Below, piece by piece: positions 1 through 64,000 of a stretch of DNA of 64,000 nucleotides (its first letter is position 1; the number at the start of each line of letters is the position of its first letter). This stretch comes from Clostridia bacterium. Its GTDB lineage: Bacteria > Bacillota > Clostridia > Oscillospirales > Acutalibacteraceae. The stretch lies in assembly GCA_017399405.1 (NCBI GenBank), contig JAFQCT010000010.1, positions 149,430 to 213,429 on the forward strand, given 5' to 3'. A program made the position numbers and the translations under genes. The notes beneath the pieces are model-generated. The model did no database searches, was not told the DNA's origin, and was given only the letters and a program-made list of their open reading frames with translations.

Positions 1-1880
1 GAGGATGCTGTTGCAAATAAAAATCAGCTTATTGCAGGTAGTGAACAACTTCAGAAAGCTAAAGAAGACCTTGAACGCGGTCGTGAAAAATACGAAATCG
101 CAAAACAAGATGCTGAAGCAGAACTTGAAGATGCAAAAGTAAAACTTGCTGAGGCCGAGCGTGAAATCAATTCAATGGAGATTCCTGTTTGGTATGTGCT
201 TAACCGTGACGCAGTTGAATCTTATATGAGTTTTAAGAATGATACACAAAGTATCGGTGCAATCGGTACAGTGTTCCCAATTATTTTCTTCCTTGTTGCA
301 GCCCTTGTTGCTCTTACAACAATGACTCGAATGGTTGAAGAACAAAGAACACAGATTGGTACTCTTAAAGCCTTGGGTTACAGTAAGTTCACAATTATCG
401 GTAAATACATTTTGTATGCAGGTCTTGCAACTGTATAGGTAGTGTAATTGGTGTGTTCCTTGGTGAGTTTACAATTCCTTATTTTATTGTAAGTGCTTAT
501 AAAACTGCTTATTATAACCTTGGTGACACAGTTGTAACACTTAATGTGGTGCACGCACTTGTGGCATCTCTTGCAGCGATTATCTGCACAATAGGGGCTA
601 CTTTCTTTGCTTGCTACAAAGAACTCCGTGCAGCACCGGCAGAACTTATGCGACCTGAAGCACCAAAAGCAGGTAAGCGTATTTTACTTGAAAATATTGA
701 TGCTATTTGGGAGCGTCTCAACTTCGGTCAAAAAGCAGCAATGCGTAACCTTTTCCGTTATAAAAAGCGTTTCTTTATGACTCTTTTTGGCGTTGGCGGT
801 TGTATGGCACTTCTGCTTGTGGGACTCGGTATCCGTGACTCAGTTTCTGCAATGGCAAATAATCAATATGGTGAAGTATTTAAGTATGACGGTATTGTAA
901 GTGTTGACTCAACTCTTACAAGAGCACAGCGTCGTGCAATGCTTTCCGATATTTCTGATATTTCAGATATTACAGATTATATTCAGGCAAACAGAACAAT
1001 GGTATATGCAACAAGTAAGAGTGCTGATAACCTTGCTGACGAGAAAAACGCATATCTTGTTATTCCAAGAGATACCGATACGTTTGAAGAATACATTTCA
1101 ATCCGTGAGCGTGGAAGTCTTGTTGACGAACTTGAACTTTCTGACGAAGGTGTAATAATAACCGAAAAATATGCAAAACTTCTCGGTATTTCAATAGGTG
1201 ATAGTATTTATGTAAGACTCAGTGAGTCTGACGCTTATCCAAAAGAAGTAAAAGTTGTAGGTATAACAGAAAACTATATTTTCAATTATATTTATATGAC
1301 ACCTAAACTTTATCAGTCACTTTATAATGTGACTGCAGAAACAAATGTGTTGTTACTTAAAATGGAAGATGCAGCAAATACTGAAGATATAAGTTCAAGA
1401 CTTCTTAAAATTTCAGGTGTAAACTCTGTAACTATGAATGAAGACGAACTTCAAGAACTTAATACAGTAATAAACAGTCTTTATTTCATTGTTATTCTTA
1501 TGATTGTTGCGGCGGCAATTCTTGCATTTGTTGTACTTTATAATCTTAATAATATTAACATTAGTGAAAGAAGACGAGAACTTGCAACTCTTAAGTTGTT
1601 AGGCTTCTATGACGGTGAACTCAGCACTTATGTATATCGTGAAAATGTAGTACTTACAATACTCGGAACAATACTTGGCATTTTCCTCGGTATTATACTT
1701 CACAGATTTGTTATGATTACCGTTGAAACAGATGTTTATATGTTCGGCAGAGAGCTACAACCATTAAGTATTTGGATAGGTGCAGCGCTTACAATAAACT
1801 TTGCATTGGCTACAAACCTTATTATGTACTTCCGACTCAAGAAAATTGATATGATAGAGTCTTTAAAATCGGTAGAGTAA
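1..1880 (+). pseudogene. FtsX-family ABC transporter permease, 5'-partial, frameshifted
   Basis: This is the C-terminal part of a large MacB/FtsX-type permease that starts before the window. The first frame (1-438) reads a charged coiled coil, then a membrane segment and the TLKALGYSK motif typical of FtsX domains, and stops at TAG 436-438. The protein continues without loss of similarity in another frame from about 435 (IGSVIGVFLGEF) to the stop at 1878-1880, with a second extracytoplasmic domain and a second FtsX domain (ELATLKLLGFYDGEL). Joining the frames needs one extra base near 433-436. The GTG at 453 has no ribosome-binding site and is unlikely to be a start. Either the gene is a recent pseudogene or one base is missing from the assembly. 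The matching ATPase is not in the window, so the substrate is unknown. Confidence 0.8.
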
Positions 1881-1913
1881 AATTGTTATATAAATAATTA
1901 GGAGAAAAAAATT

Positions 1914-2504
1914 ATGTTCCATCAATTAAACAAACCAACAGAAAACGATACTATCGCAATTGTTAAAACAAATATGGGCGAAATCAAGATTAAACTTTTC
2001 CCACAGTTTGCACCAAAAACAGTTGAAAACTTTACAACTCACGCAAAAAATGGCTATTACGATGGCATTATTTTCCACCGTGTAATCAAAGACTTTATGA
2101 TTCAGGGTGGTGACCCAACAGGCACAGGTGCAGGTGGACAAAGTATTTGGGGACACGCATTCCCTGACGAATTCACAGGTGAACTTCACAATCTTCGCGG
2201 TGCACTTTCAATGGCAAACGCAGGTCCAAATACAAATGGTAGCCAGTTCTTTATTGTTCAGGCAAACAGTTGCCCCGAAGATTTCATTATGCAAATGAAA
2301 CAGATTGACGAAAAAGTGTTCCCGACAGAATGTGTTGAGGCTTATGAAGAAATAGGTGGTACACCTTGGCTCGATTTCCGTCATACTGTTTTCGGTCAGG
2401 TTTATGACGGTATGGATGTTGTTGACGCAATCGCAAATGTAGCAACTAAAGCACAGGATAAACCTATTGATGATGTAATCATCGAAACAATTATCATTGA
2501 ATAA
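1914..2504 (+). CDS. ppiB: Cyclophilin-type peptidyl-prolyl cis-trans isomerase
   Basis: This 196-residue protein has the cyclophilin fold markers in order: [20 protein letters not shown] (around residues 44-63), then [19 protein letters not shown] (around 97-115). These include the catalytic Arg of FHRV and the substrate-pocket Gln/Phe residues. Members of the family interconvert cis and trans X-Pro bonds and help protein folding. No signal peptide is visible, so it should be cytoplasmic. An insertion of about 20 residues around 125-145, before the C-terminal strands, makes it slightly longer than the minimal 165-residue cyclophilin. The ATG follows AGGAG with normal spacing. It is likely monocistronic or weakly linked to the downstream salvage operon, from which a structured repeat separates it. 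Confidence 0.93.
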
Positions 2505-2516
2505 TAACCTTATTTT

Positions 2517-2565
2517 CCTCCCTCTGATGAGGGAGGTGGCAACGCTTTTGCGTTGACGGAGGGAG
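2517..2565. repeat. Two-hairpin intergenic repeat ending in a Shine-Dalgarno sequence
   Basis: CCTCCCTC (2517-2524) pairs with GAGGGAGG (2529-2536), and CAACGC (2540-2545) pairs with GCGTTG (2550-2555). They are followed by GGAGGGAG (2558-2565), which can also pair with the first arm. The last segment sits 11 bases before the ATG at 2577 and is the only ribosome-binding site there. The layout resembles the inner part of the repeat at 7991-8061. Confidence 0.75.
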
Positions 2566-2576
2566 AGATAAGTATT

Positions 2577-3872
2577 ATGCTGTTCAAAAACATCTCAATA
2601 ATCAACGAAAATCTTGAAATTGAAAATAATATGTATATAGGTGTCAAAGACGATAAAATCGACTATATCGGCACCGAAAAACCACAGCAAAACTATGGTG
2701 AAGAATATGATGGTAGTGGCAAAATCCTTTCATCAGGCTTTGTAAATCTTCATACTCATTCACCAATGACACTTCTTCGTGGCTACGCTGAAAATTTGCC
2801 TCTTGACCGTTGGCTTAATGAAAAGGTTTTTCCGTTTGAAGACAGGCTTAACTGTGACCGTGCATACTACGGTACAATGCTTTCAATTGCCGAAATGCTT
2901 AGTAGCGGTACAACATCTTTTACCGATATGTATTTCTTCGGTGACGGTGTAATGAAAGCGGTTATCGATAGTAAGGCAAAAACTAACTTTGGTCGTTCAA
3001 TTGTGTCATTCGTTGATGAAGATATTACTGCAAATGACCGTTTCCAAGAGGGAGTTTACCTTGCAGAAAAATATCATAATACCCAAAACGGTAAAATTAA
3101 AATTGATATGAGTTTACACGCTGAATACACAAACAGATTATCAATAATTGAGCAATTTGGTGAATACACAAATGGTAAAGATTATATCAATCATATTCAC
3201 TTGTCAGAAACTAAAGCAGAGCACGAAAACTGCAAGGCAAAATACGGTAAAACTCCTGCTCGCCTTTTCTATGACGCAAAAGTTTTCAATAGCCCAACAA
3301 TCCTTGCCCATTGCGTGTGGGTAGAAGATGAGGATATGGATATCTTCAAAGAAATGGGTGTAACTGTTGCTCATTGTCCTGCAAGTAATATGAAACTTGG
3401 TAGTGGCTTTTGCGACGCATATAAATTGTTACAGAAAGGTGTAAATATCGGTATTGGTACTGATTCTGCTGCAAGTAACAACGGTCTCGACATTATGCGT
3501 GAAATGTACTTGGCGGCACTTTTGCCAAAAGGTGTAAACAACAAAGCAGATATTGTAACACCACAAGATATTTACAGAATGGCAACTGTAAATGGCTATA
3601 AAGCACAGGGCAGAAACGATTGTGGTGCTATTAAAGTTGGTAATAAAGCCGATTTAATCGTGCTTGATATGACAACACCTAATATGTACCCCGATTTTGA
3701 TGTGCTTAATAATATTGTATATTCAGCAAACAAAAGTAATGTTGTACTCACAATGGTTGATGGCGAAGTTCTTTACAAAAATGGCGAATTTACAACTATT
3801 GATGTTGAAAAAATGGGATATGAAGTAAGCAAACTTGTACGCGAAGTAGTAAATGAGGTTAATGCACAATGA
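2577..3872 (+). CDS. mtaD: Amidohydrolase: 5'-methylthioadenosine / S-adenosylhomocysteine / 5'-deoxyadenosine deaminase
   Basis: This 431-residue amidohydrolase is of the MTA/SAH deaminase type, which replaces the 6-amino group of adenosyl compounds with oxygen. Visible metal ligands are the HTH pair (H59, H61), H208 in HIHLSE, H245 in LAHCVW and D296 in GIGTDSAASN; the Glu of LSETKAEH is the likely general acid/base. The ATG at 2577 is chosen over the TTG at 2553 because GGAGGGAG lies 11 bases upstream and the protein then begins MLFKNISII, as expected for a beta-sandwich N-terminus. It overlaps the next gene by 4 bases. The phosphorylase and MtnA genes downstream show that the product is probably cleaved and isomerised. 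Which of MTA, SAH or 5'-deoxyadenosine is the main substrate cannot be read from sequence. The symbol is given by role. Confidence 0.82.
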   Translation: MLFKNISIINENLEIENNMYIGVKDDKIDYIGTEKPQQNYGEEYDGSGKILSSGFVNLHTHSPMTLLRGYAENLPLDRWLNEKVFPFEDRLNCDRAYYGTMLSIAEMLSSGTTSFTDMYFFGDGVMKAVIDSKAKTNFGRSIVSFVDEDITANDRFQEGVYLAEKYHNTQNGKIKIDMSLHAEYTNRLSIIEQFGEYTNGKDYINHIHLSETKAEHENCKAKYGKTPARLFYDAKVFNSPTILAHCVWVEDEDMDIFKEMGVTVAHCPASNMKLGSGFCDAYKLLQKGVNIGIGTDSAASNNGLDIMREMYLAALLPKGVNNKADIVTPQDIYRMATVNGYKAQGRNDCGAIKVGNKADLIVLDMTTPNMYPDFDVLNNIVYSANKSNVVLTMVDGEVLYKNGEFTTIDVEKMGYEVSKLVREVVNEVNAQ

Positions 3873-4672
3873 TTGAATCAGCAGTTGAATTTATAAAATC
3901 AAAAATTACCGGTGACTTTGAAATTGGTATAATTTTAGGCAGTGGACTAGGTACATTAGGCGAAAAAATAGAAAATTCCCAATATGTTGATTATGCCGAT
4001 ATTCCAAATTTTCCTGTTTCTACTGCACCGGGTCATGTAGGTCGTTTTGTGTTCGGCCAACTTAACGGTAAAAATGTTATGTGTATGCAGGGTAGAATAC
4101 ATCTTTACGAGGGCTACGAAGTAAGTAGTGTAGTTATGCCAATCCGTGTTATGAAAATGATGGGTGTTAAAAAACTCATTGTTACAAATGCGGCAGGAGG
4201 CATTAACGAAAACTTTGATGTGGGCGATATTATGGTTATTTCTGACCACATCAATTTTACAGGCAGAAACTGTCTTATTGGCAGAAATGATGACCGTTTT
4301 GGTGTCCGTTTCCCCGATATGAGTTTTGGCTATTCACCTGAACTTTCAAGGGTTGCATTTAACTGTGCAAAACGACTTAATATGAAACTTCAAAAAGGTG
4401 TTTATATCGGTTGTACAGGACCATCTTACGAAACACCTGCTGAAATCCGTGCATTCAGAATAATGGGTGCAGATGCAGTAGGTATGTCAACTGTGCAAGA
4501 AGTAATTGCAGCAAATCATTGTGGTATTGAAGTGCTCGGTTTTTCACTTATTTCTAATAAAGCCGCAGGACTTTCAGGGGAAAGACTTACTGAAGAAGAA
4601 GTCCTTACAATCGGCAGACAAAAATCAGAAGAAATGCAAACACTCATAACTGAAATTGTAGGTGAAATATAA
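3869..4672 (+). CDS. punA: Purine nucleoside phosphorylase (trimeric type)
   Basis: This 267-residue member of the PNP/MTAP family splits purine nucleosides with phosphate into a base and a sugar-1-phosphate. The phosphate loop GSGLG (about 24-28), APGHVGRF (about 52-59), VTNAAGGI, GPSYETPAE and STVQEVIAANH are all present. N230 in SNKAAGLSG corresponds to the Asn that selects 6-oxopurines in PNPs, where MTA phosphorylases have Asp. The enzyme should therefore use inosine- or guanosine-type substrates, which fits deaminated products from the preceding gene (5'-deoxyinosine or methylthioinosine). It overlaps its neighbours by 4 bases and 1 base, so the three genes form a tight operon. It could also serve general purine salvage. 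Confidence 0.9.
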   Translation: MIESAVEFIKSKITGDFEIGIILGSGLGTLGEKIENSQYVDYADIPNFPVSTAPGHVGRFVFGQLNGKNVMCMQGRIHLYEGYEVSSVVMPIRVMKMMGVKKLIVTNAAGGINENFDVGDIMVISDHINFTGRNCLIGRNDDRFGVRFPDMSFGYSPELSRVAFNCAKRLNMKLQKGVYIGCTGPSYETPAEIRAFRIMGADAVGMSTVQEVIAANHCGIEVLGFSLISNKAAGLSGERLTEEEVLTIGRQKSEEMQTLITEIVGEI

Positions 4673-5703
4673 TGTTTCTTAATGGTGCATCTGTTGGCTT
4701 TGATACTGTAAACAATAAAGCAGTGTTCATTGACCAGACACTTCTGCCAACTGAATATAGAGAAATATCTACTGACAATTATGAAGAAATTTACGATGCA
4801 ATAAAGTTTCTTAAAGTCCGTGGTGCACCTGCTATTGGCGTTTTCACCGCTATAAGTCTTGCTGTACTTATGAATAAAAGTAAAAACCATACATACGAAA
4901 GCCTTTTCACAGAGTTAAAAGACTATTGCAAAAAACTTATTTTGTGCAGACCAACTGCTATAAATCTTAAATGGGCAGCTGAAGAAATGATTAAAATCGC
5001 CGAAGAAAGTAACGCAGAAAACTTCAAAACAAATCTCACTAATCAAGCCCTTAAAATGATTGAAGATGATATTGCAATCTGTCGTAAAATAGGCGAGTAT
5101 GGTGCAGAATTGCTCAAAAACAGTAACTCAATCCTTACTCATTGTAATGCAGGTCGTCTTGCAACCGTAAAATACGGTACAGCATTAGCACCCGTATATG
5201 TATCAAAAGAAAATGGTCATAATATCAAAGTTTTTGCAGATGAAACAAGACCTCTTTTGCAAGGTGCAAGACTTACAGCTTTTGAACTTTGTGATGCTGA
5301 TATTGATACAACAGTAATCTGTGATAATATGGCATCATTCATTATGAAAAACAGACTGGTAGATGCAGTTTTGGTTGGTTGTGACCGAGTAGCATTAAAT
5401 GGGGATACCGCCAATAAAATTGGCACAAGCGGTTTGGCAATCCTTGCAAAACACTATAATATTCCGTTTTATGTGTGTATGCCATTTTCAACATTTGATG
5501 AAAATATCAAAACAGGTGACAATATTGAAATTGAAATGCGTGACGGTAATGAAATAGGAGAGATGTGGTACGAAAAACTAATGATTCCTAAAAATGCAAA
5601 AACATTAAACCCCGCTTTTGATGTTACCGACCATTCACTCATAACCGCATTCATTACCGAAAAAGGTGTAATCAAACCAATCGAGATAAAAGAATATATT
5701 TAA
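4672..5703 (+). CDS. mtnA: S-methyl-5-thioribose-1-phosphate isomerase (aldose-1-phosphate isomerase)
   Basis: This 343-residue protein belongs to the MtnA/eIF2B-like family. It carries KVRGAPAIG near the N-terminus, LTHCNAG with the catalytic Cys at 158, and GCDRVALNGDTANKIGT with the catalytic Asp at 238. The 80-residue spacing of the pair matches characterised MtnA enzymes. MtnA opens 5-methylthioribose-1-phosphate to the ribulose-1-phosphate. The family also acts on 5-deoxyribose-1-phosphate from 5'-deoxyadenosine breakdown. No other methionine-salvage genes (mtnB, mtnD, mtnW) are in the window, which makes the full Met salvage pathway less likely locally. The gene starts one base before the end of punA. 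Confidence 0.9.
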   Translation: MFLNGASVGFDTVNNKAVFIDQTLLPTEYREISTDNYEEIYDAIKFLKVRGAPAIGVFTAISLAVLMNKSKNHTYESLFTELKDYCKKLILCRPTAINLKWAAEEMIKIAEESNAENFKTNLTNQALKMIEDDIAICRKIGEYGAELLKNSNSILTHCNAGRLATVKYGTALAPVYVSKENGHNIKVFADETRPLLQGARLTAFELCDADIDTTVICDNMASFIMKNRLVDAVLVGCDRVALNGDTANKIGTSGLAILAKHYNIPFYVCMPFSTFDENIKTGDNIEIEMRDGNEIGEMWYEKLMIPKNAKTLNPAFDVTDHSLITAFITEKGVIKPIEIKEYI

Positions 5704-5709
5704 TTTACA

Positions 5710-5746
5710 AAATCCCTCATATTTCACTTGAAATATTGAGGGATTT
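5710..5746 (+). terminator. Hairpin after mtnA (weak terminator)
   Basis: AAATCCCTCA (5710-5719) pairs perfectly with TGAGGGATTT (5737-5746), and an inner TATTTCA pairs with TGAAATA. The following bases (ATTGTATAAT) are not a T-run, so termination may be partial. The -35 box of the next promoter lies inside the 3' arm. Confidence 0.6.
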
Positions 5747-5756
5747 ATTGTATAAT
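5728..5756 (+). promoter_or_regulatory. SigA-type promoter of fucO
   Basis: TTGAAA (5728-5733), 17 bases, then TATAAT (5751-5756). The -35 box is within the hairpin that follows mtnA. Confidence 0.7.
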
Positions 5757-5799
5757 ACCATTGTTAAAAAAATAACATACTTTTTGGAGGTAGATTATT

Positions 5800-6948
5800 A
5801 TGGCAAATCGTTTTGTACTTAACGAAACATCTTATCACGGTAAAGGTGCTATCAGCGCTATTGCTGATGAAATCAAAGCAAGAGGCTTCAAAAAAGCTTT
5901 CGTATGTTCTGACCCTGACCTTATCAAGTTCGGTGTTACTAAAAAGGTAACAGACATTCTTGATGGTGCAGAAATTCCATACGAAATTTATTCAAATATT
6001 AAACCAAACCCAACAATTGAAAATGTTCAAACAGGTGTTGAGGCATTCAAAAATGCAGGCACAGATTGTATCGTAGCAATCGGTGGCGGTTCTTCAATGG
6101 ATACAGCAAAAGCAATCGGTATTATCATTACAAACCCTGAATTTGCTGATGTTCGTTCACTTGAGGGTGTTGCACCTACAAAGAATCCTTGCGTTCCAAT
6201 TATTGCAGTTCCAACAACAGCAGGTACAGCAGCAGAAGTTACTATTAACTATGTTATCACAGATGCTGAAAAAGACAGAAAAATGGTTTGCGTTGATGTT
6301 CACGACATTCCTGTAGTAGCAGTTGTTGACCCTGATATGATGGCATCAATGCCAAAAGGTCTTACAGCAGCAACAGGTATGGACGCTCTTACACACGCTA
6401 TTGAGGGCTACATCACAAAAGGTGCTTGGGAACTTTCAGATATGTTCCATATCAAAGCAATCGAAATCATCGCAAAATCACTTCGCGGTGCAGTTGAAAA
6501 CACAGACGAAGGCAGAGAGGGTATGGCTCTCGGTCAGTATGTTGCAGGTATGGGCTTTAGTAATGTAGGTCTTGGTATCGTTCACTCAATGGCTCATCCT
6601 CTTGGTGCTCTTTATGACACACCTCACGGTGTTGCAAATGCCATTATTCTTCCAACAGTTATGGAATATAATGCTCCTGCAACAGGTGAAAAGTATAGAG
6701 ATATTGCAAAAGCTATGGGTGTAGAAGGCGTTGACACTATGAGCCTTGAAGATGCAAGAAAGGCTGCAATCGATGCTGTTAAACAACTTTCAGTTGATGT
6801 TGGTATCCCAACAGACCTTAAAGAAATCGTTAAGGCAGAAGATATTGACTTCCTTTCACAGTCTGCATTTGATGATGCTTGTCGTCCTGGTAACCCAAGA
6901 GATACAAGCGTTGCAGAAATCAAAGAACTTTATCTTTCACTTATGTAA
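5800..6948 (+). CDS. fucO: Lactaldehyde reductase / 1,2-propanediol oxidoreductase (iron alcohol dehydrogenase)
   Basis: This 382-residue group III iron-dependent alcohol dehydrogenase aligns closely and without gaps to what I know of Escherichia coli FucO (MANR start, NPEFADVRSLEG, TAAEVTINYVITD, ATGMDALTHAIEGYIT). Metal ligands D195, H199, H262 and H276 and the dinucleotide loop GGGSSMDTAKAIG (about 95-107) are intact. FucO reduces L-lactaldehyde to 1,2-propanediol with NADH under anaerobic conditions. No fucose or rhamnose genes are nearby. Its position behind a deaminase-PNP-MtnA operon suggests that lactaldehyde from 5-deoxyribulose-1-phosphate could be the substrate. It has its own promoter and a strong GGAGG site. 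A general aldehyde/alcohol role is possible. Confidence 0.88.
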   Translation: MANRFVLNETSYHGKGAISAIADEIKARGFKKAFVCSDPDLIKFGVTKKVTDILDGAEIPYEIYSNIKPNPTIENVQTGVEAFKNAGTDCIVAIGGGSSMDTAKAIGIIITNPEFADVRSLEGVAPTKNPCVPIIAVPTTAGTAAEVTINYVITDAEKDRKMVCVDVHDIPVVAVVDPDMMASMPKGLTAATGMDALTHAIEGYITKGAWELSDMFHIKAIEIIAKSLRGAVENTDEGREGMALGQYVAGMGFSNVGLGIVHSMAHPLGALYDTPHGVANAIILPTVMEYNAPATGEKYRDIAKAMGVEGVDTMSLEDARKAAIDAVKQLSVDVGIPTDLKEIVKAEDIDFLSQSAFDDACRPGNPRDTSVAEIKELYLSLM

Positions 6949-6966
6949 TTATTAGAATATAACCTT

Positions 6967-7003
6967 GTGGCACACTTCTTTATGAGGTGTGCCACATTTT
7001 TTT
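6967..7003 (+). terminator. Intrinsic terminator of fucO
   Basis: GTGGCACAC (6967-6975) pairs with GTGTGCCAC (6987-6995), followed by ATTTTTTT. Confidence 0.88.
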
Positions 7004-7006
7004 ATA

Positions 7007-7035
7007 TTGACAAACAGATAAAACGATGCTATAAT
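7007..7035 (+). promoter_or_regulatory. Promoter of the sdpRI operon
   Basis: Consensus TTGACA (7007-7012), 17-base spacer, consensus TATAAT (7030-7035). It lies directly upstream of a perfect palindrome. Confidence 0.85.
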
Positions 7036-7038
7036 ACA

Positions 7039-7063
7039 TTTAACATTTAAGTTAAATGTTAAA
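7039..7063. promoter_or_regulatory. Probable SdpR autorepressor operator
   Basis: TTTAACATTTAA and its exact reverse complement TTAAATGTTAAA flank a single G. The site covers the expected transcription start and touches the ribosome-binding site of the ArsR-family gene, a position where a bound dimer would block transcription. Confidence 0.75.
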
Positions 7064-7074
7064 GGAGGCGTTTT

Positions 7075-7350
7075 ATGGGAATTCAAAATACATTAAAAGC
7101 CCTTTCTGACCCAGTACGCAGAGAAATACTCAATATGCTTAAAAACGGACAAATGTCAGCAGGGGAAATAACCGAAAAATTCGATATAACAGGTGCTGCA
7201 ATATCACGACATCTTTCAGTGCTTAAAGAAGCTGACCTTGTCCGTGATAAAAGGGACGGAAAATTCATAATCTATGAATTGAACACATCTGTGCTTGAAG
7301 AAATTATGCTTTGGATAAAAGATTTGAAAGGTGATGAAGAAAATGATTAA
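7075..7350 (+). CDS. sdpR: ArsR/SdpR-family winged-helix repressor
   Basis: This 91-residue winged-helix protein reads like SdpR: LSDPVRREILNML, then the recognition region ITGAAISRHLSVLKEADLV, then the wing KRDGKFIIYELN. No Cys-rich metal site of the ArsR/SmtB type is present, which argues against metal sensing. SdpR proteins repress their own operon together with an SdpI-like membrane protein. Here sdpI follows with a short overlap, and the palindrome at 7039-7063 is the obvious binding site. The ATG at 7075 follows AAAGGAGG. Confidence 0.88.
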   Translation: MGIQNTLKALSDPVRREILNMLKNGQMSAGEITEKFDITGAAISRHLSVLKEADLVRDKRDGKFIIYELNTSVLEEIMLWIKDLKGDEEND

Positions 7351-7981
7351 GAAGAATTTACCAAAACTGATAATCACATCATTGATAATTCTCATACCAA
7401 TAGTTATTGGGCTTATTTTGTGGGATAAGTTGCCCGACCAAGTCCCTGTGCATTGGAATATCAATGGCGAAGTTGATGGCTTTGCAACTAAGGCTCAGGC
7501 AGTATTCTTAATGCCTTTAGTATTAGTTGCGTTTCAATGGATTTGCGTTTTAGGAACATCGCTTGACCCTAAAAAGCAGAATATTAACGATAAAATGGTT
7601 ACTCTTGTTTTGTGGATTATTCCTATCATATCGTTGCTTTGCAACTCAATGGTGTATGCAACGGCATTAGGTAATAAGGTCAATGTTGAAATAATTATGC
7701 CATTGTTTATGGGCGCATTATTTGTTGTAATCGGAAATTATCTTCCCAAATGCAAACAAAGTTATACAGTGGGAATTAAATTACCTTGGACACTTGATAA
7801 CGAAGAGAATTGGAACAAAACTCACCGACTTGCAGGTTTTCTTTGGGTAATCGGTGGTGTTATTATAATGGCAACAGCGTTTTTAGGTGCATTCTGGCTC
7901 TTCTTTGTTGTGCTTATACCAATGGTTATTATTCCATTTGTTTATTCCTATCTTCTCTACAAAAAGAACAAAACTGAATAA
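7343..7981 (+). CDS. sdpI: SdpI-family membrane protein (DUF1648)
   Basis: This 212-residue protein has an N-terminal DUF1648 part (DKLPDQVPVHWNINGEVDGF) between two membrane helices, followed by four more hydrophobic segments and an SdpI C-terminal part (KLPWTLDNEENWNKTHRLAGF). In Bacillus subtilis, SdpI gives immunity to the SdpC toxin and acts as a signal-transducing membrane protein that sequesters SdpR. No sdpABC genes are in the window, so the toxin or signal is unknown. The ATG at 7343 is chosen because AAAGGTGA lies eight bases upstream; it overlaps sdpR by 8 bases. Confidence 0.85.
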   Translation: MIKKNLPKLIITSLIILIPIVIGLILWDKLPDQVPVHWNINGEVDGFATKAQAVFLMPLVLVAFQWICVLGTSLDPKKQNINDKMVTLVLWIIPIISLLCNSMVYATALGNKVNVEIIMPLFMGALFVVIGNYLPKCKQSYTVGIKLPWTLDNEENWNKTHRLAGFLWVIGGVIIMATAFLGAFWLFFVVLIPMVIIPFVYSYLLYKKNKTE

Positions 7982-7990
7982 AGTCAACGG

Positions 7991-8061
7991 TAGGGCGGGG
8001 TCTCTCGGCTCCCTTGAAAGGGGAGCTGTCACCGATAGGTGACTGAGGGATTCCCGCCCTA
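7991..8061. repeat. Compound palindromic repeat (nested hairpins)
   Basis: The outer arms TAGGGCGGG (7991-7999) and CCCGCCCTA (8053-8061) enclose two hairpins, GCTCCC/GGGAGC (8008-8013 with 8021-8026) and GTCACC/GGTGAC (8028-8033 with 8038-8043). The outer palindrome occurs uninterrupted at 9518-9541. An AT-rich tail of TTTTGCATTTTGCA type follows. Confidence 0.75.
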
Positions 8062-8097
8062 ATTTTGCGTTTTGCACTTTGCATTTTGCATTTATAA

Positions 8098-8125
8098 TTG
8101 ACATCTTCAAAATCAATGGTATAAT
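8098..8125 (+). promoter_or_regulatory. Promoter of glnA
   Basis: TTGACA (8098-8103), 16 bases, TATAAT (8120-8125), about 60 bases before the glnA start. Confidence 0.8.
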
Positions 8126-8184
8126 ATTACTATTAAAGTGGGTATTTATATGTATAAGTATTCATACGAAAGGTGGTAACTCCA

Positions 8185-9507
8185 ATGAGCTACACAGTTG
8201 AAGATATTCTTCGTATAACCAAAGAAAAAAATATTAAGTTTTTAAGATTGCAGTTTACTGACATTTTTGGTCAGATGAAAAACATTGCAATTACTGAAAA
8301 TATGTTTGAAAAAGTGCTTACAGACGGTCAGATGTTTGACGGTTCATCAATCGAAGGCTTTGTTCGTATTGACGAGTCAGATATGTACTTAAAGCCTGAC
8401 CTTGATACATTTACAATCTTGCCGTGGAAAGAGGGCACTGCGAGAGTAATCTGTGATGTTTATACAGCAGATAAAGAAACTCCATTCGAGGGCGACCCTC
8501 GTCATGTGCTTCGTTCAGTAATTAAAGAAGCAGCAGATATGGGCTATTCAATCAATGTTGGTCCTGAATGTGAATTCTTCCTTTTCAAACTTGACGAAAA
8601 GGGCAGAGCAACAACAAAAACTAATGACGCTGTTGGTTATTTTGATATCGGTCCTGCTGATGACGGTGAACAGTGCAGAAACGACATTTGTATTGCACTT
8701 CAGCAGATGGATTATGAAATTGAGGCATCTCACCACGAGTGTGCAGAGGGTCAGCACGAAATTGACTTTAAGTTTGCTGAAGCACTTGAAGCAGCCGATA
8801 AGGTTGTTACATTCAAACATGTTGTTAAGACTTATGCTCGTCGTAACGGTCTTCACGCAACATTTATGCCAAAACCTCTTTACGGTGCAGCAGGTAACGG
8901 TATGCACACAAATCTTTCACTTATGAAAGATGGTAAAAACGCATTCTATGACCCTGACGATAAATATGGTTTAAGTGAAACTGCATATCAGTTTATTGCA
9001 GGTGTCCTTCATCATGTAAAAGCAATTACTTGTGTTGCAAATCCGCTTGTAAACTCATATAAGAGACTTGTTCCCGGCTTTGAAGCACCTGTTTATATCT
9101 CTTGGTCAGCATCAAACCGTTCAGCACTTATAAGAGTTCCTGCAGCAAGAGGAATGGCAACTCGTGTTGAACTTCGTTCATCAGACCCATCTTGCAACCC
9201 ATATCTTGAAATGGCACTCTGCATTGCAGCAGGTCTTGACGGTATCAAAAAAGGTATGAAAGCACCTGAGGGTGTTACAACAAATATCTATGATATGACT
9301 AGTGAAGAAAGAAAAGCAAACGGTATTGAAAATCTTCCAAGCACATTACAAGAAGCAACAAGAGAGTTCGAAAAGAGCGAATTTGTAAAAGAAGTTCTTG
9401 GCGAACACATCTTTACAAAATACCTTGCAGGTAAAAAGCAGGAGTGGGAAAACTACTCAACACGCGTTTCACAGTGGGAAATCGACGAATATCTTACCAA
9501 GTATTAA
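8185..9507 (+). CDS. glnA: Type I glutamine synthetase
   Basis: This 440-residue enzyme makes glutamine from glutamate, ammonia and ATP. Signatures in order are FDGSSIEGF with the preceding DGQM, GPECEFFLF (metal-binding Glu), the NGMHTNLSL loop and the ATP/Arg region SNRSALIRVPAARG. The length and the lack of the 25-residue insert fit the GSI-alpha class of Firmicutes, which is controlled by feedback and GlnR-type regulators rather than adenylylation. The ATG at 8185 is preferred to the upstream GTG at 8173 because the GTG is part of the ribosome-binding site GAAAGGTGG. The gene is monocistronic. No GlnR gene is adjacent. Confidence 0.96.
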   Translation: MSYTVEDILRITKEKNIKFLRLQFTDIFGQMKNIAITENMFEKVLTDGQMFDGSSIEGFVRIDESDMYLKPDLDTFTILPWKEGTARVICDVYTADKETPFEGDPRHVLRSVIKEAADMGYSINVGPECEFFLFKLDEKGRATTKTNDAVGYFDIGPADDGEQCRNDICIALQQMDYEIEASHHECAEGQHEIDFKFAEALEAADKVVTFKHVVKTYARRNGLHATFMPKPLYGAAGNGMHTNLSLMKDGKNAFYDPDDKYGLSETAYQFIAGVLHHVKAITCVANPLVNSYKRLVPGFEAPVYISWSASNRSALIRVPAARGMATRVELRSSDPSCNPYLEMALCIAAGLDGIKKGMKAPEGVTTNIYDMTSEERKANGIENLPSTLQEATREFEKSEFVKEVLGEHIFTKYLAGKKQEWENYSTRVSQWEIDEYLTKY

Positions 9508-9517
9508 TTTTTATTTA

Positions 9518-9541
9518 GTAGGGCGGGGTCTTGACCCCGCC
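9518..9541. repeat. GC-rich palindrome after glnA (possible terminator)
   Basis: GGCGGGGTC, TT, GACCCCGCC is a perfect hairpin preceded by GTAG. It is an intact copy of the outer palindrome seen at 7991-8061. There is no T-run, but it is the only structure that could end glnA transcription. Confidence 0.7.
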
Positions 9542-9572
9542 ATTATTATGTAATATACAAAAATAAAAAACG

Positions 9573-9641
9573 CAAAATGTAGGGGCGATTCACGAATCGC
9601 CCGTCAGTCGATTAGGGGAATATATCCTTGTCTGTCTACAA
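9573..9641. repeat. Dispersed palindrome, family GGGCGATTC-GAATCGCCC, with degenerate second unit
   Basis: The core GGGCGATTC, AC, GAATCGCCC (within 9573-9605) is shared with copies at 13856-13888 and 49196-49225. It is followed at about 9606-9641 by a degraded unit with ATCCTTG and CTGTC, like the palindrome at 32935-32964. The rest of 9508-9725 is AT-rich and shows no gene. Confidence 0.75.
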
Positions 9642-9725
9642 CAAACCGTAGATAACTTAAAAAAACCTTAAAATAAATTATAAATAAAAAAATTGTAAAA
9701 AATTAAAAAAACTTAAAAAAAAGAC

Positions 9726-9754
9726 TTGACGAACTTGAATTGTTATGATATTAT
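9726..9754 (+). promoter_or_regulatory. Promoter of the tRNA-Thr/tRNA-Tyr operon
   Basis: TTGACG (9726-9731), 17 bases, TATTAT (9749-9754), 16 bases before the first tRNA. Confidence 0.7.
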
Positions 9755-9770
9755 ATTCAAGCGTTGAGAC

Positions 9771-9846
9771 GCTGGTGTAGCTCAGTTGGTAGAGCAGCTG
9801 ATTTGTAATCAGCAGGTCGGGGGTTCGAGTCCGTCCACCAGCTCCA
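9771..9846 (+). tRNA. tRNA-Thr (anticodon TGT)
   Basis: A 76-base cloverleaf with acceptor GCTGGTG/CACCAGC, D-arm GCTCAGTTGGTAGAGC, anticodon arm CTGAT-TTGTAAT-CAG giving TGT, T-loop TTCGAGT, and encoded CCA at 9844-9846. As I fold it, the T-stem has one G:G mismatch. Confidence 0.95.
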
Positions 9847-9866
9847 TTTTTTTGTAAATTTAATAT

Positions 9867-9951
<85 letters not shown>

Positions 9952-9952
9952 A

Positions 9953-9991
9953 AATTAAGAGTACTTCCTTTGAAGTGCTCTTAATTTTTTT
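9953..9991 (+). terminator. Terminator of the tRNA operon
   Basis: AATTAAGAGTACTTC pairs with GAAGTGCTCTTAATT (one G-T pair) and leads into TTTTTTTG. Confidence 0.88.
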
Positions 9992-10145
9992 GTTCGTAAA
10001 AAAGGGGTGGATTCGAAAGCCCGTCAAGAAAACGATTAGGGGAATCGTTTTTAGGGCGTGGATTTACAAGATGTTTCGCATTATTATCACTATTAAGCGA
10101 ATCATATACAATATAATTATAAGATGTAACCCCTGCCCACCAAAA
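9992..10145. other. tRNA-Tyr-derived patch: inverted T-arm piece and duplicated 3' end
   Basis: AGGGGTGGATTCGAA (about 10004-10018) is the reverse complement of part of the tRNA-Tyr T-arm. ACCCCTGCCCACCAAAA (10129-10145) is an exact 17-base direct copy of the tRNA 3' end at 9938-9954. Between them is a hairpin AAAACGATT-AGGGG-AATCGTTTT. No believable gene lies here. It could be an old integration scar or a recombined tRNA copy. Confidence 0.65.
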
Positions 10146-10175
10146 AAGAGTTTTCCAATAGGAAGACTCTTTTTT
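10143..10175 (+). terminator. Intrinsic terminator after the tRNA-derived patch
   Basis: AAAGAGTTTTCC pairs with GGAAGACTCTTT, followed by a T-run. It stands right after the duplicated tRNA 3' end, just as the real tRNA is followed by its terminator. Confidence 0.75.
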
Positions 10176-10219
10176 ATTGCATTTTACCGTTTCTTGTACT
10201 AAAATAAATACATAAAATT

Positions 10220-10624
10220 GTGGTGGTGATTAAAATCAAAAACAAATTAAGAATAATTTATGGCGTGTTATTTATTGTAATACTCATAACAGAAATATTG
10301 ATTGCTTTATTTGTCCACGACAATTTTGTGCGACCATATATAGGGGATATGCTTGTAACAGTTCTCATTTGTTCTTTTGCAAGATTTTTCATTCCTGAAA
10401 AAATCAAAATAATGCCAATGCTTGTTTTTATCTTTTCAGCACTTGTTGAAATAGGTCAGTATTTTGATTTTGTAAAATTGTTAGGCTTTGACGACAATGT
10501 TTTTATTTCAACCTTGCTTGGCAGAACTTTTTCTGTTGCAGATATAATCTGCTATGGGGTAGGCTGTATATTGTTCGCAATAGTTGATTATATAATTAAA
10601 AAGAAAGTTAGGGGTACATTATGA
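10220..10624 (+). CDS. DUF2809-family membrane protein
   Basis: A hydrophobic protein of about 134 residues with four predicted membrane segments. The sequence around FIPEKIKIMPMLVFIFSALVEIGQYFDFV and the ending LLGRTFSVADIICYGVGC match the DUF2809 family, whose function is unknown. The start is uncertain: the two GTG codons at 10220 and 10223 lie inside a GGTGGTGA sequence that looks like the ribosome-binding site itself. The true start could then be one of the ATT/ATC codons at 10226-10234. It overlaps the next gene by 4 bases (ATGA), so the two are co-translated. Confidence 0.75.
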   Translation: MVVIKIKNKLRIIYGVLFIVILITEILIALFVHDNFVRPYIGDMLVTVLICSFARFFIPEKIKIMPMLVFIFSALVEIGQYFDFVKLLGFDDNVFISTLLGRTFSVADIICYGVGCILFAIVDYIIKKKVRGTL

Positions 10625-11475
10625 GAATCTCTACTGAAATAGATTCAATCGCATTACAAATAGGTGAGGAAAGAGCAGTTGAACTTGTGGCAAAAACGGG
10701 TTTTGACGCTTGGGATTTCTCGCTATTTCAGATGTGTGAAAAACAAAATGGCGTATTAGTGCCCACAAATCATCCAACTGCACAAAGTAATTATCTCTCA
10801 TTTGCACGAAAACTTAAACAAATCGGACTTGATAACGGTATTATCTGTAACCAAGGTCATGCACCATTCCCAAGTAGTCCCAAAAGTGCAGATTACCTTA
10901 AACGCGCTATTGAGTGTGTAGCAGAGGCAGAGGGCGAAATTTGTGTAATACATCCTATGAATAACGGAACACCCCAAGAAAATGCGGAAATGTATTTTGA
11001 ACTCTTGCCTTTTGCCAAAGAACATAATGTGAAAATCGCAACTGAAAATATGTGGAATTGGTTACCAGATGCAGAACATTCTTCTTTCGCTGCTTGTGCC
11101 ACTCCTGAAAGTTTTATCGCTCACCTTGACGCAGTAAATGACGAGTATCTTGTTGCTTGTCTTGATATAGGTCACGCTGAAATGAAAGGTAGCAATACCA
11201 CCGCAGTTGAAATGATTAAAGCCTTAGGCAACCGCCTTAAAGCATTGCATATTCACGATAACGATAAGTTGCACGATTCTCATCAACCACCATTTTCAAT
11301 GAATATCGACTTTGTGCCAATTGTGAAAGCGTTAAAAGAAATAGGTTATAACGGATATTTCACTCTTGAAGCAAGTTATTACATTGAAAATCTTAAAAAT
11401 CCTGATGTTGTTGAATGTACAAAAAATCTTTACAACTCAGCAAAACGCCTTGCTGATATGTATGAAAATATGTAA
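10621..11475 (+). CDS. Sugar phosphate isomerase/epimerase, xylose isomerase-like TIM barrel
   Basis: This 284-residue member of the AP-endonuclease family 2 / xylose isomerase-like fold superfamily has metal-ligand patterns of the family: ATENMWN (Glu, around 142), CLDIGHAEM (Asp and His, around 181-184), ALHIHDNDKLHDSHQPP (His residues) and TLEASYY near the C-terminus (Glu). Such enzymes isomerise or epimerise sugars or inositol derivatives, but the exact substrate cannot be told. Only a DUF2809 protein is linked upstream. It ends at a bidirectional terminator facing the NagD-like gene. Confidence 0.82.
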   Translation: MRISTEIDSIALQIGEERAVELVAKTGFDAWDFSLFQMCEKQNGVLVPTNHPTAQSNYLSFARKLKQIGLDNGIICNQGHAPFPSSPKSADYLKRAIECVAEAEGEICVIHPMNNGTPQENAEMYFELLPFAKEHNVKIATENMWNWLPDAEHSSFAACATPESFIAHLDAVNDEYLVACLDIGHAEMKGSNTTAVEMIKALGNRLKALHIHDNDKLHDSHQPPFSMNIDFVPIVKALKEIGYNGYFTLEASYYIENLKNPDVVECTKNLYNSAKRLADMYENM

Positions 11476-11478
11476 AAC

Positions 11479-11516
11479 AAAACGACCTTGCAAACTTACA
11501 AGGTCGTTTTTTATTA
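11479..11516. terminator. Bidirectional terminator between convergent genes
   Basis: AAAACGACCTTG (11479-11490) pairs with CAAGGTCGTTTT (11499-11510). T-runs on both strands let it serve the isomerase gene (+) and the HAD gene (-). Confidence 0.88.
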
Positions 11517-11519
11517 TTG

Positions 11520-12293
11520 TTATTTTAAGATTTCCCCAACATTATTGAGAATGTATTTAGGTCGATATGGGAATTTATCAATATCTTCCAAAGATGTAAC
11601 GCCTGAAAGCACAAGTACAGTATCAACATTTGATTCAATACCCGCAATAATGTCAGTATCCATTCTGTCACCAATAAATGCGATTTCTTCACTATGGCAG
11701 TCAAGTTTATTAAGTCCGTGACGAAGCATAAGTGGGTTTGGCTTGCCAACAAAATATGCCTTCTTGCCCGTTGCAATTTCAATAGGTGCAATAAGTGAGC
11801 CTGTCGCAGGCATAAGACCACGCTCGGTAGGGCCCGTAATATCAGGATTTGTGCCAATAAGTTTTGCCCCTTTAAGCACTAACTCAATAGCCTTTTCAAT
11901 TTTTTCAAAGTTATATGTTCTTGTTTCACCAACAACTACATAGTCAGGGTTTACATCATTCATATAAATGCCTTGGTCATAAAGTGCCTTTGTAAGTGCA
12001 GCCTCGCCAATAACATAAGCGGTGCAACCCGGTTTTTGACTGCTTAAAAATGCCGCAGTAGCCATAGCACTTGTATAAAAATGCTCTGCGGAAACTTTAA
12101 GTCCCATTCTTTCAAGTTTCATACTTAACTCGTGAGGTGTTTTTTCAGGGCTGTTTGTAAGGAACACAAATTTTTTATCATTATCAATCAACCAGTTTAT
12201 AAACTCAACAACGCCATCAAGTACTTTGTTACCGTGATATATAACACCGTCCATATCACTTATAAAACCTTTTTTATTCAAAATATTATTCAT
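11520..12293 (-). CDS. HAD-superfamily IIA phosphatase (NagD-like)
   Basis: This 257-residue HAD protein has motif I SDMDGVIY (nucleophile D13, acid/base D15), FLTNSPEKTPHELSMKL as motif II with the C2 cap typical of NagD/p-nitrophenylphosphatases, FVGKPNPLML carrying the motif III Lys, and IGDRMDTDIIAG as motif IV. NagD-like enzymes dephosphorylate nucleotide monophosphates or sugar phosphates. Its substrate is unknown. It is transcribed alone on the minus strand, divergent from hisH. Confidence 0.88.
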   Translation of the reverse strand: MNNILNKKGFISDMDGVIYHGNKVLDGVVEFINWLIDNDKKFVFLTNSPEKTPHELSMKLERMGLKVSAEHFYTSAMATAAFLSSQKPGCTAYVIGEAALTKALYDQGIYMNDVNPDYVVVGETRTYNFEKIEKAIELVLKGAKLIGTNPDITGPTERGLMPATGSLIAPIEIATGKKAYFVGKPNPLMLRHGLNKLDCHSEEIAFIGDRMDTDIIAGIESNVDTVLVLSGVTSLEDIDKFPYRPKYILNNVGEILK

Positions 12294-12403
12294 ATGACTT
12301 ACCTCCGTCAGCTTAAATTCTAAAGTAATTTTTTGTAAAAGTCAACTTTTAACTATTACAAATAATTGTATTAAAAGTTTACTTTTTTATCTAACTTTAC
12401 ATA

Positions 12404-12432
12404 TTGATAATCTCGCTTTACTGTGCTAAAAT
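12404..12432 (+). promoter_or_regulatory. Promoter of hisHF
   Basis: TTGATA (12404-12409), 17 bases, TAAAAT (12427-12432), about 28 bases before the hisH start. Confidence 0.65.
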
Positions 12433-12460
12433 AAATTATTATTTTTAAGGAATGACAAAA

Positions 12461-13075
12461 ATGATTGCAATAATTGACTATGGTGCGGGTAATCTTCAAA
12501 GCGTAAAAAAGGCTTTTGACTTTATCGGTGCCGAAAGTGTAATAACAGATAATCCCGAAATAATCAATGCTTGTGATAGAATTTTACTCCCCGGTGTTGG
12601 TTCTTTTGGTGATGCTATGGATTCAATGGCTAAAAGCGGACTTGTAGATACTGTTAAGCAAAACGCTTTAAGCGGTAAACCATTTTTGGGTATCTGCTTA
12701 GGACTTCAACTTTTGTTTGAAGAGTCAGAAGAATCACCGGGAGTTAAAGGATTAGGTATTTTCAAAGGCAAAATCAAAAAGTTTTCAAGTGATATGGGGC
12801 TTAAAATTCCACATATCGGTTGGAATTCCCTTGAAATCAAACAAAAAGATGGCATTTTCAAAAACATTCCCGAAAACAGTTATGTTTATTTTGTCCATTC
12901 CTATTATCTCCACGCAGAAGATAAAAATGATATTGCAACTGTTACGAATTACGGAATCGATTTTCACTCTGCAGTAGGTAAAAACAATATTTTTGCAACA
13001 CAGTTCCATCCTGAAAAATCAGGTGATGTAGGTTTGCAGATTTTAAGAAATTTCGCATCAATGGAGGTAAAATAA
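12461..13075 (+). CDS. hisH: Imidazole glycerol phosphate synthase, glutamine amidotransferase subunit
   Basis: This 204-residue class I glutamine amidotransferase supplies ammonia to HisF in histidine synthesis. It begins [19 protein letters not shown] and has the nucleophile Cys in [12 protein letters not shown] and the His-Glu pair in [10 protein letters not shown]. The ATG at 12461 is used because AAGG ends ten bases upstream; the in-frame ATG at 12452 is only one base from it. hisF follows with a 1-base overlap, so the two subunits are made together. No other his gene is in the window. Confidence 0.95.
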
Positions 13076-13830
13076 TGTACGCTAAAAGAATTATACCTTG
13101 CCTTGATGTTAAAAACGGACGAGTAGTCAAAGGCGTCAGTTTTGTGAATATCCGTGACGCAGGTGACCCTGTAGAATGTGCTATTGAATACAATAAAAAA
13201 GGTGCTGATGAGTTAGTTCTTCTTGATATTACCGCTACTCATGAGGGTAGGGGGACAATGCTCGAAATTGTCCGTCAGGTTGCTGATAATATTTTTATTC
13301 CATTCACAGTTGGTGGCGGAATAAGAACAGTTGACGACTTTAAGGAGTTACTTCGTGCAGGTGCTGATAAAATTTCGGTAAACTCTGCCGCAGTAAGAAA
13401 CCCTAATCTCATAAACGAAGCTGCATACAAATTCGGTAGCCAATGTGTAGTTTGTGCTATTGATGCTAAACGAAATGATAAGGGTTGGGAAGTTTACCTT
13501 AATGGCGGACGAATCCCAACGGGAATTGATGCTGTAAAATGGGCAGAAGAAGCAGTTAAAAGGGGAGCGGGAGAAATTCTTTTAACAAGTATGGATTGTG
13601 ACGGTCAAAAGCAAGGCTATGATAACCAGCTTAACCGTGCAGTTTCAGAATGTGTAGGCGTGCCTGTAATCGCATCAGGCGGTGCAGGTGCAAAATCCCA
13701 TTTCCTTGACGCTTTCAATGAAGGTAAAGCAGACGCAGTCCTTGCCGCATCCCTTTTCCACTTTAACGAAATCCCAATTATGGACTTAAAACACTATCTT
13801 AAAGACAACGGTATTTCAGTTAGATTATAA
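13075..13830 (+). CDS. hisF: Imidazole glycerol phosphate synthase, cyclase subunit
   Basis: This 251-residue TIM barrel starts with [18 protein letters not shown], which carries the catalytic Asp near residue 11. It has [13 protein letters not shown], the second catalytic Asp in CAIDAKRND (near 130), and the phosphate loops VIASGGAG and AASLFHF. HisF uses ammonia from HisH to make imidazole glycerol phosphate and AICAR. The substitution [14 protein letters not shown] for the more usual MDRDGTKxGYD is noted but is not in a catalytic position. The gene is followed by dispersed repeats. Confidence 0.95.
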
Positions 13831-13855
13831 AGTGCAAAATGCAAAACACAAAGTG

Positions 13856-13888
13856 CAAAATGTAGGGGCGATTCACGAATCGCCCGTC
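13856..13888. repeat. Dispersed palindrome, family GGGCGATTC-GAATCGCCC
   Basis: The string CAAAATGTAGGGGCGATTC and the rest of this copy are identical to 9573-9605, including the AC loop and the trailing CCGTC. A run of GCAAAA-type repeats precedes it. Confidence 0.8.
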
Positions 13889-13959
13889 CAAGATTATTGA
13901 TTTTTCAAGTTTAATATGTTACTCTATATTTGTAAAGAAAAAGTATAGGAGTGAATGCT

Positions 13960-14289
13960 ATGCCGAATACGATATTATATTTTATAGTAATAGGGCTTAT
14001 ATTTGCTACAATTGTTTCATCTATATTTAGTATTCTTGCTTTTTCAGGTAAAGATGTATTTTTGAGTAGTGCATATACAAATGCGACTGAAGAAGAACGA
14101 GAAAAACTAAACAAAAAGGCATTAAGAAAGCAAAGTGCAATATTTTTTCTTTTGCTTGCAATAACAACACTTTCCAACGCACTTAGTTTTTTGGTTAATC
14201 CGTTGTTTAGATATATACACATTGTAATGCTTATTGTAACGATTGCGTATTATGTGTTTTCAAACAAAAAGATTAAAAATAGTAAATAG
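13960..14289 (+). CDS. Small membrane protein, DUF3784-like
   Basis: A 109-residue protein with one hydrophobic segment at the N-terminus (ILYFIVIGLIFATIVSSI), a short charged stretch (NATEEEREKLNKKALRKQSA) and two C-terminal hydrophobic segments. The layout and the charged stretch recall DUF3784 proteins, but the match is weak. The ATG at 13960 lies 8 bases after AGGAG. The minus-strand open frame over the same bases lacks a ribosome-binding site and is not accepted. Function unknown. Confidence 0.6.
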   Translation: MPNTILYFIVIGLIFATIVSSIFSILAFSGKDVFLSSAYTNATEEEREKLNKKALRKQSAIFFLLLAITTLSNALSFLVNPLFRYIHIVMLIVTIAYYVFSNKKIKNSK

Positions 14290-14300
14290 TCTATAAATTT

Positions 14301-14330
14301 TAACGGCGAGGGTAACCTCGCCGTTAATTT
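14301..14330. terminator. Terminator-like palindrome between convergent genes
   Basis: TAACGGCGAGG (14301-14311), GTAA, CCTCGCCGTTA (14316-14326), followed by ATTTTGCATTCTGCATTCTG. The tail resembles those of the dispersed palindromes, so it may be one of them serving as terminator for 13960-14289 and the nitroreductase gene. Confidence 0.7.
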
Positions 14331-14356
14331 TGCATTCTGCATTCTGATTTCTGCAT

Positions 14357-14884
14357 TTATTCAATTACTGTGCAAACATCTTCCAATGCTTTTCTAACCT
14401 TATTTCTTGGCTTCTCGTCTGCTGAATATCCTGTTGCAATAACAAGTCTTATTTTATCTTCGATTCCAAAATATTCGCGGACTTTATCTTCCTCAACCAT
14501 ACCGATAATACAAGTGCCAAGTCCTAAATCAGCAGCTTGTAAGCAGTAATGTGCAACAGAAAGACCAATGTCATTTTCAGCCCATTTCTGACTATTTCTC
14601 ACTTTTTCTTGAACAAATGCTTTAAGTGTAGCAGGTCTTTCTGTAACAATGGCAAATGCAGGGCAGTTTTGCACAAATTTATTTGCTCCGTTTGGCTGAA
14701 TACAATCTCTTATTTTCTCTGCATTCTCACCACCGTTTGCAATGTAGTATTTCCAAGGCTGTGAGTTGCAAGCAGATGGTGAAAGTCTTGCCGCGTCAAC
14801 ACATTTTAAGAGTAAATCTGTGCTTACAGGCTCACCATTGTAATTTCTGCAACTTTCTCTTTTCAAAATAAGTTCACTAAACAT
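14357..14884 (-). CDS. Nitroreductase-family flavoprotein
   Basis: A 175-residue FMN-dependent reductase of the nitroreductase fold. RESCRNYNGEPV near the N-terminus and SPSACNSQPWKYYI supply FMN phosphate and isoalloxazine contacts. NDIGLSVAHYCLQAADLGLGTC (split here as the family's helix and loop) and VIATGYSADEKPRNKVRK near the end complete the signature. Such proteins reduce quinones, nitro compounds or flavins with NAD(P)H; the natural substrate is unknown. It diverges from pncB, which makes the NAD cofactor, but a functional link is only a guess. Confidence 0.88.
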   Translation of the reverse strand: MFSELILKRESCRNYNGEPVSTDLLLKCVDAARLSPSACNSQPWKYYIANGGENAEKIRDCIQPNGANKFVQNCPAFAIVTERPATLKAFVQEKVRNSQKWAENDIGLSVAHYCLQAADLGLGTCIIGMVEEDKVREYFGIEDKIRLVIATGYSADEKPRNKVRKALEDVCTVIE

Positions 14885-14951
14885 AATAATTACTCCTAAA
14901 TCAAATTATAATAATTATATACTAATTTTTACTCGTATTCAATAATTTGTA

Positions 14952-14980
14952 TAGACTTTTGTAAAAATGTTTGTTAAAAT
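14952..14980 (+). promoter_or_regulatory. Promoter of pncB-ppa
   Basis: TAGACT (14952-14957), 17 bases, TAAAAT (14975-14980), 29 bases before the pncB start. Confidence 0.55.
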
Positions 14981-15009
14981 AATATCGTATATATAGTTGG
15001 AGTGATTAT

Positions 15010-16467
15010 ATGGCACATCTTTCTCTTGATAAAAACTGTTTTTTAATGACCGAATTGTATGAACTTACAATGGCAAACGGTCTTTATATGAGTGGTAAAG
15101 CAGACGAAATTGCATATTTCGATTTGTTTTTCAGAAAAGTTCCTGATAACGGTGGCTTTGCAATCTTTTCAGGACTTTCACGAATTGTTGAACTCATTAA
15201 AAATATTAAGTTTTCTGATTCTGATTTAGAATATCTTTCATCAATAGGTCTTTGTGACGGATTTGTTGATTATCTTCGCAACTTTAAGTTTGAGTGCGAT
15301 ATTTGGGCAGTTCCTGAGGGTACTCCTGTGTTCCCTAACGAGCCTGTAATTAAAGTTCGCGGACCAATTTTGCAAGCACAACTTATTGAAACCTTGTTGC
15401 TTGTTTGTATGAATCATCAATCCCTTATTGCAACAAAAGCAAACAGACTTGTTCGTGCTGCTAAAGGCACAGCAGTTGCTGAGTTTGGTACTCGTCGTGC
15501 AATCGGTTACGATTCTGCATTCTATGGCTCTCGTGCAGCATATATCGGCGGTTGCGTTGGTACTTCAGGCGTTGTTCAGGGCAAAGAATTCGGAATCCCT
15601 ACAATGAACGCTATGATTCATAGCTGGGTGCAGATGTTTGATAGTGAATACGATGCTTTCTGCGAATACGCGAAGCAATACCCTGATGATTGTTCACTTG
15701 TAGTTGATACTTATGACACAATTCGTAGTGGTGTGCCTAACGCAATAAAAGCCTTTGACGATGTACTCAAACCTATGGGTAAAAGACCGGTTAGTATTCG
15801 TATTGACTCAGGTGATATCACTTACCTTTCTAAAAAAGCACGCAAAATGCTTGACGAGGCAGGTTACCCTGATTGTAACATTACCGCGTCAAATTCACTT
15901 GACGAGCATATTATCAATGATATGCTTTTACAAGGTGCAAAGGTTGATTGCTTTGTAGTAGGTGAGCGACTTATCAACTCTGCATCATCACCAATTTTCA
16001 GCGGTGTCTATAAACTCAGTGCAGTTGAGAAAAATGGTGAGATAATCCCTAAAATCAATCTTTCAGAGAATGTAAGCAAAATTACAACACCTCATTCAAA
16101 AATGCTTTATAGATTGTTTGATTGTGATACAGGCAAAGCAATTGCCGATGTGCTTACCCTTGAAAATGAAAAGATTGACGACAGTAAACCTTATACACTT
16201 TTTGACCCTGATTTTACTTGGAAACGCAAAGAGGTTGAAAACTTTGTAGCAAGAAAAATGCTTGTTCCCGTATTCACAGCGGGCGAGTGTGTTTATACTG
16301 AGCCATCGGTTGACGAAATCCGTGATTATTGTTCTGAACAGATTGACAATCTTTGGGAAGAAGTTAAACGATTTGAAAACCCACACACTTATTATGTGGA
16401 CTTGTCAGAAGAACTTTGGAGAGTTCGTAAGGATTTAATAGAAGAATATAAAGGAGTAAAGAAATAA
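15010..16467 (+). CDS. pncB: Nicotinate phosphoribosyltransferase
   Basis: A 485-residue enzyme converting nicotinate, PRPP and ATP to nicotinate mononucleotide and PPi for NAD salvage. Recognisable segments are MTELYELTMANGLYMSG at the N-terminus, EFGTRRAIGYDSAFYGSRAAYIGG (in two parts, with the substrate-binding Arg), TMNAMIHSWVQMF with the His that is phosphorylated in the family, and VDTYDTIRSGVPNAI. It is followed with a 1-base overlap by an inorganic pyrophosphatase, which would pull the reaction forward by removing PPi. Confidence 0.94.
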   Translation: MAHLSLDKNCFLMTELYELTMANGLYMSGKADEIAYFDLFFRKVPDNGGFAIFSGLSRIVELIKNIKFSDSDLEYLSSIGLCDGFVDYLRNFKFECDIWAVPEGTPVFPNEPVIKVRGPILQAQLIETLLLVCMNHQSLIATKANRLVRAAKGTAVAEFGTRRAIGYDSAFYGSRAAYIGGCVGTSGVVQGKEFGIPTMNAMIHSWVQMFDSEYDAFCEYAKQYPDDCSLVVDTYDTIRSGVPNAIKAFDDVLKPMGKRPVSIRIDSGDITYLSKKARKMLDEAGYPDCNITASNSLDEHIINDMLLQGAKVDCFVVGERLINSASSPIFSGVYKLSAVEKNGEIIPKINLSENVSKITTPHSKMLYRLFDCDTGKAIADVLTLENEKIDDSKPYTLFDPDFTWKRKEVENFVARKMLVPVFTAGECVYTEPSVDEIRDYCSEQIDNLWEEVKRFENPHTYYVDLSEELWRVRKDLIEEYKGVKK

Positions 16468-16994
16468 TGAATATCTGGCACGATATTGATAGTAGCAGAA
16501 TTACAAGAAAAGACTTTGAAGCAGTTATTGAAATTTCAAAGGGAAGTAAAATGAAATATGAGCTTGATAAAGAAACGGGTCTTCTAAAACTTGACCGTGT
16601 TCTTCATACATCAACTCACTACCCTGCAAACTATGGTTTTATTCCAAAAACTTATGCTGACGATAATGACCCTCTTGATGTGCTTGTGCTTTGCAGTGAA
16701 CAGATTGAGCCAATGGCACTTGTGCGTTGCTACCCAATCGGTGTAATTTCTATGTTTGACGGTGGCCACGCTGACGATAAAATTATTGCAATTCCATTTG
16801 GTGACCCAACTTATAACGAGTATAAAGACATCAGCCAACTTCCAAAGCATATTTTTGATGAGATGATACATTTCTTTACCGTTTATAAAATGCTTGAGAA
16901 TAAAGATACTGCAATAGACGAAGCAAAAGGCGTTCTCGCAGCAATCGACATTATCGATGACGCAATTGAGGGCTATAAAAAGAAATTTGGATAA
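16467..16994 (+). CDS. ppa: Inorganic diphosphatase, family I
   Basis: A 175-residue soluble pyrophosphatase. The metal-binding signature DDNDPLDVLVL is at about 65-75, and KMKYELDKETGLLKLDRVL and YPANYGFIPKT are typical. It hydrolyses PPi to phosphate. It is fused translationally to pncB, so its local role is probably to remove the PPi formed there. Family I enzymes are less common than family II in Clostridia. A strong terminator follows. Confidence 0.94.
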   Translation: MNIWHDIDSSRITRKDFEAVIEISKGSKMKYELDKETGLLKLDRVLHTSTHYPANYGFIPKTYADDNDPLDVLVLCSEQIEPMALVRCYPIGVISMFDGGHADDKIIAIPFGDPTYNEYKDISQLPKHIFDEMIHFFTVYKMLENKDTAIDEAKGVLAAIDIIDDAIEGYKKKFG

Positions 16995-17015
16995 TTAAAC
17001 TTAAATAAAACCACA

Positions 17016-17053
17016 AAAACCACCTTATTCCACGGGGAATAGGGTGGTTTTTT
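17016..17053 (+). terminator. Terminator of pncB-ppa
   Basis: AAACCACCTTATTCC pairs with GGAATAGGGTGGTTT around an ACGG loop, followed by a T-run. Confidence 0.9.
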
Positions 17054-17137
17054 ATGCCTTTTTCGTATTGTGCAAAACTAACAAAACAATTTTGAAAAAT
17101 TTGTAGAAAAATGCACAAAATTATTTTTATGTTTTTA

Positions 17138-17166
17138 TTGATTTTTTTGTTCTCTTATTGTATAAT
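17138..17166 (+). promoter_or_regulatory. Promoter of the dcw cluster (mraZ)
   Basis: TTGATT (17138-17143), 17 bases, TATAAT (17161-17166). The G-rich stretch TTGGTGGGGGAGAAATG just downstream (17174-17190) is where MraZ would be expected to bind, but I see no clear tandem repeats. Confidence 0.7.
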
Positions 17167-17256
17167 AAATGCATTGGTGGGGGAGAAATGCACCCAAATT
17201 ACACTAAAAAGGATAATTAGACAAAAATTAACTAAAGAAAAGGAGTGAACAAAACC

Positions 17257-17664
17257 GTGTTTGTAAGTAATTATTATCATAATCTTGACGCTAAAAACCG
17301 TTTGTTTATTCCTGCTCGTTTCCGTGACCAACTCGGCGAAAGACTTTACATTATGCCGGGTCCTGGTGCTTCTTTGTTTATTTATCCTGAAGAAGATTTC
17401 AATGTGATTGCAGAGCAATACAGACAAAAACACCGTGACCTTGAAGAACAGATGGCGTTTTTTAGTAATGTGTGTGATACAACTATTGATAATCAGGGCA
17501 GAGCAACTCTTGACGCTCGTCATGTTCAGCATGCTGAACTTAAAAAAGAAGTTGCAATAATCGGTAGTGGTCGCAGAATCGTGATTATGCCACTTGAAAA
17601 GTTCAAGATTACTGAAACAACATCAAGTAATGCAATCGACTACTCAACAGATATTGATTGGTAA
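17257..17664 (+). CDS. mraZ: Transcriptional regulator MraZ
   Basis: This 135-residue protein has two SpoVT/AbrB-like halves. The first begins MFVSNYYHNLDAKNRLFIPARFR and the second contains DNQGRATLDARHVQHAELKK. MraZ is the conserved first gene of division clusters and represses its own promoter. The GTG at 17257 is preferred to the GTG at 17245, because the latter is part of the ribosome-binding site AAGGAG and the family normally begins with the YxHNLDxKxR strand. rsmH follows after six bases. Confidence 0.93.
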   Translation: MFVSNYYHNLDAKNRLFIPARFRDQLGERLYIMPGPGASLFIYPEEDFNVIAEQYRQKHRDLEEQMAFFSNVCDTTIDNQGRATLDARHVQHAELKKEVAIIGSGRRIVIMPLEKFKITETTSSNAIDYSTDIDW

Positions 17665-17670
17665 TTAAAT

Positions 17671-18585
17671 ATGGAATTTTCACATATTTCAGTTTTGTTT
17701 GACGAAACAATCGAGTCGCTTAACATTAAATCAGAAGGTTTGTATGTTGACTGTACCTGTGGCGGAGCGGGGCATTCCAAAGCAATCCTCGAACGCATCC
17801 CGGACGGTGTTCTTGTTGCTATTGACCGTGACCCCGACGCCATTCAGGTAATAACAGAGCGTATAGGCTCAATGCCTCAGGTAGAAATAGTCAATGATAA
17901 TTTTAATAATATAAAAGGTATATTAAATGGCAGATTAGCCGACGGAATCCTTGCAGATTTAGGCGTCAGTTCATTCCAACTTGATACTGCCGAAAGAGGT
18001 TTTTCGTTTCATCACGACGCACCACTTGATATGCGAATGAGTAAATCGGGTAAAAGTGCTTATGATGTGGTGAATGGATATACCGAATATGAACTTGCAA
18101 ATATAATTAACCGATATGGTGAAGAAAAGTTTGCAAGGAATATTGCAAAAAATATTGTAAAAGCAAGAAGTCAAAAGAATATAGAAACAACATTGGAGCT
18201 TGCAGAAATTATTAAAGATTCGGTTCCTGCAAAATATCGTCGTGATTCTCACCCTGCAAGAAAAACTTTTCAGGCAATAAGAATTGAGGTTAATGACGAA
18301 CTTTCAACTCTCGCACAAGCAGTTGACGATATGTTTCATAGTCTTAAAGTGGGTGGCAGACTTTCAATAATCACATTCCACTCTCTTGAAGACAGAACAG
18401 TAAAAGAAAAGTTCCGTGAATTTACAATAGGGTGTACTTGCCCTAAAGAATTTCCCGTTTGTGTATGCGGAAAAACACCTGAAGGTAAACTTATAAATAA
18501 AGGTGTTTCGGCAAAACAATCGGAGTTAGATATGAATAATAGAAGTCGAAGTGCAAAACTTCGTACAATCGAAAGATTAAGATAA
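17671..18585 (+). CDS. rsmH: 16S rRNA (cytosine(1402)-N4)-methyltransferase
   Basis: A 304-residue SAM-dependent methyltransferase that modifies the ribosomal P site. It begins FSHISVLFDETIESL and has the SAM-binding loop VDCTCGGAGHSKAIL (about 27-41), AIDRDPDAI, GILADLGVSSFQLDTAERGF and the late motif ITFHSLEDRTVKEKF. Length and order are standard for the family. It sits in its usual place between mraZ and ftsL. Confidence 0.96.
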   Translation: MEFSHISVLFDETIESLNIKSEGLYVDCTCGGAGHSKAILERIPDGVLVAIDRDPDAIQVITERIGSMPQVEIVNDNFNNIKGILNGRLADGILADLGVSSFQLDTAERGFSFHHDAPLDMRMSKSGKSAYDVVNGYTEYELANIINRYGEEKFARNIAKNIVKARSQKNIETTLELAEIIKDSVPAKYRRDSHPARKTFQAIRIEVNDELSTLAQAVDDMFHSLKVGGRLSIITFHSLEDRTVKEKFREFTIGCTCPKEFPVCVCGKTPEGKLINKGVSAKQSELDMNNRSRSAKLRTIERLR

Positions 18586-18624
18586 ATAAAAGTTGTGGAA
18601 GTTTAAGTGAAAGGAAGAAAAAAT

Positions 18625-19143
18625 ATGGCACAGTACAATGCTTACAAGTCATATAACATTGAACAGTTCGAGCCAAGAGTGGTAACGAACAGCAACGCTG
18701 CGCCTAAAATGAAGCCTGCACCACAAAAAACTCCACCACTTAAGGTCGTAAAAAAGGCAAAACCTACTGCAGCACAAGTAAGAACTGAAACACAAATTGC
18801 TGCAAAACAGGCGCGAAAAGCTTTCGCAGTGGCTATGGCAATTCTTATGTTTATGGCAATTGCTATTTATAGCCGAGTTCAGCTTGATGAAATCAATCGT
18901 GATATCAGCAATAAAGAATATGAAATTGAACTTGCACAAAGTGACTCAATTAAATTAAACAATACGCTAAGTGCAATGGTGTCAATGAATAATGTTGAAG
19001 ATTACGCCGCCAATGTACTTGGAATGGTAAAAGTACAAGATTATCAGGTGGTTTATGTTGATTTGTCTTCAAACGATAGCGTAGTAGTTGCTAATGGTGA
19101 ACAGACAGACCAGTCCAATGTAATAAATGCAAATAACAAATAA
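18625..19143 (+). CDS. ftsL: Cell division protein FtsL-like
   Basis: A 172-residue bitopic membrane protein with a basic, Pro- and Lys-rich cytoplasmic part of about 70 residues, one membrane helix (FAVAMAILMFMAIAIYSRVQ) and an extracellular coiled coil (DEINRDISNKEYEIELAQSD) ending in the LGMVKVQDYQVVYVDL strand common to FtsL/DivIC proteins. FtsL links DivIB to the division PBP and FtsW. The ATG at 18625 is used because GAAAGGAAG precedes it; the GTG at 18607 lies before that site. Identity rests mainly on shape and position. Confidence 0.82.
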   Translation: MAQYNAYKSYNIEQFEPRVVTNSNAAPKMKPAPQKTPPLKVVKKAKPTAAQVRTETQIAAKQARKAFAVAMAILMFMAIAIYSRVQLDEINRDISNKEYEIELAQSDSIKLNNTLSAMVSMNNVEDYAANVLGMVKVQDYQVVYVDLSSNDSVVVANGEQTDQSNVINANNK

Positions 19144-19237
19144 TATATTGAATTGAAAGCAAAGGGAGTTGAGAATTCTTGACTCTCGTTGTTTTATTGT
19201 ATGAGGTAATTAGATTTTGCCGAAAGGAGTAGTAAAA

Positions 19238-21454
19238 ATGAACAGAAAACCTACAAAAAGAATGGAATTGCGTTCTCTTATCGCTTTTGGCATATTCTGT
19301 GCTTTTTTACTTTGCCTTGTAGGTAATCTTTTTTGGTTACAGATAATCAACGGTGAAGAATATCGCCTTAAAGCAGAAAAAAATCAGTTAAGTGATACAG
19401 TTGTAAATGCAAATCGTGGCACAATTTATGACTCAAATATGAAAGTGCTTGCTCAAAGTGCGTCTGCGTGGCTTGTGTATATCAATCCATCAAAAATCAA
19501 AACTGACGAGCAAAAAACACTTCTCGTTGACGGATTTGTTGAGATTTTTGACCTTGACCCTGAAACTGTTACTAAAAAAGTAAACCGTAGCGAAAGCGGT
19601 TACGAAAAAATTATAGGTCAGATTGATAACGCACAAAAAGATGCCCTAAAAGAGTATTTGTCAAAACATAAAGACCAGAAACTCAACACTATTGTTGGTA
19701 TCGACCCTGATACAAAACGCTATTATCCTTTAGGCTCATTTGCGTCAACAGTTCTCGGCTTTACAGGTTCAGAAGACACAGGTCGTTCAGGACTTGAACT
19801 TAAATATAACGACATTTTAACAGGTGAGGCAGGTCGAATTATTACCGCTAAAAATGCTTTGTCCGGTGAAATGCCAAATGATTACGAAACTACTTATGAT
19901 GCTGAACAAGGTAAAAGCCTTGTACTTACTATTGATGAAGTAATACAGTATTACCTTGAACAACAGCTTTCTCAGGCAATTGAAGAAACTCAGGCAAAAT
20001 ACGCTTACGGAATTGTTATGGATGTTAAAACGGGTGCAATTCTCGGTATGTCAACAATGCCTGATTACGATTTGAACTCGCCTTATAAAATTTATTCAAA
20101 CTCAGTGCTTGAAGAAATCTCAAAGATTGAAGATTCAGCACAAAAGTCCCAAGCAGAAAGCAACGCACTTTTCTCACAATGGCGTAATAGGGTAGTAAGT
20201 GACTCTTATGAACCGGGTTCAGTATTCAAACTTTTCGTTGCCGCTGCAGGACTTGAAGAGGGTGCAATTACAACAACAAGTACATATAACTGCACAAGTT
20301 CAATAAAGGTTGCAAATTATTATCAGCATTGTTATAACCATAAAGCCCACGGTACACAAACAGTTGCTGAGGCACTTCCTAATTCTTGTAATACATTCTT
20401 TATTACATTAGGACAAAAATTAGGTAAATATACATTCAATAAATACTTTGAAGCATTCGGATTTACAGAAAAAACAGGTGTTGACTTGCCATCAGAGGCA
20501 GCTCCTGCTCCTAATAAAACATATTACACAGTTGACAGAATGGGTATTGCAGAACTTTCATCTGCATCTTTCGGTCAAACTTTCCAAGCAACACCAATTC
20601 AAATGATTACAGCGGTTGCGTCTCTCGGCAACGGTGGTAAACTTATGACACCTTATATCGTTGATAAGGTTCTTGACGAAGACGGCAATATTGTATCTGA
20701 AACCGAACCTAAAGTTAAAAGACAGGTTATTTCAGAAAAAACTGCCGATATTATGTGCGACCTTATGGAACAGGTTGTTGTATGGGGTACTGCAAAGAAT
20801 GCCTATGTTGCAGGCTACCATGTAGCAGGTAAAACAGGTACAAGTGAAAAACTTAATACAGATGACCAATGTATTGCATCGTTCGCAGGCTTTGCTCCTG
20901 CAAATGACCCACAGATTGCAGTTTTAATTGCGGTTGACGAGCCACAGTATTACGCAACAGGTGGTTCGGGTGCTGCTCCCGTAGCAGGCAGAATTTTTGA
21001 AAATATTCTTGCTTATCTCAATATTGACCCACAATACAGCGATAAAGAAATGGCTCAAGCAACTGTTACTGCACCAAACCTTGTTGGTGTTGAATCAGCA
21101 AAAGTTCGTTCAAAAGCAAGTGGATTTACAGTTAAAGTTGTTGGTAGTGGTGAAACAGTAGTTTCACAAATGCCGTCTGCAAATCAATCAATGCCAAAGA
21201 ACGGTGTAATTGTTGTATATACAGAAGAAAATGCAGAAAAACAAACTGCAACAGTACCAAATCTTATAGGTCTTACACTTGCTGACGCAAATCGTTTGGC
21301 AGTAAATTCAGGCTTTAATATTAAGATTGCAGGTACAACTCAGGGTGCAGGTCAAGTGCTTTCATACAAGCAAAGTATTCCTGCCGAAACTACTGCAGAA
21401 TCAGGTGCAATTATTACAGTATATTTCCGTTCAAGTGAAAATGTAACGGACTAA
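19238..21454 (+). CDS. Division transpeptidase, class B penicillin-binding protein with PASTA domains
   Basis: This 738-residue class B PBP crosslinks peptidoglycan at the septum or spore cortex. It has an N-terminal membrane helix (about 15-37), the dimerisation domain (NRGTIYDSNMKVLAQS) and a transpeptidase domain with the nucleophile S328 and K331 (GSVFK), SCN at 383-385 and KTG at 532-534. Two PASTA repeats follow (APNLVGV from about 617 and VPNLIGL from about 680). This is the architecture of SpoVD and of PBP2B, which cannot be told apart here. Only one such gene is in the cluster, where Bacillus has two. The ATG at 19238 follows AAAGGAG. Confidence 0.92.
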   Translation: MNRKPTKRMELRSLIAFGIFCAFLLCLVGNLFWLQIINGEEYRLKAEKNQLSDTVVNANRGTIYDSNMKVLAQSASAWLVYINPSKIKTDEQKTLLVDGFVEIFDLDPETVTKKVNRSESGYEKIIGQIDNAQKDALKEYLSKHKDQKLNTIVGIDPDTKRYYPLGSFASTVLGFTGSEDTGRSGLELKYNDILTGEAGRIITAKNALSGEMPNDYETTYDAEQGKSLVLTIDEVIQYYLEQQLSQAIEETQAKYAYGIVMDVKTGAILGMSTMPDYDLNSPYKIYSNSVLEEISKIEDSAQKSQAESNALFSQWRNRVVSDSYEPGSVFKLFVAAAGLEEGAITTTSTYNCTSSIKVANYYQHCYNHKAHGTQTVAEALPNSCNTFFITLGQKLGKYTFNKYFEAFGFTEKTGVDLPSEAAPAPNKTYYTVDRMGIAELSSASFGQTFQATPIQMITAVASLGNGGKLMTPYIVDKVLDEDGNIVSETEPKVKRQVISEKTADIMCDLMEQVVVWGTAKNAYVAGYHVAGKTGTSEKLNTDDQCIASFAGFAPANDPQIAVLIAVDEPQYYATGGSGAAPVAGRIFENILAYLNIDPQYSDKEMAQATVTAPNLVGVESAKVRSKASGFTVKVVGSGETVVSQMPSANQSMPKNGVIVVYTEENAEKQTATVPNLIGLTLADANRLAVNSGFNIKIAGTTQGAGQVLSYKQSIPAETTAESGAIITVYFRSSENVTD

Positions 21455-21473
21455 TTTAATATGAGGTAAAACA

Positions 21474-22907
21474 ATGAAACTTTCTACTCTTCTTAAGGAT
21501 GTTGAAACGCTTAATGCGTATGAAGATGTGGAAGTTGAAAGAGTAACGGATAACAATAAAGACAATTTAGTAAATGCCTTGTATGTGTGTATTGATGGTA
21601 ATCGTGTTGATGGCCACTCCTTAGCAAAATCTGCTGTTGAAAGCGGTGCGGTGGCAGTATTAACCTCAATTGATTTGGGAATTGCAAATCAGGTTATCGT
21701 TAAAAATACACGACAAGCCTATGCAAAAATATCGGCAAATTTTTATGAAAATCCTGCCAAAAAACTAAAACTCATAGGTGTTACAGGTACAAACGGAAAA
21801 ACATCAACAGCGTTTTTTATTAAGGGTATTCTTGAGATTCTTAGTAAAAAGTGCGGAATAATCGGAACAATAAAAAATGACACGGGTGAAAGTGAACAAA
21901 ATGCTGTTCTCACTACTCCCGAGCCTATGAAATTGCATAAACTGTTTAAGCAAATGGCAGATAATGGTTGCGAATACTGTGTAATGGAGGTCTCATCTCA
22001 AGGCTTACACCAAGAGCGTGTCTGCGGATTGCATTTTCAGGGTGCAGTACTTACGAACATTACTCCCGAACACCTTGATTATCACGGTAATATGCAAAAT
22101 TACATAGATGCCAAACTTCGTCTTTTCAATATGGCAAAATTTGCCTGTATAAATATTGATGATGATAATGTAAAATCAATAAAGGATAAAATTTCTTGCT
22201 CAATCAGTACTGTTTCGGCAATATATAATGAAGCAGATTACACCGCAAAAAACATAGTTTGCACAGAAAATGGTGTTAAATATGAGTTTGTGGGAATGGA
22301 TTGTATTGGTAGAATTGAAATAAAAATCCCCGGCAGATTTACAGTTTATAACTCTTTATGTGCAGTTGCAGTGCTAATTAATATGGGGTTTTCAATAGAT
22401 GATATTTCTAATGCTTGCAAAAATCTTGATTACATAAAGGGCAGAGCCGAAATTATAAAAACACCAAGAAATTTTACCGTTATGATAGATTATGCCCATA
22501 CACCCGACGGACTTGAAAGCGTTCTTAGAAGTGTCCGTGAATTTACAAAAGGCAGAGTAATCACTGTATTTGGTTGCGGTGGTGACCGTGATAAATCAAA
22601 ACGGGCAGAAATGGGCAGAATAGCAGGGGATTTGTCAGACTTGGCAGTTGTCACAAGTGATAACCCAAGAACTGAAAACCCAATACTTATTATCAATGAT
22701 ATTCTTTACGGAATGGAAAAATCAAAATCCCGTATTGCAGTAATTGAAAATCGTCATCAGGCAATTGAATTTGCATTGTCAAAGGCGAGAAAAGGCGATT
22801 TAGTGTTGCTTGCAGGTAAGGGGCACGAAATGTACCAGATTATCGGTAACGAAAAAAAGCCCTTTGACGAAAGAAAAATCGTAAAGGACTATTTCAATAA
22901 ATTTTAG
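21474..22907 (+). CDS. murE: UDP-MurNAc-L-Ala-D-Glu:meso-diaminopimelate ligase
   Basis: A 477-residue Mur ligase that adds the third residue of the stem peptide. The ATP loop GVTGTNGKTSTAFF, the Mur-ligase MEVSSQGLHQER segment and DYAHTPDGLESVLRS are present. The selectivity motif DNPR in VTSDNPRTENP marks it as meso-diaminopimelate-specific rather than lysine-specific. This predicts A1-gamma-type peptidoglycan for the organism. It starts 19 bases after the PBP gene and ends 9 bases before murF. Confidence 0.95.
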   Translation: MKLSTLLKDVETLNAYEDVEVERVTDNNKDNLVNALYVCIDGNRVDGHSLAKSAVESGAVAVLTSIDLGIANQVIVKNTRQAYAKISANFYENPAKKLKLIGVTGTNGKTSTAFFIKGILEILSKKCGIIGTIKNDTGESEQNAVLTTPEPMKLHKLFKQMADNGCEYCVMEVSSQGLHQERVCGLHFQGAVLTNITPEHLDYHGNMQNYIDAKLRLFNMAKFACINIDDDNVKSIKDKISCSISTVSAIYNEADYTAKNIVCTENGVKYEFVGMDCIGRIEIKIPGRFTVYNSLCAVAVLINMGFSIDDISNACKNLDYIKGRAEIIKTPRNFTVMIDYAHTPDGLESVLRSVREFTKGRVITVFGCGGDRDKSKRAEMGRIAGDLSDLAVVTSDNPRTENPILIINDILYGMEKSKSRIAVIENRHQAIEFALSKARKGDLVLLAGKGHEMYQIIGNEKKPFDERKIVKDYFNKF

Positions 22908-22916
22908 GAGAAAACA

Positions 22917-24278
22917 ATGAACTTAAAAGCCAATGAAATTGCAAAAGCATTAGGAACAATTGTAGATTCTCAAAATATAATAAACCGTGTGTCAATTGAT
23001 AGTCGTGATGTTGATGAAAACACTCTCTTTTTCGCAATCAAAGGTGAACGCTTTGACGGTCACGATTTTATAAAAGATGTTGCCGAAAAAGGCGTTGGTG
23101 CAATAGTCAGCCATAAAAAAGTAGAATGTAACGCACCGGTAATCTATGTTAAAGACACAAAAGACGCACTTTTAGATTTCGCATCATATTATAAAAGTAC
23201 ATTCCCTGATTTGTTGCTTATTGCGTTAACAGGTAGCGTGGGCAAAACCACAACCAAAGAAATGGTTGCTTGCGTAATGGAACAAAAGGGTGAAACTCTT
23301 AAAACAGAAGGCAATTTTAATAATGAAATCGGAATGCCAAGAACACTTTTCAGATTAGAAGAAACAACAAAAAATGCAGTAATCGAAATGGGTATGGACG
23401 GTTTTGGTCAAATTTCAGCACTTACAAACTGTGCAAAACCCGATTGTGCAATTATTACTAATATCGGTGTTTCTCATATTGAAATTTTGGGTTCCCGTGA
23501 CGGAATTTTACAAGCAAAACTTGAAATTCTTGAGGGTCTCAAAAAAGGCTCACCCGTATTCTTGAATGGTGATGACGATAAACTTTCTACAGTAAAACTT
23601 GATGATTATAAAGTGATTTTCTTCGGTATCGAAAACAAAGATTGTGATGTGGTCGCAGAAAGTATTGAAGAAAAAGGCTTTACAACAGAGTTTGTTGCAA
23701 TTAAAGGGAATATAAAACAAAAAATAACAATCCCAACAGTTGGTATTCATAATGTCTATAACGCTCTTGTTTCTTTTGCAGTAGGACTTGAATACGGAAT
23801 ATCACCTGAAAATATTGCAAAAGGACTTGAAAGTTATACACCATCGGGTATGCGTCAGCGAATTAAAGAGGTTAAAGGCGTAACATTCATTGAAGATTGT
23901 TATAACGCAAGTCCTGATTCACAAAAAGCAGGTCTTAACTGTCTTTGTAAAATAGCGAAAGGCAGAAAAATTGCAGTACTTGGTGATATGCTTGAAATGG
24001 GTAGCTTTAGCGAACAAGCACACCGAATGGTAGGGGAATATGCAGCACAGTGCGGTGTTGATATTCTTTACACAGTAGGCGAAGAGTCTAAATATATGGC
24101 AGATAGCGGTCTTAAATCGGGAATTCCTAAAGTTCAGAATTTTACTGATAAAGCAGAACTTACAGAGATTCTTATGAATGAACTTCAAGATGGCGATACA
24201 ATTATTTTCAAAGCAAGTCGTGTAATGAAATTAGAAGAAATTTTTGAAAGCATTTATAAACAATGGGATGTTAAATAA
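22917..24278 (+). CDS. murF: UDP-MurNAc-tripeptide:D-Ala-D-Ala ligase
   Basis: A 453-residue Mur ligase for the last cytoplasmic step of the stem peptide. The N-terminal part has SIDSRDVDENTLFFAIKGER, the ATP loop is ALTGSVGKTTTKEMVA (about 102-117), followed by EGNFNNEIGMP, and the C-terminal part has EDCYNASPDS and LGDMLEMG, all typical of MurF. murD, often near here, is absent: mraY comes next. Confidence 0.95.
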   Translation: MNLKANEIAKALGTIVDSQNIINRVSIDSRDVDENTLFFAIKGERFDGHDFIKDVAEKGVGAIVSHKKVECNAPVIYVKDTKDALLDFASYYKSTFPDLLLIALTGSVGKTTTKEMVACVMEQKGETLKTEGNFNNEIGMPRTLFRLEETTKNAVIEMGMDGFGQISALTNCAKPDCAIITNIGVSHIEILGSRDGILQAKLEILEGLKKGSPVFLNGDDDKLSTVKLDDYKVIFFGIENKDCDVVAESIEEKGFTTEFVAIKGNIKQKITIPTVGIHNVYNALVSFAVGLEYGISPENIAKGLESYTPSGMRQRIKEVKGVTFIEDCYNASPDSQKAGLNCLCKIAKGRKIAVLGDMLEMGSFSEQAHRMVGEYAAQCGVDILYTVGEESKYMADSGLKSGIPKVQNFTDKAELTEILMNELQDGDTIIFKASRVMKLEEIFESIYKQWDVK

Positions 24279-24290
24279 GGAGTTGTGGTT

Positions 24291-25322
24291 ATGAATATTT
24301 ATGTAGCATTGGTTATGGCGGCAGTTTTAAGTTTCTTAATAGCGTTTTTATTAGGGTTTGTGCTTATTCCATGGCTTAGAAAATTAAAATTCGGTCAAAC
24401 TATTCTTGATATTGGTCCTGCTTGGCATAAGTCAAAACAGGGTACACCCGTTATGGGTGGTATTATGTTCATTGTCAGCACAATTCTTTCAAGTATCTGT
24501 GTACTTGTAACAGACCACTTTTTAGGTGGAAATCTTTTCGGCAGTGAACACATTTTACCTGATACATTAAAGGTAAAACTTGTAGCAGGTGTAATTCTTG
24601 CAATCGGGCTCGGCCTTGTAGGTTTTGCTGATGACTACATTAAAGTTGTTAAAAAAAGAAATTTAGGTCTTACAGAAATTCAGAAAACTATTCCCCAGGT
24701 AATTCTTATTATCGGTTATCTTTTCACACTTCAACTTAACGGACTTACCTATATGAATATACCATTTGTAGGTGCAGTTGACCTTAAATGGTTCTTCTGG
24801 CTTTTCGGTATTGCAGTAATCTATGGTGCAGTTAATGCAGTAAACTTTACTGATGGTGTTGACGGTCTTTGTGCAAGTGTTACTTCAACAGCAGCAATTG
24901 CATTCTGTATTGCGGCCCTTATGACAAAGTTTATGGGTATCAGCGTTTTAGCAGCAGCCCTTGCAGGTGGTTGCCTTGGATATTTAATTTGGAACTACTA
25001 TCCGTCAAAGGTTATGATGGGTGATACAGGCTCAATGTTCTTGGGCGGTATGGTTGTAGCATTGGCTTATGCAATTGATTGCCCGCTTATTCTTGTTTTC
25101 TTCGGTATTATCTATGTAATTGAAGCACTTTCAGATGTTTTACAGATTGGTTACTTCAAACTTACACACGGTAAGCGTATTTTCAAAATGGCACCAATCC
25201 ATCATCATTTTGAAATGTGTGGTTGGAAAGAACGCAAAATCGTAACAATCTTTTCACTTGTAAATATTTTAGGTTGTGCGGTTGGCTTGGCAATCTATTA
25301 TTACGGAATAATCGACAGATAA
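24291..25322 (+). CDS. mraY: Phospho-MurNAc-pentapeptide translocase
   Basis: A 343-residue membrane enzyme with about ten helices that transfers phospho-MurNAc-pentapeptide to undecaprenyl phosphate, giving lipid I. It carries GTPVMGGIMFI, the Asp pair in LVGFADDYIKV, NAVNFTDGVDGLCAS, MGDTGSMFLGG and the His-rich loop APIHHHFE, which are the family's active-site segments. The ATG at 24291 is chosen over the GTG at 24285 because AAGGAG lies eight bases upstream. Confidence 0.96.
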   Translation: MNIYVALVMAAVLSFLIAFLLGFVLIPWLRKLKFGQTILDIGPAWHKSKQGTPVMGGIMFIVSTILSSICVLVTDHFLGGNLFGSEHILPDTLKVKLVAGVILAIGLGLVGFADDYIKVVKKRNLGLTEIQKTIPQVILIIGYLFTLQLNGLTYMNIPFVGAVDLKWFFWLFGIAVIYGAVNAVNFTDGVDGLCASVTSTAAIAFCIAALMTKFMGISVLAAALAGGCLGYLIWNYYPSKVMMGDTGSMFLGGMVVALAYAIDCPLILVFFGIIYVIEALSDVLQIGYFKLTHGKRIFKMAPIHHHFEMCGWKERKIVTIFSLVNILGCAVGLAIYYYGIIDR

Positions 25323-25354
25323 TTAAATTATAAATAATTTAAGGCGGTGAGAAA

Positions 25355-26575
25355 ATGGCAACAAAAAAGAAAAAAAGTCCTTTAAGTTTCTTGTTTAATA
25401 AAGGTGCTATGGATGTTCCTTTCTTTATAATTCTTATGACTATTGTAACAATAGGTCTTATTATGCTGTTTTCTGCCAGCTATACTTACAGTTATTATTT
25501 CAGAACAAGCAGTACTGAACTTTTCACAAAACAGTTAATTTACTGTGGAATTGGTATATTGGGAATGCTTTTGGTTTCTCGTATCAGATATGAATATTTC
25601 AAAGTATTCTCATTTGTGGTTGCGGGTGTTTCGGTAATTCTTCTTATTATCGTTCGCTTGCTTCCCGATAGCGTTCAACCGGGATTTTACCGTTGGATTG
25701 ACTTAGGATTTATAACATTCCAACCGTCTGAAATCGCAAAGTTAGGTCTTATTATGTTTTTGGCATTCTGCCTTGAACAACACCATAAAGGCGTTGTTGG
25801 CAAAGTGCCAAGTGATTTAGGTGTTTGTCGTTTTGTTGAAAATGCGTCTAATGGCAAATATGTAATTTATAAGTCATTTACAAGCACTATTGCATACGGA
25901 TTTTTCATTTTGCTTTTCGCAGTTCTTGTGCTTATTGAAAACCATGTTTCAGGTGCAGTACTTATGCTCGCTATCGGTGTGATTATGCTGTTCCTTGGCG
26001 AAGTGAAAAACAAGTGGTTTATTGTTGGTGTTGTAGTTGCAGTATTCGCAGTTATTTTGTTTGTAATGAATCCCGATTTGCTTAAAGAATATGCAGGTGA
26101 GCGTATTGTCGCTTGGCTTGATAAAGATTATGAGCCATTAGGTGCTCGTTGGCAGACAAATAACTCACTTTATGCAATCGGTTCAGGCGGATTTTTAGGC
26201 ACAGGACTTGGCCAGTCAAAACAAAAGCATCTTTATGTTTCTGAACCACAGAACGACTTTATTTTCTCAATCGTATGTGAAGAATTAGGTTTTGTAGGTG
26301 CAACTGCAATAATTTTACTTTTTGCACTTTTAGTATATCGTGGCATTAAAATCGGACTTCGTGCAAAAGACCGTTACGGTGCATTACTTGCAATGGGCAT
26401 TGTGTTCCAAGTAGGTGTTCAAGTAGCACTTAATATTGCGGTTGTAAGCGACTTTATTCCTAATACAGGTATTTCACTTCCGTTCTTTTCTTACGGTGGT
26501 ACATCACTTGTTATTCTGCTTTGTGAAATGGGTATAATTCTTTCAATTTCACGAAGTGCAAGAAAGAAGGATTAA
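25355..26575 (+). CDS. ftsW: SEDS-family peptidoglycan polymerase FtsW/SpoVE
   Basis: A 406-residue polytopic protein of the SEDS family. Markers include GLIMLFSAS near the first helix, RWIDLGFITFQPSEIAKLGL, the loop LGARWQTNNSLYAIGSGG, NDFIFSIVCEELGFVG with the conserved Glu, and NTGISLPFFSYGGTSL. SEDS proteins polymerise glycan strands with a partner class B PBP, here the one encoded upstream. Position in the dcw cluster favours FtsW or SpoVE over RodA. Confidence 0.93.
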   Translation: MATKKKKSPLSFLFNKGAMDVPFFIILMTIVTIGLIMLFSASYTYSYYFRTSSTELFTKQLIYCGIGILGMLLVSRIRYEYFKVFSFVVAGVSVILLIIVRLLPDSVQPGFYRWIDLGFITFQPSEIAKLGLIMFLAFCLEQHHKGVVGKVPSDLGVCRFVENASNGKYVIYKSFTSTIAYGFFILLFAVLVLIENHVSGAVLMLAIGVIMLFLGEVKNKWFIVGVVVAVFAVILFVMNPDLLKEYAGERIVAWLDKDYEPLGARWQTNNSLYAIGSGGFLGTGLGQSKQKHLYVSEPQNDFIFSIVCEELGFVGATAIILLFALLVYRGIKIGLRAKDRYGALLAMGIVFQVGVQVALNIAVVSDFIPNTGISLPFFSYGGTSLVILLCEMGIILSISRSARKKD

Positions 26576-26579
26576 GCTT

Positions 26580-27698
26580 ATGAAAATAATGTTCGTAGCA
26601 GGTGGCACAGGCGGTCATATTAACCCTGCAATCGCAGTGGCAAACGAGGTTAAACGCTTAGAGCCTAATGCAGAAATCCTTTTTGTAGGTACTGAAGGCA
26701 GAATGGAAACTCGTATTGTTCCCAATGCAGGTTTTGAACTGAAAACATTAAAAATGAATGGCTTTTCAAGAAATATGTCGTTAAGTGGCATTAAACAAAA
26801 TCTTGAAACTGTTTATCTTACATTAAAAGCATCAAGTGATGCTAAAAAGATTATAAGTGAATTTAAGCCCGATGTGGTTGTGGGATTCGGTGGCTATGTT
26901 ACAGGTCCCGTAGTTCGCACCGCAGTTAAAATGGGTGTTAAAACTGCAATTCACGAACAAAACGCATTCCCCGGTGTAGCAAATAAAGCACTTGCAAAGT
27001 TGGTTGATAAAGTAATGCTTACTTCTGCTGCTGCCGAAAAATATATGAAATGTAAAAATCCTCCTGTTGTAACAGGACTTCCCGTAAGACGCGAAATTAT
27101 CAAAACTGACCGCGATTTTGCCCGTGCAACATTAGGTCTTAAAAATGATGATATGCTTGTGCTTTCAATGGGTGGTTCACTTGGTGCAGATGCAATCAAT
27201 AACGCAGTTGTAACAATGCTTACAACTCTTAAAGACGAAAAAAACATCTGCTTTTTACACTCAACAGGTAAATACGGTAAATGGGTAGGGGAGAAACTTA
27301 CAGAAAACGGTGTTGCTTACGGAAAAGGCACAAATATCGAAATCCGTGAGTACATAGATAATATGGATATTTGTCTTCCTGCTTGCGATATTGTTATCAG
27401 TCGTGCAGGGGCATCATCTATTTCTGAAATCGCAATTTTAGGTAAACCGTCAATACTTATTCCGTCACCAAATGTGGCAGAAAATCATCAGTTCCATAAT
27501 GCTATGACATTAGCAGAAAATGACGGTGCAATACTTATTGAAGAAAAGAATCTTGACGGTGAAATTCTTGCAAAAACCGTGCAAGACCTTAAAAACAATC
27601 GTCAGAAATTAGATACAATCTCGCAAAATGCACTTAAAAATGCAAAAACAAATGCATTAAGTGAAATTTGTAAAATTGTAATGAGCTTAGCACAATAA
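26580..27698 (+). CDS. murG: UDP-GlcNAc:lipid I N-acetylglucosaminyltransferase
   Basis: A 372-residue GT-B glycosyltransferase that converts lipid I to lipid II at the membrane face. The N-terminal loop GGTGGHINPAIA, GFGGYVTGPVV with IHEQNAFPG, and the donor-site segment ISRAGASSISEIAILGKPSILIP (in two parts) are characteristic. The ATG at 26580 follows GAAGGA; the GTG at 26556 overlaps the end of ftsW and lacks a site. Confidence 0.95.
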   Translation: MKIMFVAGGTGGHINPAIAVANEVKRLEPNAEILFVGTEGRMETRIVPNAGFELKTLKMNGFSRNMSLSGIKQNLETVYLTLKASSDAKKIISEFKPDVVVGFGGYVTGPVVRTAVKMGVKTAIHEQNAFPGVANKALAKLVDKVMLTSAAAEKYMKCKNPPVVTGLPVRREIIKTDRDFARATLGLKNDDMLVLSMGGSLGADAINNAVVTMLTTLKDEKNICFLHSTGKYGKWVGEKLTENGVAYGKGTNIEIREYIDNMDICLPACDIVISRAGASSISEIAILGKPSILIPSPNVAENHQFHNAMTLAENDGAILIEEKNLDGEILAKTVQDLKNNRQKLDTISQNALKNAKTNALSEICKIVMSLAQ

Positions 27699-27760
27699 CA
27701 TTTTTTAACACTCTGCATAGTATGTGACGAAAGGCTATACTTGTAAAGGGTGTGTGAAAA

Positions 27761-29035
27761 TTGGATAAAATTATAATTAACGGTAATCGCAGATTAAATG
27801 GCGAAATTACTGTGCAAGGGGCAAAAAACAGCGTACTGCCAATACTTGTAGCAACACTACTTGTAAACGGTGTTTCAGTAATACATAATTGCCCGTTGCT
27901 TTCTGATGTTGAAGCAACAATCAAAATCTTATGTTATTTAGGTTGCACAGTTACTCGTGATGGGCATACAGTTACAGTTGATTCAACAAATGTAAACCGT
28001 AATGATGTTCCCGATAACCTGATGCGTGAAATGCGTTCATCAATTGTATTTTTAGGTGGAATACTTGGCAGAATGGGTAAAGCAGTCCTGTCAACTCCGG
28101 GTGGTTGTGAAATAGGACTTAGACCTATCGACTTACATCTTTCATCAATGGAACAGTTTGGTGCAACTGTTACAACAGAAAACGGATTTTTAGTCTGTTC
28201 AGCAGAAGAAAAAGGCTTAATCGGAACGCGAATTACCTTGTCGTTCCCAAGCGTAGGTGCTACTGAAAATATAATCCTTGCAGCAGTACTTGCCAAAGGT
28301 ACAACAATAATTACAAATGCCGCTCGTGAGCCTGAAATCAGCGATTTGGCCGATTTCTTAAACCGTTGTGGTGCAAGAATACACGGTGCAGGTGACAGCA
28401 CGGTAACAATTGAGGGTGTAGGCAAACTTTATCCTACAGAACATACTGTTATTCCCGATAGAATAGTAGCCTCAACTTATATGATTGCGTGTGCTATGAC
28501 AAATGGTAAAATCTGTCTGCGAGATATAATTCCTGCTCATATCGGGCCAACAATTCAACCTTTGCGTGAAGCAGGGTGTGATGTGACGGTTAGTGGCAGA
28601 TGGGTGTGTTTGAGTGCCCCGCCAAAACTAAAAAGAATACGAATGATTAGAACAATGCCTTATCCAGGATTTCCAACAGATGTTCAGGCACAGATGATGG
28701 CTTTAACTACGGTCTGTGAAGGCACAAGCGTAATTGTAGAAAATATTTTCGAAAGTCGTTTTAAGCATATTGGTGAGTTGCTTCGATTTGGTGCAAAAAT
28801 CAATGTTGAGGGCAGAATGGCGGTAATTGAAGGTGTTAAACATCTTAACGGTGCAACAGTTAGGGCAACCGATTTGCGTGGCGGTTCGGCAATGTTTCTT
28901 GCAGGGCTTAACGCTTACGGTACAACAGAAATCACAGAAATTCATCATATAGACAGAGGTTATGAACAACCTGAAAAAGTTCTTGAAGATTTAGGTGCAG
29001 ATATTAAAAGGGTGAAGGACGATGAAAAAAACTAA
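27761..29035 (+). CDS. murA: UDP-N-acetylglucosamine 1-carboxyvinyltransferase
   Basis: A 424-residue EPSP synthase-like enzyme that adds enolpyruvate to UDP-GlcNAc, the first committed step of wall synthesis and the target of fosfomycin. It has VQGAKNSVLPILVA at the N-terminus and the active-site loop STPGGCEIGLRPIDLHL with the Cys that fosfomycin modifies, followed by later family segments (PGFPTDVQAQMMAL). The start is TTG, with AAAGGGTG upstream. It overlaps divIB by 14 bases. Confidence 0.94.
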   Translation: MDKIIINGNRRLNGEITVQGAKNSVLPILVATLLVNGVSVIHNCPLLSDVEATIKILCYLGCTVTRDGHTVTVDSTNVNRNDVPDNLMREMRSSIVFLGGILGRMGKAVLSTPGGCEIGLRPIDLHLSSMEQFGATVTTENGFLVCSAEEKGLIGTRITLSFPSVGATENIILAAVLAKGTTIITNAAREPEISDLADFLNRCGARIHGAGDSTVTIEGVGKLYPTEHTVIPDRIVASTYMIACAMTNGKICLRDIIPAHIGPTIQPLREAGCDVTVSGRWVCLSAPPKLKRIRMIRTMPYPGFPTDVQAQMMALTTVCEGTSVIVENIFESRFKHIGELLRFGAKINVEGRMAVIEGVKHLNGATVRATDLRGGSAMFLAGLNAYGTTEITEIHHIDRGYEQPEKVLEDLGADIKRVKDDEKN

Positions 29036-29957
29036 CAATCCGAATACTTCCCGTAATAGTCAACTTTCGGGTAATGAGCGAATTGTAAATCGTACAAATC
29101 AACGCAGAAAAAAGAATAAAAGAAAAAAACTGATTTTCCGTGCAGTGTTGTGCTTTATTTTCCTTTGTATAGGTATAATCTTTGCACTTACAATGTTTTT
29201 TAATATAAGCGAAATTACCGTAACGGGTGATACAGTTTATTCTTCAGAAGATATAATTGAAAAAAGTGGCGTAGTTATAGGGGATAACCTGATTTTCGTA
29301 TCTAAAAAGAAAATCAATGAGCAAGTTTCAACTGAACTTCCTTATGTAGGGTCAGTAAAGGTGAAAAGACATCTGCCAACAAAACTTGAACTTATAGTTA
29401 CAAAAACAGACGCAGTTTATGCTGTTGTGATTGACGGTTACTATACTTTGCTTGATGCAAACGGTAAAGTCCTTGAAAAAGACCTTGAATATGTTGCTGA
29501 AAATATAATTTTACTTAATATCGGCGAAATCACATCATCAGAATTAGGCAGAAAAATATGCGGAACAAGTGAAGAGTATCTTGAAAAACTTATTGATATT
29601 CGTAACGCTTGTAATGAGTGTGGAATTGATGATATTACCGCTATTGACTTGTCAGAAATTTATGACATAAAACTCACATATCAGGGCAGAATAATTCTTG
29701 AACTTGGTGAAACAACAAAGGATAATCTTTATAAAAAATTGTCATTGGGTAAAGCGGCAATTGATACACAAAATGAAGAAAATATGCTTTATCGTGGCAC
29801 AATAAATCTAACGGTTGATGGCAAAGGTTATTGGTCTGAAGAAACTTCAACCACCGAGCCACAAACAGAAGTTGAGGAGTCAACAACTGATGTAGCAGGG
29901 GATGAAAGCACAACAAAACCTGAAAACACAGAGTCAACAACGAACAAAGTTGCATAA
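29022..29957 (+). CDS. divIB: Cell division protein DivIB/FtsQ
   Basis: A 311-residue bitopic membrane protein. A basic cytoplasmic part of about 40 residues precedes one membrane helix, then a POTRA domain (MFFNISEITVTGDTVYSSEDI), the FtsQ/DivIB beta domain (PYVGSVKVKRHLPTKLEL) and a Thr/Glu-rich, disordered tail of about 45 residues. DivIB stabilises the FtsL-DivIC complex in the divisome. Position before ftsZ agrees. The tail is longer and more repetitive than usual. Confidence 0.88.
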   Translation: MKKTNNPNTSRNSQLSGNERIVNRTNQRRKKNKRKKLIFRAVLCFIFLCIGIIFALTMFFNISEITVTGDTVYSSEDIIEKSGVVIGDNLIFVSKKKINEQVSTELPYVGSVKVKRHLPTKLELIVTKTDAVYAVVIDGYYTLLDANGKVLEKDLEYVAENIILLNIGEITSSELGRKICGTSEEYLEKLIDIRNACNECGIDDITAIDLSEIYDIKLTYQGRIILELGETTKDNLYKKLSLGKAAIDTQNEENMLYRGTINLTVDGKGYWSEETSTTEPQTEVEESTTDVAGDESTTKPENTESTTNKVA

Positions 29958-30015
29958 AAAAGTAAAAAAATAGTTGAAAAACTATAAAAAAATAAAAAAA
30001 TCTATAAATTATGTA

Positions 30016-30044
30016 TTGCATTTATTTCAAGTTGGTGATAAAAT
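30016..30044 (+). promoter_or_regulatory. Promoter of ftsZ
   Basis: TTGCAT (30016-30021), 17 bases, TAAAAT (30039-30044). It would let ftsZ be transcribed apart from the upstream wall genes. Confidence 0.6.
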
Positions 30045-30103
30045 AAACTGTAATTATATAATCAATAGGTGTGAAATTTTCTATACATAGGAGGATGTTA
30101 AAA

Positions 30104-31180
30104 ATGGCATTCGAAATTGATAATCAGTATCAGGACATTGCAAACATTAAAGTAATCGGCGTTGGTGGCGGCGGCGGTAACGCAGTTGACCGTATGGCTA
30201 AGGCTGGTATTTCAGGTGTTGAACTTATCGCAGTTAATACAGATAAGCAGGCACTTGCTCGTTCACTCGCAAAACCAATCCCAATTGGTGAAAAAGTAAC
30301 ATCAGGTCGTGGTGCAGGTGCAAAACCTGAAGTTGGCCAGAAGTCAGCTGAAGAAAGTCGTGATTCAATCGTTGAAGCACTTGACGATGCACAAATGGTA
30401 TTTATCACAGCTGGTATGGGCGGCGGCACAGGTACAGGTGCAGCTCCAATTATTGCTGAAATCGCTAAAGGTAAAGGTATCCTTACAGTTGGTATCGTTA
30501 CAAAACCTTTCGCATTTGAAGGCTCACACAGAATGAAACAGGCTGAAGCAGGTATCGCAGAACTTGCACAGCATGTTGACTCTCTTATCGTTATTCCTAA
30601 CGAAAGACTTAAATATGTTTCTGACCAGAAAATCACATTTGCAAACGCTTTCGGTATTGCTGATGATGTTCTTCGTCAGGGTGTAAACTCAGTTACAGAC
30701 CTTATTACAATGCCTGCATTCATTAACCTTGACTTTGCCGATGTTACAGCAGTTATGAAAGACGCTGGCCACGCTCATATGGGTATCGGTCGTGCAAGCG
30801 GTAAAGATAAGGCAGAACAGGCTGCAAACTCAGCTATTTCAAGCCCACTTCTTGAAACAACAATTTCAGGTGCTAAGGGCGTTATTATCAGCATTACAGC
30901 ATCTCCTGACATTACTCTTGAAGATGTTGACACAGCAGCAGGTATCGTTCGTGCTCAGGCTGATGAAGATGCAAACATCATCTTCGGTGTTGCATTTGAC
31001 GAAAAACTTGATGACGAAATGATTGTTACTGTAATTGCAACAGGCTTCGGTCTTGATTCAAACGGTGTAGCAAAGAAACCTTTCTACAACGGTGCTATGG
31101 AAGACATCAGCTCAAACGGTGGCAACTACGGTGCTGACGATGAAATGGACATTCTTGACCTTTTCAAAAGCAAGAGATAA
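30104..31180 (+). CDS. ftsZ: Cell division GTPase FtsZ
   Basis: A 358-residue tubulin homologue that forms the Z-ring. It contains IKVIGVGGGGGNAVDRM at the N-terminus, the GTP signature GGGTGTGAAP near residue 105, and the T7-loop region NLDFADVTAVMKDAGHAHMGIG with the catalytic Asp. The C-terminal tail is short and ends DDEMDILDLFKSKR, a conserved peptide for partner binding. The ATG at 30104 follows AGGAGG by nine bases; upstream in-frame starts are too close to or before that site. No ftsA lies upstream. Confidence 0.97.
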   Translation: MAFEIDNQYQDIANIKVIGVGGGGGNAVDRMAKAGISGVELIAVNTDKQALARSLAKPIPIGEKVTSGRGAGAKPEVGQKSAEESRDSIVEALDDAQMVFITAGMGGGTGTGAAPIIAEIAKGKGILTVGIVTKPFAFEGSHRMKQAEAGIAELAQHVDSLIVIPNERLKYVSDQKITFANAFGIADDVLRQGVNSVTDLITMPAFINLDFADVTAVMKDAGHAHMGIGRASGKDKAEQAANSAISSPLLETTISGAKGVIISITASPDITLEDVDTAAGIVRAQADEDANIIFGVAFDEKLDDEMIVTVIATGFGLDSNGVAKKPFYNGAMEDISSNGGNYGADDEMDILDLFKSKR

Positions 31181-31196
31181 TTAAATAACAAAAAAT

Positions 31197-31226
31197 AATC
31201 CCTCGACATAAGTCGGGGGATTTTTT
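31197..31226 (+). terminator. Terminator of ftsZ
   Basis: AATCCCTCGAC pairs with GTCGGGGGATT around ATAA, followed by TTTT. It marks the end of the dcw cluster and separates it from the convergent regulator gene. Confidence 0.9.
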
Positions 31227-31244
31227 ATGCCCTTTATGATATTT

Positions 31245-31547
31245 TTATAACGACTTAATAAACTCTGTAAGCAACTGTAACTGCTTGTCGTTAAGTCCCT
31301 TTGCGTTGTTTACAAGTTCTTTCATAAGAATAGGGTACTTTTCTTCTTCATTAAAAAACTGTGACGGAGTAATACCTAAATATTCACAAATATAAAAGAA
31401 ACCTTGCATTGATGGCATTGCGTAATTATTTTCAATCTTGTTAATATAACTTTCACTTTGTCCTAAAGACAAGCTCATATCTCTCGCCGAAACACCTTTT
31501 TCTTGACGAAGCTCGGCAAGTCTTTTTGAAAAACCTTCATAATACAT
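31245..31547 (-). CDS. XRE-family helix-turn-helix regulator
   Basis: A 100-residue Cro/CI-like DNA-binding protein: FSKRLAELRQEKGVSARDMS, then the recognition helix in LGQSESYINKIENNYAMPSM, followed by a short C-terminal helix region (LGITPSQFFNEEEK). There is no sensor domain. The ATG at 31547 has GGAGG upstream on the minus strand. It diverges from the secreted-protein gene at 31845, and the nearly 300-base space between them could hold its operator. Target genes are unknown. Confidence 0.88.
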   Translation of the reverse strand: MYYEGFSKRLAELRQEKGVSARDMSLSLGQSESYINKIENNYAMPSMQGFFYICEYLGITPSQFFNEEEKYPILMKELVNNAKGLNDKQLQLLTEFIKSL

Positions 31548-31641
31548 TGGCTTACACCTCCAAAATAATCATACATCTGTCTCTATCAACATTATAATTC
31601 AAACTATAAATTATTTCGGATACTAAAAAGAAACATTTTGC

Positions 31642-31670
31642 TTGACATAAATAAAATAAAGATATATAAT
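31642..31670 (+). promoter_or_regulatory. Strong promoter of the secreted Ig-like protein gene
   Basis: TTGACA (31642-31647), 17 bases, TATAAT (31665-31670). The start codon is about 170 bases downstream, so the transcript has a long leader. The leader contains a hairpin GACTTGT-TTTT-ACAAGTC (31761-31778). Confidence 0.8.
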
Positions 31671-31844
31671 CTATATAGTTGATATTACTAATATTTAGAA
31701 GATGTACTTTTTAATAAAAATCTTGCAATTTTGCAGTATTTTTCGATATTTTTGCATTTAGACTTGTTTTTACAAGTCAATAATGTAATATATATTTTAA
31801 CCAATAAAACAAATGTTTTTTGTTTTAATTATAGGAGGATTATT

Positions 31845-32879
31845 ATGAAAAAATTCACAAAAGCAATCAGCACATTACTTGTAGTGGCACTTGTGGTTGC
31901 AATGGCAACAGTTTCAGCATTTGCAACAGATGTTGAAGCAGTGTCAATCTCAGTTGTTTCAGGACCTGACAAAACAGTTTATTATGAAGGTCTTGACAGT
32001 TATGAAAACGAAATCTGGTGTGACGCTACCGGTATGGTGCTTGAAGTAACATTCAGCGACAGTTCAACAGAACTTATTACTGTTGACGAGTATTCTTATG
32101 TTGATATGTATGTTGTTGACTATGTTATCGGCGAAAACGAAGCAATCGTTGAATTCTACGGTACAGACGATTACGACACATACCTTGAAACAACTTATAC
32201 AGTAACAGTTGAAGAGTCACCTGTAGAGTCTGTTGAAGTTACAAAAATGCCAACAAAAACAGAATACGATATGGACACAGATGTTCTCACAAGAGATAAC
32301 TTTACTCTTGACTATCTCTATGAGTCAGACCCTGAAACAATGGACGAAATGCTTAGCGAAATGGGTATGACATTTGAAGATTTGAAAGCTTTTTATGAAG
32401 AAAACCCAGACCTTTATGAAATGATTCTTGATTTAACATTCTCAGATTTTGATACAATTCTTAATCTTGATACAGAAGGTATGGAAATTCTTGTAACTTT
32501 CAAAGATGGTACAACTGAAACAGTTACAAGTGATGAAGATTATATCACATATAATGGTGAAGAATATCCAATTTATGTTGAACAGCTTGACGAAGTTACA
32601 GAAGGCGAAAACACATTTATAGTAAATGTTATGGGCGCAGAAACAGAGTTTGTGGTTAATGTTGTATCAGCAAACGATAACGATAATAACAACGACAATA
32701 CAAATAACGATGCAAACAATGAAAACAATAATACAACAAAACCTGACACAGATAAAAACGATAACAAAAACCCTGTAATTCCAAATACAGACGGTGGTGT
32801 GTCAGTAGTAGCATCAGCAGTGTTAGCTCTTGCATCAGGCCTCGGCATCGCCCTCATCCCATCAAAGAAAGAAAAATAA
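31845..32879 (+). CDS. Secreted Ig-like domain protein with C-terminal membrane anchor
   Basis: A 344-residue exported protein. A signal peptide ends at AFA/T (about residue 27). Two Ig-like beta repeats follow (about 33-115 and 116-275), with KTVYYEGLDSYEN and KTEYDMDTDVLT as related openings. Next comes an Asn/Asp-rich linker (about 283-312), then PNTDGG, a hydrophobic segment and the tail PSKKEK. The end resembles a cell-wall sorting signal with a degenerate LPXTG motif or a plain membrane anchor. It is very acidic. No sortase is nearby. The ATG at 31845 follows AGGAGG; the upstream frame is part of the leader. Binding partner unknown. Confidence 0.78.
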   Translation: MKKFTKAISTLLVVALVVAMATVSAFATDVEAVSISVVSGPDKTVYYEGLDSYENEIWCDATGMVLEVTFSDSSTELITVDEYSYVDMYVVDYVIGENEAIVEFYGTDDYDTYLETTYTVTVEESPVESVEVTKMPTKTEYDMDTDVLTRDNFTLDYLYESDPETMDEMLSEMGMTFEDLKAFYEENPDLYEMILDLTFSDFDTILNLDTEGMEILVTFKDGTTETVTSDEDYITYNGEEYPIYVEQLDEVTEGENTFIVNVMGAETEFVVNVVSANDNDNNNDNTNNDANNENNNTTKPDTDKNDNKNPVIPNTDGGVSVVASAVLALASGLGIALIPSKKEK

Positions 32880-32885
32880 TTTCGC

Positions 32886-32964
32886 GTAGTGGCAGGCTTC
32901 CACGCCTGCGTGTATTTCTAAATTAAATGACCATGTAGGGACAGACATCCTTGCCTGTCCCTAT
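32886..32964. repeat. Two adjacent intergenic palindromes
   Basis: GCAGGC-TTCCAC-GCCTGC (about 32891-32908) is followed by TAGGGACAG...CTGTCCCTA (32936-32964). The second belongs to the same kind of unit as the degraded copy at 9606-9641. They probably end transcription of the upstream gene. Confidence 0.7.
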
Positions 32965-32971
32965 AATTTTA

Positions 32972-33000
32972 TTGCATTTCAATTATATCTGTGCTATCAT
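32972..33000 (+). promoter_or_regulatory. Promoter of the membrane protein gene at 33026
   Basis: TTGCAT (32972-32977), 17 bases, TATCAT (32995-33000). Confidence 0.55.
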
Positions 33001-33025
33001 AAACTTATGAAAAGGGGGATTGAAT

Positions 33026-34219
33026 ATGTTTGGTAATTTCAAAATATCCAACGAAGAATATATTTCAGCACTAACTGAAATCAATGGTGTTGCACCTGAA
33101 AATTGGTTTGTTGCAAGAAATAAAGGTAAAGACAAAAAAGTAAATCGTGGTTATCTTGTAAATAATACAGAAGATACCATTCAACTTATCCCAATCAAAA
33201 AAGAAAATAAAGTATACATAATTGATAAAGAAAATGTAATAACACTTTCTAAAATAGAAGAAATTACAAAGATAGTTTATGTATTAGACGATTTATACAG
33301 TTTCTTGAGAATTCACTTGAACAATGGATTTGTTTATAGATTAAGAGTATACAATGTTTTTAACAATAAAATACGAAGAAATAATTTTGAGAAATTTAGA
33401 AAACCATATAAAAAACAATCTGTAAAAGCACAACTTTCATTAGCTGTTTTTTATGTTATATTTGTTACATTGTTTGCTGCAGAAATATTGTATGGCGTTC
33501 TTAATATACCCAACAATTCTAAATTGTATTATCATTATAATTTAGCAAAAGATTTAAGACAATCAATTGATAGTGGACAATTTGATGAATATATGGAAGT
33601 AACATTACAGCCATATCAAAAAGGCGATTTGAAACTCGATGGAGATTTTTTAACAACAACTTGTGAAAATATTCGTATAAATATTCCTGATAATTGTACA
33701 TTGGCTGAAGATAGTTCTACTGAAAATATGGTGGTTTATACTACTGGATTTGACAAAGAAAATAAATTAACCATAATGATTGATTACATTCCTTATGATT
33801 ATTCTGACAGTGGTAGCGAAGAGTACAGAAAGTTTGTTGATATTGTCAGGGATGCAAGTATAAAAGAGTTTGGAGTTTCATTAGACCAACAATATAACCA
33901 CACAAAAGCTATGTGGATGATAAATAATCTTCGAGAAAACATCAACTATTTTAATTATAAAGAAGTCGTAATGTATAGAGCTATGATTGTAACAAAATCA
34001 ATTATGTGTAGTGGTATAAATAAATTTTACGATGTGAATACACCAAGTTATTGTGGATTTATTAGTGAACGCGTGATTGGAAATGGTATTGTTATAACTT
34101 TAGATTTTTATTCTTATGATAGTCTGGACGAAGAATATCAAGTAACTATAATAATGACAAACCAAGATAAAGATGAAGCCTATAAAATCCTCAACTCTGT
34201 TGAACTCATAACAGAATAA
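33026..34219 (+). CDS. Hypothetical membrane protein
   Basis: A 397-residue protein I do not recognise. The first 125 residues form a basic cytoplasmic part rich in beta strands and reminiscent of a PH-like fold (DTIQLIPIKKENKVYIID). One membrane helix follows (about 136-157, LAVFYVIFVTLFAAEILYGV), then an extracytoplasmic domain of about 240 residues with few Cys. Base composition is more AT-rich than in its neighbours, and the gene stands alone between repeats and a terminator, so it may be an accessory gene. The ATG at 33026 follows AAAGGGGG. Confidence 0.7.
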   Translation: MFGNFKISNEEYISALTEINGVAPENWFVARNKGKDKKVNRGYLVNNTEDTIQLIPIKKENKVYIIDKENVITLSKIEEITKIVYVLDDLYSFLRIHLNNGFVYRLRVYNVFNNKIRRNNFEKFRKPYKKQSVKAQLSLAVFYVIFVTLFAAEILYGVLNIPNNSKLYYHYNLAKDLRQSIDSGQFDEYMEVTLQPYQKGDLKLDGDFLTTTCENIRINIPDNCTLAEDSSTENMVVYTTGFDKENKLTIMIDYIPYDYSDSGSEEYRKFVDIVRDASIKEFGVSLDQQYNHTKAMWMINNLRENINYFNYKEVVMYRAMIVTKSIMCSGINKFYDVNTPSYCGFISERVIGNGIVITLDFYSYDSLDEEYQVTIIMTNQDKDEAYKILNSVELITE

Positions 34220-34225
34220 AACTAA

Positions 34226-34254
34226 CCCCCGTATACTCTGTACGGGGGCATTTT
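34226..34254 (+). terminator. Terminator between convergent genes
   Basis: CCCCCGTA (34226-34233) pairs with TACGGGGG (34241-34248), followed by CATTTT. Confidence 0.75.
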
Positions 34255-34260
34255 CATATC

Positions 34261-34476
34261 TCACAACTTAAAATCTTCAGGATTATATTTTTCTAATTCA
34301 ATAGGTCTTTTTGGTTGTCTTTTCAAAACATCGTAATCGAATTTTCTACAAGCAAAATCCTTTTCAACAACTCCCTTTTTCTTGCAAAGCACAGTTTCTC
34401 CGTCAGGGGATAACTTACCATACGAACAGTATGAGCAAGATGGGGAGATTTCTTTTTTATTCAATAACTTTTTCAT
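34261..34476 (-). CDS. Small conserved Cys-containing protein
   Basis: A 71-residue protein with four Cys in the arrangement CSYCSYG...LCKKKG...ACRKF, then a basic Pro-rich end (KRQPKRPIELEKYNPEDFKL). Similar small proteins are, as far as I know, common next to ylbJ-type genes in Clostridia, but no function is established. The four Cys suggest a small zinc site. The start at 34476 (MKKLLNKKEI) is preceded by GGTGAT; the longer reading to 34521 would overlap ylbJ. Confidence 0.7.
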   Translation of the reverse strand: MKKLLNKKEISPSCSYCSYGKLSPDGETVLCKKKGVVEKDFACRKFDYDVLKRQPKRPIELEKYNPEDFKL

Positions 34477-34495
34477 TTTAATCACCGTATTCATT

Positions 34496-35545
34496 CTACC
34501 ACACTTTTTTCTTCCTATCAATATCCAAAATCATAATTATACACATAATTGCAAAAGTGAAAAATGCAGGCAATGATACCGAAAATGTTGCAACCGTCAT
34601 ATTCTGTGCAGATGCAAAAACATCAATTTCAATAGGAAAAACAAGTAATAATAAATAAGATATAAAAGCTGCAATCGCACCATTAAGTACTCTGCATACA
34701 AAAAAATGTGAATATTTAACCCCACATTCTTTTAATTCAGAAAGCACCTGACAATGTACACAAATCCCACCAAACCCAATTATAGCAGTAATAACGGGAA
34801 TAGGCATTTTACCCGCTAATATTACGCAACCGTTAGTCACTTCAAGAAAAGATGAAACCGCAGTATAAACGCTCTCATTTTCTATACAGATTTTAAGACA
34901 ATTTGTGATTGCACTAAAAATCACCACCCACGCACAAATCCCAAGTACTGTTTGTAATGCGTCAGATACTGCTGAAGACAACGATACAAGTGTATTGGGG
35001 CTTCGTGTAAGCTCTTTTAACTCGTCTTTGTCACCTAAAAACCTTGTAAATATACCAATAATAAGTGAAGATAAGCAAAGAGAAACAAACATAATTACCC
35101 CTGCTTTTGCACTACCAAGCATATTAACGCCAACTGCAGTAATTATAAATGCCGGTCCACCATTCATACAAAAAATACATAATCGTTGTGCTTGCTTTTG
35201 GGTAATAGAGTTTTCTCTTAAAAGATTACCTATCATTTTAATCCCAACAGGAAATCCACCAATCATCGACATAATAATTACAGGCACAGCACATGCAGGT
35301 TGACGAAATAAAAACTTTGAAACAGGAGTTAAAAACTTATATGCAAACTGAAAAAGATTTGATTTGATTATGTATGTTGAAAGCACCATAAAAGGGAAAA
35401 GCGATGGTAAAATTATATAAAAGCATACTTTAAGACCTTCTGTAACGCCACTTGTTACAGTATCGGGAAACTTAAACATAAAAACAAGGCACAATAGCAC
35501 CGCACTAATCTGAAAAACACTTTTTTTGAATTTAATCACAACCAT
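34496..35545 (-). CDS. ylbJ: Sporulation integral membrane protein YlbJ
   Basis: A 349-residue polytopic protein with about eight membrane helices and the 'nucleoside recognition/Gate' repeat pattern: ILPSLFPFMVLSTYI, SMIGGFPVGIKMIGNLL and FCMNGGPAFIITAVGV. This pattern identifies YlbJ, a SigE-controlled protein needed for spore cortex formation in Bacillus subtilis. Its presence indicates a spore-former. It is transcribed away from yqfC-yqfD, also sporulation genes. The ATG at 35545 has GGTGAG upstream. Confidence 0.85.
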   Translation of the reverse strand: MVVIKFKKSVFQISAVLLCLVFMFKFPDTVTSGVTEGLKVCFYIILPSLFPFMVLSTYIIKSNLFQFAYKFLTPVSKFLFRQPACAVPVIIMSMIGGFPVGIKMIGNLLRENSITQKQAQRLCIFCMNGGPAFIITAVGVNMLGSAKAGVIMFVSLCLSSLIIGIFTRFLGDKDELKELTRSPNTLVSLSSAVSDALQTVLGICAWVVIFSAITNCLKICIENESVYTAVSSFLEVTNGCVILAGKMPIPVITAIIGFGGICVHCQVLSELKECGVKYSHFFVCRVLNGAIAAFISYLLLLVFPIEIDVFASAQNMTVATFSVSLPAFFTFAIMCIIMILDIDRKKKVW

Positions 35546-35626
35546 AATCTCACCAATAAATTATATTGTTTTTAAGACTTAATAATGAATTAAATTCATA
35601 TAAATAACTGTAAGTGAGGTGTTTTT

Positions 35627-35884
35627 GTGGCACGAAAGAAAAAAGAACGAAAATTGCAACTTCCTGATGTAATATTGAACGAAGCAAAAATAGAAATGAT
35701 TTCTAATCGTGAAATTATTGTTGATGGTTGCAAAGGTGTTGTTGAATATGGCGAAAATCTTATAAAACTCAATATAGGTGAACTTGTTTTGTGTCTTGTT
35801 GGGGATAATATGATTATAGAGTCCTTTGATACTGGTGTGGCAATTATTCGTGGTAAATTTGCAGAAATAAGTTTTGTTTCATAA
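35627..35884 (+). CDS. yqfC: Sporulation protein YqfC
   Basis: An 85-residue protein: basic start (ARKKKERKLQLPDVIL), then repeated short beta strands (EIIVDGCKGVVEYGENLIKL) as in the YqfC/YabP family. In Bacillus it is SigE-dependent and paired with yqfD, as here (9-base gap). The start is GTG with GTGAGGTG upstream. CATATAAAT at about 35598-35606 could be a SigE -10 element, but I could not fix a -35. Confidence 0.85.
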   Translation: MARKKKERKLQLPDVILNEAKIEMISNREIIVDGCKGVVEYGENLIKLNIGELVLCLVGDNMIIESFDTGVAIIRGKFAEISFVS

Positions 35885-35893
35885 GAGGTATAT

Positions 35894-37072
35894 ATGATTA
35901 TTCAGTTTTTACGATATTTATTCGGTTACATAAATTTCAGGGCGTTCGGCGGATTTCCTGACAGATTTATAAATCTTTGCACAAAAGAGGGAATACCCTT
36001 GTGGAATGTGCGTAATATCAACAATAATATTACTGCAAGCACAACTGTGCAAGGCTATCTCTCACTACATACCGTTGCACGAAAATCAGGTATGCGTGTA
36101 ATCTCAACAGATAAGGTAGGATTAAAATACTTTTTAAGAAAACACAAAACCCGTGTAGGTATTCTTGCAGGATTAAGTGTATCTGTAATAGTTTTATCAG
36201 TCCTTACTCAATTTGTGTGGAGCGTGTCAGTTGTAGGCAATACAACCCTTGAAGAAGATGTTATATTATCAGCGTTTGAAGAAAATGGTGTCAGGGTAGG
36301 TGTGCCCGTTTCGTCAATTGATAATGATGAAGTAGCATCTCTTGTTATGAGTGAAATTGAAAGTCTTTCTTGGGTAAGCGTTAATATGAAAGGTTCTGTT
36401 GTGGTAATTGAAGTCCGCGAAAAAACAGAGGCTCCCGAAATTTATGACCCGTCAAAGCCCACCAATGTAATCGCAAGTGAAGATGGCGTAATATTAAGTA
36501 TTGATGTGCTTTACGGTAACGAAGAAGTTAAACCCGGCTCGGCAGTCACAAAAGGTGATTTGCTTATTAGTGGAGTCATCACTCATAAGGATGGTACAGA
36601 AAAAACAATCCACGCAGACGGTTATGTAAAAGCACTTGTGAAAAAGAAAAAAGTGTCATCTGGTATGGATTTTTCAATTTATAATATTAAAAAAGAAAAA
36701 ACACGAAATCTTATATTTTTCTTTGGATTAAAAATCCCACTTGGCACAATGTTAAAAGACGGTTATTTTACAGAACATAATTCTTTTATAGAAAGTGATA
36801 AAAACCTTTTACCTGTGGGAATAATAACACAGTACGGTGCCAACATTTCTGAAGAAAAAGCAACTTTAGATGTGTCCACAGAAGAAAAAATTGCCCTTTT
36901 CAGTAACGCACTCTGTGTTCGTGAACTTTTAGAATATAGTGAAATCCGAAATTCAAAAACAGTAAAGCAAGAAACAGAAAACACGGTACAATATGAGATT
37001 TCCGCGCAATGTGAGCAAGAAATTGGTACTTTACAGGAAATTTATGTTGAAAAAACTGATGACATCCAATAA
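35894..37072 (+). CDS. yqfD: Sporulation protein YqfD
   Basis: A 392-residue protein with an N-terminal amphipathic region (FINLCTKEGIPLWNV), one membrane helix (about 89-109) followed by a POTRA-like domain (SVVGNTTLEEDVILSAFEENGVRVG) and a beta-rich extracytoplasmic end. This matches YqfD, required for efficient sporulation and expressed in the mother cell. It lies in the conserved block yqfC-yqfD-phoH. Confidence 0.88.
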   Translation: MIIQFLRYLFGYINFRAFGGFPDRFINLCTKEGIPLWNVRNINNNITASTTVQGYLSLHTVARKSGMRVISTDKVGLKYFLRKHKTRVGILAGLSVSVIVLSVLTQFVWSVSVVGNTTLEEDVILSAFEENGVRVGVPVSSIDNDEVASLVMSEIESLSWVSVNMKGSVVVIEVREKTEAPEIYDPSKPTNVIASEDGVILSIDVLYGNEEVKPGSAVTKGDLLISGVITHKDGTEKTIHADGYVKALVKKKKVSSGMDFSIYNIKKEKTRNLIFFFGLKIPLGTMLKDGYFTEHNSFIESDKNLLPVGIITQYGANISEEKATLDVSTEEKIALFSNALCVRELLEYSEIRNSKTVKQETENTVQYEISAQCEQEIGTLQEIYVEKTDDIQ

Positions 37073-37119
37073 AAAGTGTGTTAGAATATATTGGATAATG
37101 ACTTTAAGAGGTGAAAAGT

Positions 37120-38082
37120 TTGTTTGAACAGGTAATTAGCGTTGACAGAATGGAACAAACAGTAAGTCTGTTTGGAAGTTTTGATGAAAATATAAGACTA
37201 ATTGAGTCTAACTATAATGTCAAGGTTATTAGTCGTGGCTCTGAAATCAAAGTCAACGGTGATGCTGAAAATGTTTCAAAAGCAGTAAGGGCTATTAACG
37301 GATTGTTGACTCTTATCAATCGTGGCGAAGCATTGTCAGAACAAAATGTACGCTATGTGCTTTCTCTCGTAAATGAGGGGAACGAGGACAAGCTTTGTGA
37401 AATGACAGGCGATTGCGTCTGCATTACCGCAAAAGGCAAACCGATTAAACCTAAAACACTTGGTCAGAAAAAATACCTTGAGTGTATAAAGAATAATACA
37501 ATAACTCTCGGTGCAGGCCCTGCAGGTACAGGCAAAACTTATCTTGCAGTTGCTATGGCGGTAAACGCATTCCGTGCTAAAGAGGTAAACCGTATTATCT
37601 TAACCCGTCCTGCAGTTGAAGCAGGTGAAAAACTTGGTTTCTTACCGGGCGATTTGCAACAAAAAGTTGACCCGTATCTTAGACCTTTATACGATGCACT
37701 TTTTGATATGCTTGGTGCTGAAAGTTTTCAGCGTTATCAGGAGCGTGGCAGTATTGAAGTAGCACCTCTTGCTTATATGCGTGGTCGTACTCTTGACGAC
37801 AGTTTTATTATTCTTGACGAAGCACAGAATACAACACGCGAACAAATGAAAATGTTTTTAACTCGTCTTGGGTTTAACTCAAAAATCGTTGTAACAGGTG
37901 ATGTTACGCAGATTGACTTGCCGGACGGTAAAAAATCAGGACTTGTTGAGGCAATGAAAATCTTAAAAGGTATTGACGATATTGCAATAAATGTATTTAC
38001 AGAAAAAGATGTGGTAAGACACCGTCTTGTTCAGGATATTATCAAGGCTTATGAAAAGCAGGAAATGAGGCAAAAGAAATGA
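37120..38082 (+). CDS. phoH: PhoH-family ATPase
   Basis: A 320-residue protein with an N-terminal KH-like part (VISVDRMEQTVSLFGSFDEN) and a RecA-like ATPase: Walker A GPAGTGKTYLA (about 135-145), Walker B SFIILDEAQNTT and sensor VVTGDVTQIDLP. PhoH-like proteins are linked to RNA metabolism, in line with ybeY directly downstream (4-base overlap). The start is probably TTG at 37120, since the GTG at 37111 is part of the AGAGGTGA ribosome-binding site. Confidence 0.92.
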   Translation: MFEQVISVDRMEQTVSLFGSFDENIRLIESNYNVKVISRGSEIKVNGDAENVSKAVRAINGLLTLINRGEALSEQNVRYVLSLVNEGNEDKLCEMTGDCVCITAKGKPIKPKTLGQKKYLECIKNNTITLGAGPAGTGKTYLAVAMAVNAFRAKEVNRIILTRPAVEAGEKLGFLPGDLQQKVDPYLRPLYDALFDMLGAESFQRYQERGSIEVAPLAYMRGRTLDDSFIILDEAQNTTREQMKMFLTRLGFNSKIVVTGDVTQIDLPDGKKSGLVEAMKILKGIDDIAINVFTEKDVVRHRLVQDIIKAYEKQEMRQKK

Positions 38083-38585
38083 ACGAGAAAATGCGAGTAA
38101 TTATTGATAATCAACAGAATGTTATGAAAATCCCAACGGGTGTGAGAATGCTTGTACGCCGTTGTTGCAAAGCAGTTCTTGCTAATGAGAATTTTACAGA
38201 TTCAGCAGAAATCAGCGTAACTTTTGTCGATGATGAAACAATCCACGAACTTAATAAAAAACATAGAAATATTGATAAAAGCACAGATGTTCTTTCATTC
38301 CCAATGGGCGAAAATGGTGATTTTCCCGTAAATCACGATACAGGTGCAAAAGTGCTTGGCGATATTATCATTTCTATTGAACATGCTTGCGACCAGGCAG
38401 AAAAATACGGACATACTTTACAGCGCGAAATCGGATTTTTAACAGTACATTCACTTCTTCATCTTTTAGGTTATGACCACGAAAAGGGTGGACTTGAAAT
38501 GGTGAAAATGCGTGAAAAAGAAGAAACAGTACTTACAAGAATTGGTCTTAAAAGAAATGGTAGCTACTATTTTGATGGGGAATAA
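38079..38585 (+). CDS. ybeY: Endoribonuclease YbeY
   Basis: A 168-residue zinc metalloprotein for rRNA maturation and ribosome quality control. The signature HSLLHLLGYDH (three zinc His) is at about 128-138, and RNIDKSTDVLSFPM is the conserved upstream segment. It overlaps phoH by 4 bases. In Bacillus, pgpH (yqfF) stands between these genes; it is missing here. Confidence 0.95.
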   Translation: MNEKMRVIIDNQQNVMKIPTGVRMLVRRCCKAVLANENFTDSAEISVTFVDDETIHELNKKHRNIDKSTDVLSFPMGENGDFPVNHDTGAKVLGDIIISIEHACDQAEKYGHTLQREIGFLTVHSLLHLLGYDHEKGGLEMVKMREKEETVLTRIGLKRNGSYYFDGE

Positions 38586-38587
38586 TT

Positions 38588-39058
38588 ATGAAAGAATTAG
38601 TTCGTAGCTTCGGTTATGCTTTTCAAGGAATCTTCACAGCAATCAAAAAAGAACGAAATATGCGAATACATATAGTATGTATGATTTATATGTACTTTTT
38701 TCTCTTTGCCTTTGACTTCTTTGAAATTACAAGAACAGAACTTGCAATAATCTTTATAGCAAACGGACTTGTTATCGGTGCAGAACTTATTAACACTTCA
38801 ATTGAGGCAGTAGTCGATATGCAAGGGGACAAGCATACACCTCTTGGCAAAATTGCAAAAGATTGTGGTGCAGGTGCAGTACTTGTCTTTACAATATTTT
38901 CAGTGCTTTGCGGTATTGCAATAATGTATCAACCAAAAGCATTTAACTTGCTTTTCACATATTTTATTGAAAATCCGTTTGCAATAGTTTTATTCGTGAT
39001 TTCGGTAGCAGTTTTCAGTATATTTATTTTTAAGGGACTTCCCAAAAAGAAAGGGTAA
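38588..39058 (+). CDS. dgkA: Undecaprenol/diacylglycerol kinase
   Basis: A 156-residue membrane protein. The first 120 residues are a DgkA-type kinase: SFGYAFQGIFTAIKKERNMRIH, then NTSIEAVVDM with the Glu ligand and KIAKDCGAGAVL. In Gram-positives this enzyme phosphorylates undecaprenol for wall lipid recycling. An extra C-terminal membrane helix (about 130-150) is present. It lies between ybeY and era as in many Firmicutes. Confidence 0.92.
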   Translation: MKELVRSFGYAFQGIFTAIKKERNMRIHIVCMIYMYFFLFAFDFFEITRTELAIIFIANGLVIGAELINTSIEAVVDMQGDKHTPLGKIAKDCGAGAVLVFTIFSVLCGIAIMYQPKAFNLLFTYFIENPFAIVLFVISVAVFSIFIFKGLPKKKG

Positions 39059-39061
39059 CTA

Positions 39062-39955
39062 ATGAACACACCAAAAACAGCCTTTATAGCGATTGTAGGT
39101 AAAGCCAATGTGGGCAAATCTTCAATTCTCAATAAACTTTTAGGAACAAAAATCGCAATAGTTTCATCAAAACCACAAACAACACGCACTCGTATTATGG
39201 GTGTGCTTACAACTGACGATAATATTCAGTTAGTGTTTACTGATACACCTGGTTTTCATAAACCAAAAACAAAACTTGGCGAAAAAATGGTGAAAGCAGT
39301 AAGCGATAGTATTGATGGCGTTGACGCTTGTCTTTTAGTAGTTGAGCCTGAAGGTGAACTTAAAGAAGCAGAACTTGAACTTTTAGAGAAAATCAAAAAG
39401 GGCAAAAACCCGGCAATTCTTGCAATCAATAAAATCGACACAATCAAAGATAAAGAAAAACTTGCTTTGCGTATTGCAGAAATGACCGAGTATTATGATT
39501 TTGATGCAATTGTTCCTGTTTCTGCACAAACAGGCAAAGGTATAAATGAACTTTTAGACGAACTTAAAAAATTAAGTTTTGAATCAGAACACTTTTTCCC
39601 TGACGACACTCTTACTGACCAACCAGAACGCGTTTTGGCAGGGGAGATTATCCGCGAAAAGATGCTCCGACTTCTTGATAAAGAAATCCCACACGGAACT
39701 GCTGTAAGTATCGAAAAAATGCGTGAACGCAGTGATGGTATTATGGATGTTGAGGCAACTATTTTCTGTGAGCGTGATAGCCATAAAGGTATAATTATCG
39801 GAAAAGGCGGGTCAATGCTTAAAAAGATTTCAACTTATGCCCGTCAAGATATGGAAAACTTTTTTGATTGCAAAATCAATCTTCAATGTTGGGTAAAAGT
39901 CAAAGAAGGTTGGCGTAACCGTGAAGGACTTATCCACAATTTCGGTCTTGATTAA
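39062..39955 (+). CDS. era: GTPase Era
   Basis: A 297-residue GTPase for 16S rRNA processing and 30S assembly. It carries G1 GKANVGKSS, the switch segment KPQTTRTRIMG, G3 DTPGFHK, G4 NKID and G5 SAQTG, followed by a C-terminal KH domain with IIGKGGSMLKKI. All key motifs are intact. The small gene yqzL and recO follow. Confidence 0.97.
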   Translation: MNTPKTAFIAIVGKANVGKSSILNKLLGTKIAIVSSKPQTTRTRIMGVLTTDDNIQLVFTDTPGFHKPKTKLGEKMVKAVSDSIDGVDACLLVVEPEGELKEAELELLEKIKKGKNPAILAINKIDTIKDKEKLALRIAEMTEYYDFDAIVPVSAQTGKGINELLDELKKLSFESEHFFPDDTLTDQPERVLAGEIIREKMLRLLDKEIPHGTAVSIEKMRERSDGIMDVEATIFCERDSHKGIIIGKGGSMLKKISTYARQDMENFFDCKINLQCWVKVKEGWRNREGLIHNFGLD

Positions 39956-40024
39956 AAATTAAAATTTACCAATTATAATCCATAATAAATATCGCAAATT
40001 ATTATTAGAAAGGCGGTATTTATT

Positions 40025-40192
40025 ATGGATAGTATGTCAATCTGGAGCCGATTTACCGAAACGGGTAGTGTGGAAGATTACTTAATGTATAAAAAATCGT
40101 TGACGAATAAAAAGAAACCTCTATATGACGGAGAACTGTACTATGAGGACGAATACGGACGGAATAATACTCAAGGAACAGAATATTGGTGA
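40025..40192 (+). CDS. yqzL: YqzL-like small protein
   Basis: A 55-codon gene (MDSMSIWSRFTETGSVEDYL at the N-terminus, then a basic and an acidic stretch, ending GTEYW and TGA). GAAAGGCGG ends eight bases before the ATG. YqzL proteins of about 45-55 residues lie between era and recO in Bacillus and share the W-x-x-F-x-x-TGS-x-x-x-YL pattern seen here. Its last 50 bases overlap the start of recO in another frame, so translation of the two is probably coupled. Function unknown. Confidence 0.8.
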   Translation: MDSMSIWSRFTETGSVEDYLMYKKSLTNKKKPLYDGELYYEDEYGRNNTQGTEYW

Positions 40193-40883
40193 AAAAGACA
40201 AGCTCGTTACGGTGCTCACACGCCATAATGGGCTTGTACGAGCATTTGTCCGTGGAGCAAAATCTTTCAAAAATCGTAAAAATAGTGCAACAGGAATGTT
40301 TTGCTATTCAAAACTATCTTTATATAAAACTAAAGATAGTTACATAATTGATGAAGCCGAGCCAATAGAGTTGTTTTTTGAACTTCGTGATGACCTTGCA
40401 AAACTCTCTTTAGCACAGTATTTTGGGGAATTAGTCATAACTCTTGTGCAAGAGGAAGAACCGGCAGAAGAATATTTGCGACTTATTCTCAACTCACTAC
40501 ATTTTCTTGCAAAAGACAAATTACCAATTGAACAAGTCAAAGCAATAACAGAACTTCGCCTTATGTGTATTGCAGGCTTTATGCCAAATCTTATTGCTTG
40601 TGACCGTTGTGGTGAATACGAAACAAACACAATGTATTTTGATGTTGAAGACGGACTTCTCTACTGTGAAAACTGTGTAACTAACGATATGCTTTTCCCG
40701 CTTGAAATAGGTTTAATTAAAGGTCTTCGACATATTGCATTTTCTGATTTTGAAAAAATTTATTCTTTCAAAATGGAAGATTATGCACTTGAAGATTTAA
40801 CATATATAACAGAAAAATATCTTCTCTCAAAATTACAAAGAAACTTCAAAACATTAGATTTTTATAAGGAAATAACAAAATGA
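40143..40883 (+). CDS. recO: DNA repair protein RecO
   Basis: A 246-residue recombination mediator that works with RecF and RecR to load RecA. It has an N-terminal OB fold (TDGIILKEQNIGEKDKLVTV), a helical middle and a C-terminal zinc site with CDRCG and CENC (about 160-183). The ATG at 40143 is preferred over the one at 40125 because GGAG lies nine bases before it, inside yqzL. It overlaps mutS2 by 4 bases. Confidence 0.92.
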   Translation: MRTNTDGIILKEQNIGEKDKLVTVLTRHNGLVRAFVRGAKSFKNRKNSATGMFCYSKLSLYKTKDSYIIDEAEPIELFFELRDDLAKLSLAQYFGELVITLVQEEEPAEEYLRLILNSLHFLAKDKLPIEQVKAITELRLMCIAGFMPNLIACDRCGEYETNTMYFDVEDGLLYCENCVTNDMLFPLEIGLIKGLRHIAFSDFEKIYSFKMEDYALEDLTYITEKYLLSKLQRNFKTLDFYKEITK

Positions 40884-43264
40884 ACAAACATTGTATTTCA
40901 CTTGAACTTGATAAAATTCTCAAAATGTTATCAGATACAGCGTCATCAGCCGACGCAAAAGAAATGGCACTTGAAATAAAGCCTTTAACTGATTATTTTG
41001 AGGTGTTAGAGTTGCTTGATAAAACTGAAGCAGCTTATATTCTTATTGCTAAATTCGGCGCACCATCATTTGGCGGATTACAAAATGTTAATAACGCTTT
41101 AAGTCGTGCAAATGCGGGTGGCTCACTCTCCGCTAGTGAACTTCTTAAAATTGCAACAACTCTTAAAATTATTCGTGGTATTTGCACTTGGCACGAGAAA
41201 TGTGCAGGCATAGAAACTGCACTTGATGATTTGTTTAATTCTCTTTACCCTAACAAATATCTTGAAGAGAGAATTACAAATGCAATTATAAGTGAAACTG
41301 AAATCAGCGATAATGCGTCACCTGAACTTAAAGAAATCCGCCGTAAAAAAAGACATTTTGAAAATAAAATCCGTGAACAGTTAGATAGTATGATTCACTC
41401 ATCTCACTATTCAAAAATTCTTCGTGACGGTATTATTACACAGCGTAACGGACGCTTTGTTGTACCCGTAAAAGCTGAAAATCGTAGCGAAGTTGCAGGT
41501 ATGGTGCACGATACTTCGGGTAGTGGTGCAACTGTGTTTATTGAGCCTGCTGCAGTAGTTGAAGCGAATAATGAAATCAAGGTCCTTGAAAGTCGCGAAC
41601 AAGACGAAATCGAAAGAATTTTAGCAGAACTTTCCCAAATGGCAGGGGAATTTCAAGACACTATTAAAATCAGTTTCGATAGTGCCACTTTACTCGATTT
41701 GCATTTCGCAAAAGCACACCTTGCATATAAAATGAAAGCAAGCCGACCAATTCTTAATAATGACGGTGAAATCTTACTTAAAAAAGCAAGACACCCTCTT
41801 ATTGACCCTAAAAAAGTTGTGCCGGTTGATATTTCACTTGGAATTGATTTTGATTCCCTTGTAATCACAGGTGCTAATACAGGTGGTAAAACTGTATCAA
41901 TCAAAACTATCGGTCTTTTAACGCTTATGGCAGAGTGCGGACTTATGCTTCCCGTAACCGATAATAGCAGAGTTTCAGTTTTTAAGAATGTGCTTGCTGA
42001 TATTGGTGATGAACAAAGTATTGAACAATCTCTTTCAACATTCTCATCTCATATGACAACGATTGTTGAAATTCTTAAAGTTGCCGATAATGAAAGCCTT
42101 GTGTTGATAGACGAACTTGGTGCAGGTACTGACCCTGTTGAGGGTGCAGCGTTAGCGGTTTCAATCCTTGAAAATTTAAGACAAAAAGGTGCGAGAATTG
42201 CCTCAACAACTCATTATTCTGAACTAAAAGAGTATGCCCTTAAAACTGACCGTGTTGAAAATGGTTGTTGCGAATTTGATGTTGCAACACTCCGCCCAAC
42301 TTATAGACTCTTAATTGGTATGCCGGGTCGTTCAAATGCATTGGCTATTGCGGGTCGTCTTGGCATAAGTGAAGAAATTACAGATTTCGCAAAAGCACTT
42401 ATTTCAGAAGAAAACACTCGCTTTGAAGATGCAGTTGATACTCTTGAAACTGCCCGAAAAGCATTAGAAGATGACAAAGAAAAACTTGAAGAAGAAAAAC
42501 TTGCTATTCTTCGTCAAAAAGAAAAAGCAGAGCAAACGCTCTTAAAAGCAAAAGAACAAAGCGAAAAAGAAATTGAAAAAGCAAAACGGGATGCAGAAAG
42601 AATAGTTGAAAATGCCCGCAGAGCAGGTAACTCACTTTTGCTTGAAATCGAACAACTGAAAAAAGAACTTGCAAAGCAGAAAAATCATCAAGAAATCGCC
42701 CGAAAAGCAAAACAAGCTATGGGTCGTCAGCTTGATAAAATGGACGAAATCTCACAAAACTTACAAGAAAGTGATGATGGTGATTATGTTTTACCAAGAC
42801 CACTTAAAGTCGGTGACCGAGTATTCGTTAAAACATTGGGTAACGAAGCAGAAGTTGTTTCAATTGATGAAAAGAAAAATACTGCACAAGTGCAATCAGG
42901 TATGATTAAAATGAAAGCAGATATTACTGATTTGCGACTTATCGGTGCTAAAAAGCAACCTAAAAAGCAAACCGGAGGTATGCGTACAGTTCATACAGGT
43001 TCATCTAATGCTACAGCGTCTTCAAATTCAAGTATTGACTTGCGTGGTACTACTGTTGAAGAAGCAATACTTGACCTTGATAAGTTTATTGATGGTGTTC
43101 TTCGTACAGGACTTAACCAGATTACAATTATTCACGGTAAAGGTACAGGGGCACTCAGAAAAGGTATTCATATTTATTTGCGAAAGCACCCTAATATTCG
43201 TACTTTCCGTGTAGGAACATTCGGCGAGGGCGAGGAAGGAGTTACCATAGCAGAATTAAAATAA
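40880..43264 (+). CDS. mutS2: MutS2 family ATPase/endonuclease
   Basis: A 794-residue MutS2. Core helices lead to the ATPase domain with Walker A GANTGGKTVSIKT (about 332-344), STFSSHMTTIV and Walker B LVLIDELGAGTDP. A coiled coil (about 510-620) follows, then a KOW-like part and a C-terminal Smr nuclease domain (IDLRGTTVEEA, IIHGKGTGALRKG). MutS2 splits collided ribosomes and restrains recombination rather than repairing mismatches. It is co-transcribed with recO. Confidence 0.95.
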   Translation: MNKHCISLELDKILKMLSDTASSADAKEMALEIKPLTDYFEVLELLDKTEAAYILIAKFGAPSFGGLQNVNNALSRANAGGSLSASELLKIATTLKIIRGICTWHEKCAGIETALDDLFNSLYPNKYLEERITNAIISETEISDNASPELKEIRRKKRHFENKIREQLDSMIHSSHYSKILRDGIITQRNGRFVVPVKAENRSEVAGMVHDTSGSGATVFIEPAAVVEANNEIKVLESREQDEIERILAELSQMAGEFQDTIKISFDSATLLDLHFAKAHLAYKMKASRPILNNDGEILLKKARHPLIDPKKVVPVDISLGIDFDSLVITGANTGGKTVSIKTIGLLTLMAECGLMLPVTDNSRVSVFKNVLADIGDEQSIEQSLSTFSSHMTTIVEILKVADNESLVLIDELGAGTDPVEGAALAVSILENLRQKGARIASTTHYSELKEYALKTDRVENGCCEFDVATLRPTYRLLIGMPGRSNALAIAGRLGISEEITDFAKALISEENTRFEDAVDTLETARKALEDDKEKLEEEKLAILRQKEKAEQTLLKAKEQSEKEIEKAKRDAERIVENARRAGNSLLLEIEQLKKELAKQKNHQEIARKAKQAMGRQLDKMDEISQNLQESDDGDYVLPRPLKVGDRVFVKTLGNEAEVVSIDEKKNTAQVQSGMIKMKADITDLRLIGAKKQPKKQTGGMRTVHTGSSNATASSNSSIDLRGTTVEEAILDLDKFIDGVLRTGLNQITIIHGKGTGALRKGIHIYLRKHPNIRTFRVGTFGEGEEGVTIAELK

Positions 43265-43338
43265 TATATTGCAAAACTTAAAAACTTATGGTAATATAGA
43301 ATAAATAAAAATAAGAAGTCCGAAAGGGGATTTACATA

Positions 43339-43818
43339 ATGAGTAAAAAAATTATTGCAGTTTCACTTTTAATGCTTGCAGTTGTTGTATTGTTTGCAGC
43401 TTGTAAGAAAGATGATTATGAAGTAAGTTTCACAGTTCCTATGGATGATGGTGAAGTAATTACAGTTTATAAAGATGAAGACGGTGAAGAGTTTGTAACT
43501 AATGTTGATGGTGACAAAATTCCTGTTACAACTGATAAAGACGGTTTTTATGACGATATAACATCTCTTGTTACACAGACAACAACTACAACAACAAAAG
43601 CCGATAAAGACAACTCAACAACATCTACAACAAAAGCTGACAAAGACAACTCAACAACATCTACAACAAAAGCTGACAAAGATAATACAACAACTACAAC
43701 TGAGCCAGACGAAACAACAACCAAAAAACCTATCACAATTGATGGTACAGGTGGTAAGCAAGATTCAATCAGTTGGCAAGAAATTAAAGACGCTGCAAAT
43801 AAAGCAAATAAGTCTTGA
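43339..43818 (+). CDS. Lipoprotein with Thr-rich tandem repeats
   Basis: A 159-residue secreted lipoprotein. The lipobox LFAAC places the lipidated Cys at residue 22. An acidic domain of about 50 residues (DGEVITVYKDEDGEEFVTNV) follows, then a Thr-rich stalk with a 12-residue repeat (STTSTTKADKDN), then a short C-terminal part (DSISWQEIKDAANKANKS). The stalk is likely disordered and wall-spanning. I do not recognise the domain. It lies between mutS2 and ylxM with no obvious functional link. Confidence 0.75.
   Translation: MSKKIIAVSLLMLAVVVLFAACKKDDYEVSFTVPMDDGEVITVYKDEDGEEFVTNVDGDKIPVTTDKDGFYDDITSLVTQTTTTTTKADKDNSTTSTTKADKDNSTTSTTKADKDNTTTTTEPDETTTKKPITIDGTGGKQDSISWQEIKDAANKANKS
43588..43686 (+). 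repeat. 36-base tandem coding repeat
   Basis: Units at 43615-43650 and 43651-43686 differ only at the last bases (GACAAC versus GATAAT), and a partial unit with one change precedes them. The near identity at DNA level points to recent slippage or recombination within the lipoprotein gene. Confidence 0.85.
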
Positions 43819-43843
43819 CAAATTAAAAATAATCTAGTATAAT
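43815..43843 (+). promoter_or_regulatory. Promoter of ylxM-ffh
   Basis: Consensus TTGACA (43815-43820, overlapping the lipoprotein stop), 17 bases, consensus TATAAT (43838-43843). The last base of the -10 box is the first base of the following hairpin. Confidence 0.8.
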
Positions 43844-43887
43844 AACGCACTGTAAAGTCTAAATGCTTTACAGTGCGTTACTTTTTT
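43843..43887 (+). terminator. Terminator hairpin between lipoprotein gene and ylxM
   Basis: TAACGCACTGTAAAG (43843-43857) and its perfect complement CTTTACAGTGCGTTA (43866-43880) around an 8-base loop, followed by CTTTTTTA. Confidence 0.88.
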
Positions 43888-43906
43888 AGAAAGGCAGGTG
43901 TCTGTT

Positions 43907-44269
43907 ATGGCAAATAATATTGAGATTTCAATGCTTCTCGATTTATATGGCGAAGCGCTTACAATTAAACAGCGTGATTATCTTAATTTTTACTATAATG
44001 ACGACCTTTCACTTTCTGAAATTGCTGAAAATGAGGGCATTACAAGACAAGGTGTCCGTGACGCTATTAAAAGGGCTGAGGCTGTGCTTTTTGATATGGA
44101 GTCCAAACTCAAGTTTTCACAGAAACTTGAAAAAGTTCATACAGGGCTTGATGATATTATAAAGTGTGCTGAAGATATAAACGAATACAATCTAAATCAC
44201 GGTCTTTCCCGTGAAATTAACGATATTACAGTCAAAATAAAGTCAATAGCACTTTCTTTGGCAGAATAG
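43907..44269 (+). CDS. ylxM: YlxM/UPF0122 helix-turn-helix protein
   Basis: A 120-residue protein with a sigma-70 region 4-like HTH: LTIKQRDYLNFYYNDDLSLS, then EIAENEGITRQGVRDAIKRA. YlxM-family genes stand directly before ffh in Firmicutes and are thought to act in the signal recognition particle pathway. The ATG at 43907 follows AAAGGCAGG; the GTG at 43898 is inside that site. ffh starts nine bases after the stop. Confidence 0.9.
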   Translation: MANNIEISMLLDLYGEALTIKQRDYLNFYYNDDLSLSEIAENEGITRQGVRDAIKRAEAVLFDMESKLKFSQKLEKVHTGLDDIIKCAEDINEYNLNHGLSREINDITVKIKSIALSLAE

Positions 44270-44278
44270 GAGAGGTCT

Positions 44279-45655
44279 ATGGCATTTGAAGGTTTGTCTG
44301 ACAGACTTGAATCTGCTTTTCAGCGATTGAAAAGTAAAGGTAGTCTTACTGAAAACGATGTTAAAGAAGCAATGCGTGAAGTGCGTCTTGCACTGCTTGA
44401 AGCCGATGTTAACTATAAAGTTGCCAAGGATTTCACCGCCAAGGTAACTGAACGCGCTATCGGTGCACAGGTTATGGAAAGTTTAACCCCTGCACAGATG
44501 GTTATTAAAATAGTAAATGAAGAACTTACCGACCTTATGGGTGGTACTCAGACAAGACTCGCTTATGCAAGTCATCCACCAACGGTTGTTATGATGTGCG
44601 GTCTTCAGGGTTCAGGTAAAACAACACATTGTGCAAAGATTGCAAGAAAACTTAAAAACGAAAATCACAGACCTTTGCTTGTAGCGTGTGATATTTATCG
44701 TCCTGCTGCTATTAAGCAGTTGCAGGTTGTTGGTGAACAGGTTGGCGTTCCTGTTTTTGAAATGGGGCAAACTGACCCTGTAATAATTGCAAAAGAAGCA
44801 ATTAAACTTGCAAAAGATAAAGGTTATGACTATGTTTTTATTGATACTGCAGGTCGTTTGCATATTGATACAGAACTTATGAACGAGCTTAAAAACATCA
44901 AGAATGAGGTTCACCCTCACGAAATTTTACTTGTTGTTGATGCAATGCTCGGTCAAGATGCAGTTACAGTTGCAAGTACATTCAATGACGAATTAGGTCT
45001 TGACGGTCTTGTTCTTACAAAAATGGATGGTGACACCCGTGGTGGTGCAGCACTTTCAGCAAGAGCAGTTACAGGTAAGCCAATTAAATTTGTTGGTTTA
45101 GGTGAAAAACTTGATGAGCTTGACTATTTCTACCCTGACCGTATGGCTTCCCGTATTCTTGGTATGGGTGATGTGCTTTCACTTATCGAAAAGGCTGAAA
45201 CAGCACTTGATGAGAAAAAAGCAGCAAAACTTGAAGAAAAACTTCGCAGAAATAAGTTTGACCTTGAAGATTTGCTTGACCAAATGGAGCAAGTTCAGAA
45301 AATGGGCAGTATGAAAGATATTCTTTCAATGCTTCCCGGTATAAATAAAAAAGTCAAGGATGTTGACATTGACGACCGTCAGTTAGACAGAATGAGAGCA
45401 ATTATTCAGTCAATGACAGTTAAAGAACGCAGAAATCCTGATATAATAAATCCATCACGCAAACGCAGAATTGCCGCAGGTTGCGGTATGCAGGTTGAAG
45501 ATGTTAACAGACTTCTCAACCAATACCGTCAAATGCAGAAAATGTTCAAGCAAATGAATTCAGGCAGTATGAAGCGTAAGTTAAAGCGAATGGGGTTAAC
45601 CGGTGGCGGCAACGGCATGGGTGGTATGGGTGGCTTTGGCGGCTTCCCAATGTAA
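44279..45655 (+). CDS. ffh: Signal recognition particle protein Ffh (SRP54)
   Basis: A 458-residue SRP GTPase for co-translational membrane targeting. The N domain is at 1-85. The G domain has GLQGSGKTTHCAKIA, DTAGRLHID and TKMDGDTRGGAAL. The M domain is Met-rich and contains the 4.5S RNA-binding segment NPSRKRRIAAGCG, with a Gly/Met-rich tail. The length is standard. It is co-transcribed with ylxM and followed by rpsP. Confidence 0.96.
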   Translation: MAFEGLSDRLESAFQRLKSKGSLTENDVKEAMREVRLALLEADVNYKVAKDFTAKVTERAIGAQVMESLTPAQMVIKIVNEELTDLMGGTQTRLAYASHPPTVVMMCGLQGSGKTTHCAKIARKLKNENHRPLLVACDIYRPAAIKQLQVVGEQVGVPVFEMGQTDPVIIAKEAIKLAKDKGYDYVFIDTAGRLHIDTELMNELKNIKNEVHPHEILLVVDAMLGQDAVTVASTFNDELGLDGLVLTKMDGDTRGGAALSARAVTGKPIKFVGLGEKLDELDYFYPDRMASRILGMGDVLSLIEKAETALDEKKAAKLEEKLRRNKFDLEDLLDQMEQVQKMGSMKDILSMLPGINKKVKDVDIDDRQLDRMRAIIQSMTVKERRNPDIINPSRKRRIAAGCGMQVEDVNRLLNQYRQMQKMFKQMNSGSMKRKLKRMGLTGGGNGMGGMGGFGGFPM

Positions 45656-45726
45656 GTTAAAAAACACTGATTATAACACTAACAGTGTTTAATATAAAAT
45701 TTTTATATATTTTGGAGGAAACAAAA

Positions 45727-45972
45727 ATGGCAGTTAAAATGAGACTTCGCAGAATGGGTGCTAAAAGAGCTCCTTTCTACAGAGTAGTAGTTGCAGATTC
45801 TCGTTACCCAAGAGACGGCAGATTCATTGAGGAAATTGGTACTTACAACCCAATGAAAGACCCTGCTGAAATCAAGATTGACGCAGAAAAAGCAGAGCAG
45901 TGGCTCAAAAACGGTGCTCAGCCAACTGATACAGTTAAGGTTATTCTTAAAAAGAGCGGCGTTATTAAATAA
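45727..45972 (+). CDS. rpsP: 30S ribosomal protein S16
   Basis: An 81-residue ribosomal protein with the S16 opening [20 protein letters not shown] and [19 protein letters not shown]. The ATG at 45727 follows GGAGG by normal spacing; the earlier in-frame codons (from 45685) are non-homologous. It heads the conserved rpsP-khpA-rimM-trmD block. Confidence 0.97.
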
Positions 45973-45987
45973 GAAAGGTTTTTGAAA

Positions 45988-46221
45988 ATGCAGGAACTTC
46001 TTATTACAATCGTTAAAGGACTTGTTGAAAATCCTGATGCTGTTTCTGTTACAGTTGACGAAGTTGACGAGCGTGGTATCGTTGTATATCATCTTCATGT
46101 TGCTGAAGAAGATATGGGCAGAGTTATCGGTAAACAGGGCAGAATTGCTAAAGCTATCAGAACAGTAGTTAAAGCAGGTGCTACACGCACAGGTGAAAAA
46201 GTTCAGGTCGATATCGACTAA
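45988..46221 (+). CDS. khpA: KH-domain RNA-binding protein KhpA
   Basis: A 77-residue single KH domain protein with the GxxG loop in VIGKQGRIAKAIRTVV. KhpA forms a complex with KhpB/EloR in Gram-positives and affects cell elongation and small-RNA biology. The ATG at 45988 is preferred over the upstream TTG because AAAGG lies at the right distance. It lies between rpsP and rimM as usual. Confidence 0.93.
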   Translation: MQELLITIVKGLVENPDAVSVTVDEVDERGIVVYHLHVAEEDMGRVIGKQGRIAKAIRTVVKAGATRTGEKVQVDID

Positions 46222-46232
46222 TCAATTACAAT

Positions 46233-46279
46233 GGGCAGACTATGTCTGCCCTTTTGTAACTTGTAGGGGTCACGACCCG
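46233..46279. repeat. Two palindromes between khpA and rimM
   Basis: GGGCAGAC-TAT-GTCTGCCC (46233-46251) followed by TTTT could act as a weak terminator. GTAGGGGTC-AC-GACCC (46263-46278) is a short relative of the GTAGGGGC-type repeats and ends just before the rimM ribosome-binding site AAAGGTGA. Confidence 0.75.
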
Positions 46280-46291
46280 AAAGGTGAATTT

Positions 46292-46807
46292 ATGATTAAA
46301 GAATATTTAGAATTAGGTCAGATTGTATCAACTCACGGTATTAAAGGCGAAGTGCGTTTTAACCCTTGGTGTGATACTCCTGATTTTGTAAAAAAATTCA
46401 AAACTTTATATTTTGATAATAAGGGCGAAAAAAGTATAAAAGTAGTTTCAGCCCGTCCTCACGGTAATGTGGCAATACTTTTGCTTGACGGAATTGATGA
46501 CATTGATAAAGCAAAAACACTCAAAAATAAAGTTCTTTATATGAAACGAAGTGATGCAAAACTTCCTAAAGGCACTTGGTTTATTCAAGAACTTTTCGAT
46601 TGTACCGTTATTGACGAAAACACAGGCAAAACTTTAGGCACAATCTGTGATGTCAGTGAAACAGGTGCAAATGATGTGTGGCACATTAAAACCGAAAATG
46701 GTGAGGTGCTTATTCCTGCAATCAAACAGGTTGTAGTATCTGTTGATGTTGAAGAGGGAATTATAAAAATAAATCCTATAAAAGGACTTTTTGACGATGA
46801 AAATTAA
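46292..46807 (+). CDS. rimM: 16S rRNA processing protein RimM
   Basis: A 171-residue 30S maturation factor. The N-terminal RimM domain starts LELGQIVSTHGIKGEVRFNP; the C-terminal PRC-barrel includes WFIQELFDCTVIDENTGKTLG and VLIPAIKQVV. The ATG at 46292 follows AAAGGTGA; the longer open frame reads back into khpA and the repeats. It overlaps trmD by 11 bases. Confidence 0.94.
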   Translation: MIKEYLELGQIVSTHGIKGEVRFNPWCDTPDFVKKFKTLYFDNKGEKSIKVVSARPHGNVAILLLDGIDDIDKAKTLKNKVLYMKRSDAKLPKGTWFIQELFDCTVIDENTGKTLGTICDVSETGANDVWHIKTENGEVLIPAIKQVVVSVDVEEGIIKINPIKGLFDDEN

Positions 46808-47528
46808 CATAATGACACTTTTCCCCGAAATGTGCGAAACAGTACTTTCTGAAAGTATTATAGGTCGTGCAAGGGAAAAGGGATTAGTAGAAATAAATTG
46901 TATAAATATAAGAGATTACACAGAAGATAAACACCGTAGAGTTGATGATGCACCTTACGGTGGCGGTATGGGTATGCTTATGCAGACCGTACCAATTGCC
47001 AATTGTTATAAGGCAATATGCGAAAAAAGTGATAATAAAAACCATCTTATATATATGTCACCTTGCGGAAAAGTTTTAACGCAAGAAAAAGTAAAAGAAC
47101 TTTCAAAAATGGAAGAAATCACAATCCTTTGCGGTCATTATGAAGGTGTTGACCAACGAATTATCGACTCTCTTGTAGATGAGCAGATTTCAATAGGGGA
47201 TTATGTTCTTACAGGTGGCGAGTTGCCTGCATTAGTGCTTGCTGACTCAATCTCAAGAATGTTAGATGGCGTTCTTCCCAATGACGAGGCAAAAGAACTT
47301 GAAAGCCATTATAACGGACTTTTAGAATATCCTCAATATACAAGACCTTATGAGTGGAATGGTATGAAAGTTCCTGATGTTTTAATTTCAGGCCACCATG
47401 AAAATGTTGACAAATGGCGTCGTGAACAGTCGCTTCTTATGACGCAAAAACATCGTCCCGATATGCTCGAAACCGCAGAACTAACAGATAACGATAAGAA
47501 ATTTTTGGAAAAGCAGAAAAATTCTTAA
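46797..47528 (+). CDS. trmD: tRNA (guanine(37)-N1)-methyltransferase
   Basis: A 243-residue SPOUT methyltransferase making m1G37 to prevent frameshifting. It has MTLFPEMCETVLSESIIGRA, DDAPYGGGMGMLMQ, the knot segment CGHYEGVDQRIID and YVLTGGELPALVL. The ATG at 46797 follows AAAGGA. rplS, often the next gene, is absent here. Confidence 0.96.
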   Translation: MKINIMTLFPEMCETVLSESIIGRAREKGLVEINCINIRDYTEDKHRRVDDAPYGGGMGMLMQTVPIANCYKAICEKSDNKNHLIYMSPCGKVLTQEKVKELSKMEEITILCGHYEGVDQRIIDSLVDEQISIGDYVLTGGELPALVLADSISRMLDGVLPNDEAKELESHYNGLLEYPQYTRPYEWNGMKVPDVLISGHHENVDKWRREQSLLMTQKHRPDMLETAELTDNDKKFLEKQKNS

Positions 47529-47595
47529 ATTTTTGTTGAATTCTGTAAATTTATGTTATAAAATAAACATATAAATTTATTCGGATGGCGAAATT

Positions 47596-48624
47596 ATGAA
47601 AACAATGAATAAACAATCAATGTTCAAGTTAATAGTTTTAATATTATCGGTGCTTTTTCTTGCTACTGCAGTAACAAGTGTTGTTCTTGCTGTGAAATAT
47701 TCAAATAGCAACAAAGAACTTGCAGAAATGAACAGTCAACTTGAAGATGGTAAATCAAAACTTGATGAACAGATTTCTGCAAATGAATCTCTTAAAGAAG
47801 AAAATAGCAGTCAGGCAGAGTCTTTTAGTCAGCAATATGAAAAGCAGAGTAAAGAAAATCAAAGTAAGGTTGATGAGCTTAATCAGAAGATTAAAGACCT
47901 TAATAAACAACTTGCGGCTAAAAAGAACCCTACCACCACCAAAAAAAATAACAGCAGTGGTAGTACAGGACCTGTTACATTACCTACCCCTACACCTTCA
48001 ACAGGTAAAACCGTATATCTGACTTTTGATGATGGACCGTCGTCTTATACGCCGCAAATTCTCGATACTCTCGATAAATACGGTGTTAAGGCGACTTTTT
48101 TTGTTAAAAATGGTGGCAAATATAATTATGTGATGAAAGATATTGTAAACCGTGGTCATTCAATCGGTTTGCATACTTATACTCACGATTATAAAAAGAT
48201 TTATTCGTCTGATACCGCCTTTTTTAACGACCTTAACAAGATTTCAGATTTGGTCTATGAACAGACAGGTGTGCGTACAAAAATTATGCGTTTCCCCGGT
48301 GGTACAAGTAATACAGTAAGTAAAAAATACTCAAAAGGTATTATGTCAAGACTTTCTAAATCTGTTACAGAACAAGGCTATGTTTATTTTGACTGGAACT
48401 GCTCAAACGGTGACGCTGATGGTGCAAATACAGTTCAAAAACAGTTGAATTTCTGTAGTCAATATCCAAAATCTGCATCAACTGTAATTGTTCTTATGCA
48501 CGATACTAAAAGCACAACTCGTGATGCTTTACCGAAGATTATTGAATATTACAAGAGTTGTGGTTTCCAGTTTGGTGTTTTAACTACATCATCACCGCGA
48601 ATTCAACATAGAGTTAACAATTAG
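47596..48624 (+). CDS. Membrane-anchored polysaccharide deacetylase
   Basis: A 342-residue protein with an N-terminal membrane helix (about 10-33), a Lys/Glu/Ser-rich coiled coil (about 36-105), a Thr/Pro linker and a NodB deacetylase domain. The catalytic Asp pair is in TFDDGPSSYTP (motif 1), the zinc His residues in GLHTYTHDY (motif 2), RFPGG is motif 3 and LMHDTK is motif 5. The family removes acetyl groups from peptidoglycan or other glycans outside the cell, often giving lysozyme resistance. The coiled coil may place the domain in the wall. Confidence 0.88.
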   Translation: MKTMNKQSMFKLIVLILSVLFLATAVTSVVLAVKYSNSNKELAEMNSQLEDGKSKLDEQISANESLKEENSSQAESFSQQYEKQSKENQSKVDELNQKIKDLNKQLAAKKNPTTTKKNNSSGSTGPVTLPTPTPSTGKTVYLTFDDGPSSYTPQILDTLDKYGVKATFFVKNGGKYNYVMKDIVNRGHSIGLHTYTHDYKKIYSSDTAFFNDLNKISDLVYEQTGVRTKIMRFPGGTSNTVSKKYSKGIMSRLSKSVTEQGYVYFDWNCSNGDADGANTVQKQLNFCSQYPKSASTVIVLMHDTKSTTRDALPKIIEYYKSCGFQFGVLTTSSPRIQHRVNN

Positions 48625-48761
48625 TTAATATAAAATATTTATATTTCACAAAAATATTTATATAGTATTGTCAATTTACACAAACTTGAATGTCTAAAAT
48701 TTCTCGTTTTTGTTTTTATAACTGAAATATTGTTTTTAAGTCAAAAGTCAACTTTTTTCCG

Positions 48762-48789
48762 TTGACGGAGACAAGTTTTGTGGTATAAT
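48762..48789 (+). promoter_or_regulatory. Promoter of ptsH
   Basis: TTGACG (48762-48767), 16 bases, TATAAT (48784-48789) with an upstream TGG. The rest of the space from 48625 to 48852 is AT-rich and shows no gene. Confidence 0.65.
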
Positions 48790-48852
48790 ATAGTAGTAAC
48801 AAAGGTGTTTCTATCTGTTGTTTTGAAATTTTATCATTTGGGAGAATGAATT

Positions 48853-49116
48853 ATGTATACTAAAGATGTTGAAGTTAAAAATCAGGTTGGCTTACACGCA
48901 CGCCCAGCAACTTTCTTTATTCAGAAAGCAAATGAATTCAAGTCATCAATCTGGGTTGAAAAAGAAGACAGAAGAGTAAATGCAAAAAGCCTTCTTGGTG
49001 TTCTTTCACTCGGTATTATGGGTGGCACAACAATCCGTATTCTCGCAGGCGGTCCTGACGAAGAAACAGCTGTTGACGAACTTGTAAAACTTGTTGAATC
49101 AGGTTTTGCTGAATAA
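48853..49116 (+). CDS. ptsH: Phosphocarrier protein HPr
   Basis: An 87-residue HPr. H15 in GLHARPATFF is the site phosphorylated by enzyme I; S46 in NAKSLLGVLSLGI is the site for HPr kinase, used in Gram-positive catabolite control. Presence of H15 argues for HPr rather than Crh. ptsI is not next to it. It is monocistronic with a strong terminator. Confidence 0.93.
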   Translation: MYTKDVEVKNQVGLHARPATFFIQKANEFKSSIWVEKEDRRVNAKSLLGVLSLGIMGGTTIRILAGGPDEETAVDELVKLVESGFAE

Positions 49117-49132
49117 TCAAAAAGCAACAAAC

Positions 49133-49171
49133 AAGGCACATCGTATGGGTTACGGTGTGCTTTATTTTTTT
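49133..49171 (+). terminator. Terminator of ptsH
   Basis: AAGGCACATCGTA pairs with TACGGTGTGCTTT (two G-T pairs), followed by ATTTTTTT. Confidence 0.85.
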
Positions 49172-49195
49172 ATAAATTTATGGTATAATATGATT

Positions 49196-49225
49196 CAATG
49201 TAGGGGCGATTCATGAATCGCCCGT
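49196..49225. repeat. Dispersed palindrome, family GGGCGATTC-GAATCGCCC
   Basis: Third copy in the window; the loop is AT instead of AC. A -10-like TATAAT at 49184-49189 just upstream would place this palindrome in the 5' untranslated region of uvrC. Confidence 0.8.
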
Positions 49226-49253
49226 AAAATATACTTGAACGGTGGTGAAATCT

Positions 49254-51092
49254 GTGGACGAAAAACTGCATATATTGCGTGAAAAAGCAATGAAGTTGCC
49301 ATTAACTCCTGGTGTTTATATAATGAAAAACAAACAGGGTAAAATAATCTATATCGGCAAAGCAAAAAAACTTAAGAACCGTGTAAGTCAGTATTTCGGT
49401 TCGCAGAATAAACACTCCGTCAAAGTTCTTAAAATGGTTGAGAATGTTGACGATTTTGATTATATTCTTACTGATAGTGAGTTCGAAGCACTTGTCCTTG
49501 AAGCAAGCCTTATAAAGCAAAATCAACCTAAATATAATATTCTTCTTAAAGATGATAAGGGTTACAGTTACATTAAAGTCACAAACGAGCCGTATCGCAA
49601 AATCTCGGCAGTATTGCAAAAAGATGATGAAAATGCCGATTATATAGGCCCATTCACAAGTTCATATTCAGTAAAGCAGTCAGTTGATGAGGCAAATAAA
49701 ATCTTTCGATTACCACAATGCAACAAATCATTCCCTCGCGATTTCAAAAAAGGACGCCCTTGCCTTAATTTTCATATAAATAGATGTATGGGTGTTTGTA
49801 CGGGTAAAATCTCAAAACAAGAATATGACGAAGCAGTAAATGATGCTCTCGACTTCCTTAATGGTGATATTTCAAAAATCATTAAAGATTTGAAAGTTAA
49901 AATGAACGCTTGTGCCGAAAATCTTGATTTTGAAAATGCAGGTAAATACCGTGACCGTATCCGTGCCATTGAGAATATGCAGACAAAACAAAAGGTCGTT
50001 ACAGAAACAGGTGACTCAAAAGATGTTTTTGCAGTTGCTATGAACGAAAAAGATATCTGTATTGCGGTTTTACGATATGATAAAGGCAGATTGTGTGATA
50101 GTGAACAGTTCTTTTTCGATGCTGATAAAATGGTGGAGAATATTCGTTGTAACTTCCTTATTCAGTATTACGGAATGAATCGTGCAGTGCCTCATAAAGT
50201 TCTCGTTGACGAAACATTTGAGGATATGGAACTCGTTGAGCAACATCTTACCAATGTGCGTGGTAAAAAGTGTATTATGACTGTGCCACAAAAAGGTGAG
50301 GGGCTTAAACTTGTTAATATGTGTCGCGAAAACGCATTTGAAAAACTTGCACAGAAAAAAGGCAAAACATCAGGCGAAATCAAATCTCTTGAAGAACTTA
50401 AAACTCTTTTAGGATTAGAAAAAGCACCTGAATATATTGAGTCATACGACATCTCTCATACGGGCGGTGAAGATAATGTTGCAGGTATGATAGTTTTCAA
50501 AAACGGTAAACCGTTAAAAAGGGCATACCGCACATTTAATATTAAATCTTTTGTGGGACAAGATGACTACGGTTCAATGCGTGAAGTATTGGAACGCAGA
50601 TTTAATGAGTATCTTTTGCATAAAGATGAAAATGCAGAAGAAGGTTTCGGCAAAATGCCTGACCTGATACTGCTTGACGGTGGTAAAGGACAAGTCAGTG
50701 CAGTTAAAGAAGTTCTTGACAGAATGGGCATTGAAGTCCCACTTTTTGGTATGGTTAAAGACTCAAAACACAAAACTCGTGCAATTACGGGTGACGGGGG
50801 AGAAATCGCAATAAACTCGACCCGTAGCGTATTTACCCTTGTGTCAGAAATTCAAGAGGAAGTCCATAGATTTTCAGTTGGATTTCATCATAAAAAGCAC
50901 ACAAAACGCGGTCTTGAACTCTCGCTTACCAAGATTGACGGTATAGGGGACCGGAAAGCACAAGAACTTCTTAAAATTTTCAAAACAATTAAAAATATTA
51001 AAGAAGCAACAGTTCTTGATTTAATGCAGGTTAAAGGCATAAATAAAGAATTAGCAGAAAAAATTTACGATTACTATAACAATGAGGAATAA
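49254..51092 (+). CDS. uvrC: Excinuclease ABC subunit C
   Basis: A 612-residue nucleotide excision repair nuclease. The N-terminal GIY-YIG domain has PLTPGVYIMKNKQGKIIYIG. Next are a Cys motif (CLNFHINRCMGVC), the UvrB-binding UVR helix (NLDFENAGKYRDRI), the RNase H-like domain (ESYDISHTGG, LILLDGGKGQV) and a C-terminal helix-hairpin-helix pair. The GTG at 49254 is chosen since GGTGGTGA upstream is the ribosome-binding site, which contains the two earlier GTG codons. The HAD gene follows after two bases. Confidence 0.95.
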   Translation: MDEKLHILREKAMKLPLTPGVYIMKNKQGKIIYIGKAKKLKNRVSQYFGSQNKHSVKVLKMVENVDDFDYILTDSEFEALVLEASLIKQNQPKYNILLKDDKGYSYIKVTNEPYRKISAVLQKDDENADYIGPFTSSYSVKQSVDEANKIFRLPQCNKSFPRDFKKGRPCLNFHINRCMGVCTGKISKQEYDEAVNDALDFLNGDISKIIKDLKVKMNACAENLDFENAGKYRDRIRAIENMQTKQKVVTETGDSKDVFAVAMNEKDICIAVLRYDKGRLCDSEQFFFDADKMVENIRCNFLIQYYGMNRAVPHKVLVDETFEDMELVEQHLTNVRGKKCIMTVPQKGEGLKLVNMCRENAFEKLAQKKGKTSGEIKSLEELKTLLGLEKAPEYIESYDISHTGGEDNVAGMIVFKNGKPLKRAYRTFNIKSFVGQDDYGSMREVLERRFNEYLLHKDENAEEGFGKMPDLILLDGGKGQVSAVKEVLDRMGIEVPLFGMVKDSKHKTRAITGDGGEIAINSTRSVFTLVSEIQEEVHRFSVGFHHKKHTKRGLELSLTKIDGIGDRKAQELLKIFKTIKNIKEATVLDLMQVKGINKELAEKIYDYYNNEE

Positions 51093-51094
51093 TA

Positions 51095-51754
51095 ATGATT
51101 GATACAATAGTTTTTGATTTAGACGGTACACTCTTAAACACTCTTGAAGATTTGAAAGATAGTGTAAATTACGCACTTTCAAGACAAAACTTCCCACAAC
51201 GCAGTTTAACAGAAATCCGTTCGTTTGTAGGTAACGGAATCCGTCTTTTAATGGAGCGTTCAGTACCAAAAAATATAGATGCCCAAACCTTTGAAATCTG
51301 TTTTAAGGATTTTTGCGATTACTATAAAATTCATATGGAAGATAAAACCGCACCTTATGATGGCATAAATGATATGCTCAAATCTGTAAAAAACGCAGGC
51401 TTCAAAACAGCAATTGTAACTAATAAAGCAGATTTTGCAGCACAGGATTTATGTAAGCGAATGTTCGGCGATACAATTGATTTGGTTGTAGGTAGTGTTG
51501 ATGACCGTCCAAACAAACCTGCACCTGATGGTGTTTATTACGCTCTCGAAGTGCTTAACAGTAAACTTGAAAAAACAATTTTTGTAGGTGACGCAGATAC
51601 TGATATTATTACAGCAAAAAATGCAGGACTTCCATCTATTGGTGTGCTTTGGGGATTTCGTGACCGTGAAATTATTGAAAATGAAGGGGCAGAATACATA
51701 GTAGAAACCGTAAAAGACCTTGAAAAGTTGCTTATTTCATTGAAAAATGGTTGA
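51095..51754 (+). CDS. HAD-family phosphatase, Gph/PgmB-like
   Basis: A 219-residue HAD hydrolase with a C1 helical cap: motif I VFDLDGTLLNTLEDL, motif II AIVTNKAD, motif III Lys in PNKPAPDG and motif IV FVGDADTDIITAKNAG. It resembles phosphoglycolate phosphatase, which clears a product of oxidative DNA repair, so its place after uvrC is suggestive. Other small-molecule phosphatase roles remain possible. Confidence 0.88.
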   Translation: MIDTIVFDLDGTLLNTLEDLKDSVNYALSRQNFPQRSLTEIRSFVGNGIRLLMERSVPKNIDAQTFEICFKDFCDYYKIHMEDKTAPYDGINDMLKSVKNAGFKTAIVTNKADFAAQDLCKRMFGDTIDLVVGSVDDRPNKPAPDGVYYALEVLNSKLEKTIFVGDADTDIITAKNAGLPSIGVLWGFRDREIIENEGAEYIVETVKDLEKLLISLKNG

Positions 51755-51779
51755 TTTTGACGGTTTTTTAATAAAAAAT

Positions 51780-51808
51780 TTGACAAACAGACAGAAAAAT
51801 GAGATAAT
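51780..51808 (+). promoter_or_regulatory. Promoter of rsmD-coaD
   Basis: TTGACA (51780-51785), 17 bases, GATAAT (51803-51808). Confidence 0.7.
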
Positions 51809-51839
51809 GTCAATATATGTTGACAGGTTGGAGTAGATT

Positions 51840-52379
51840 ATGAGAGTAATTACAGGTGAAGCAAGGGGCAGAAAACTTGTCACTTTAGAGGGCGAGGATG
51901 TTCGTCCTACAACTGACAGAGTCAAAGAGGGTATGTTCAATATTATTCAGTTTGACCTTGAAGGTGCAAATGTTATTGACTTGTTTGCAGGCTCAGGTCA
52001 GTTAGGTATTGAAGCCTTAAGCCGAGGGGCAAAACATTGTACTTTTGTAGATAGTGCAAATCGCTCAATTGAAGTTGTAAAACAAAATCTTAAAACTGTG
52101 GGTTTTGAAAAACGAGCAAGCGTATTTTGTGGCGACTCAAAAATGTATATAGGTTTAAGTAAAGATAAATTCGATATCGCACTTTTAGACCCACCATATA
52201 ATAAAAATATTATTGACGCAGTTTTACCGTCAGTAGCCGAAAAAATGACAGATTACGGTGTAATCATTTGCGAATCTGCACTTGATGAAACATTACCGCA
52301 AACCGCAGGTGAGTTTTCTATACACCGTGAATACAGATACGGTAAAATTAAACTTACCGCATACAGAAAGAATAAGTGA
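51840..52379 (+). CDS. rsmD: 16S rRNA (guanine(966)-N2)-methyltransferase
   Basis: A 179-residue methyltransferase: RVITGEARGRKLVTLEG at the start, RPTTDRVKEGMFNII, the SAM loop VIDLFAGSGQLGIEALSRGA and the catalytic DPPYNK (about 117-122). It is followed by coaD, a pairing conserved across Firmicutes. Confidence 0.94.
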   Translation: MRVITGEARGRKLVTLEGEDVRPTTDRVKEGMFNIIQFDLEGANVIDLFAGSGQLGIEALSRGAKHCTFVDSANRSIEVVKQNLKTVGFEKRASVFCGDSKMYIGLSKDKFDIALLDPPYNKNIIDAVLPSVAEKMTDYGVIICESALDETLPQTAGEFSIHREYRYGKIKLTAYRKNK

Positions 52380-52384
52380 TAAAT

Positions 52385-52879
52385 ATGAAAACCGTTATTT
52401 GTCCCGGTAGTTTTGACCCGGTAACAAACGGACATCTTGATATTATTCGTAGAAGTTCAAAATTGTTTGATAAGGTTATAGTTGTTGTAATGAAAAACCC
52501 CTCAAAAACAAACTTCTGCTTTACCCCTGAAGAAAGGGCAGACCTTATTTGTCGTTGTATCAAAGATTTTCCTAATGTTGAGGTTGATATTTATGAGGGA
52601 CTGCTTGCAGAATACGCAAGAGAAAAAGGTGCAGTAGCAGTTGTTAAAGGACTTCGTGCTGTGTCCGACTTTGAATATGAATTCCAGCAGGCACAAATGA
52701 ATAAAAAACTTAATGAAAATCTTGAAACCGTGTTTATTAACACAAGAGTTGAGAATTTATATTTAAGTTCAAGTGCAGTTAAGCAAATTTGCGAATTAGG
52801 TGGGGACATAAGTGATTTTGTACCCCAAGAAATTCGTGATGATATAGTTAAAAGAATTAAAAGAGGTGTAAGTAAATGA
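52385..52879 (+). CDS. coaD: Phosphopantetheine adenylyltransferase
   Basis: A 164-residue nucleotidyltransferase for the fourth step of coenzyme A synthesis. It has CPGSFDPVTNGHLDIIRRSS (T/HxGH motif) at the N-terminus, VVKGLRAVSDFEYEFQQAQM in the middle, and LSSSAVKQICELGGD near the end. The ATG at 52385 gives the usual length; the GTG at 52376 overlaps the rsmD stop. The next gene overlaps by 4 bases. Confidence 0.96.
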   Translation: MKTVICPGSFDPVTNGHLDIIRRSSKLFDKVIVVVMKNPSKTNFCFTPEERADLICRCIKDFPNVEVDIYEGLLAEYAREKGAVAVVKGLRAVSDFEYEFQQAQMNKKLNENLETVFINTRVENLYLSSSAVKQICELGGDISDFVPQEIRDDIVKRIKRGVSK

Positions 52880-53412
52880 CAATAGAAAACTTACTTGAAG
52901 AAATTGAAACCATACTTGAAGAGGGTAAAACAGTTCCGTTTACATCAAATCTTCTTGTTGATGCTCAGGCTATTAAAACAGCTATTGAAGACATCAGACT
53001 CAATATGCCTGATGAACTTATGCAGGCAAGAAAGATTGCTTCTGAAAGAAAAGAAATTCTTGCAGGTGCACAAGATAGTGCTGACAAAATCATTGAAAAA
53101 GCACATCTTCGTGCAAAAGAGATTATTTCAGAAGATGAAATTACTCGCGGTGCTGAAGCTCAGGCAGCAGAAATTCTTCAACAGGCAAGACAAACTGCAA
53201 ATGAAATTGTTGAACAGGCAAGAGCATCTGCAACAGAACTTACAGAGCAGGCAAGAAACTGGTCTATGGAAATGCGTACAAGTGCAAGCGAATATGTTGA
53301 AAATATCGTAGCAGTTGCTGACGAAACTCTTACAAACTCAGTTAACGAAATTCGTCGTGCTCGTCAGCATCTTCGTGCAGCAGCATCACAGACCAAAAAG
53401 GGCAACGAATAA
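52876..53412 (+). CDS. Coiled-coil protein of unknown function
   Basis: A 178-residue, almost wholly helical protein. From about residue 50 to 165 it is an Ala/Glu/Gln/Arg-rich coiled coil with approximate 11-residue repeats (AEILQQARQTANEIVEQARA), like the stalks of ATP synthase b subunits or DivIVA-type proteins. The first 45 residues are acidic with a short Pro break. Proteins of this kind follow coaD in many Clostridia; some are labelled 'ATPase', but no nucleotide-binding motif is visible. It overlaps coaD by 4 bases. Confidence 0.75.
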   Translation: MTIENLLEEIETILEEGKTVPFTSNLLVDAQAIKTAIEDIRLNMPDELMQARKIASERKEILAGAQDSADKIIEKAHLRAKEIISEDEITRGAEAQAAEILQQARQTANEIVEQARASATELTEQARNWSMEMRTSASEYVENIVAVADETLTNSVNEIRRARQHLRAAASQTKKGNE

Positions 53413-53485
53413 TTTAATATTAATATGATATTTTAACACCTCGCAGCATATTTATTTATATAAATTGTGTTCGAGGTGTTTATCT

Positions 53486-53953
53486 ATGTTTGTCTATTCA
53501 ATAAAGTCAAAGCATATAAAAATTGCATTTCTTGTGCTTTTTATTATAGTAACAGTAATTTCGCTGGCTATTTTATCACAAGATAGTAAAGAAACAGGCA
53601 AAAGCGGTATGAGTATAAAAGCGTCAACTCATGATGAGCGAATGGCGTTTCTTTCTCAATACGGTTGGGAAATTGACGAAGAACCCGTTGAGGTGCAAGA
53701 AGTAATTATTCCAAATGAGTTTGACGATACTTATAATGCTTATAACGAAATACAAAAAGCACAAGGCTTTGATTTGACAGTATATTCAGGTATGCGTGTA
53801 AAACGCTGGACTTATAAAATTAAAAATTATAAAGGCTATGAAAACAAAGATTGTATTCACACTAATATTTTAGTCTATGACGGACTTGTAATTGGTGGAG
53901 ATGTCTGTTCAGTTGAATTAGATGGATTTATGCACGGTTTTCCTATGCCTTGA
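53486..53953 (+). CDS. DUF4830-like membrane-anchored protein
   Basis: A 155-residue protein with one N-terminal membrane helix (about 12-33) and an extracytoplasmic part. The segment AFLSQYGWEIDEEPVEVQEV and a later repeat-like strand region (YKIKNYKGYENKDCIHTNIL) recall DUF4830. Function unknown. The ATG at 53486 follows CGAGGTG, which is also the 3' arm of an inverted repeat. It is separated by only 13 bases from the rRNA pseudouridine synthase gene. Confidence 0.7.
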   Translation: MFVYSIKSKHIKIAFLVLFIIVTVISLAILSQDSKETGKSGMSIKASTHDERMAFLSQYGWEIDEEPVEVQEVIIPNEFDDTYNAYNEIQKAQGFDLTVYSGMRVKRWTYKIKNYKGYENKDCIHTNILVYDGLVIGGDVCSVELDGFMHGFPMP

Positions 53954-53966
53954 ACGGAAGTAAATA

Positions 53967-54680
53967 ATGGAAAGACTTGATAAAATTTTAGCATCACAAG
54001 GCACACTTTCTCGTCGTGATGTTAAAGAGATTATTAAAAAGGGCAGAGTAACGCTTAATGGTGCTGTTGTCCGTGACAGTGCTGTTAAAGTTGATTTGAA
54101 TACTGATACCGTTGCAATTAACGGTGAAAAGGTTACTCTTAAAAAGCACATTTATATTATGATGAATAAACCTCAAGGTGTAATTTCTGCAAGTGACAGC
54201 GAAGATGATGAAACTGTTGTGGATTTAGTACCGGACGAATTGTTCCGCAAAGGCTTGTTTCCCGCAGGTCGTCTTGATAAAGATACAACAGGATTTGTGC
54301 TTATAACTGATGATGGTGATTTTGCTCATAAAATCTTGTCACCTAAAAATCATATTTTCAAGACTTATCTTGCAAGACTTCAACACGAACTTACCCCAAA
54401 TGATATCGAAACACTTGAAAAGGGGATAACCCTTGCTGACGGGACAACCCTTAAAGAAGCAAAAGTTGAAATTTTAGAGAACACTCAAACTCCTCTCATT
54501 AAAATTATGATTTGTGAGGGCAAGTATCATCAGGTTAAAAGAATGTTTGCTGCAACGGGTAATAAAGTAATTTCGCTTCACCGCTCAAAAATGGGTGAAT
54601 TAGAACTTGACCCCCAGTTGAAATCTGGTGAGTGTCGTGAAATTACCTCTGAAGAACTTCTCAAAGTGCAAAAATCATAG
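53967..54680 (+). CDS. RsuA/RluB-family rRNA pseudouridine synthase
   Basis: A 237-residue enzyme with an N-terminal S4 RNA-binding domain (MERLDKILASQGTLSRRDVK) and a pseudouridine synthase domain. The catalytic Asp lies in FPAGRLDKDTTGFVLITDDG; the later EGKYHQVKRMFAATG is the family's third motif. The target is probably 16S position 516 or a 23S site; the RsuA-like form is favoured, but I cannot settle it. Confidence 0.9.
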   Translation: MERLDKILASQGTLSRRDVKEIIKKGRVTLNGAVVRDSAVKVDLNTDTVAINGEKVTLKKHIYIMMNKPQGVISASDSEDDETVVDLVPDELFRKGLFPAGRLDKDTTGFVLITDDGDFAHKILSPKNHIFKTYLARLQHELTPNDIETLEKGITLADGTTLKEAKVEILENTQTPLIKIMICEGKYHQVKRMFAATGNKVISLHRSKMGELELDPQLKSGECREITSEELLKVQKS

Positions 54681-54807
54681 ATTATTTAGTCAATTTATAC
54701 AATAAAAATTCAAGTAAAAAATGCGTGAAAATGCGTAGATTAACCAAAAAATCCGTCAATTTTTGGGCAAAATGTTTGAAAAAAATCAAAAAATATAAAA
54801 AAATCAC

Positions 54808-54836
54808 TTGCCAAAACGCATTTTATTGTGTAAAAT
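54808..54836 (+). promoter_or_regulatory. Promoter of the PucR-type regulator gene
   Basis: TTGCCA (54808-54813), 17 bases, TAAAAT (54831-54836). Just downstream, CATAGTG (54838-54844) and CACTATG (54877-54883) form an inverted repeat, possibly an operator. The remaining part of 54681-54807 is AT-rich without a gene. Confidence 0.6.
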
Positions 54837-54901
54837 ACATAGTGTTCTAATTGTGAAATTGCATAATGTGTTTTTGCACTATGCGTTTGGGGGTATAAAA
54901 T

Positions 54902-55987
54902 ATGTCCAACAGATTATTTCAAGGAATAGTTCATCAAATGGATGATGTTATTGACAGAACTTTCGGCGTTATCGACGAAACAGGTACTGTTATTTCTTGC
55001 AGTGAACTTGGCAGAATAGGTGAGATTCAAACTCACGCTGTTTCAGAAGTTTTCGCTTCTGCTGATGTTACTGTGACTGATGGCTATACTTATAAAGTGT
55101 TTGGTGCTCATATGCACCCTGAATATGCAGTTTTTGTTGAGGGTGATGATGAAGTAGCAAACAGATATGTTTCTGTTATTGCGGTTTCTCTTTCAACAAT
55201 CAAACAGTATTATGATGAAAAATATGACAGAGGTAACTTTATCAAAAATGTAATCCTTGATAATATCTTACCTGGTGATATTTATATTAAAGCCCGTGAA
55301 CTTCATTTTAACAATGATGTTACCCGTGTTGTACTTCTTATCAGAATTGCTGAAAAGAATGATGTTTCTGTTTTCGATGTTATTCAGGATTTATTCCCAG
55401 ATAAAACAAAAGATTTCGTTGTGAATATCAATGAAACAGATATTGTTCTTGTTAAAGAAGTTAAAAATAATGTTGATACAAAAGACCTTGAAAAACTTGC
55501 TCGTTCAATTGCCGATTCTCTTGGCACAGAGTACTATACTCATGTTCTTGTTGGTATCGGTACTGCAGTTGACAGCATTAAAGATTTAGCTCGCTCATTC
55601 CGCGAAGCACAGGTTTCTCTTGAAGTAGGTAAGGTTTTCGATACTGAAAAGACAATCGTAACTTATGATAATCTTGGTATTGCAAGACTTATTTATCAGC
55701 TTCCTACAACACTTTGTGAAATGTTCCTTCGCGAAATCTTCAAGCGTGGCTCAATTGATAGTCTTGACCAAGAAACACTTTTCACAATTCAAAAATTCTT
55801 TGAAAACAATTTGAATGTTTCTGAAACATCAAGAAAACTTTTCGTTCACAGAAATACACTTGTTTATCGTCTTGAAAAAATCAAGAAACTTACAGGTCTT
55901 GATTTAAGAGAGTTTGACGACGCAATCGTATTCAAAGTAGCATTGATGGTTAAAAAATATCTTGATGCAAACCCAATTAAATATTAA
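54902..55987 (+). CDS. PucR/CdaR-family transcriptional regulator
   Basis: A 361-residue regulator. The first part resembles a sensory domain (DRTFGVIDETGTVISCSELG), the middle is a GGDEF-like fold common in CdaR proteins, and the C-terminus is a PucR-type HTH: FFENNLNVSETSRKLFVHRN followed by TLVYRLEKIKKLTGLDLRE. Such regulators respond to small metabolites such as purine or sugar-acid intermediates. The gene stands alone, so its regulon is unknown. The palindrome before it suggests autoregulation. Confidence 0.85.
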   Translation: MSNRLFQGIVHQMDDVIDRTFGVIDETGTVISCSELGRIGEIQTHAVSEVFASADVTVTDGYTYKVFGAHMHPEYAVFVEGDDEVANRYVSVIAVSLSTIKQYYDEKYDRGNFIKNVILDNILPGDIYIKARELHFNNDVTRVVLLIRIAEKNDVSVFDVIQDLFPDKTKDFVVNINETDIVLVKEVKNNVDTKDLEKLARSIADSLGTEYYTHVLVGIGTAVDSIKDLARSFREAQVSLEVGKVFDTEKTIVTYDNLGIARLIYQLPTTLCEMFLREIFKRGSIDSLDQETLFTIQKFFENNLNVSETSRKLFVHRNTLVYRLEKIKKLTGLDLREFDDAIVFKVALMVKKYLDANPIKY

Positions 55988-56109
55988 TTTACAAGGAGTT
56001 CCGAAAGGAACTCCTTTTTGGCATATTTTACGCAATACTGCGTGTCCATCGGTTCGCGGTATACCTGATACAGCTTCACCTCGGACACGTTGTCTTGCGA
56101 AAAATCTGC
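55987..56109 (-). pseudogene. Possible gene relic (41-codon open stretch)
   Basis: A minus-strand frame closed by stops at both ends reads a natural-looking peptide (SQDNVSEVKLYQVYREPMDT, then QYCVKYAKKEF). Base composition at 56031-56100 is clearly more GC-rich than the surroundings. There is no start codon or ribosome-binding site. It may be a fragment of a lost mobile-element gene; I cannot name the family. The segment also folds (CGTGTCC with GGACACG, CGCAA with TTGCG), so a structured RNA is an alternative. The rest of 56110-56286 is AT-rich with no gene. Confidence 0.35.
55993..56020 (+). terminator. Terminator of the PucR-type gene
   Basis: AAGGAGTTCC, GAAA, GGAACTCCTT, TTT. Confidence 0.88.
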
Positions 56110-56286
56110 TCAAAAATTAATGCTTAACTTATGGGTATGATATTTTAAGATTAAATGGTGGGGGATTCCTTAACCGTTTTTTTATTGCAATTGTTTATAT
56201 TGAATATAATATTGTATACTTTTTGTGCAAACCGCCGATAAATGTTAAATTTTCTTAAAAATCCCCACAAACACAATATTTTGTGG

Positions 56287-56292
56287 TATAAT
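56287..56292 (+). promoter_or_regulatory. Extended -10 element before ftsE
   Basis: TGG-TATAAT with an extended -10 (TGN) but no convincing -35. A second TATAAT occurs at about 56310. Either could drive the ftsEX operon. Confidence 0.45.
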
Positions 56293-56377
56293 GTATGCAA
56301 CTATTAGTTATAATGTGTAACTATGGGTGAAAACAGTTAAAAGCAAGTTAAAATACATAAAGGATAAGGTGCATATT

Positions 56378-57349
56378 GTGATTGAATTCAAAAATGTTTC
56401 AAAAACATATGATAATGGTACTGCCGCACTTCGCGATGTATCTATTACAATCAATGATGGCGAGTTCGTTTTCATTGTTGGTTCATCAGGTGCAGGTAAA
56501 AGTACATTTCTTAAAATAATAATGCGTGAGCAGGTGGCTGACCAAGGTAGCATTATTGTTAATAACTATAATCTTAACAAAATGAAAAAGCGTGAAATTC
56601 CAAAGTTCCGCAGAACAATGGGTATTGTTTTCCAAGATTTCCGTCTTATTCCTAATATGACAGTTTTCGATAATGTTGCATTTGCTATGCGTGTTATCGG
56701 TGCAAAAGAAAAAGAAATAAGAAAAAGAGTACCTTATGTGTTAAGCCTTGTAGGTCTTACATCAAAGGCAAGACAGTTGCCAACACAACTTTCAGGTGGT
56801 GAGCAACAGCGTGTTGCCCTTGCTCGTGCACTTGTAAATAACGCAGGCATTATTATTGCCGATGAGCCTACAGGTAACATTGACCCTGAAATGTCTTACG
56901 AAATCGTTGATTTGCTTAATCATATCAATAACAATGGTACAACTGTCGTTATGGTTACTCATGAGCATGAGTTGGTGCGTCGTTTTAACCATCGTGTAAT
57001 CACAATCAATCAGGGACAAGTTGTGTCAGATACAGGTGTAAAACAAAAATCAGTTGTTGAAACAGCAACACCTATTACTGAAACAGAAAGCAAGCCTGAA
57101 ACAAAAGAAGAAATGATGCAGGCTGCCGAGCAGGAAATTCAGGAGAATGTAGAGAAACTTCGTGAAGAAGTAAAATCACCTGAAATTATTGAAGAAAACA
57201 GCAATACAAAATATTATGAACAACCAAATGTTGATAAAGAACTTGAAGATTTTATGAAGAATTATGGCATTGATAGTGATGACTTAACAACTGACAGTGT
57301 TGATTATTCAAAATATCTTGATAGTGATGACGGAGGTGACAAGCAATGA
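56378..57349 (+). CDS. ftsE: Cell division ATP-binding protein FtsE with acidic C-terminal extension
   Basis: A 323-residue ABC ATPase. Walker A GSSGAGKST (about 35-43), the Q-loop region IVFQDFRLIPNMTVFDNVAF, signature LSGGEQQR, Walker B IIIADEPT and the H-loop VTHEHE are all present in the first 225 residues. The last 100 residues are an extra acidic, probably disordered tail (PITETESKPETKEEMMQAAE... ending DSDDGGDKQ) not found in ordinary 225-residue FtsE. FtsE with FtsX drives wall hydrolase activation at the septum or side wall. The GTG at 56378 gives the family start IEFKNVSKTY and has AAGGTG six bases before it. It overlaps ftsX by 4 bases. Confidence 0.93.
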   Translation: MIEFKNVSKTYDNGTAALRDVSITINDGEFVFIVGSSGAGKSTFLKIIMREQVADQGSIIVNNYNLNKMKKREIPKFRRTMGIVFQDFRLIPNMTVFDNVAFAMRVIGAKEKEIRKRVPYVLSLVGLTSKARQLPTQLSGGEQQRVALARALVNNAGIIIADEPTGNIDPEMSYEIVDLLNHINNNGTTVVMVTHEHELVRRFNHRVITINQGQVVSDTGVKQKSVVETATPITETESKPETKEEMMQAAEQEIQENVEKLREEVKSPEIIEENSNTKYYEQPNVDKELEDFMKNYGIDSDDLTTDSVDYSKYLDSDDGGDKQ

Positions 57350-58254
57350 AAGGTGCAAGTTTGAAGTATCTTACAAAAGAAGGCTTCCGTAATGTGTGGG
57401 TAAACCGTCTTATGTCATTGGCATCAGTATCAGTTCTTATGGCTTGCCTTGTAATTATAGGACTTGGTGCTATGATTTTCTTCAACATTGACGCGTTGCT
57501 TGACACAATTGAGCGTCAAAATGTTGTTATGGTTTATGTTGATAAAGCGGCAACTGATGAGCAAACCTCACAGATTGGTAATCAACTTAAAACTATGAAT
57601 AATATTTCCGATTGTATTTTCGTACCAAAAGAAGATGCTTTTGAAGCCCAGAAACAAGCAATGGGTGATGATGCAGCACTTCTTGAAGGTCTTGACGAAA
57701 ATCCACTACCTGATGCTTATAAAGTTACGGTAGCAGATTTAACACAGTTCAAAGCAACTGTTGATGGTATTAAAAAATTAGATTATGTTGATACCGTTCG
57801 TGAAAACAGTGATGTAGCCGATAAACTTATCGGTATCCGAAAAGGTGTTACAGCAGTTATAATCGGTATGGTTTCATTGTTGTTTATAGTTTCATTGTTT
57901 ATTATTTCTAATACAATCCGTATTACAATGTTCTCACGAAAACTTGAAATCAGCATTATGAAAGCAGTCGGTGCTACTAACTGGTTTATCCGTTGGCCAT
58001 TTATGGTTGAGGGTATGCTTTTAGGTGTTATTGCAGGACTTGTATCCTTTGGCGTATTAGCAGTACTTTATCAGGGTATGGTTTATGTATTCAGTGATGT
58101 TCTTGCAATTTTCACACCTGTTGCATTCGGCGGATACGCAGGCTACATATTGTTAGCATTTATGGCTGTTGGCATTTTCACCGGTTCATTCGGAAGCCTT
58201 ATTTCAATGGGCAAATATCTTAAAGAACAGGGGAGTGTTGTAAGTGAAGATTAG
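57346..58254 (+). CDS. ftsX: Cell division permease-like protein FtsX
   Basis: A 302-residue membrane protein with four helices and a large extracellular loop between the first two (about 45-165). The N-terminal segment YLTKEGFRNVWVNRLMSLAS and the later ISNTIRITMFSRKLEISIMKA and GATNWFIRWPF segments identify FtsX. The loop binds coiled-coil wall hydrolases or activators, and the next gene encodes such a protein. The two genes overlap by 11 bases. Confidence 0.95.
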   Translation: MKGASLKYLTKEGFRNVWVNRLMSLASVSVLMACLVIIGLGAMIFFNIDALLDTIERQNVVMVYVDKAATDEQTSQIGNQLKTMNNISDCIFVPKEDAFEAQKQAMGDDAALLEGLDENPLPDAYKVTVADLTQFKATVDGIKKLDYVDTVRENSDVADKLIGIRKGVTAVIIGMVSLLFIVSLFIISNTIRITMFSRKLEISIMKAVGATNWFIRWPFMVEGMLLGVIAGLVSFGVLAVLYQGMVYVFSDVLAIFTPVAFGGYAGYILLAFMAVGIFTGSFGSLISMGKYLKEQGSVVSED

Positions 58255-59602
58255 TAAAAAAATCCTTTCATTTGTGTTTGCTTTAGTTTTGCTTATGACT
58301 TCAGTTTCATTCCCTGCATCTGCAAAGACAGCATCAGATTTTCAAGATGAAATTGACTATTGGGAAGACTTTGTTTCAAAAAATGAAGCAAGTGAAGAAG
58401 CAACTCAAAAACTTATTGATGCACTTGATGAACAAAACTCTGCTATAAGTGCAGAGGTTGCGGATAAAGAGAAAGAGATTTATCCAAAAAGAGTTGAAAT
58501 CAACGAACTCAATGAACAGATTGCGACACTTGAAAAACGCATAACTGAGCTTAGCAACGAGATTACAAAAATCGAAACACAGACAGAAGAACAGAATAAA
58601 AAGATTGACGAAATTTATGATGTTCTCGGTGAGCGTCTTTGCGCCTCATATATGGCGGGCGAAACAAGCGAACTTGAAGTCTTTTTAAGTGCAACAAGTT
58701 TTGAAGATTTCCTTACCCGTAGTGAACTTCTCCGTCAGGTTGCACAGCACGATAACGAAGTGGTTTCAGGACTTGAAGAAAAAATTAAAGAACTTAACGA
58801 AATGCTTGAAGATTTAACAGCAAAACGCACAGAAATTGAAGAAAGCAAGGTTAAGATTGAGACAGATAAAAAAGAAAGAGAAGAAAAAACAGCAGTTCTT
58901 GAAAAGGAACTTGCGGTATTGCAAAAAAAAGAGAATAAAATTGTTGATAACTTAAATAGGCAGAATACACTTCTTGAAAAATATCAGAATAATCAGTCTT
59001 ATGGCAATGAACAGATAGCAAAGACAGAAAGAGAAATGAGAGAGTGGGAACAACAGGTTCAGGAAGATGCAGGTAATTCCGGCTCAACAGGTGACGGTTA
59101 TGTAAGCAGTGGTGGTAATCATAACTTCAAAAAGTCATCAAAGGGTTACATAAGTCCTATTCAGGATAAGTCAGTTTACTATTCAGCAACCTATGCACAG
59201 CACAGTTCTCGTGGCTCAAAATCAGTTGACTTCTGTGCACCTGCAAACCGTGTGTTCACAAATGGTAAAACATATTATACAACAAACGGTGCAAAAATTT
59301 ATGCGGTTGCAGGCGGAACTGTTGTTACATCATATGTGCAAAAAACAGGTGGTAATGTTATTATTATCGACCACGGTAATGGTATGAGAACACTTTATGC
59401 TCATTGTCGTGTTCGTTATGTTTCAGCAGGTCAGCGAGTAAATCAAGGTGATGTAATTGCCCTTGTTGGTAATACAGGTACAGCGGTTTATCCAAGACCA
59501 ACAAGTTCTAACCCGGTTGCAGGCTCACATCTTCATTTTCAGATGCTCCTTAACGGTAGCCCTGTAAACCCTGAAAAATATCTCCCATCTCCACTCGTTT
59601 AA
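58244..59602 (+). CDS. Secreted coiled-coil LytM (M23) protein, EnvC/PcsB-like, apparently degenerate
   Basis: A 452-residue exported protein: signal peptide to about residue 27 (SFPASA), long coiled coils (about 30-125 and 170-275) and a C-terminal LytM domain (about 300-445). The layout and place after ftsX match EnvC/PcsB-type FtsEX partners. In the LytM domain D329 (KSVDF), H387 (YAHC) and H429/H431 (SHLHF) are present. The usual metal-binding His four residues before the Asp appears to be S325; H320 lies five residues earlier and might or might not substitute. If the ligand is truly lost, the domain would act as an activator of another hydrolase. The GTG start overlaps ftsX. Confidence 0.82.
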   Translation: MKISKKILSFVFALVLLMTSVSFPASAKTASDFQDEIDYWEDFVSKNEASEEATQKLIDALDEQNSAISAEVADKEKEIYPKRVEINELNEQIATLEKRITELSNEITKIETQTEEQNKKIDEIYDVLGERLCASYMAGETSELEVFLSATSFEDFLTRSELLRQVAQHDNEVVSGLEEKIKELNEMLEDLTAKRTEIEESKVKIETDKKEREEKTAVLEKELAVLQKKENKIVDNLNRQNTLLEKYQNNQSYGNEQIAKTEREMREWEQQVQEDAGNSGSTGDGYVSSGGNHNFKKSSKGYISPIQDKSVYYSATYAQHSSRGSKSVDFCAPANRVFTNGKTYYTTNGAKIYAVAGGTVVTSYVQKTGGNVIIIDHGNGMRTLYAHCRVRYVSAGQRVNQGDVIALVGNTGTAVYPRPTSSNPVAGSHLHFQMLLNGSPVNPEKYLPSPLV

Positions 59603-59640
59603 GTATGTGGCAATAAAACAAAAGTAAAGGATGATGTCCT

Positions 59641-60840
59641 TTGAATAAAAAAATATCATTAGGCTTGGCACTTTCTTTAGTATTCTTGTCAGTTGCATTG
59701 GCAGTTACGCTTACAATGACATTCTCATTGCAAATCTATAACGGAATTATCAAAGATGTTGCCGACCGTTCAAATCTCTATTCAACAGTATCAGAAATTG
59801 ACGATTTAGTTCGCGAAAACTACTTTGGAGAATTAAACGAGAATTTCCTTAATACTATGATGTCTGACGGTTTTGTTGAGGGTGTAGGTGACCGTTACAG
59901 TTACTATATGACCGCAACAGAATATGCCGATTATCTTGACGAAGACAAAGGTAATAAAGGCGGTATCGGTATTATCGCAGTTTATGATAGTCAGAATAAT
60001 AACATTTATGTTTCAGAAGTTTCTGCAAAATCTCCTGCACAAGTTCAGGGAATACAGAAAGGTGATGTTATTACTGCTGTTGACTCCGTTAAGGTAACAC
60101 CTTCAAATTACGAAGAACTTATCAAAAAACTTGACGGTGAAAAACTTACTAATGTTCAGGTAACTTTTAAGCGAGGCGAAACTGAAAAAACTGTTTCTGT
60201 AGCTCGTGGATATTCTGCACAGTCAGTTTATTACAGCGTTACTGATAAAGTGGGCTATATTAAGATTACAGCATTTTACAGCACAACTGCTGACCAGCTT
60301 GAAGACGCTCTTGATTATATGAGTAAAAATTCAGTAACAGGTATTGTCTTTGATGTGCGTAATACAAGTACCGGACTTATAAGAAACGCAGTTAAGTGTA
60401 TTGATATTATCGCCCCTGTTGCAACTGAGGGTACGGGTGCATTGGCAACTGCAGTTGATAAAGACGGTAAAACAATCGAAACATTTACATCTGACTCAGA
60501 TAGCAGAAGTTTTGCTATGTCAATTCTTGTAAATGGCAACACTTCAGGTGCAGCAGAACTTTTTGCTTGTGACTTGCGTGATTTCGGTATTGCAGGGCTT
60601 GTAGGTACAAAAACTGCAGGTAATGGTACAATGCAAAAAGTTTTTGAGTTAAGTGACGGTAGTGCAGTAGCCCTTACAGTTGCAAAAGTTGTTCCTTATA
60701 AGAGTGAAAGTTTCAATGGTATAGGTCTTGAACCTGACCACAAAGTAGAACTTACAGCAGAACAGAACTCAAGACTTCCAATGCTTAACTTGGCAAATGA
60801 CCCACAATATCAAAAAGCACTTACATTAGTTAATAACTGA
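59641..60840 (+). CDS. S41 C-terminal-processing peptidase homologue lacking catalytic Ser and Lys
   Basis: A 399-residue protein with an N-terminal membrane helix (about 7-30), a helical part, a PDZ domain (about 105-180, GIQKGDVITAVDSVKV) and an S41 fold. In active CtpA/Prc enzymes the catalytic Ser (S-A-S-A-S-E) and Lys (FGKGT) are 25 residues apart. Here the matching segments read NTSGAAELF and TAGNGTMQ, with G303 and N328 at those two places, also 25 apart. The rest of the fold is well kept (LSDGSAVALTVAKVVPY). The protein is therefore probably a pseudoprotease, perhaps a PDZ scaffold for the FtsEX-LytM complex. The start is TTG, after AAAGGATGATG. Confidence 0.85.
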   Translation: MNKKISLGLALSLVFLSVALAVTLTMTFSLQIYNGIIKDVADRSNLYSTVSEIDDLVRENYFGELNENFLNTMMSDGFVEGVGDRYSYYMTATEYADYLDEDKGNKGGIGIIAVYDSQNNNIYVSEVSAKSPAQVQGIQKGDVITAVDSVKVTPSNYEELIKKLDGEKLTNVQVTFKRGETEKTVSVARGYSAQSVYYSVTDKVGYIKITAFYSTTADQLEDALDYMSKNSVTGIVFDVRNTSTGLIRNAVKCIDIIAPVATEGTGALATAVDKDGKTIETFTSDSDSRSFAMSILVNGNTSGAAELFACDLRDFGIAGLVGTKTAGNGTMQKVFELSDGSAVALTVAKVVPYKSESFNGIGLEPDHKVELTAEQNSRLPMLNLANDPQYQKALTLVNN

Positions 60841-60854
60841 TAAATATTATAGAT

Positions 60855-60888
60855 TCCCTTCGCATATTTTGTTGCGGAGGGATTTTTT
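60855..60888 (+). terminator. Terminator hairpin overlapping the ribosome-binding site of the next gene
   Basis: TCCCTTCGC (60855-60863) pairs with GCGGAGGGA (60874-60882), followed by TTTTTT (60883-60888). The 3' arm contains GGAGGG, seven bases before the ATG at 60889. Confidence 0.8.
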
Positions 60889-61653
60889 ATGTTTTGCGTT
60901 CTGAATGTTGAAAAGAAAAAACTTACCTTGCTTGAAAAAATCTTTCGTTTTTTAGCAGAGGACGATTATATTATTAAAACTGTACCCGTGTTCAAAGGTG
61001 CACCGTTTTATATGCTTGATGTTAAAATCTGTGAACAAATTGATTGGGATAAAGTAATAGAAAACACAGGCAAATGTAGTAAAAGACTTTTGCTAAATAA
61101 CTGTCTTGAAATTCCACAAGATAAGGGGATAGGCGTGTTCAAAAGTGACATTTTATATAATAAAGTTTTTCATAATACAGTTTTGCAGATTATAAAAAAT
61201 AATAAACGCAAAAAAGATTTATATCATATAGCAGTTTATGATAAAAACGCAGATTTTATTGATTTTACAACCCGTTTGTCAATGTATTCCTCAAAACTTA
61301 CGGTAGTCACAGAAAATAAAGAAAAATATATGAATTTGTGTGATACTATTCTTGAAAAAACAGGACTTTGTATATCTATGCTTTCAGATTTTGACAATGC
61401 AAAAATTAAAATAGATACAGTAAGAAATGTAATGAGTATTGACACAAATAATCAGTTTCTCAATATAAAAAATGGCGAAAATATTATAGTAGATGATATT
61501 TATAAAAAAATACTTCCTCAAAATGTAAATGAACAAGATTTTTACTCTGCTCTTTATGAACTTTGCGGAGTTTTCTCGTTAGGTGAATGTATTTTTGAGA
61601 ATGTAATGGTAAACAATGAAAAAAAGCGTACAGATACTGTTACTTTCTCTTGA
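60889..61653 (+). CDS. Hypothetical protein
   Basis: A 254-residue soluble protein I do not recognise. It has no signal peptide or membrane segment. Alternating strands and helices, such as LYHIAVYDKNADFIDFTTRL and LTVVTENKEKYMNLCDTILE, suggest a Rossmann-like domain around residues 105-185, perhaps sensing dinucleotides or forming a shikimate-dehydrogenase-like scaffold, but no binding loop is clear. The end (FYSALYELCGVFSLGECIFE) is helical. It sits between the division module and greA, and its ribosome-binding site is inside a terminator hairpin, so expression is likely low or regulated. Confidence 0.65.
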   Translation: MFCVLNVEKKKLTLLEKIFRFLAEDDYIIKTVPVFKGAPFYMLDVKICEQIDWDKVIENTGKCSKRLLLNNCLEIPQDKGIGVFKSDILYNKVFHNTVLQIIKNNKRKKDLYHIAVYDKNADFIDFTTRLSMYSSKLTVVTENKEKYMNLCDTILEKTGLCISMLSDFDNAKIKIDTVRNVMSIDTNNQFLNIKNGENIIVDDIYKKILPQNVNEQDFYSALYELCGVFSLGECIFENVMVNNEKKRTDTVTFS

Positions 61654-61678
61654 CATAAGGGTAAATTTTTAATATAAT
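61650..61678 (+). promoter_or_regulatory. Promoter of greA-lysS
   Basis: Consensus TTGACA (61650-61655, overlapping the upstream stop), 17 bases, consensus TATAAT (61673-61678). Confidence 0.85.
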
Positions 61679-61748
61679 ATAGTCTAATTGAGGCAGTATA
61701 ACTGCTTGTTTAGTTATGCCCAAATTTCCAATAAAGGAGTAAAAAACA

Positions 61749-62219
61749 ATGGCACAGGAAACATTACTTACAATAGAAGCTCTCAAACAACTTGAGGCAG
61801 AACTTGAAGACTTAAAAGTCAATGGTAGAAAAGAAGCTGCTGAAAAAATTAAACTTGCAAAATCTTTTGGTGACTTGTCAGAAAACAGTGAATATGATGA
61901 GGCTATGAACGACCAGGCAAAGCTTGAAGCTCGCATTGGTGAAATTGAGCATATTCTTAAAAATGCAAAAGTTCTTGATGTTGAATCACTCAGCAACGAA
62001 CATGTTCATATCGGCTCAACAGTAAAAATTACAGATAAAAAGAGAAAGTCATACACATATTCAATCGTAGGTTTTGCTCAGGCAGACCCTGCAGTTGGTA
62101 AGATTTCAGACGAATCACCTGTTGGTAAAGCACTTATCGGTCACAAAGTTGGCGAAAAAGTAACAGTTGAAACACCTGCTGGCGTAATGGAATTCAAAAT
62201 TGCAGAAATCTTAAAATAA
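61749..62219 (+). CDS. greA: Transcription elongation factor GreA
   Basis: A 156-residue factor that rescues backtracked RNA polymerase. An N-terminal antiparallel coiled coil carries the tip residues in [12 protein letters not shown], and the C-terminal FKBP-like domain has [16 protein letters not shown]. The length is standard. It is followed after 13 bases by lysS, the usual Firmicutes pair. Confidence 0.96.
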
Positions 62220-62232
62220 TCGAGGAATTAAA

Positions 62233-63729
62233 ATGGCAGAAGAAATCAGAAATAATCAGCCTGAAGTGGATTTAGGCGAACAGCAAAGAATCCGTCAAGA
62301 AAAACTTAAAGCATTACAAGAAGAGGGCAAAGACCCATTTGTAATTACTAAATATGACCAGACTCATCATAGTGCAGATGTTAAAGCAGATTTTGAAGCA
62401 CTTGAGGGCAAAACAGTTCGCGTTGCAGGTCGTATGATGTCTAAACGCGTTATGGGTAAAGCATCATTCTGCAATATTCAGGACCTTAAGGGCAATATTC
62501 AGTCTTATGTAGCAAGAGATAGCATCGGCGAAGAAGAGTATAAAGGCTTTAAGAAACTTGATATCGGTGATATTATCGGTATTGAGGGCGAAGTGTTCAA
62601 AACAAAAACAGGTGAGATTTCAATCCACGCAACTGCAGTAACACTTCTTTCAAAGAGCTTGCAGATTCTTCCTGAAAAATTCCACGGTCTTACAAATACT
62701 GATATGAGATATCGTCAGCGTTATATTGACCTTATTATGAATCAGGAGTCAAAGCAGACTCTTATCAACCGTTCAAAAATCATCAGTGCAGTTCGTAAGT
62801 ATCTTGATGGTGAAGGCTTTATGGAAGTTGAAACACCAATGCTTGTTTACAACGCAGGTGGTGCAGCCGCAAGACCATTTGAAACTCACTTCAATGCACT
62901 TGATACTGATATTAAACTTCGTATTTCTCTTGAACTTTACTTAAAGCGTCTTATCGTTGGCGGTATGGAAAGAGTTTACGAAATCGGTCGTGTTTTCCGT
63001 AACGAAGGACTTGACACTCGTCATAATCCTGAATTTACACTTATGGAACTCTATCAAGCATATACTGACTACCATGGTATGATGGATTTAACTGAAAACC
63101 TCTACCGTTATGTTGCACAGGAAGTTCTTGGTACAACAAAAATCACATTCAATGGCATTGAAATGGATTTAGGCAAACCATTTGAAAGAATTACAATGCT
63201 TGACGCTGTTAAAAAGTATTCAGGTGTTGATTTTAATGAAATTCATTCAACTGAAGAAGCTCAGGCAGTAGCAAAAGAGCATCATATTGAGTTTGAAAAG
63301 CATCATAAGAAAGGTGATATCCTTAATCTCTTCTTTGAAGAATTTGTTGAAGAACACCTTGTTCAGCCAACATTTGTTATGGACCATCCAATTGAGATTT
63401 CACCTCTTACAAAGAAAAAGCCTGAAGACCCTAACTATGTTGAACGATTTGAGTTCTTTATGAATGGTTGGGAAATGGCAAATGCTTATTCAGAGCTTAA
63501 CGACCCAATTGACCAAAGAGAAAGATTTAAGGCACAGGAAGAACTTCTCGCCCTTGGCGATGAAGAAGCAAACACAACTGATGAAGACTTCCTTTATGCA
63601 CTTGAACTCGGTATGCCTCCAACAGGCGGTATCGGTTTCGGTATCGACCGTATGACAATGCTTTTAACAGATAGTCAGGCTATCCGCGATGTAATCCTCT
63701 TCCCAACAATGAAACCCCTCGCAGAGTAA
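62233..63729 (+). CDS. lysS: Lysyl-tRNA synthetase, class II
   Basis: A 498-residue class II synthetase. An N-terminal OB-fold anticodon-binding domain ([20 protein letters not shown]) is followed by the catalytic domain with motif 2 ([27 protein letters not shown]) and motif 3 ([14 protein letters not shown]). It charges tRNA-Lys. No T-box leader is visible; it is expressed from the greA promoter. A terminator follows. Confidence 0.97.
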
Positions 63730-63735
63730 TATTAA

Positions 63736-63771
63736 GCCGAAAACGCTTATTTCAAGGCGTTTTCGGCTTTT
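63736..63771 (+). terminator. Terminator of greA-lysS
   Basis: GCCGAAAACGC (63736-63746) pairs with GCGTTTTCGGC (63757-63767), followed by TTTT. Confidence 0.88.
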
Positions 63772-63803
63772 CGTTTATCCATATTATCACTCGAAAAAGT
63801 GTT

Positions 63804-63870
63804 TTACGACAGATTTACGACAAATGAGCAGTTAACAGACCTTGGAAATTACGACAAAAAGGTGTCGTAA
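63804..63870. repeat. Cluster of four TTACGACA repeats
   Basis: Direct copies at 63804-63811 and 63815-63822 (11-base period), a third at 63849-63856 and an inverted copy TGTCGTAA at 63863-63870, the last two forming a palindrome around AAAAGG. This looks like a protein-binding site array, of the kind used by integrases or repressors. Confidence 0.7.
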
Positions 63871-63992
63871 ACGCAATGTATCAACAGGATTACCGCTTAC
63901 ATAAGAAATAGAACCGAATAGATGAAAAACGAGATTTTTCATAATTGAAATGCTATAATTCAGTAAACGCATTCACGGAAAGGACAGATTGT

Positions 63993-64000
63993 ATGTATGC
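63993..64000 (+). CDS. Start of an unidentified gene, cut by the window edge
   Basis: ATG at 63993 is preceded by GGAAAGGA at normal spacing and by TATAAT at 63954-63959. Only two full codons and part of a third are in the window, so nothing can be said of the product. Confidence 0.45.

Follow-up and report, generated by a model that had tools for sequence, protein, structure and literature searches.

The closest described relatives of the protein examined here are the S41A C-terminal-processing peptidases (CTPs) CtpB, CtpA and Prc. The catalytic residues of CtpB are Ser309-Lys334-Gln338, and those of CtpA are named as Ser302/Lys327/Gln331. The CtpB S309A variant still shifts its conformation when a peptide binds to its PDZ domain, suggesting that a dead CTP can remain a binding switch. 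Non-proteolytic proteins with an S41 fold, and clostridial pseudoproteases of another family, are known from published abstracts. In the IRBP/RBP3 modules an S41-type fold likewise serves in a non-cutting, retinoid-binding protein (fold matches 7jti, 4lur and 9frx); as described in these abstracts, they differ in being vertebrate, in their tandem modules and in their ligand. The IRBP/RBP3 modules are not known to have a PDZ domain. CspC of Clostridioides difficile, according to its abstracts, is likewise a pseudoprotease of a clostridium and has a regulatory role; it differs in being subtilisin-like, soluble and involved in spore germination. SweC and SweD of Bacillus subtilis, cofactors of FtsEX-CwlO, offer a precedent for extra FtsEX-hydrolase factors; we liken them by description alone, and the extract on them mentions no relation to S41. 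In a search of the open-licence PMC literature, none of the titles of the matches listed concerned a bacterial S41 pseudoprotease.

The window, by which we mean the whole stretch of 64,000 nucleotides analysed, encodes a protein that is almost certainly a selected S41A pseudoprotease of the CtpB type (Table 1). This protein would represent a pseudoenzyme branch of the S41A family, new as a variant of that family.

Table 1. Features of the ftsEX-S41 locus, in positions of the window
Feature	Position	Strand	Remarks
ftsE	56327..57349	+	FtsE model begins at ORF residue 18; true start may be later
ftsX	57346..58254	+	Profile match
Coiled-coil + M23 peptidase (PcsB/EnvC-like)	58244..59602	+	Immediately upstream of the S41 gene
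Predicted S41A/CtpB-like pseudoprotease gene, 399 aa	59641..60840	+	TTG start; N-terminal hydrophobic helix, PDZ, S41 core
PDZ domain	59950..60201	+	Carboxylate-loop glycines Gly108/Gly110 kept
Altered loop D-V-R-N-T-S-T-G	60352..60375	+	D-x-R-x-N-x-G-G in active forms
Codon GGT, Gly303	60547..60549	+	Catalytic-Ser position (alignment)
Codon AAT, Asn328	60622..60624	+	Catalytic-Lys position (alignment)
Gln332	60634..60636	+	Counterpart of CtpB Gln338, kept (alignment)

An S41A protein with replaced catalytic residues

In a profile search of the ORF product, the Peptidase_S41 model PF03572 scores 104.1 bits over residues 203-369, its cut-off being 24, and three PDZ models (PF13180, PF00595 and PF17820) each score above cut-off within residues 104-187. 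Fold comparison of the predicted model found the CtpA/CtpB fold, with residues 106-192 aligning to PDZ structures; the N-terminal helix appears hydrophobic in this model, at moderate pLDDT. With the window protein as sole query, the cut-off of the NCBIfam prc subfamily TIGR00225 was missed (167.1 vs 218.6 bits). No other protein of the source genome, which is 97.5% complete, matches PF03572.

The initial annotation had proposed that both catalytic residues are replaced, at the 25-residue spacing of the Ser-Lys dyad, and both points were confirmed. Alignments made with phmmer to 6vbb, CtpB (4c2h) and two P. aeruginosa CtpA proteins are gap-free through both motifs of this genuine ORF, and all four place G303 at the nucleophile and N328 at the Lys; the assignment is one of sequence alignment, the fold comparison yielding aligned ranges and not residue pairs. 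The motif residues, as printed by script, are N300 T301 S302 G303 A304 A305 E306 and K324 T325 A326 G327 N328, and the G303-N328-Q332 spacings of 25 and 4 equal those of CtpB and CtpA. The window protein shares with its relatives the fold and PDZ domain (CtpA/CtpB) and the Gln four residues after the Lys site, but lacks the catalytic Ser, the Lys and the N-x-G-G loop of CtpB, CtpA and Prc. Peptide cleavage by the known Ser-Lys chemistry is not expected of a predicted protein without nucleophile and base. At the position of CtpB Arg168, which couples the PDZ domain and the cap in that enzyme, the window protein has Asp165. This says little, since the position is variable in active forms too; Arg168 was rejected as an activity marker, R being found in just 3/23 and 13/36 active forms.

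Distribution of the Gly/Asn pair

Of 40 genomes of the genus, the window's among them, 38 have a homologue and two (G011 and G026) gave no S41 match; all 38 homologues carry Gly/Asn. A replacement common to every one of them is beyond chance, and a single-strain change or read error is ruled out. In the sample of the window's family, which in GTDB is Acutalibacteraceae, 155 of 250 genomes have a PF03572 match and 149 forms were read, six positive genomes (G078, G186, G199, G200, G219 and G223) being left unread. Of these forms, 42 have Ser+Lys and 99 have Gly in place of the Ser; the other eight have K (2), A (2) or Ser without Lys (4), three of these last resembling another S41 subfamily. Those three (L351-L353, assigned by eye) are counted in the 149 and excluded from the 104 forms that we call non-active, which do include the remaining Ser-without-Lys form, L071. 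At the Lys site the 99 Gly forms have N (22), K (13), R (13), V (12), Y (9), H (8) and other residues. Read from these residues, Gly is a general feature and Asn is fixed in the genus only. Conservation of the pair as a unit held in the genus only; Gly is nearly fixed, whereas Asn accompanies Gly in only 22/99 family Gly forms. A further set of relatives was collected with a pattern that itself contained the Gly, and its 80/80 Gly was excluded from all frequencies. Named relatives come from assemblies of uncultured gut and other Clostridia, Oscillospiraceae and Ruminococcaceae, including Candidatus Fimenecus excrementavium.

Profile libraries label such proteins S41 peptidases, and most of those read in the family sample cannot use Ser-Lys chemistry. 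CTP activity in gut Clostridia is thus not to be assumed from the name.

Selection and column conservation

For 16 closely related pairs of non-active forms, Nei-Gojobori dN/dS lay between 0.03 and 0.16, which indicates purifying selection, although the values are rough for the nine pairs with dS > 1; active forms gave 0.05 and 0.08 in two pairs with one shared member. An alignment of 77 active forms (42 from the family, 35 from other families) has 22 columns within residues 85-380 that are conserved to 95% or more. Twelve of these columns are still at least 90% conserved in the 104 non-active forms, among them PDZ-loop Gly110, Asp238, Arg240, Glu306, Gly322 and Gly327; the other 10 are lost, and 7 of these lie in the catalytic motifs. 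The N, G and G of the D-x-R-x-N-x-G-G loop are invariant across the 77 active forms, and the N and first G are each gone in about half of the 104.

Judged on the alignment, 10 of the 104 non-active forms have a full core and no PDZ domain, which weakens the earlier suggestion that the protein was kept for its PDZ. These ten (L107, L115, L338, L341 and L345-L350) consist of an N-terminal segment and the core. The sole active row without a PDZ domain is L342, whose stretch begins at a contig end.

Gene neighborhood

The gene had been placed in an ftsEX module, and profile matches bear this out, its neighbors being FtsE, FtsX and an M23 protein. A same-strand upstream M23 ORF was found at 113 of 118 family-level loci, and two of the five exceptions lie at contig ends. 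FtsE and FtsX precede M23 in active and non-active loci alike, as seen where the flanks are of sufficient length, in most of L061-L119; flanks are just 1.5 kb in L002-L059, and the neighbor survey leaves out the 2-kb stretches L289-L353. Being equal in active forms, this adjacency is uninformative on what the dead forms do.

FtsX was detected in 231 of the 250 family genomes. By hand count, 81 of the 95 genomes without S41 have FtsX, and 5 of the 19 without FtsX carry S41. An M23-profile ORF lies close to ftsX at 12 of 13 S41-less loci examined, the match being weak at one of the 12. The FtsEX-M23 module therefore works without S41, and S41 is an accessory to it.

Origin of the Gly forms and occurrence beyond the family

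In an order-level sample that includes the window's own family, 218 of 247 genomes have S41. The loci read were the 30 best scorers (one of them, L220, from the window's own family) and 26 chosen low scorers. The resulting 57 rows, a chosen set and not a frequency, exclude the window's own row; they comprise 36 Ser+Lys, 8 Cys+Lys and 9 Gly forms, and of the remaining 4 one is truncated. All eight Cys+Lys forms (L234, L236, L238, L239, L243, L244, L245 and L250) belong to one other family of the order (f22), and each has an M23 gene upstream, as do 18 of the 20 non-Ser+Lys loci chosen from other families. They do not form one group in the tree, and one set is sister to the Gly forms. Going by their residues, the Cys+Lys forms are possibly cysteine-type CTPs, or a step towards the Gly form.

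Trees were built with the catalytic-motif columns left out. Gly-form clades A (window), B, C and D were each well supported. The Ser-state changes needed numbered 4 in a quick tree (117 rows, L106 excluded), 2 in a careful tree (63 rows) and 6 in a second careful tree that included other families (53 rows), and a single Gly clade was not rejected (p-AU 0.176 and 0.084); we therefore claim no fixed number of Ser losses. Among 59 active rows, 38 use AGY and 21 use TCN for the Ser, so that Gly is one step away from only some of these codons.

Loss of sporulation was considered as a cause and rejected, as SpoIVB, counted over all S41 states together, is widespread in the family. Its model TIGR02860 scores above cut-off in 195 of 250 family genomes. 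The number is 239 at E 0.001, but non-sporulating controls also give matches at this threshold; the source genome has a match at 4.0e-103.

Proposed function and alternative explanations

Taken as a whole, the evidence leads us to favor, with some reserve, an S41A pseudoprotease acting as a scaffold or switch for the FtsEX-M23 wall-cutting module. The specific role in that module, to which gene order points, we consider evenly balanced. The N-terminal helix would anchor the protein in the membrane, facing outwards. The protein would have given up cutting and would bind its partner, a peptide or another protein, in the former substrate tunnel, at the PDZ domain or on the core surface. An active ancestor, by contrast, would have trimmed this partner or degraded it. 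It would most likely serve as a scaffold or conformational switch that holds, shields or positions the hydrolase or a cofactor, a model suggested by the switching of CtpB S309A together with the adjoining hydrolase gene.

The main competitor, which we judge unlikely while giving it real weight, is a selected pseudoprotease that merely shares the cluster and whose job has nothing to do with FtsEX, such as ligand binding or membrane-protein quality control. IRBP provides a known S41-fold binding protein and adjacency is no proof of interaction, but the FtsE-FtsX-M23-S41 order is kept family-wide in both forms where flanks suffice, and the upstream M23 gene recurs in 18 of the 20 chosen non-Ser+Lys loci of other families. 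Far less probable is a protein that is still a protease, working through a different nucleophile-base pair (Thr301 or Ser302 with Lys324) or a different chemistry. In non-active family rows Thr301 is present in 92/94, E306 in 94/94 and Q332 in 76/94; however, active forms have Thr/Ser at 301 and E306 just as often, so neither is new, and the other fully conserved charged residues, D238 and R240, are also common to active forms. The initial annotation had itself raised S302 and K324 as potential active-site residues. Checked by sequence against the family rows they fit poorly, position 302 being S in 40/94 non-active and A in 22/23 active family rows and position 324 varying in both groups; the loss of the loop N and first G, each in about half of the 104, also speaks against this chemistry.

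A gene decaying on its way to loss is highly improbable. S41 absence is common (95/250 family genomes) and PDZ loss occurs, but the frames are intact, the 16 non-active pairs have the low, if partly rough, dN/dS given above, Gly occupies the Ser site in 99/104, and columns are relaxed in the catalytic motifs and kept where structural. The earlier view that decay is unlikely is upheld by these ratios and by the 38/38 Gly/Asn in the genus. The explanation to which we give the least credence is regulation of an active S41 paralogue through mixed oligomers, which is conceivable in view of the dimeric CtpB and the hexameric CtpA; a sole S41 match in the source genome argues against it, as does a single match in 93 of 104 non-active family genomes (hand count).

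The scaffold or switch role could be taken further, in a form that we regard as doubtful. The ftsEX-M23-linked CTP would have ceased to be a protease and become a peptide-gated switch that controls the FtsEX hydrolase without cutting, the Ser-to-Gly change itself being selected, and a sister lineage would have passed through or settled on Cys+Lys. Selection of the Gly, suggested by its prevalence among non-active forms, would have kept a tunnel that holds a peptide and does not cut it. This would apply to much of one gut-Clostridia family and, in part, to another family of the order. If the switch reading holds true, FtsEX control of wall hydrolases would gain a pseudoenzyme layer, and active and dead orthologues at the same locus would provide a natural comparison set.

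Other observations at the locus

The idea that M23 turns pseudoenzyme alongside S41 was rejected, as most M23 neighbors of the pseudo forms retain HxGxD and HxH by eye. Nor was a shared PDZ ligand seen by eye at the M23 C-termini. The window M23 protein, like its closest relatives (L003-L017), keeps HLH but has a longer H...RG....D spacing in place of the HxGxD zinc motif. One locus, L119, has ftsE, ftsX and a Gly-type S41 gene without an M23 hit between. Between the S41 gene and greA lies a gene at 60889-61653, whose product has a sub-threshold SPP1_Dit as its only Pfam match; it is found in many, not all, same-genus loci and in a few others.
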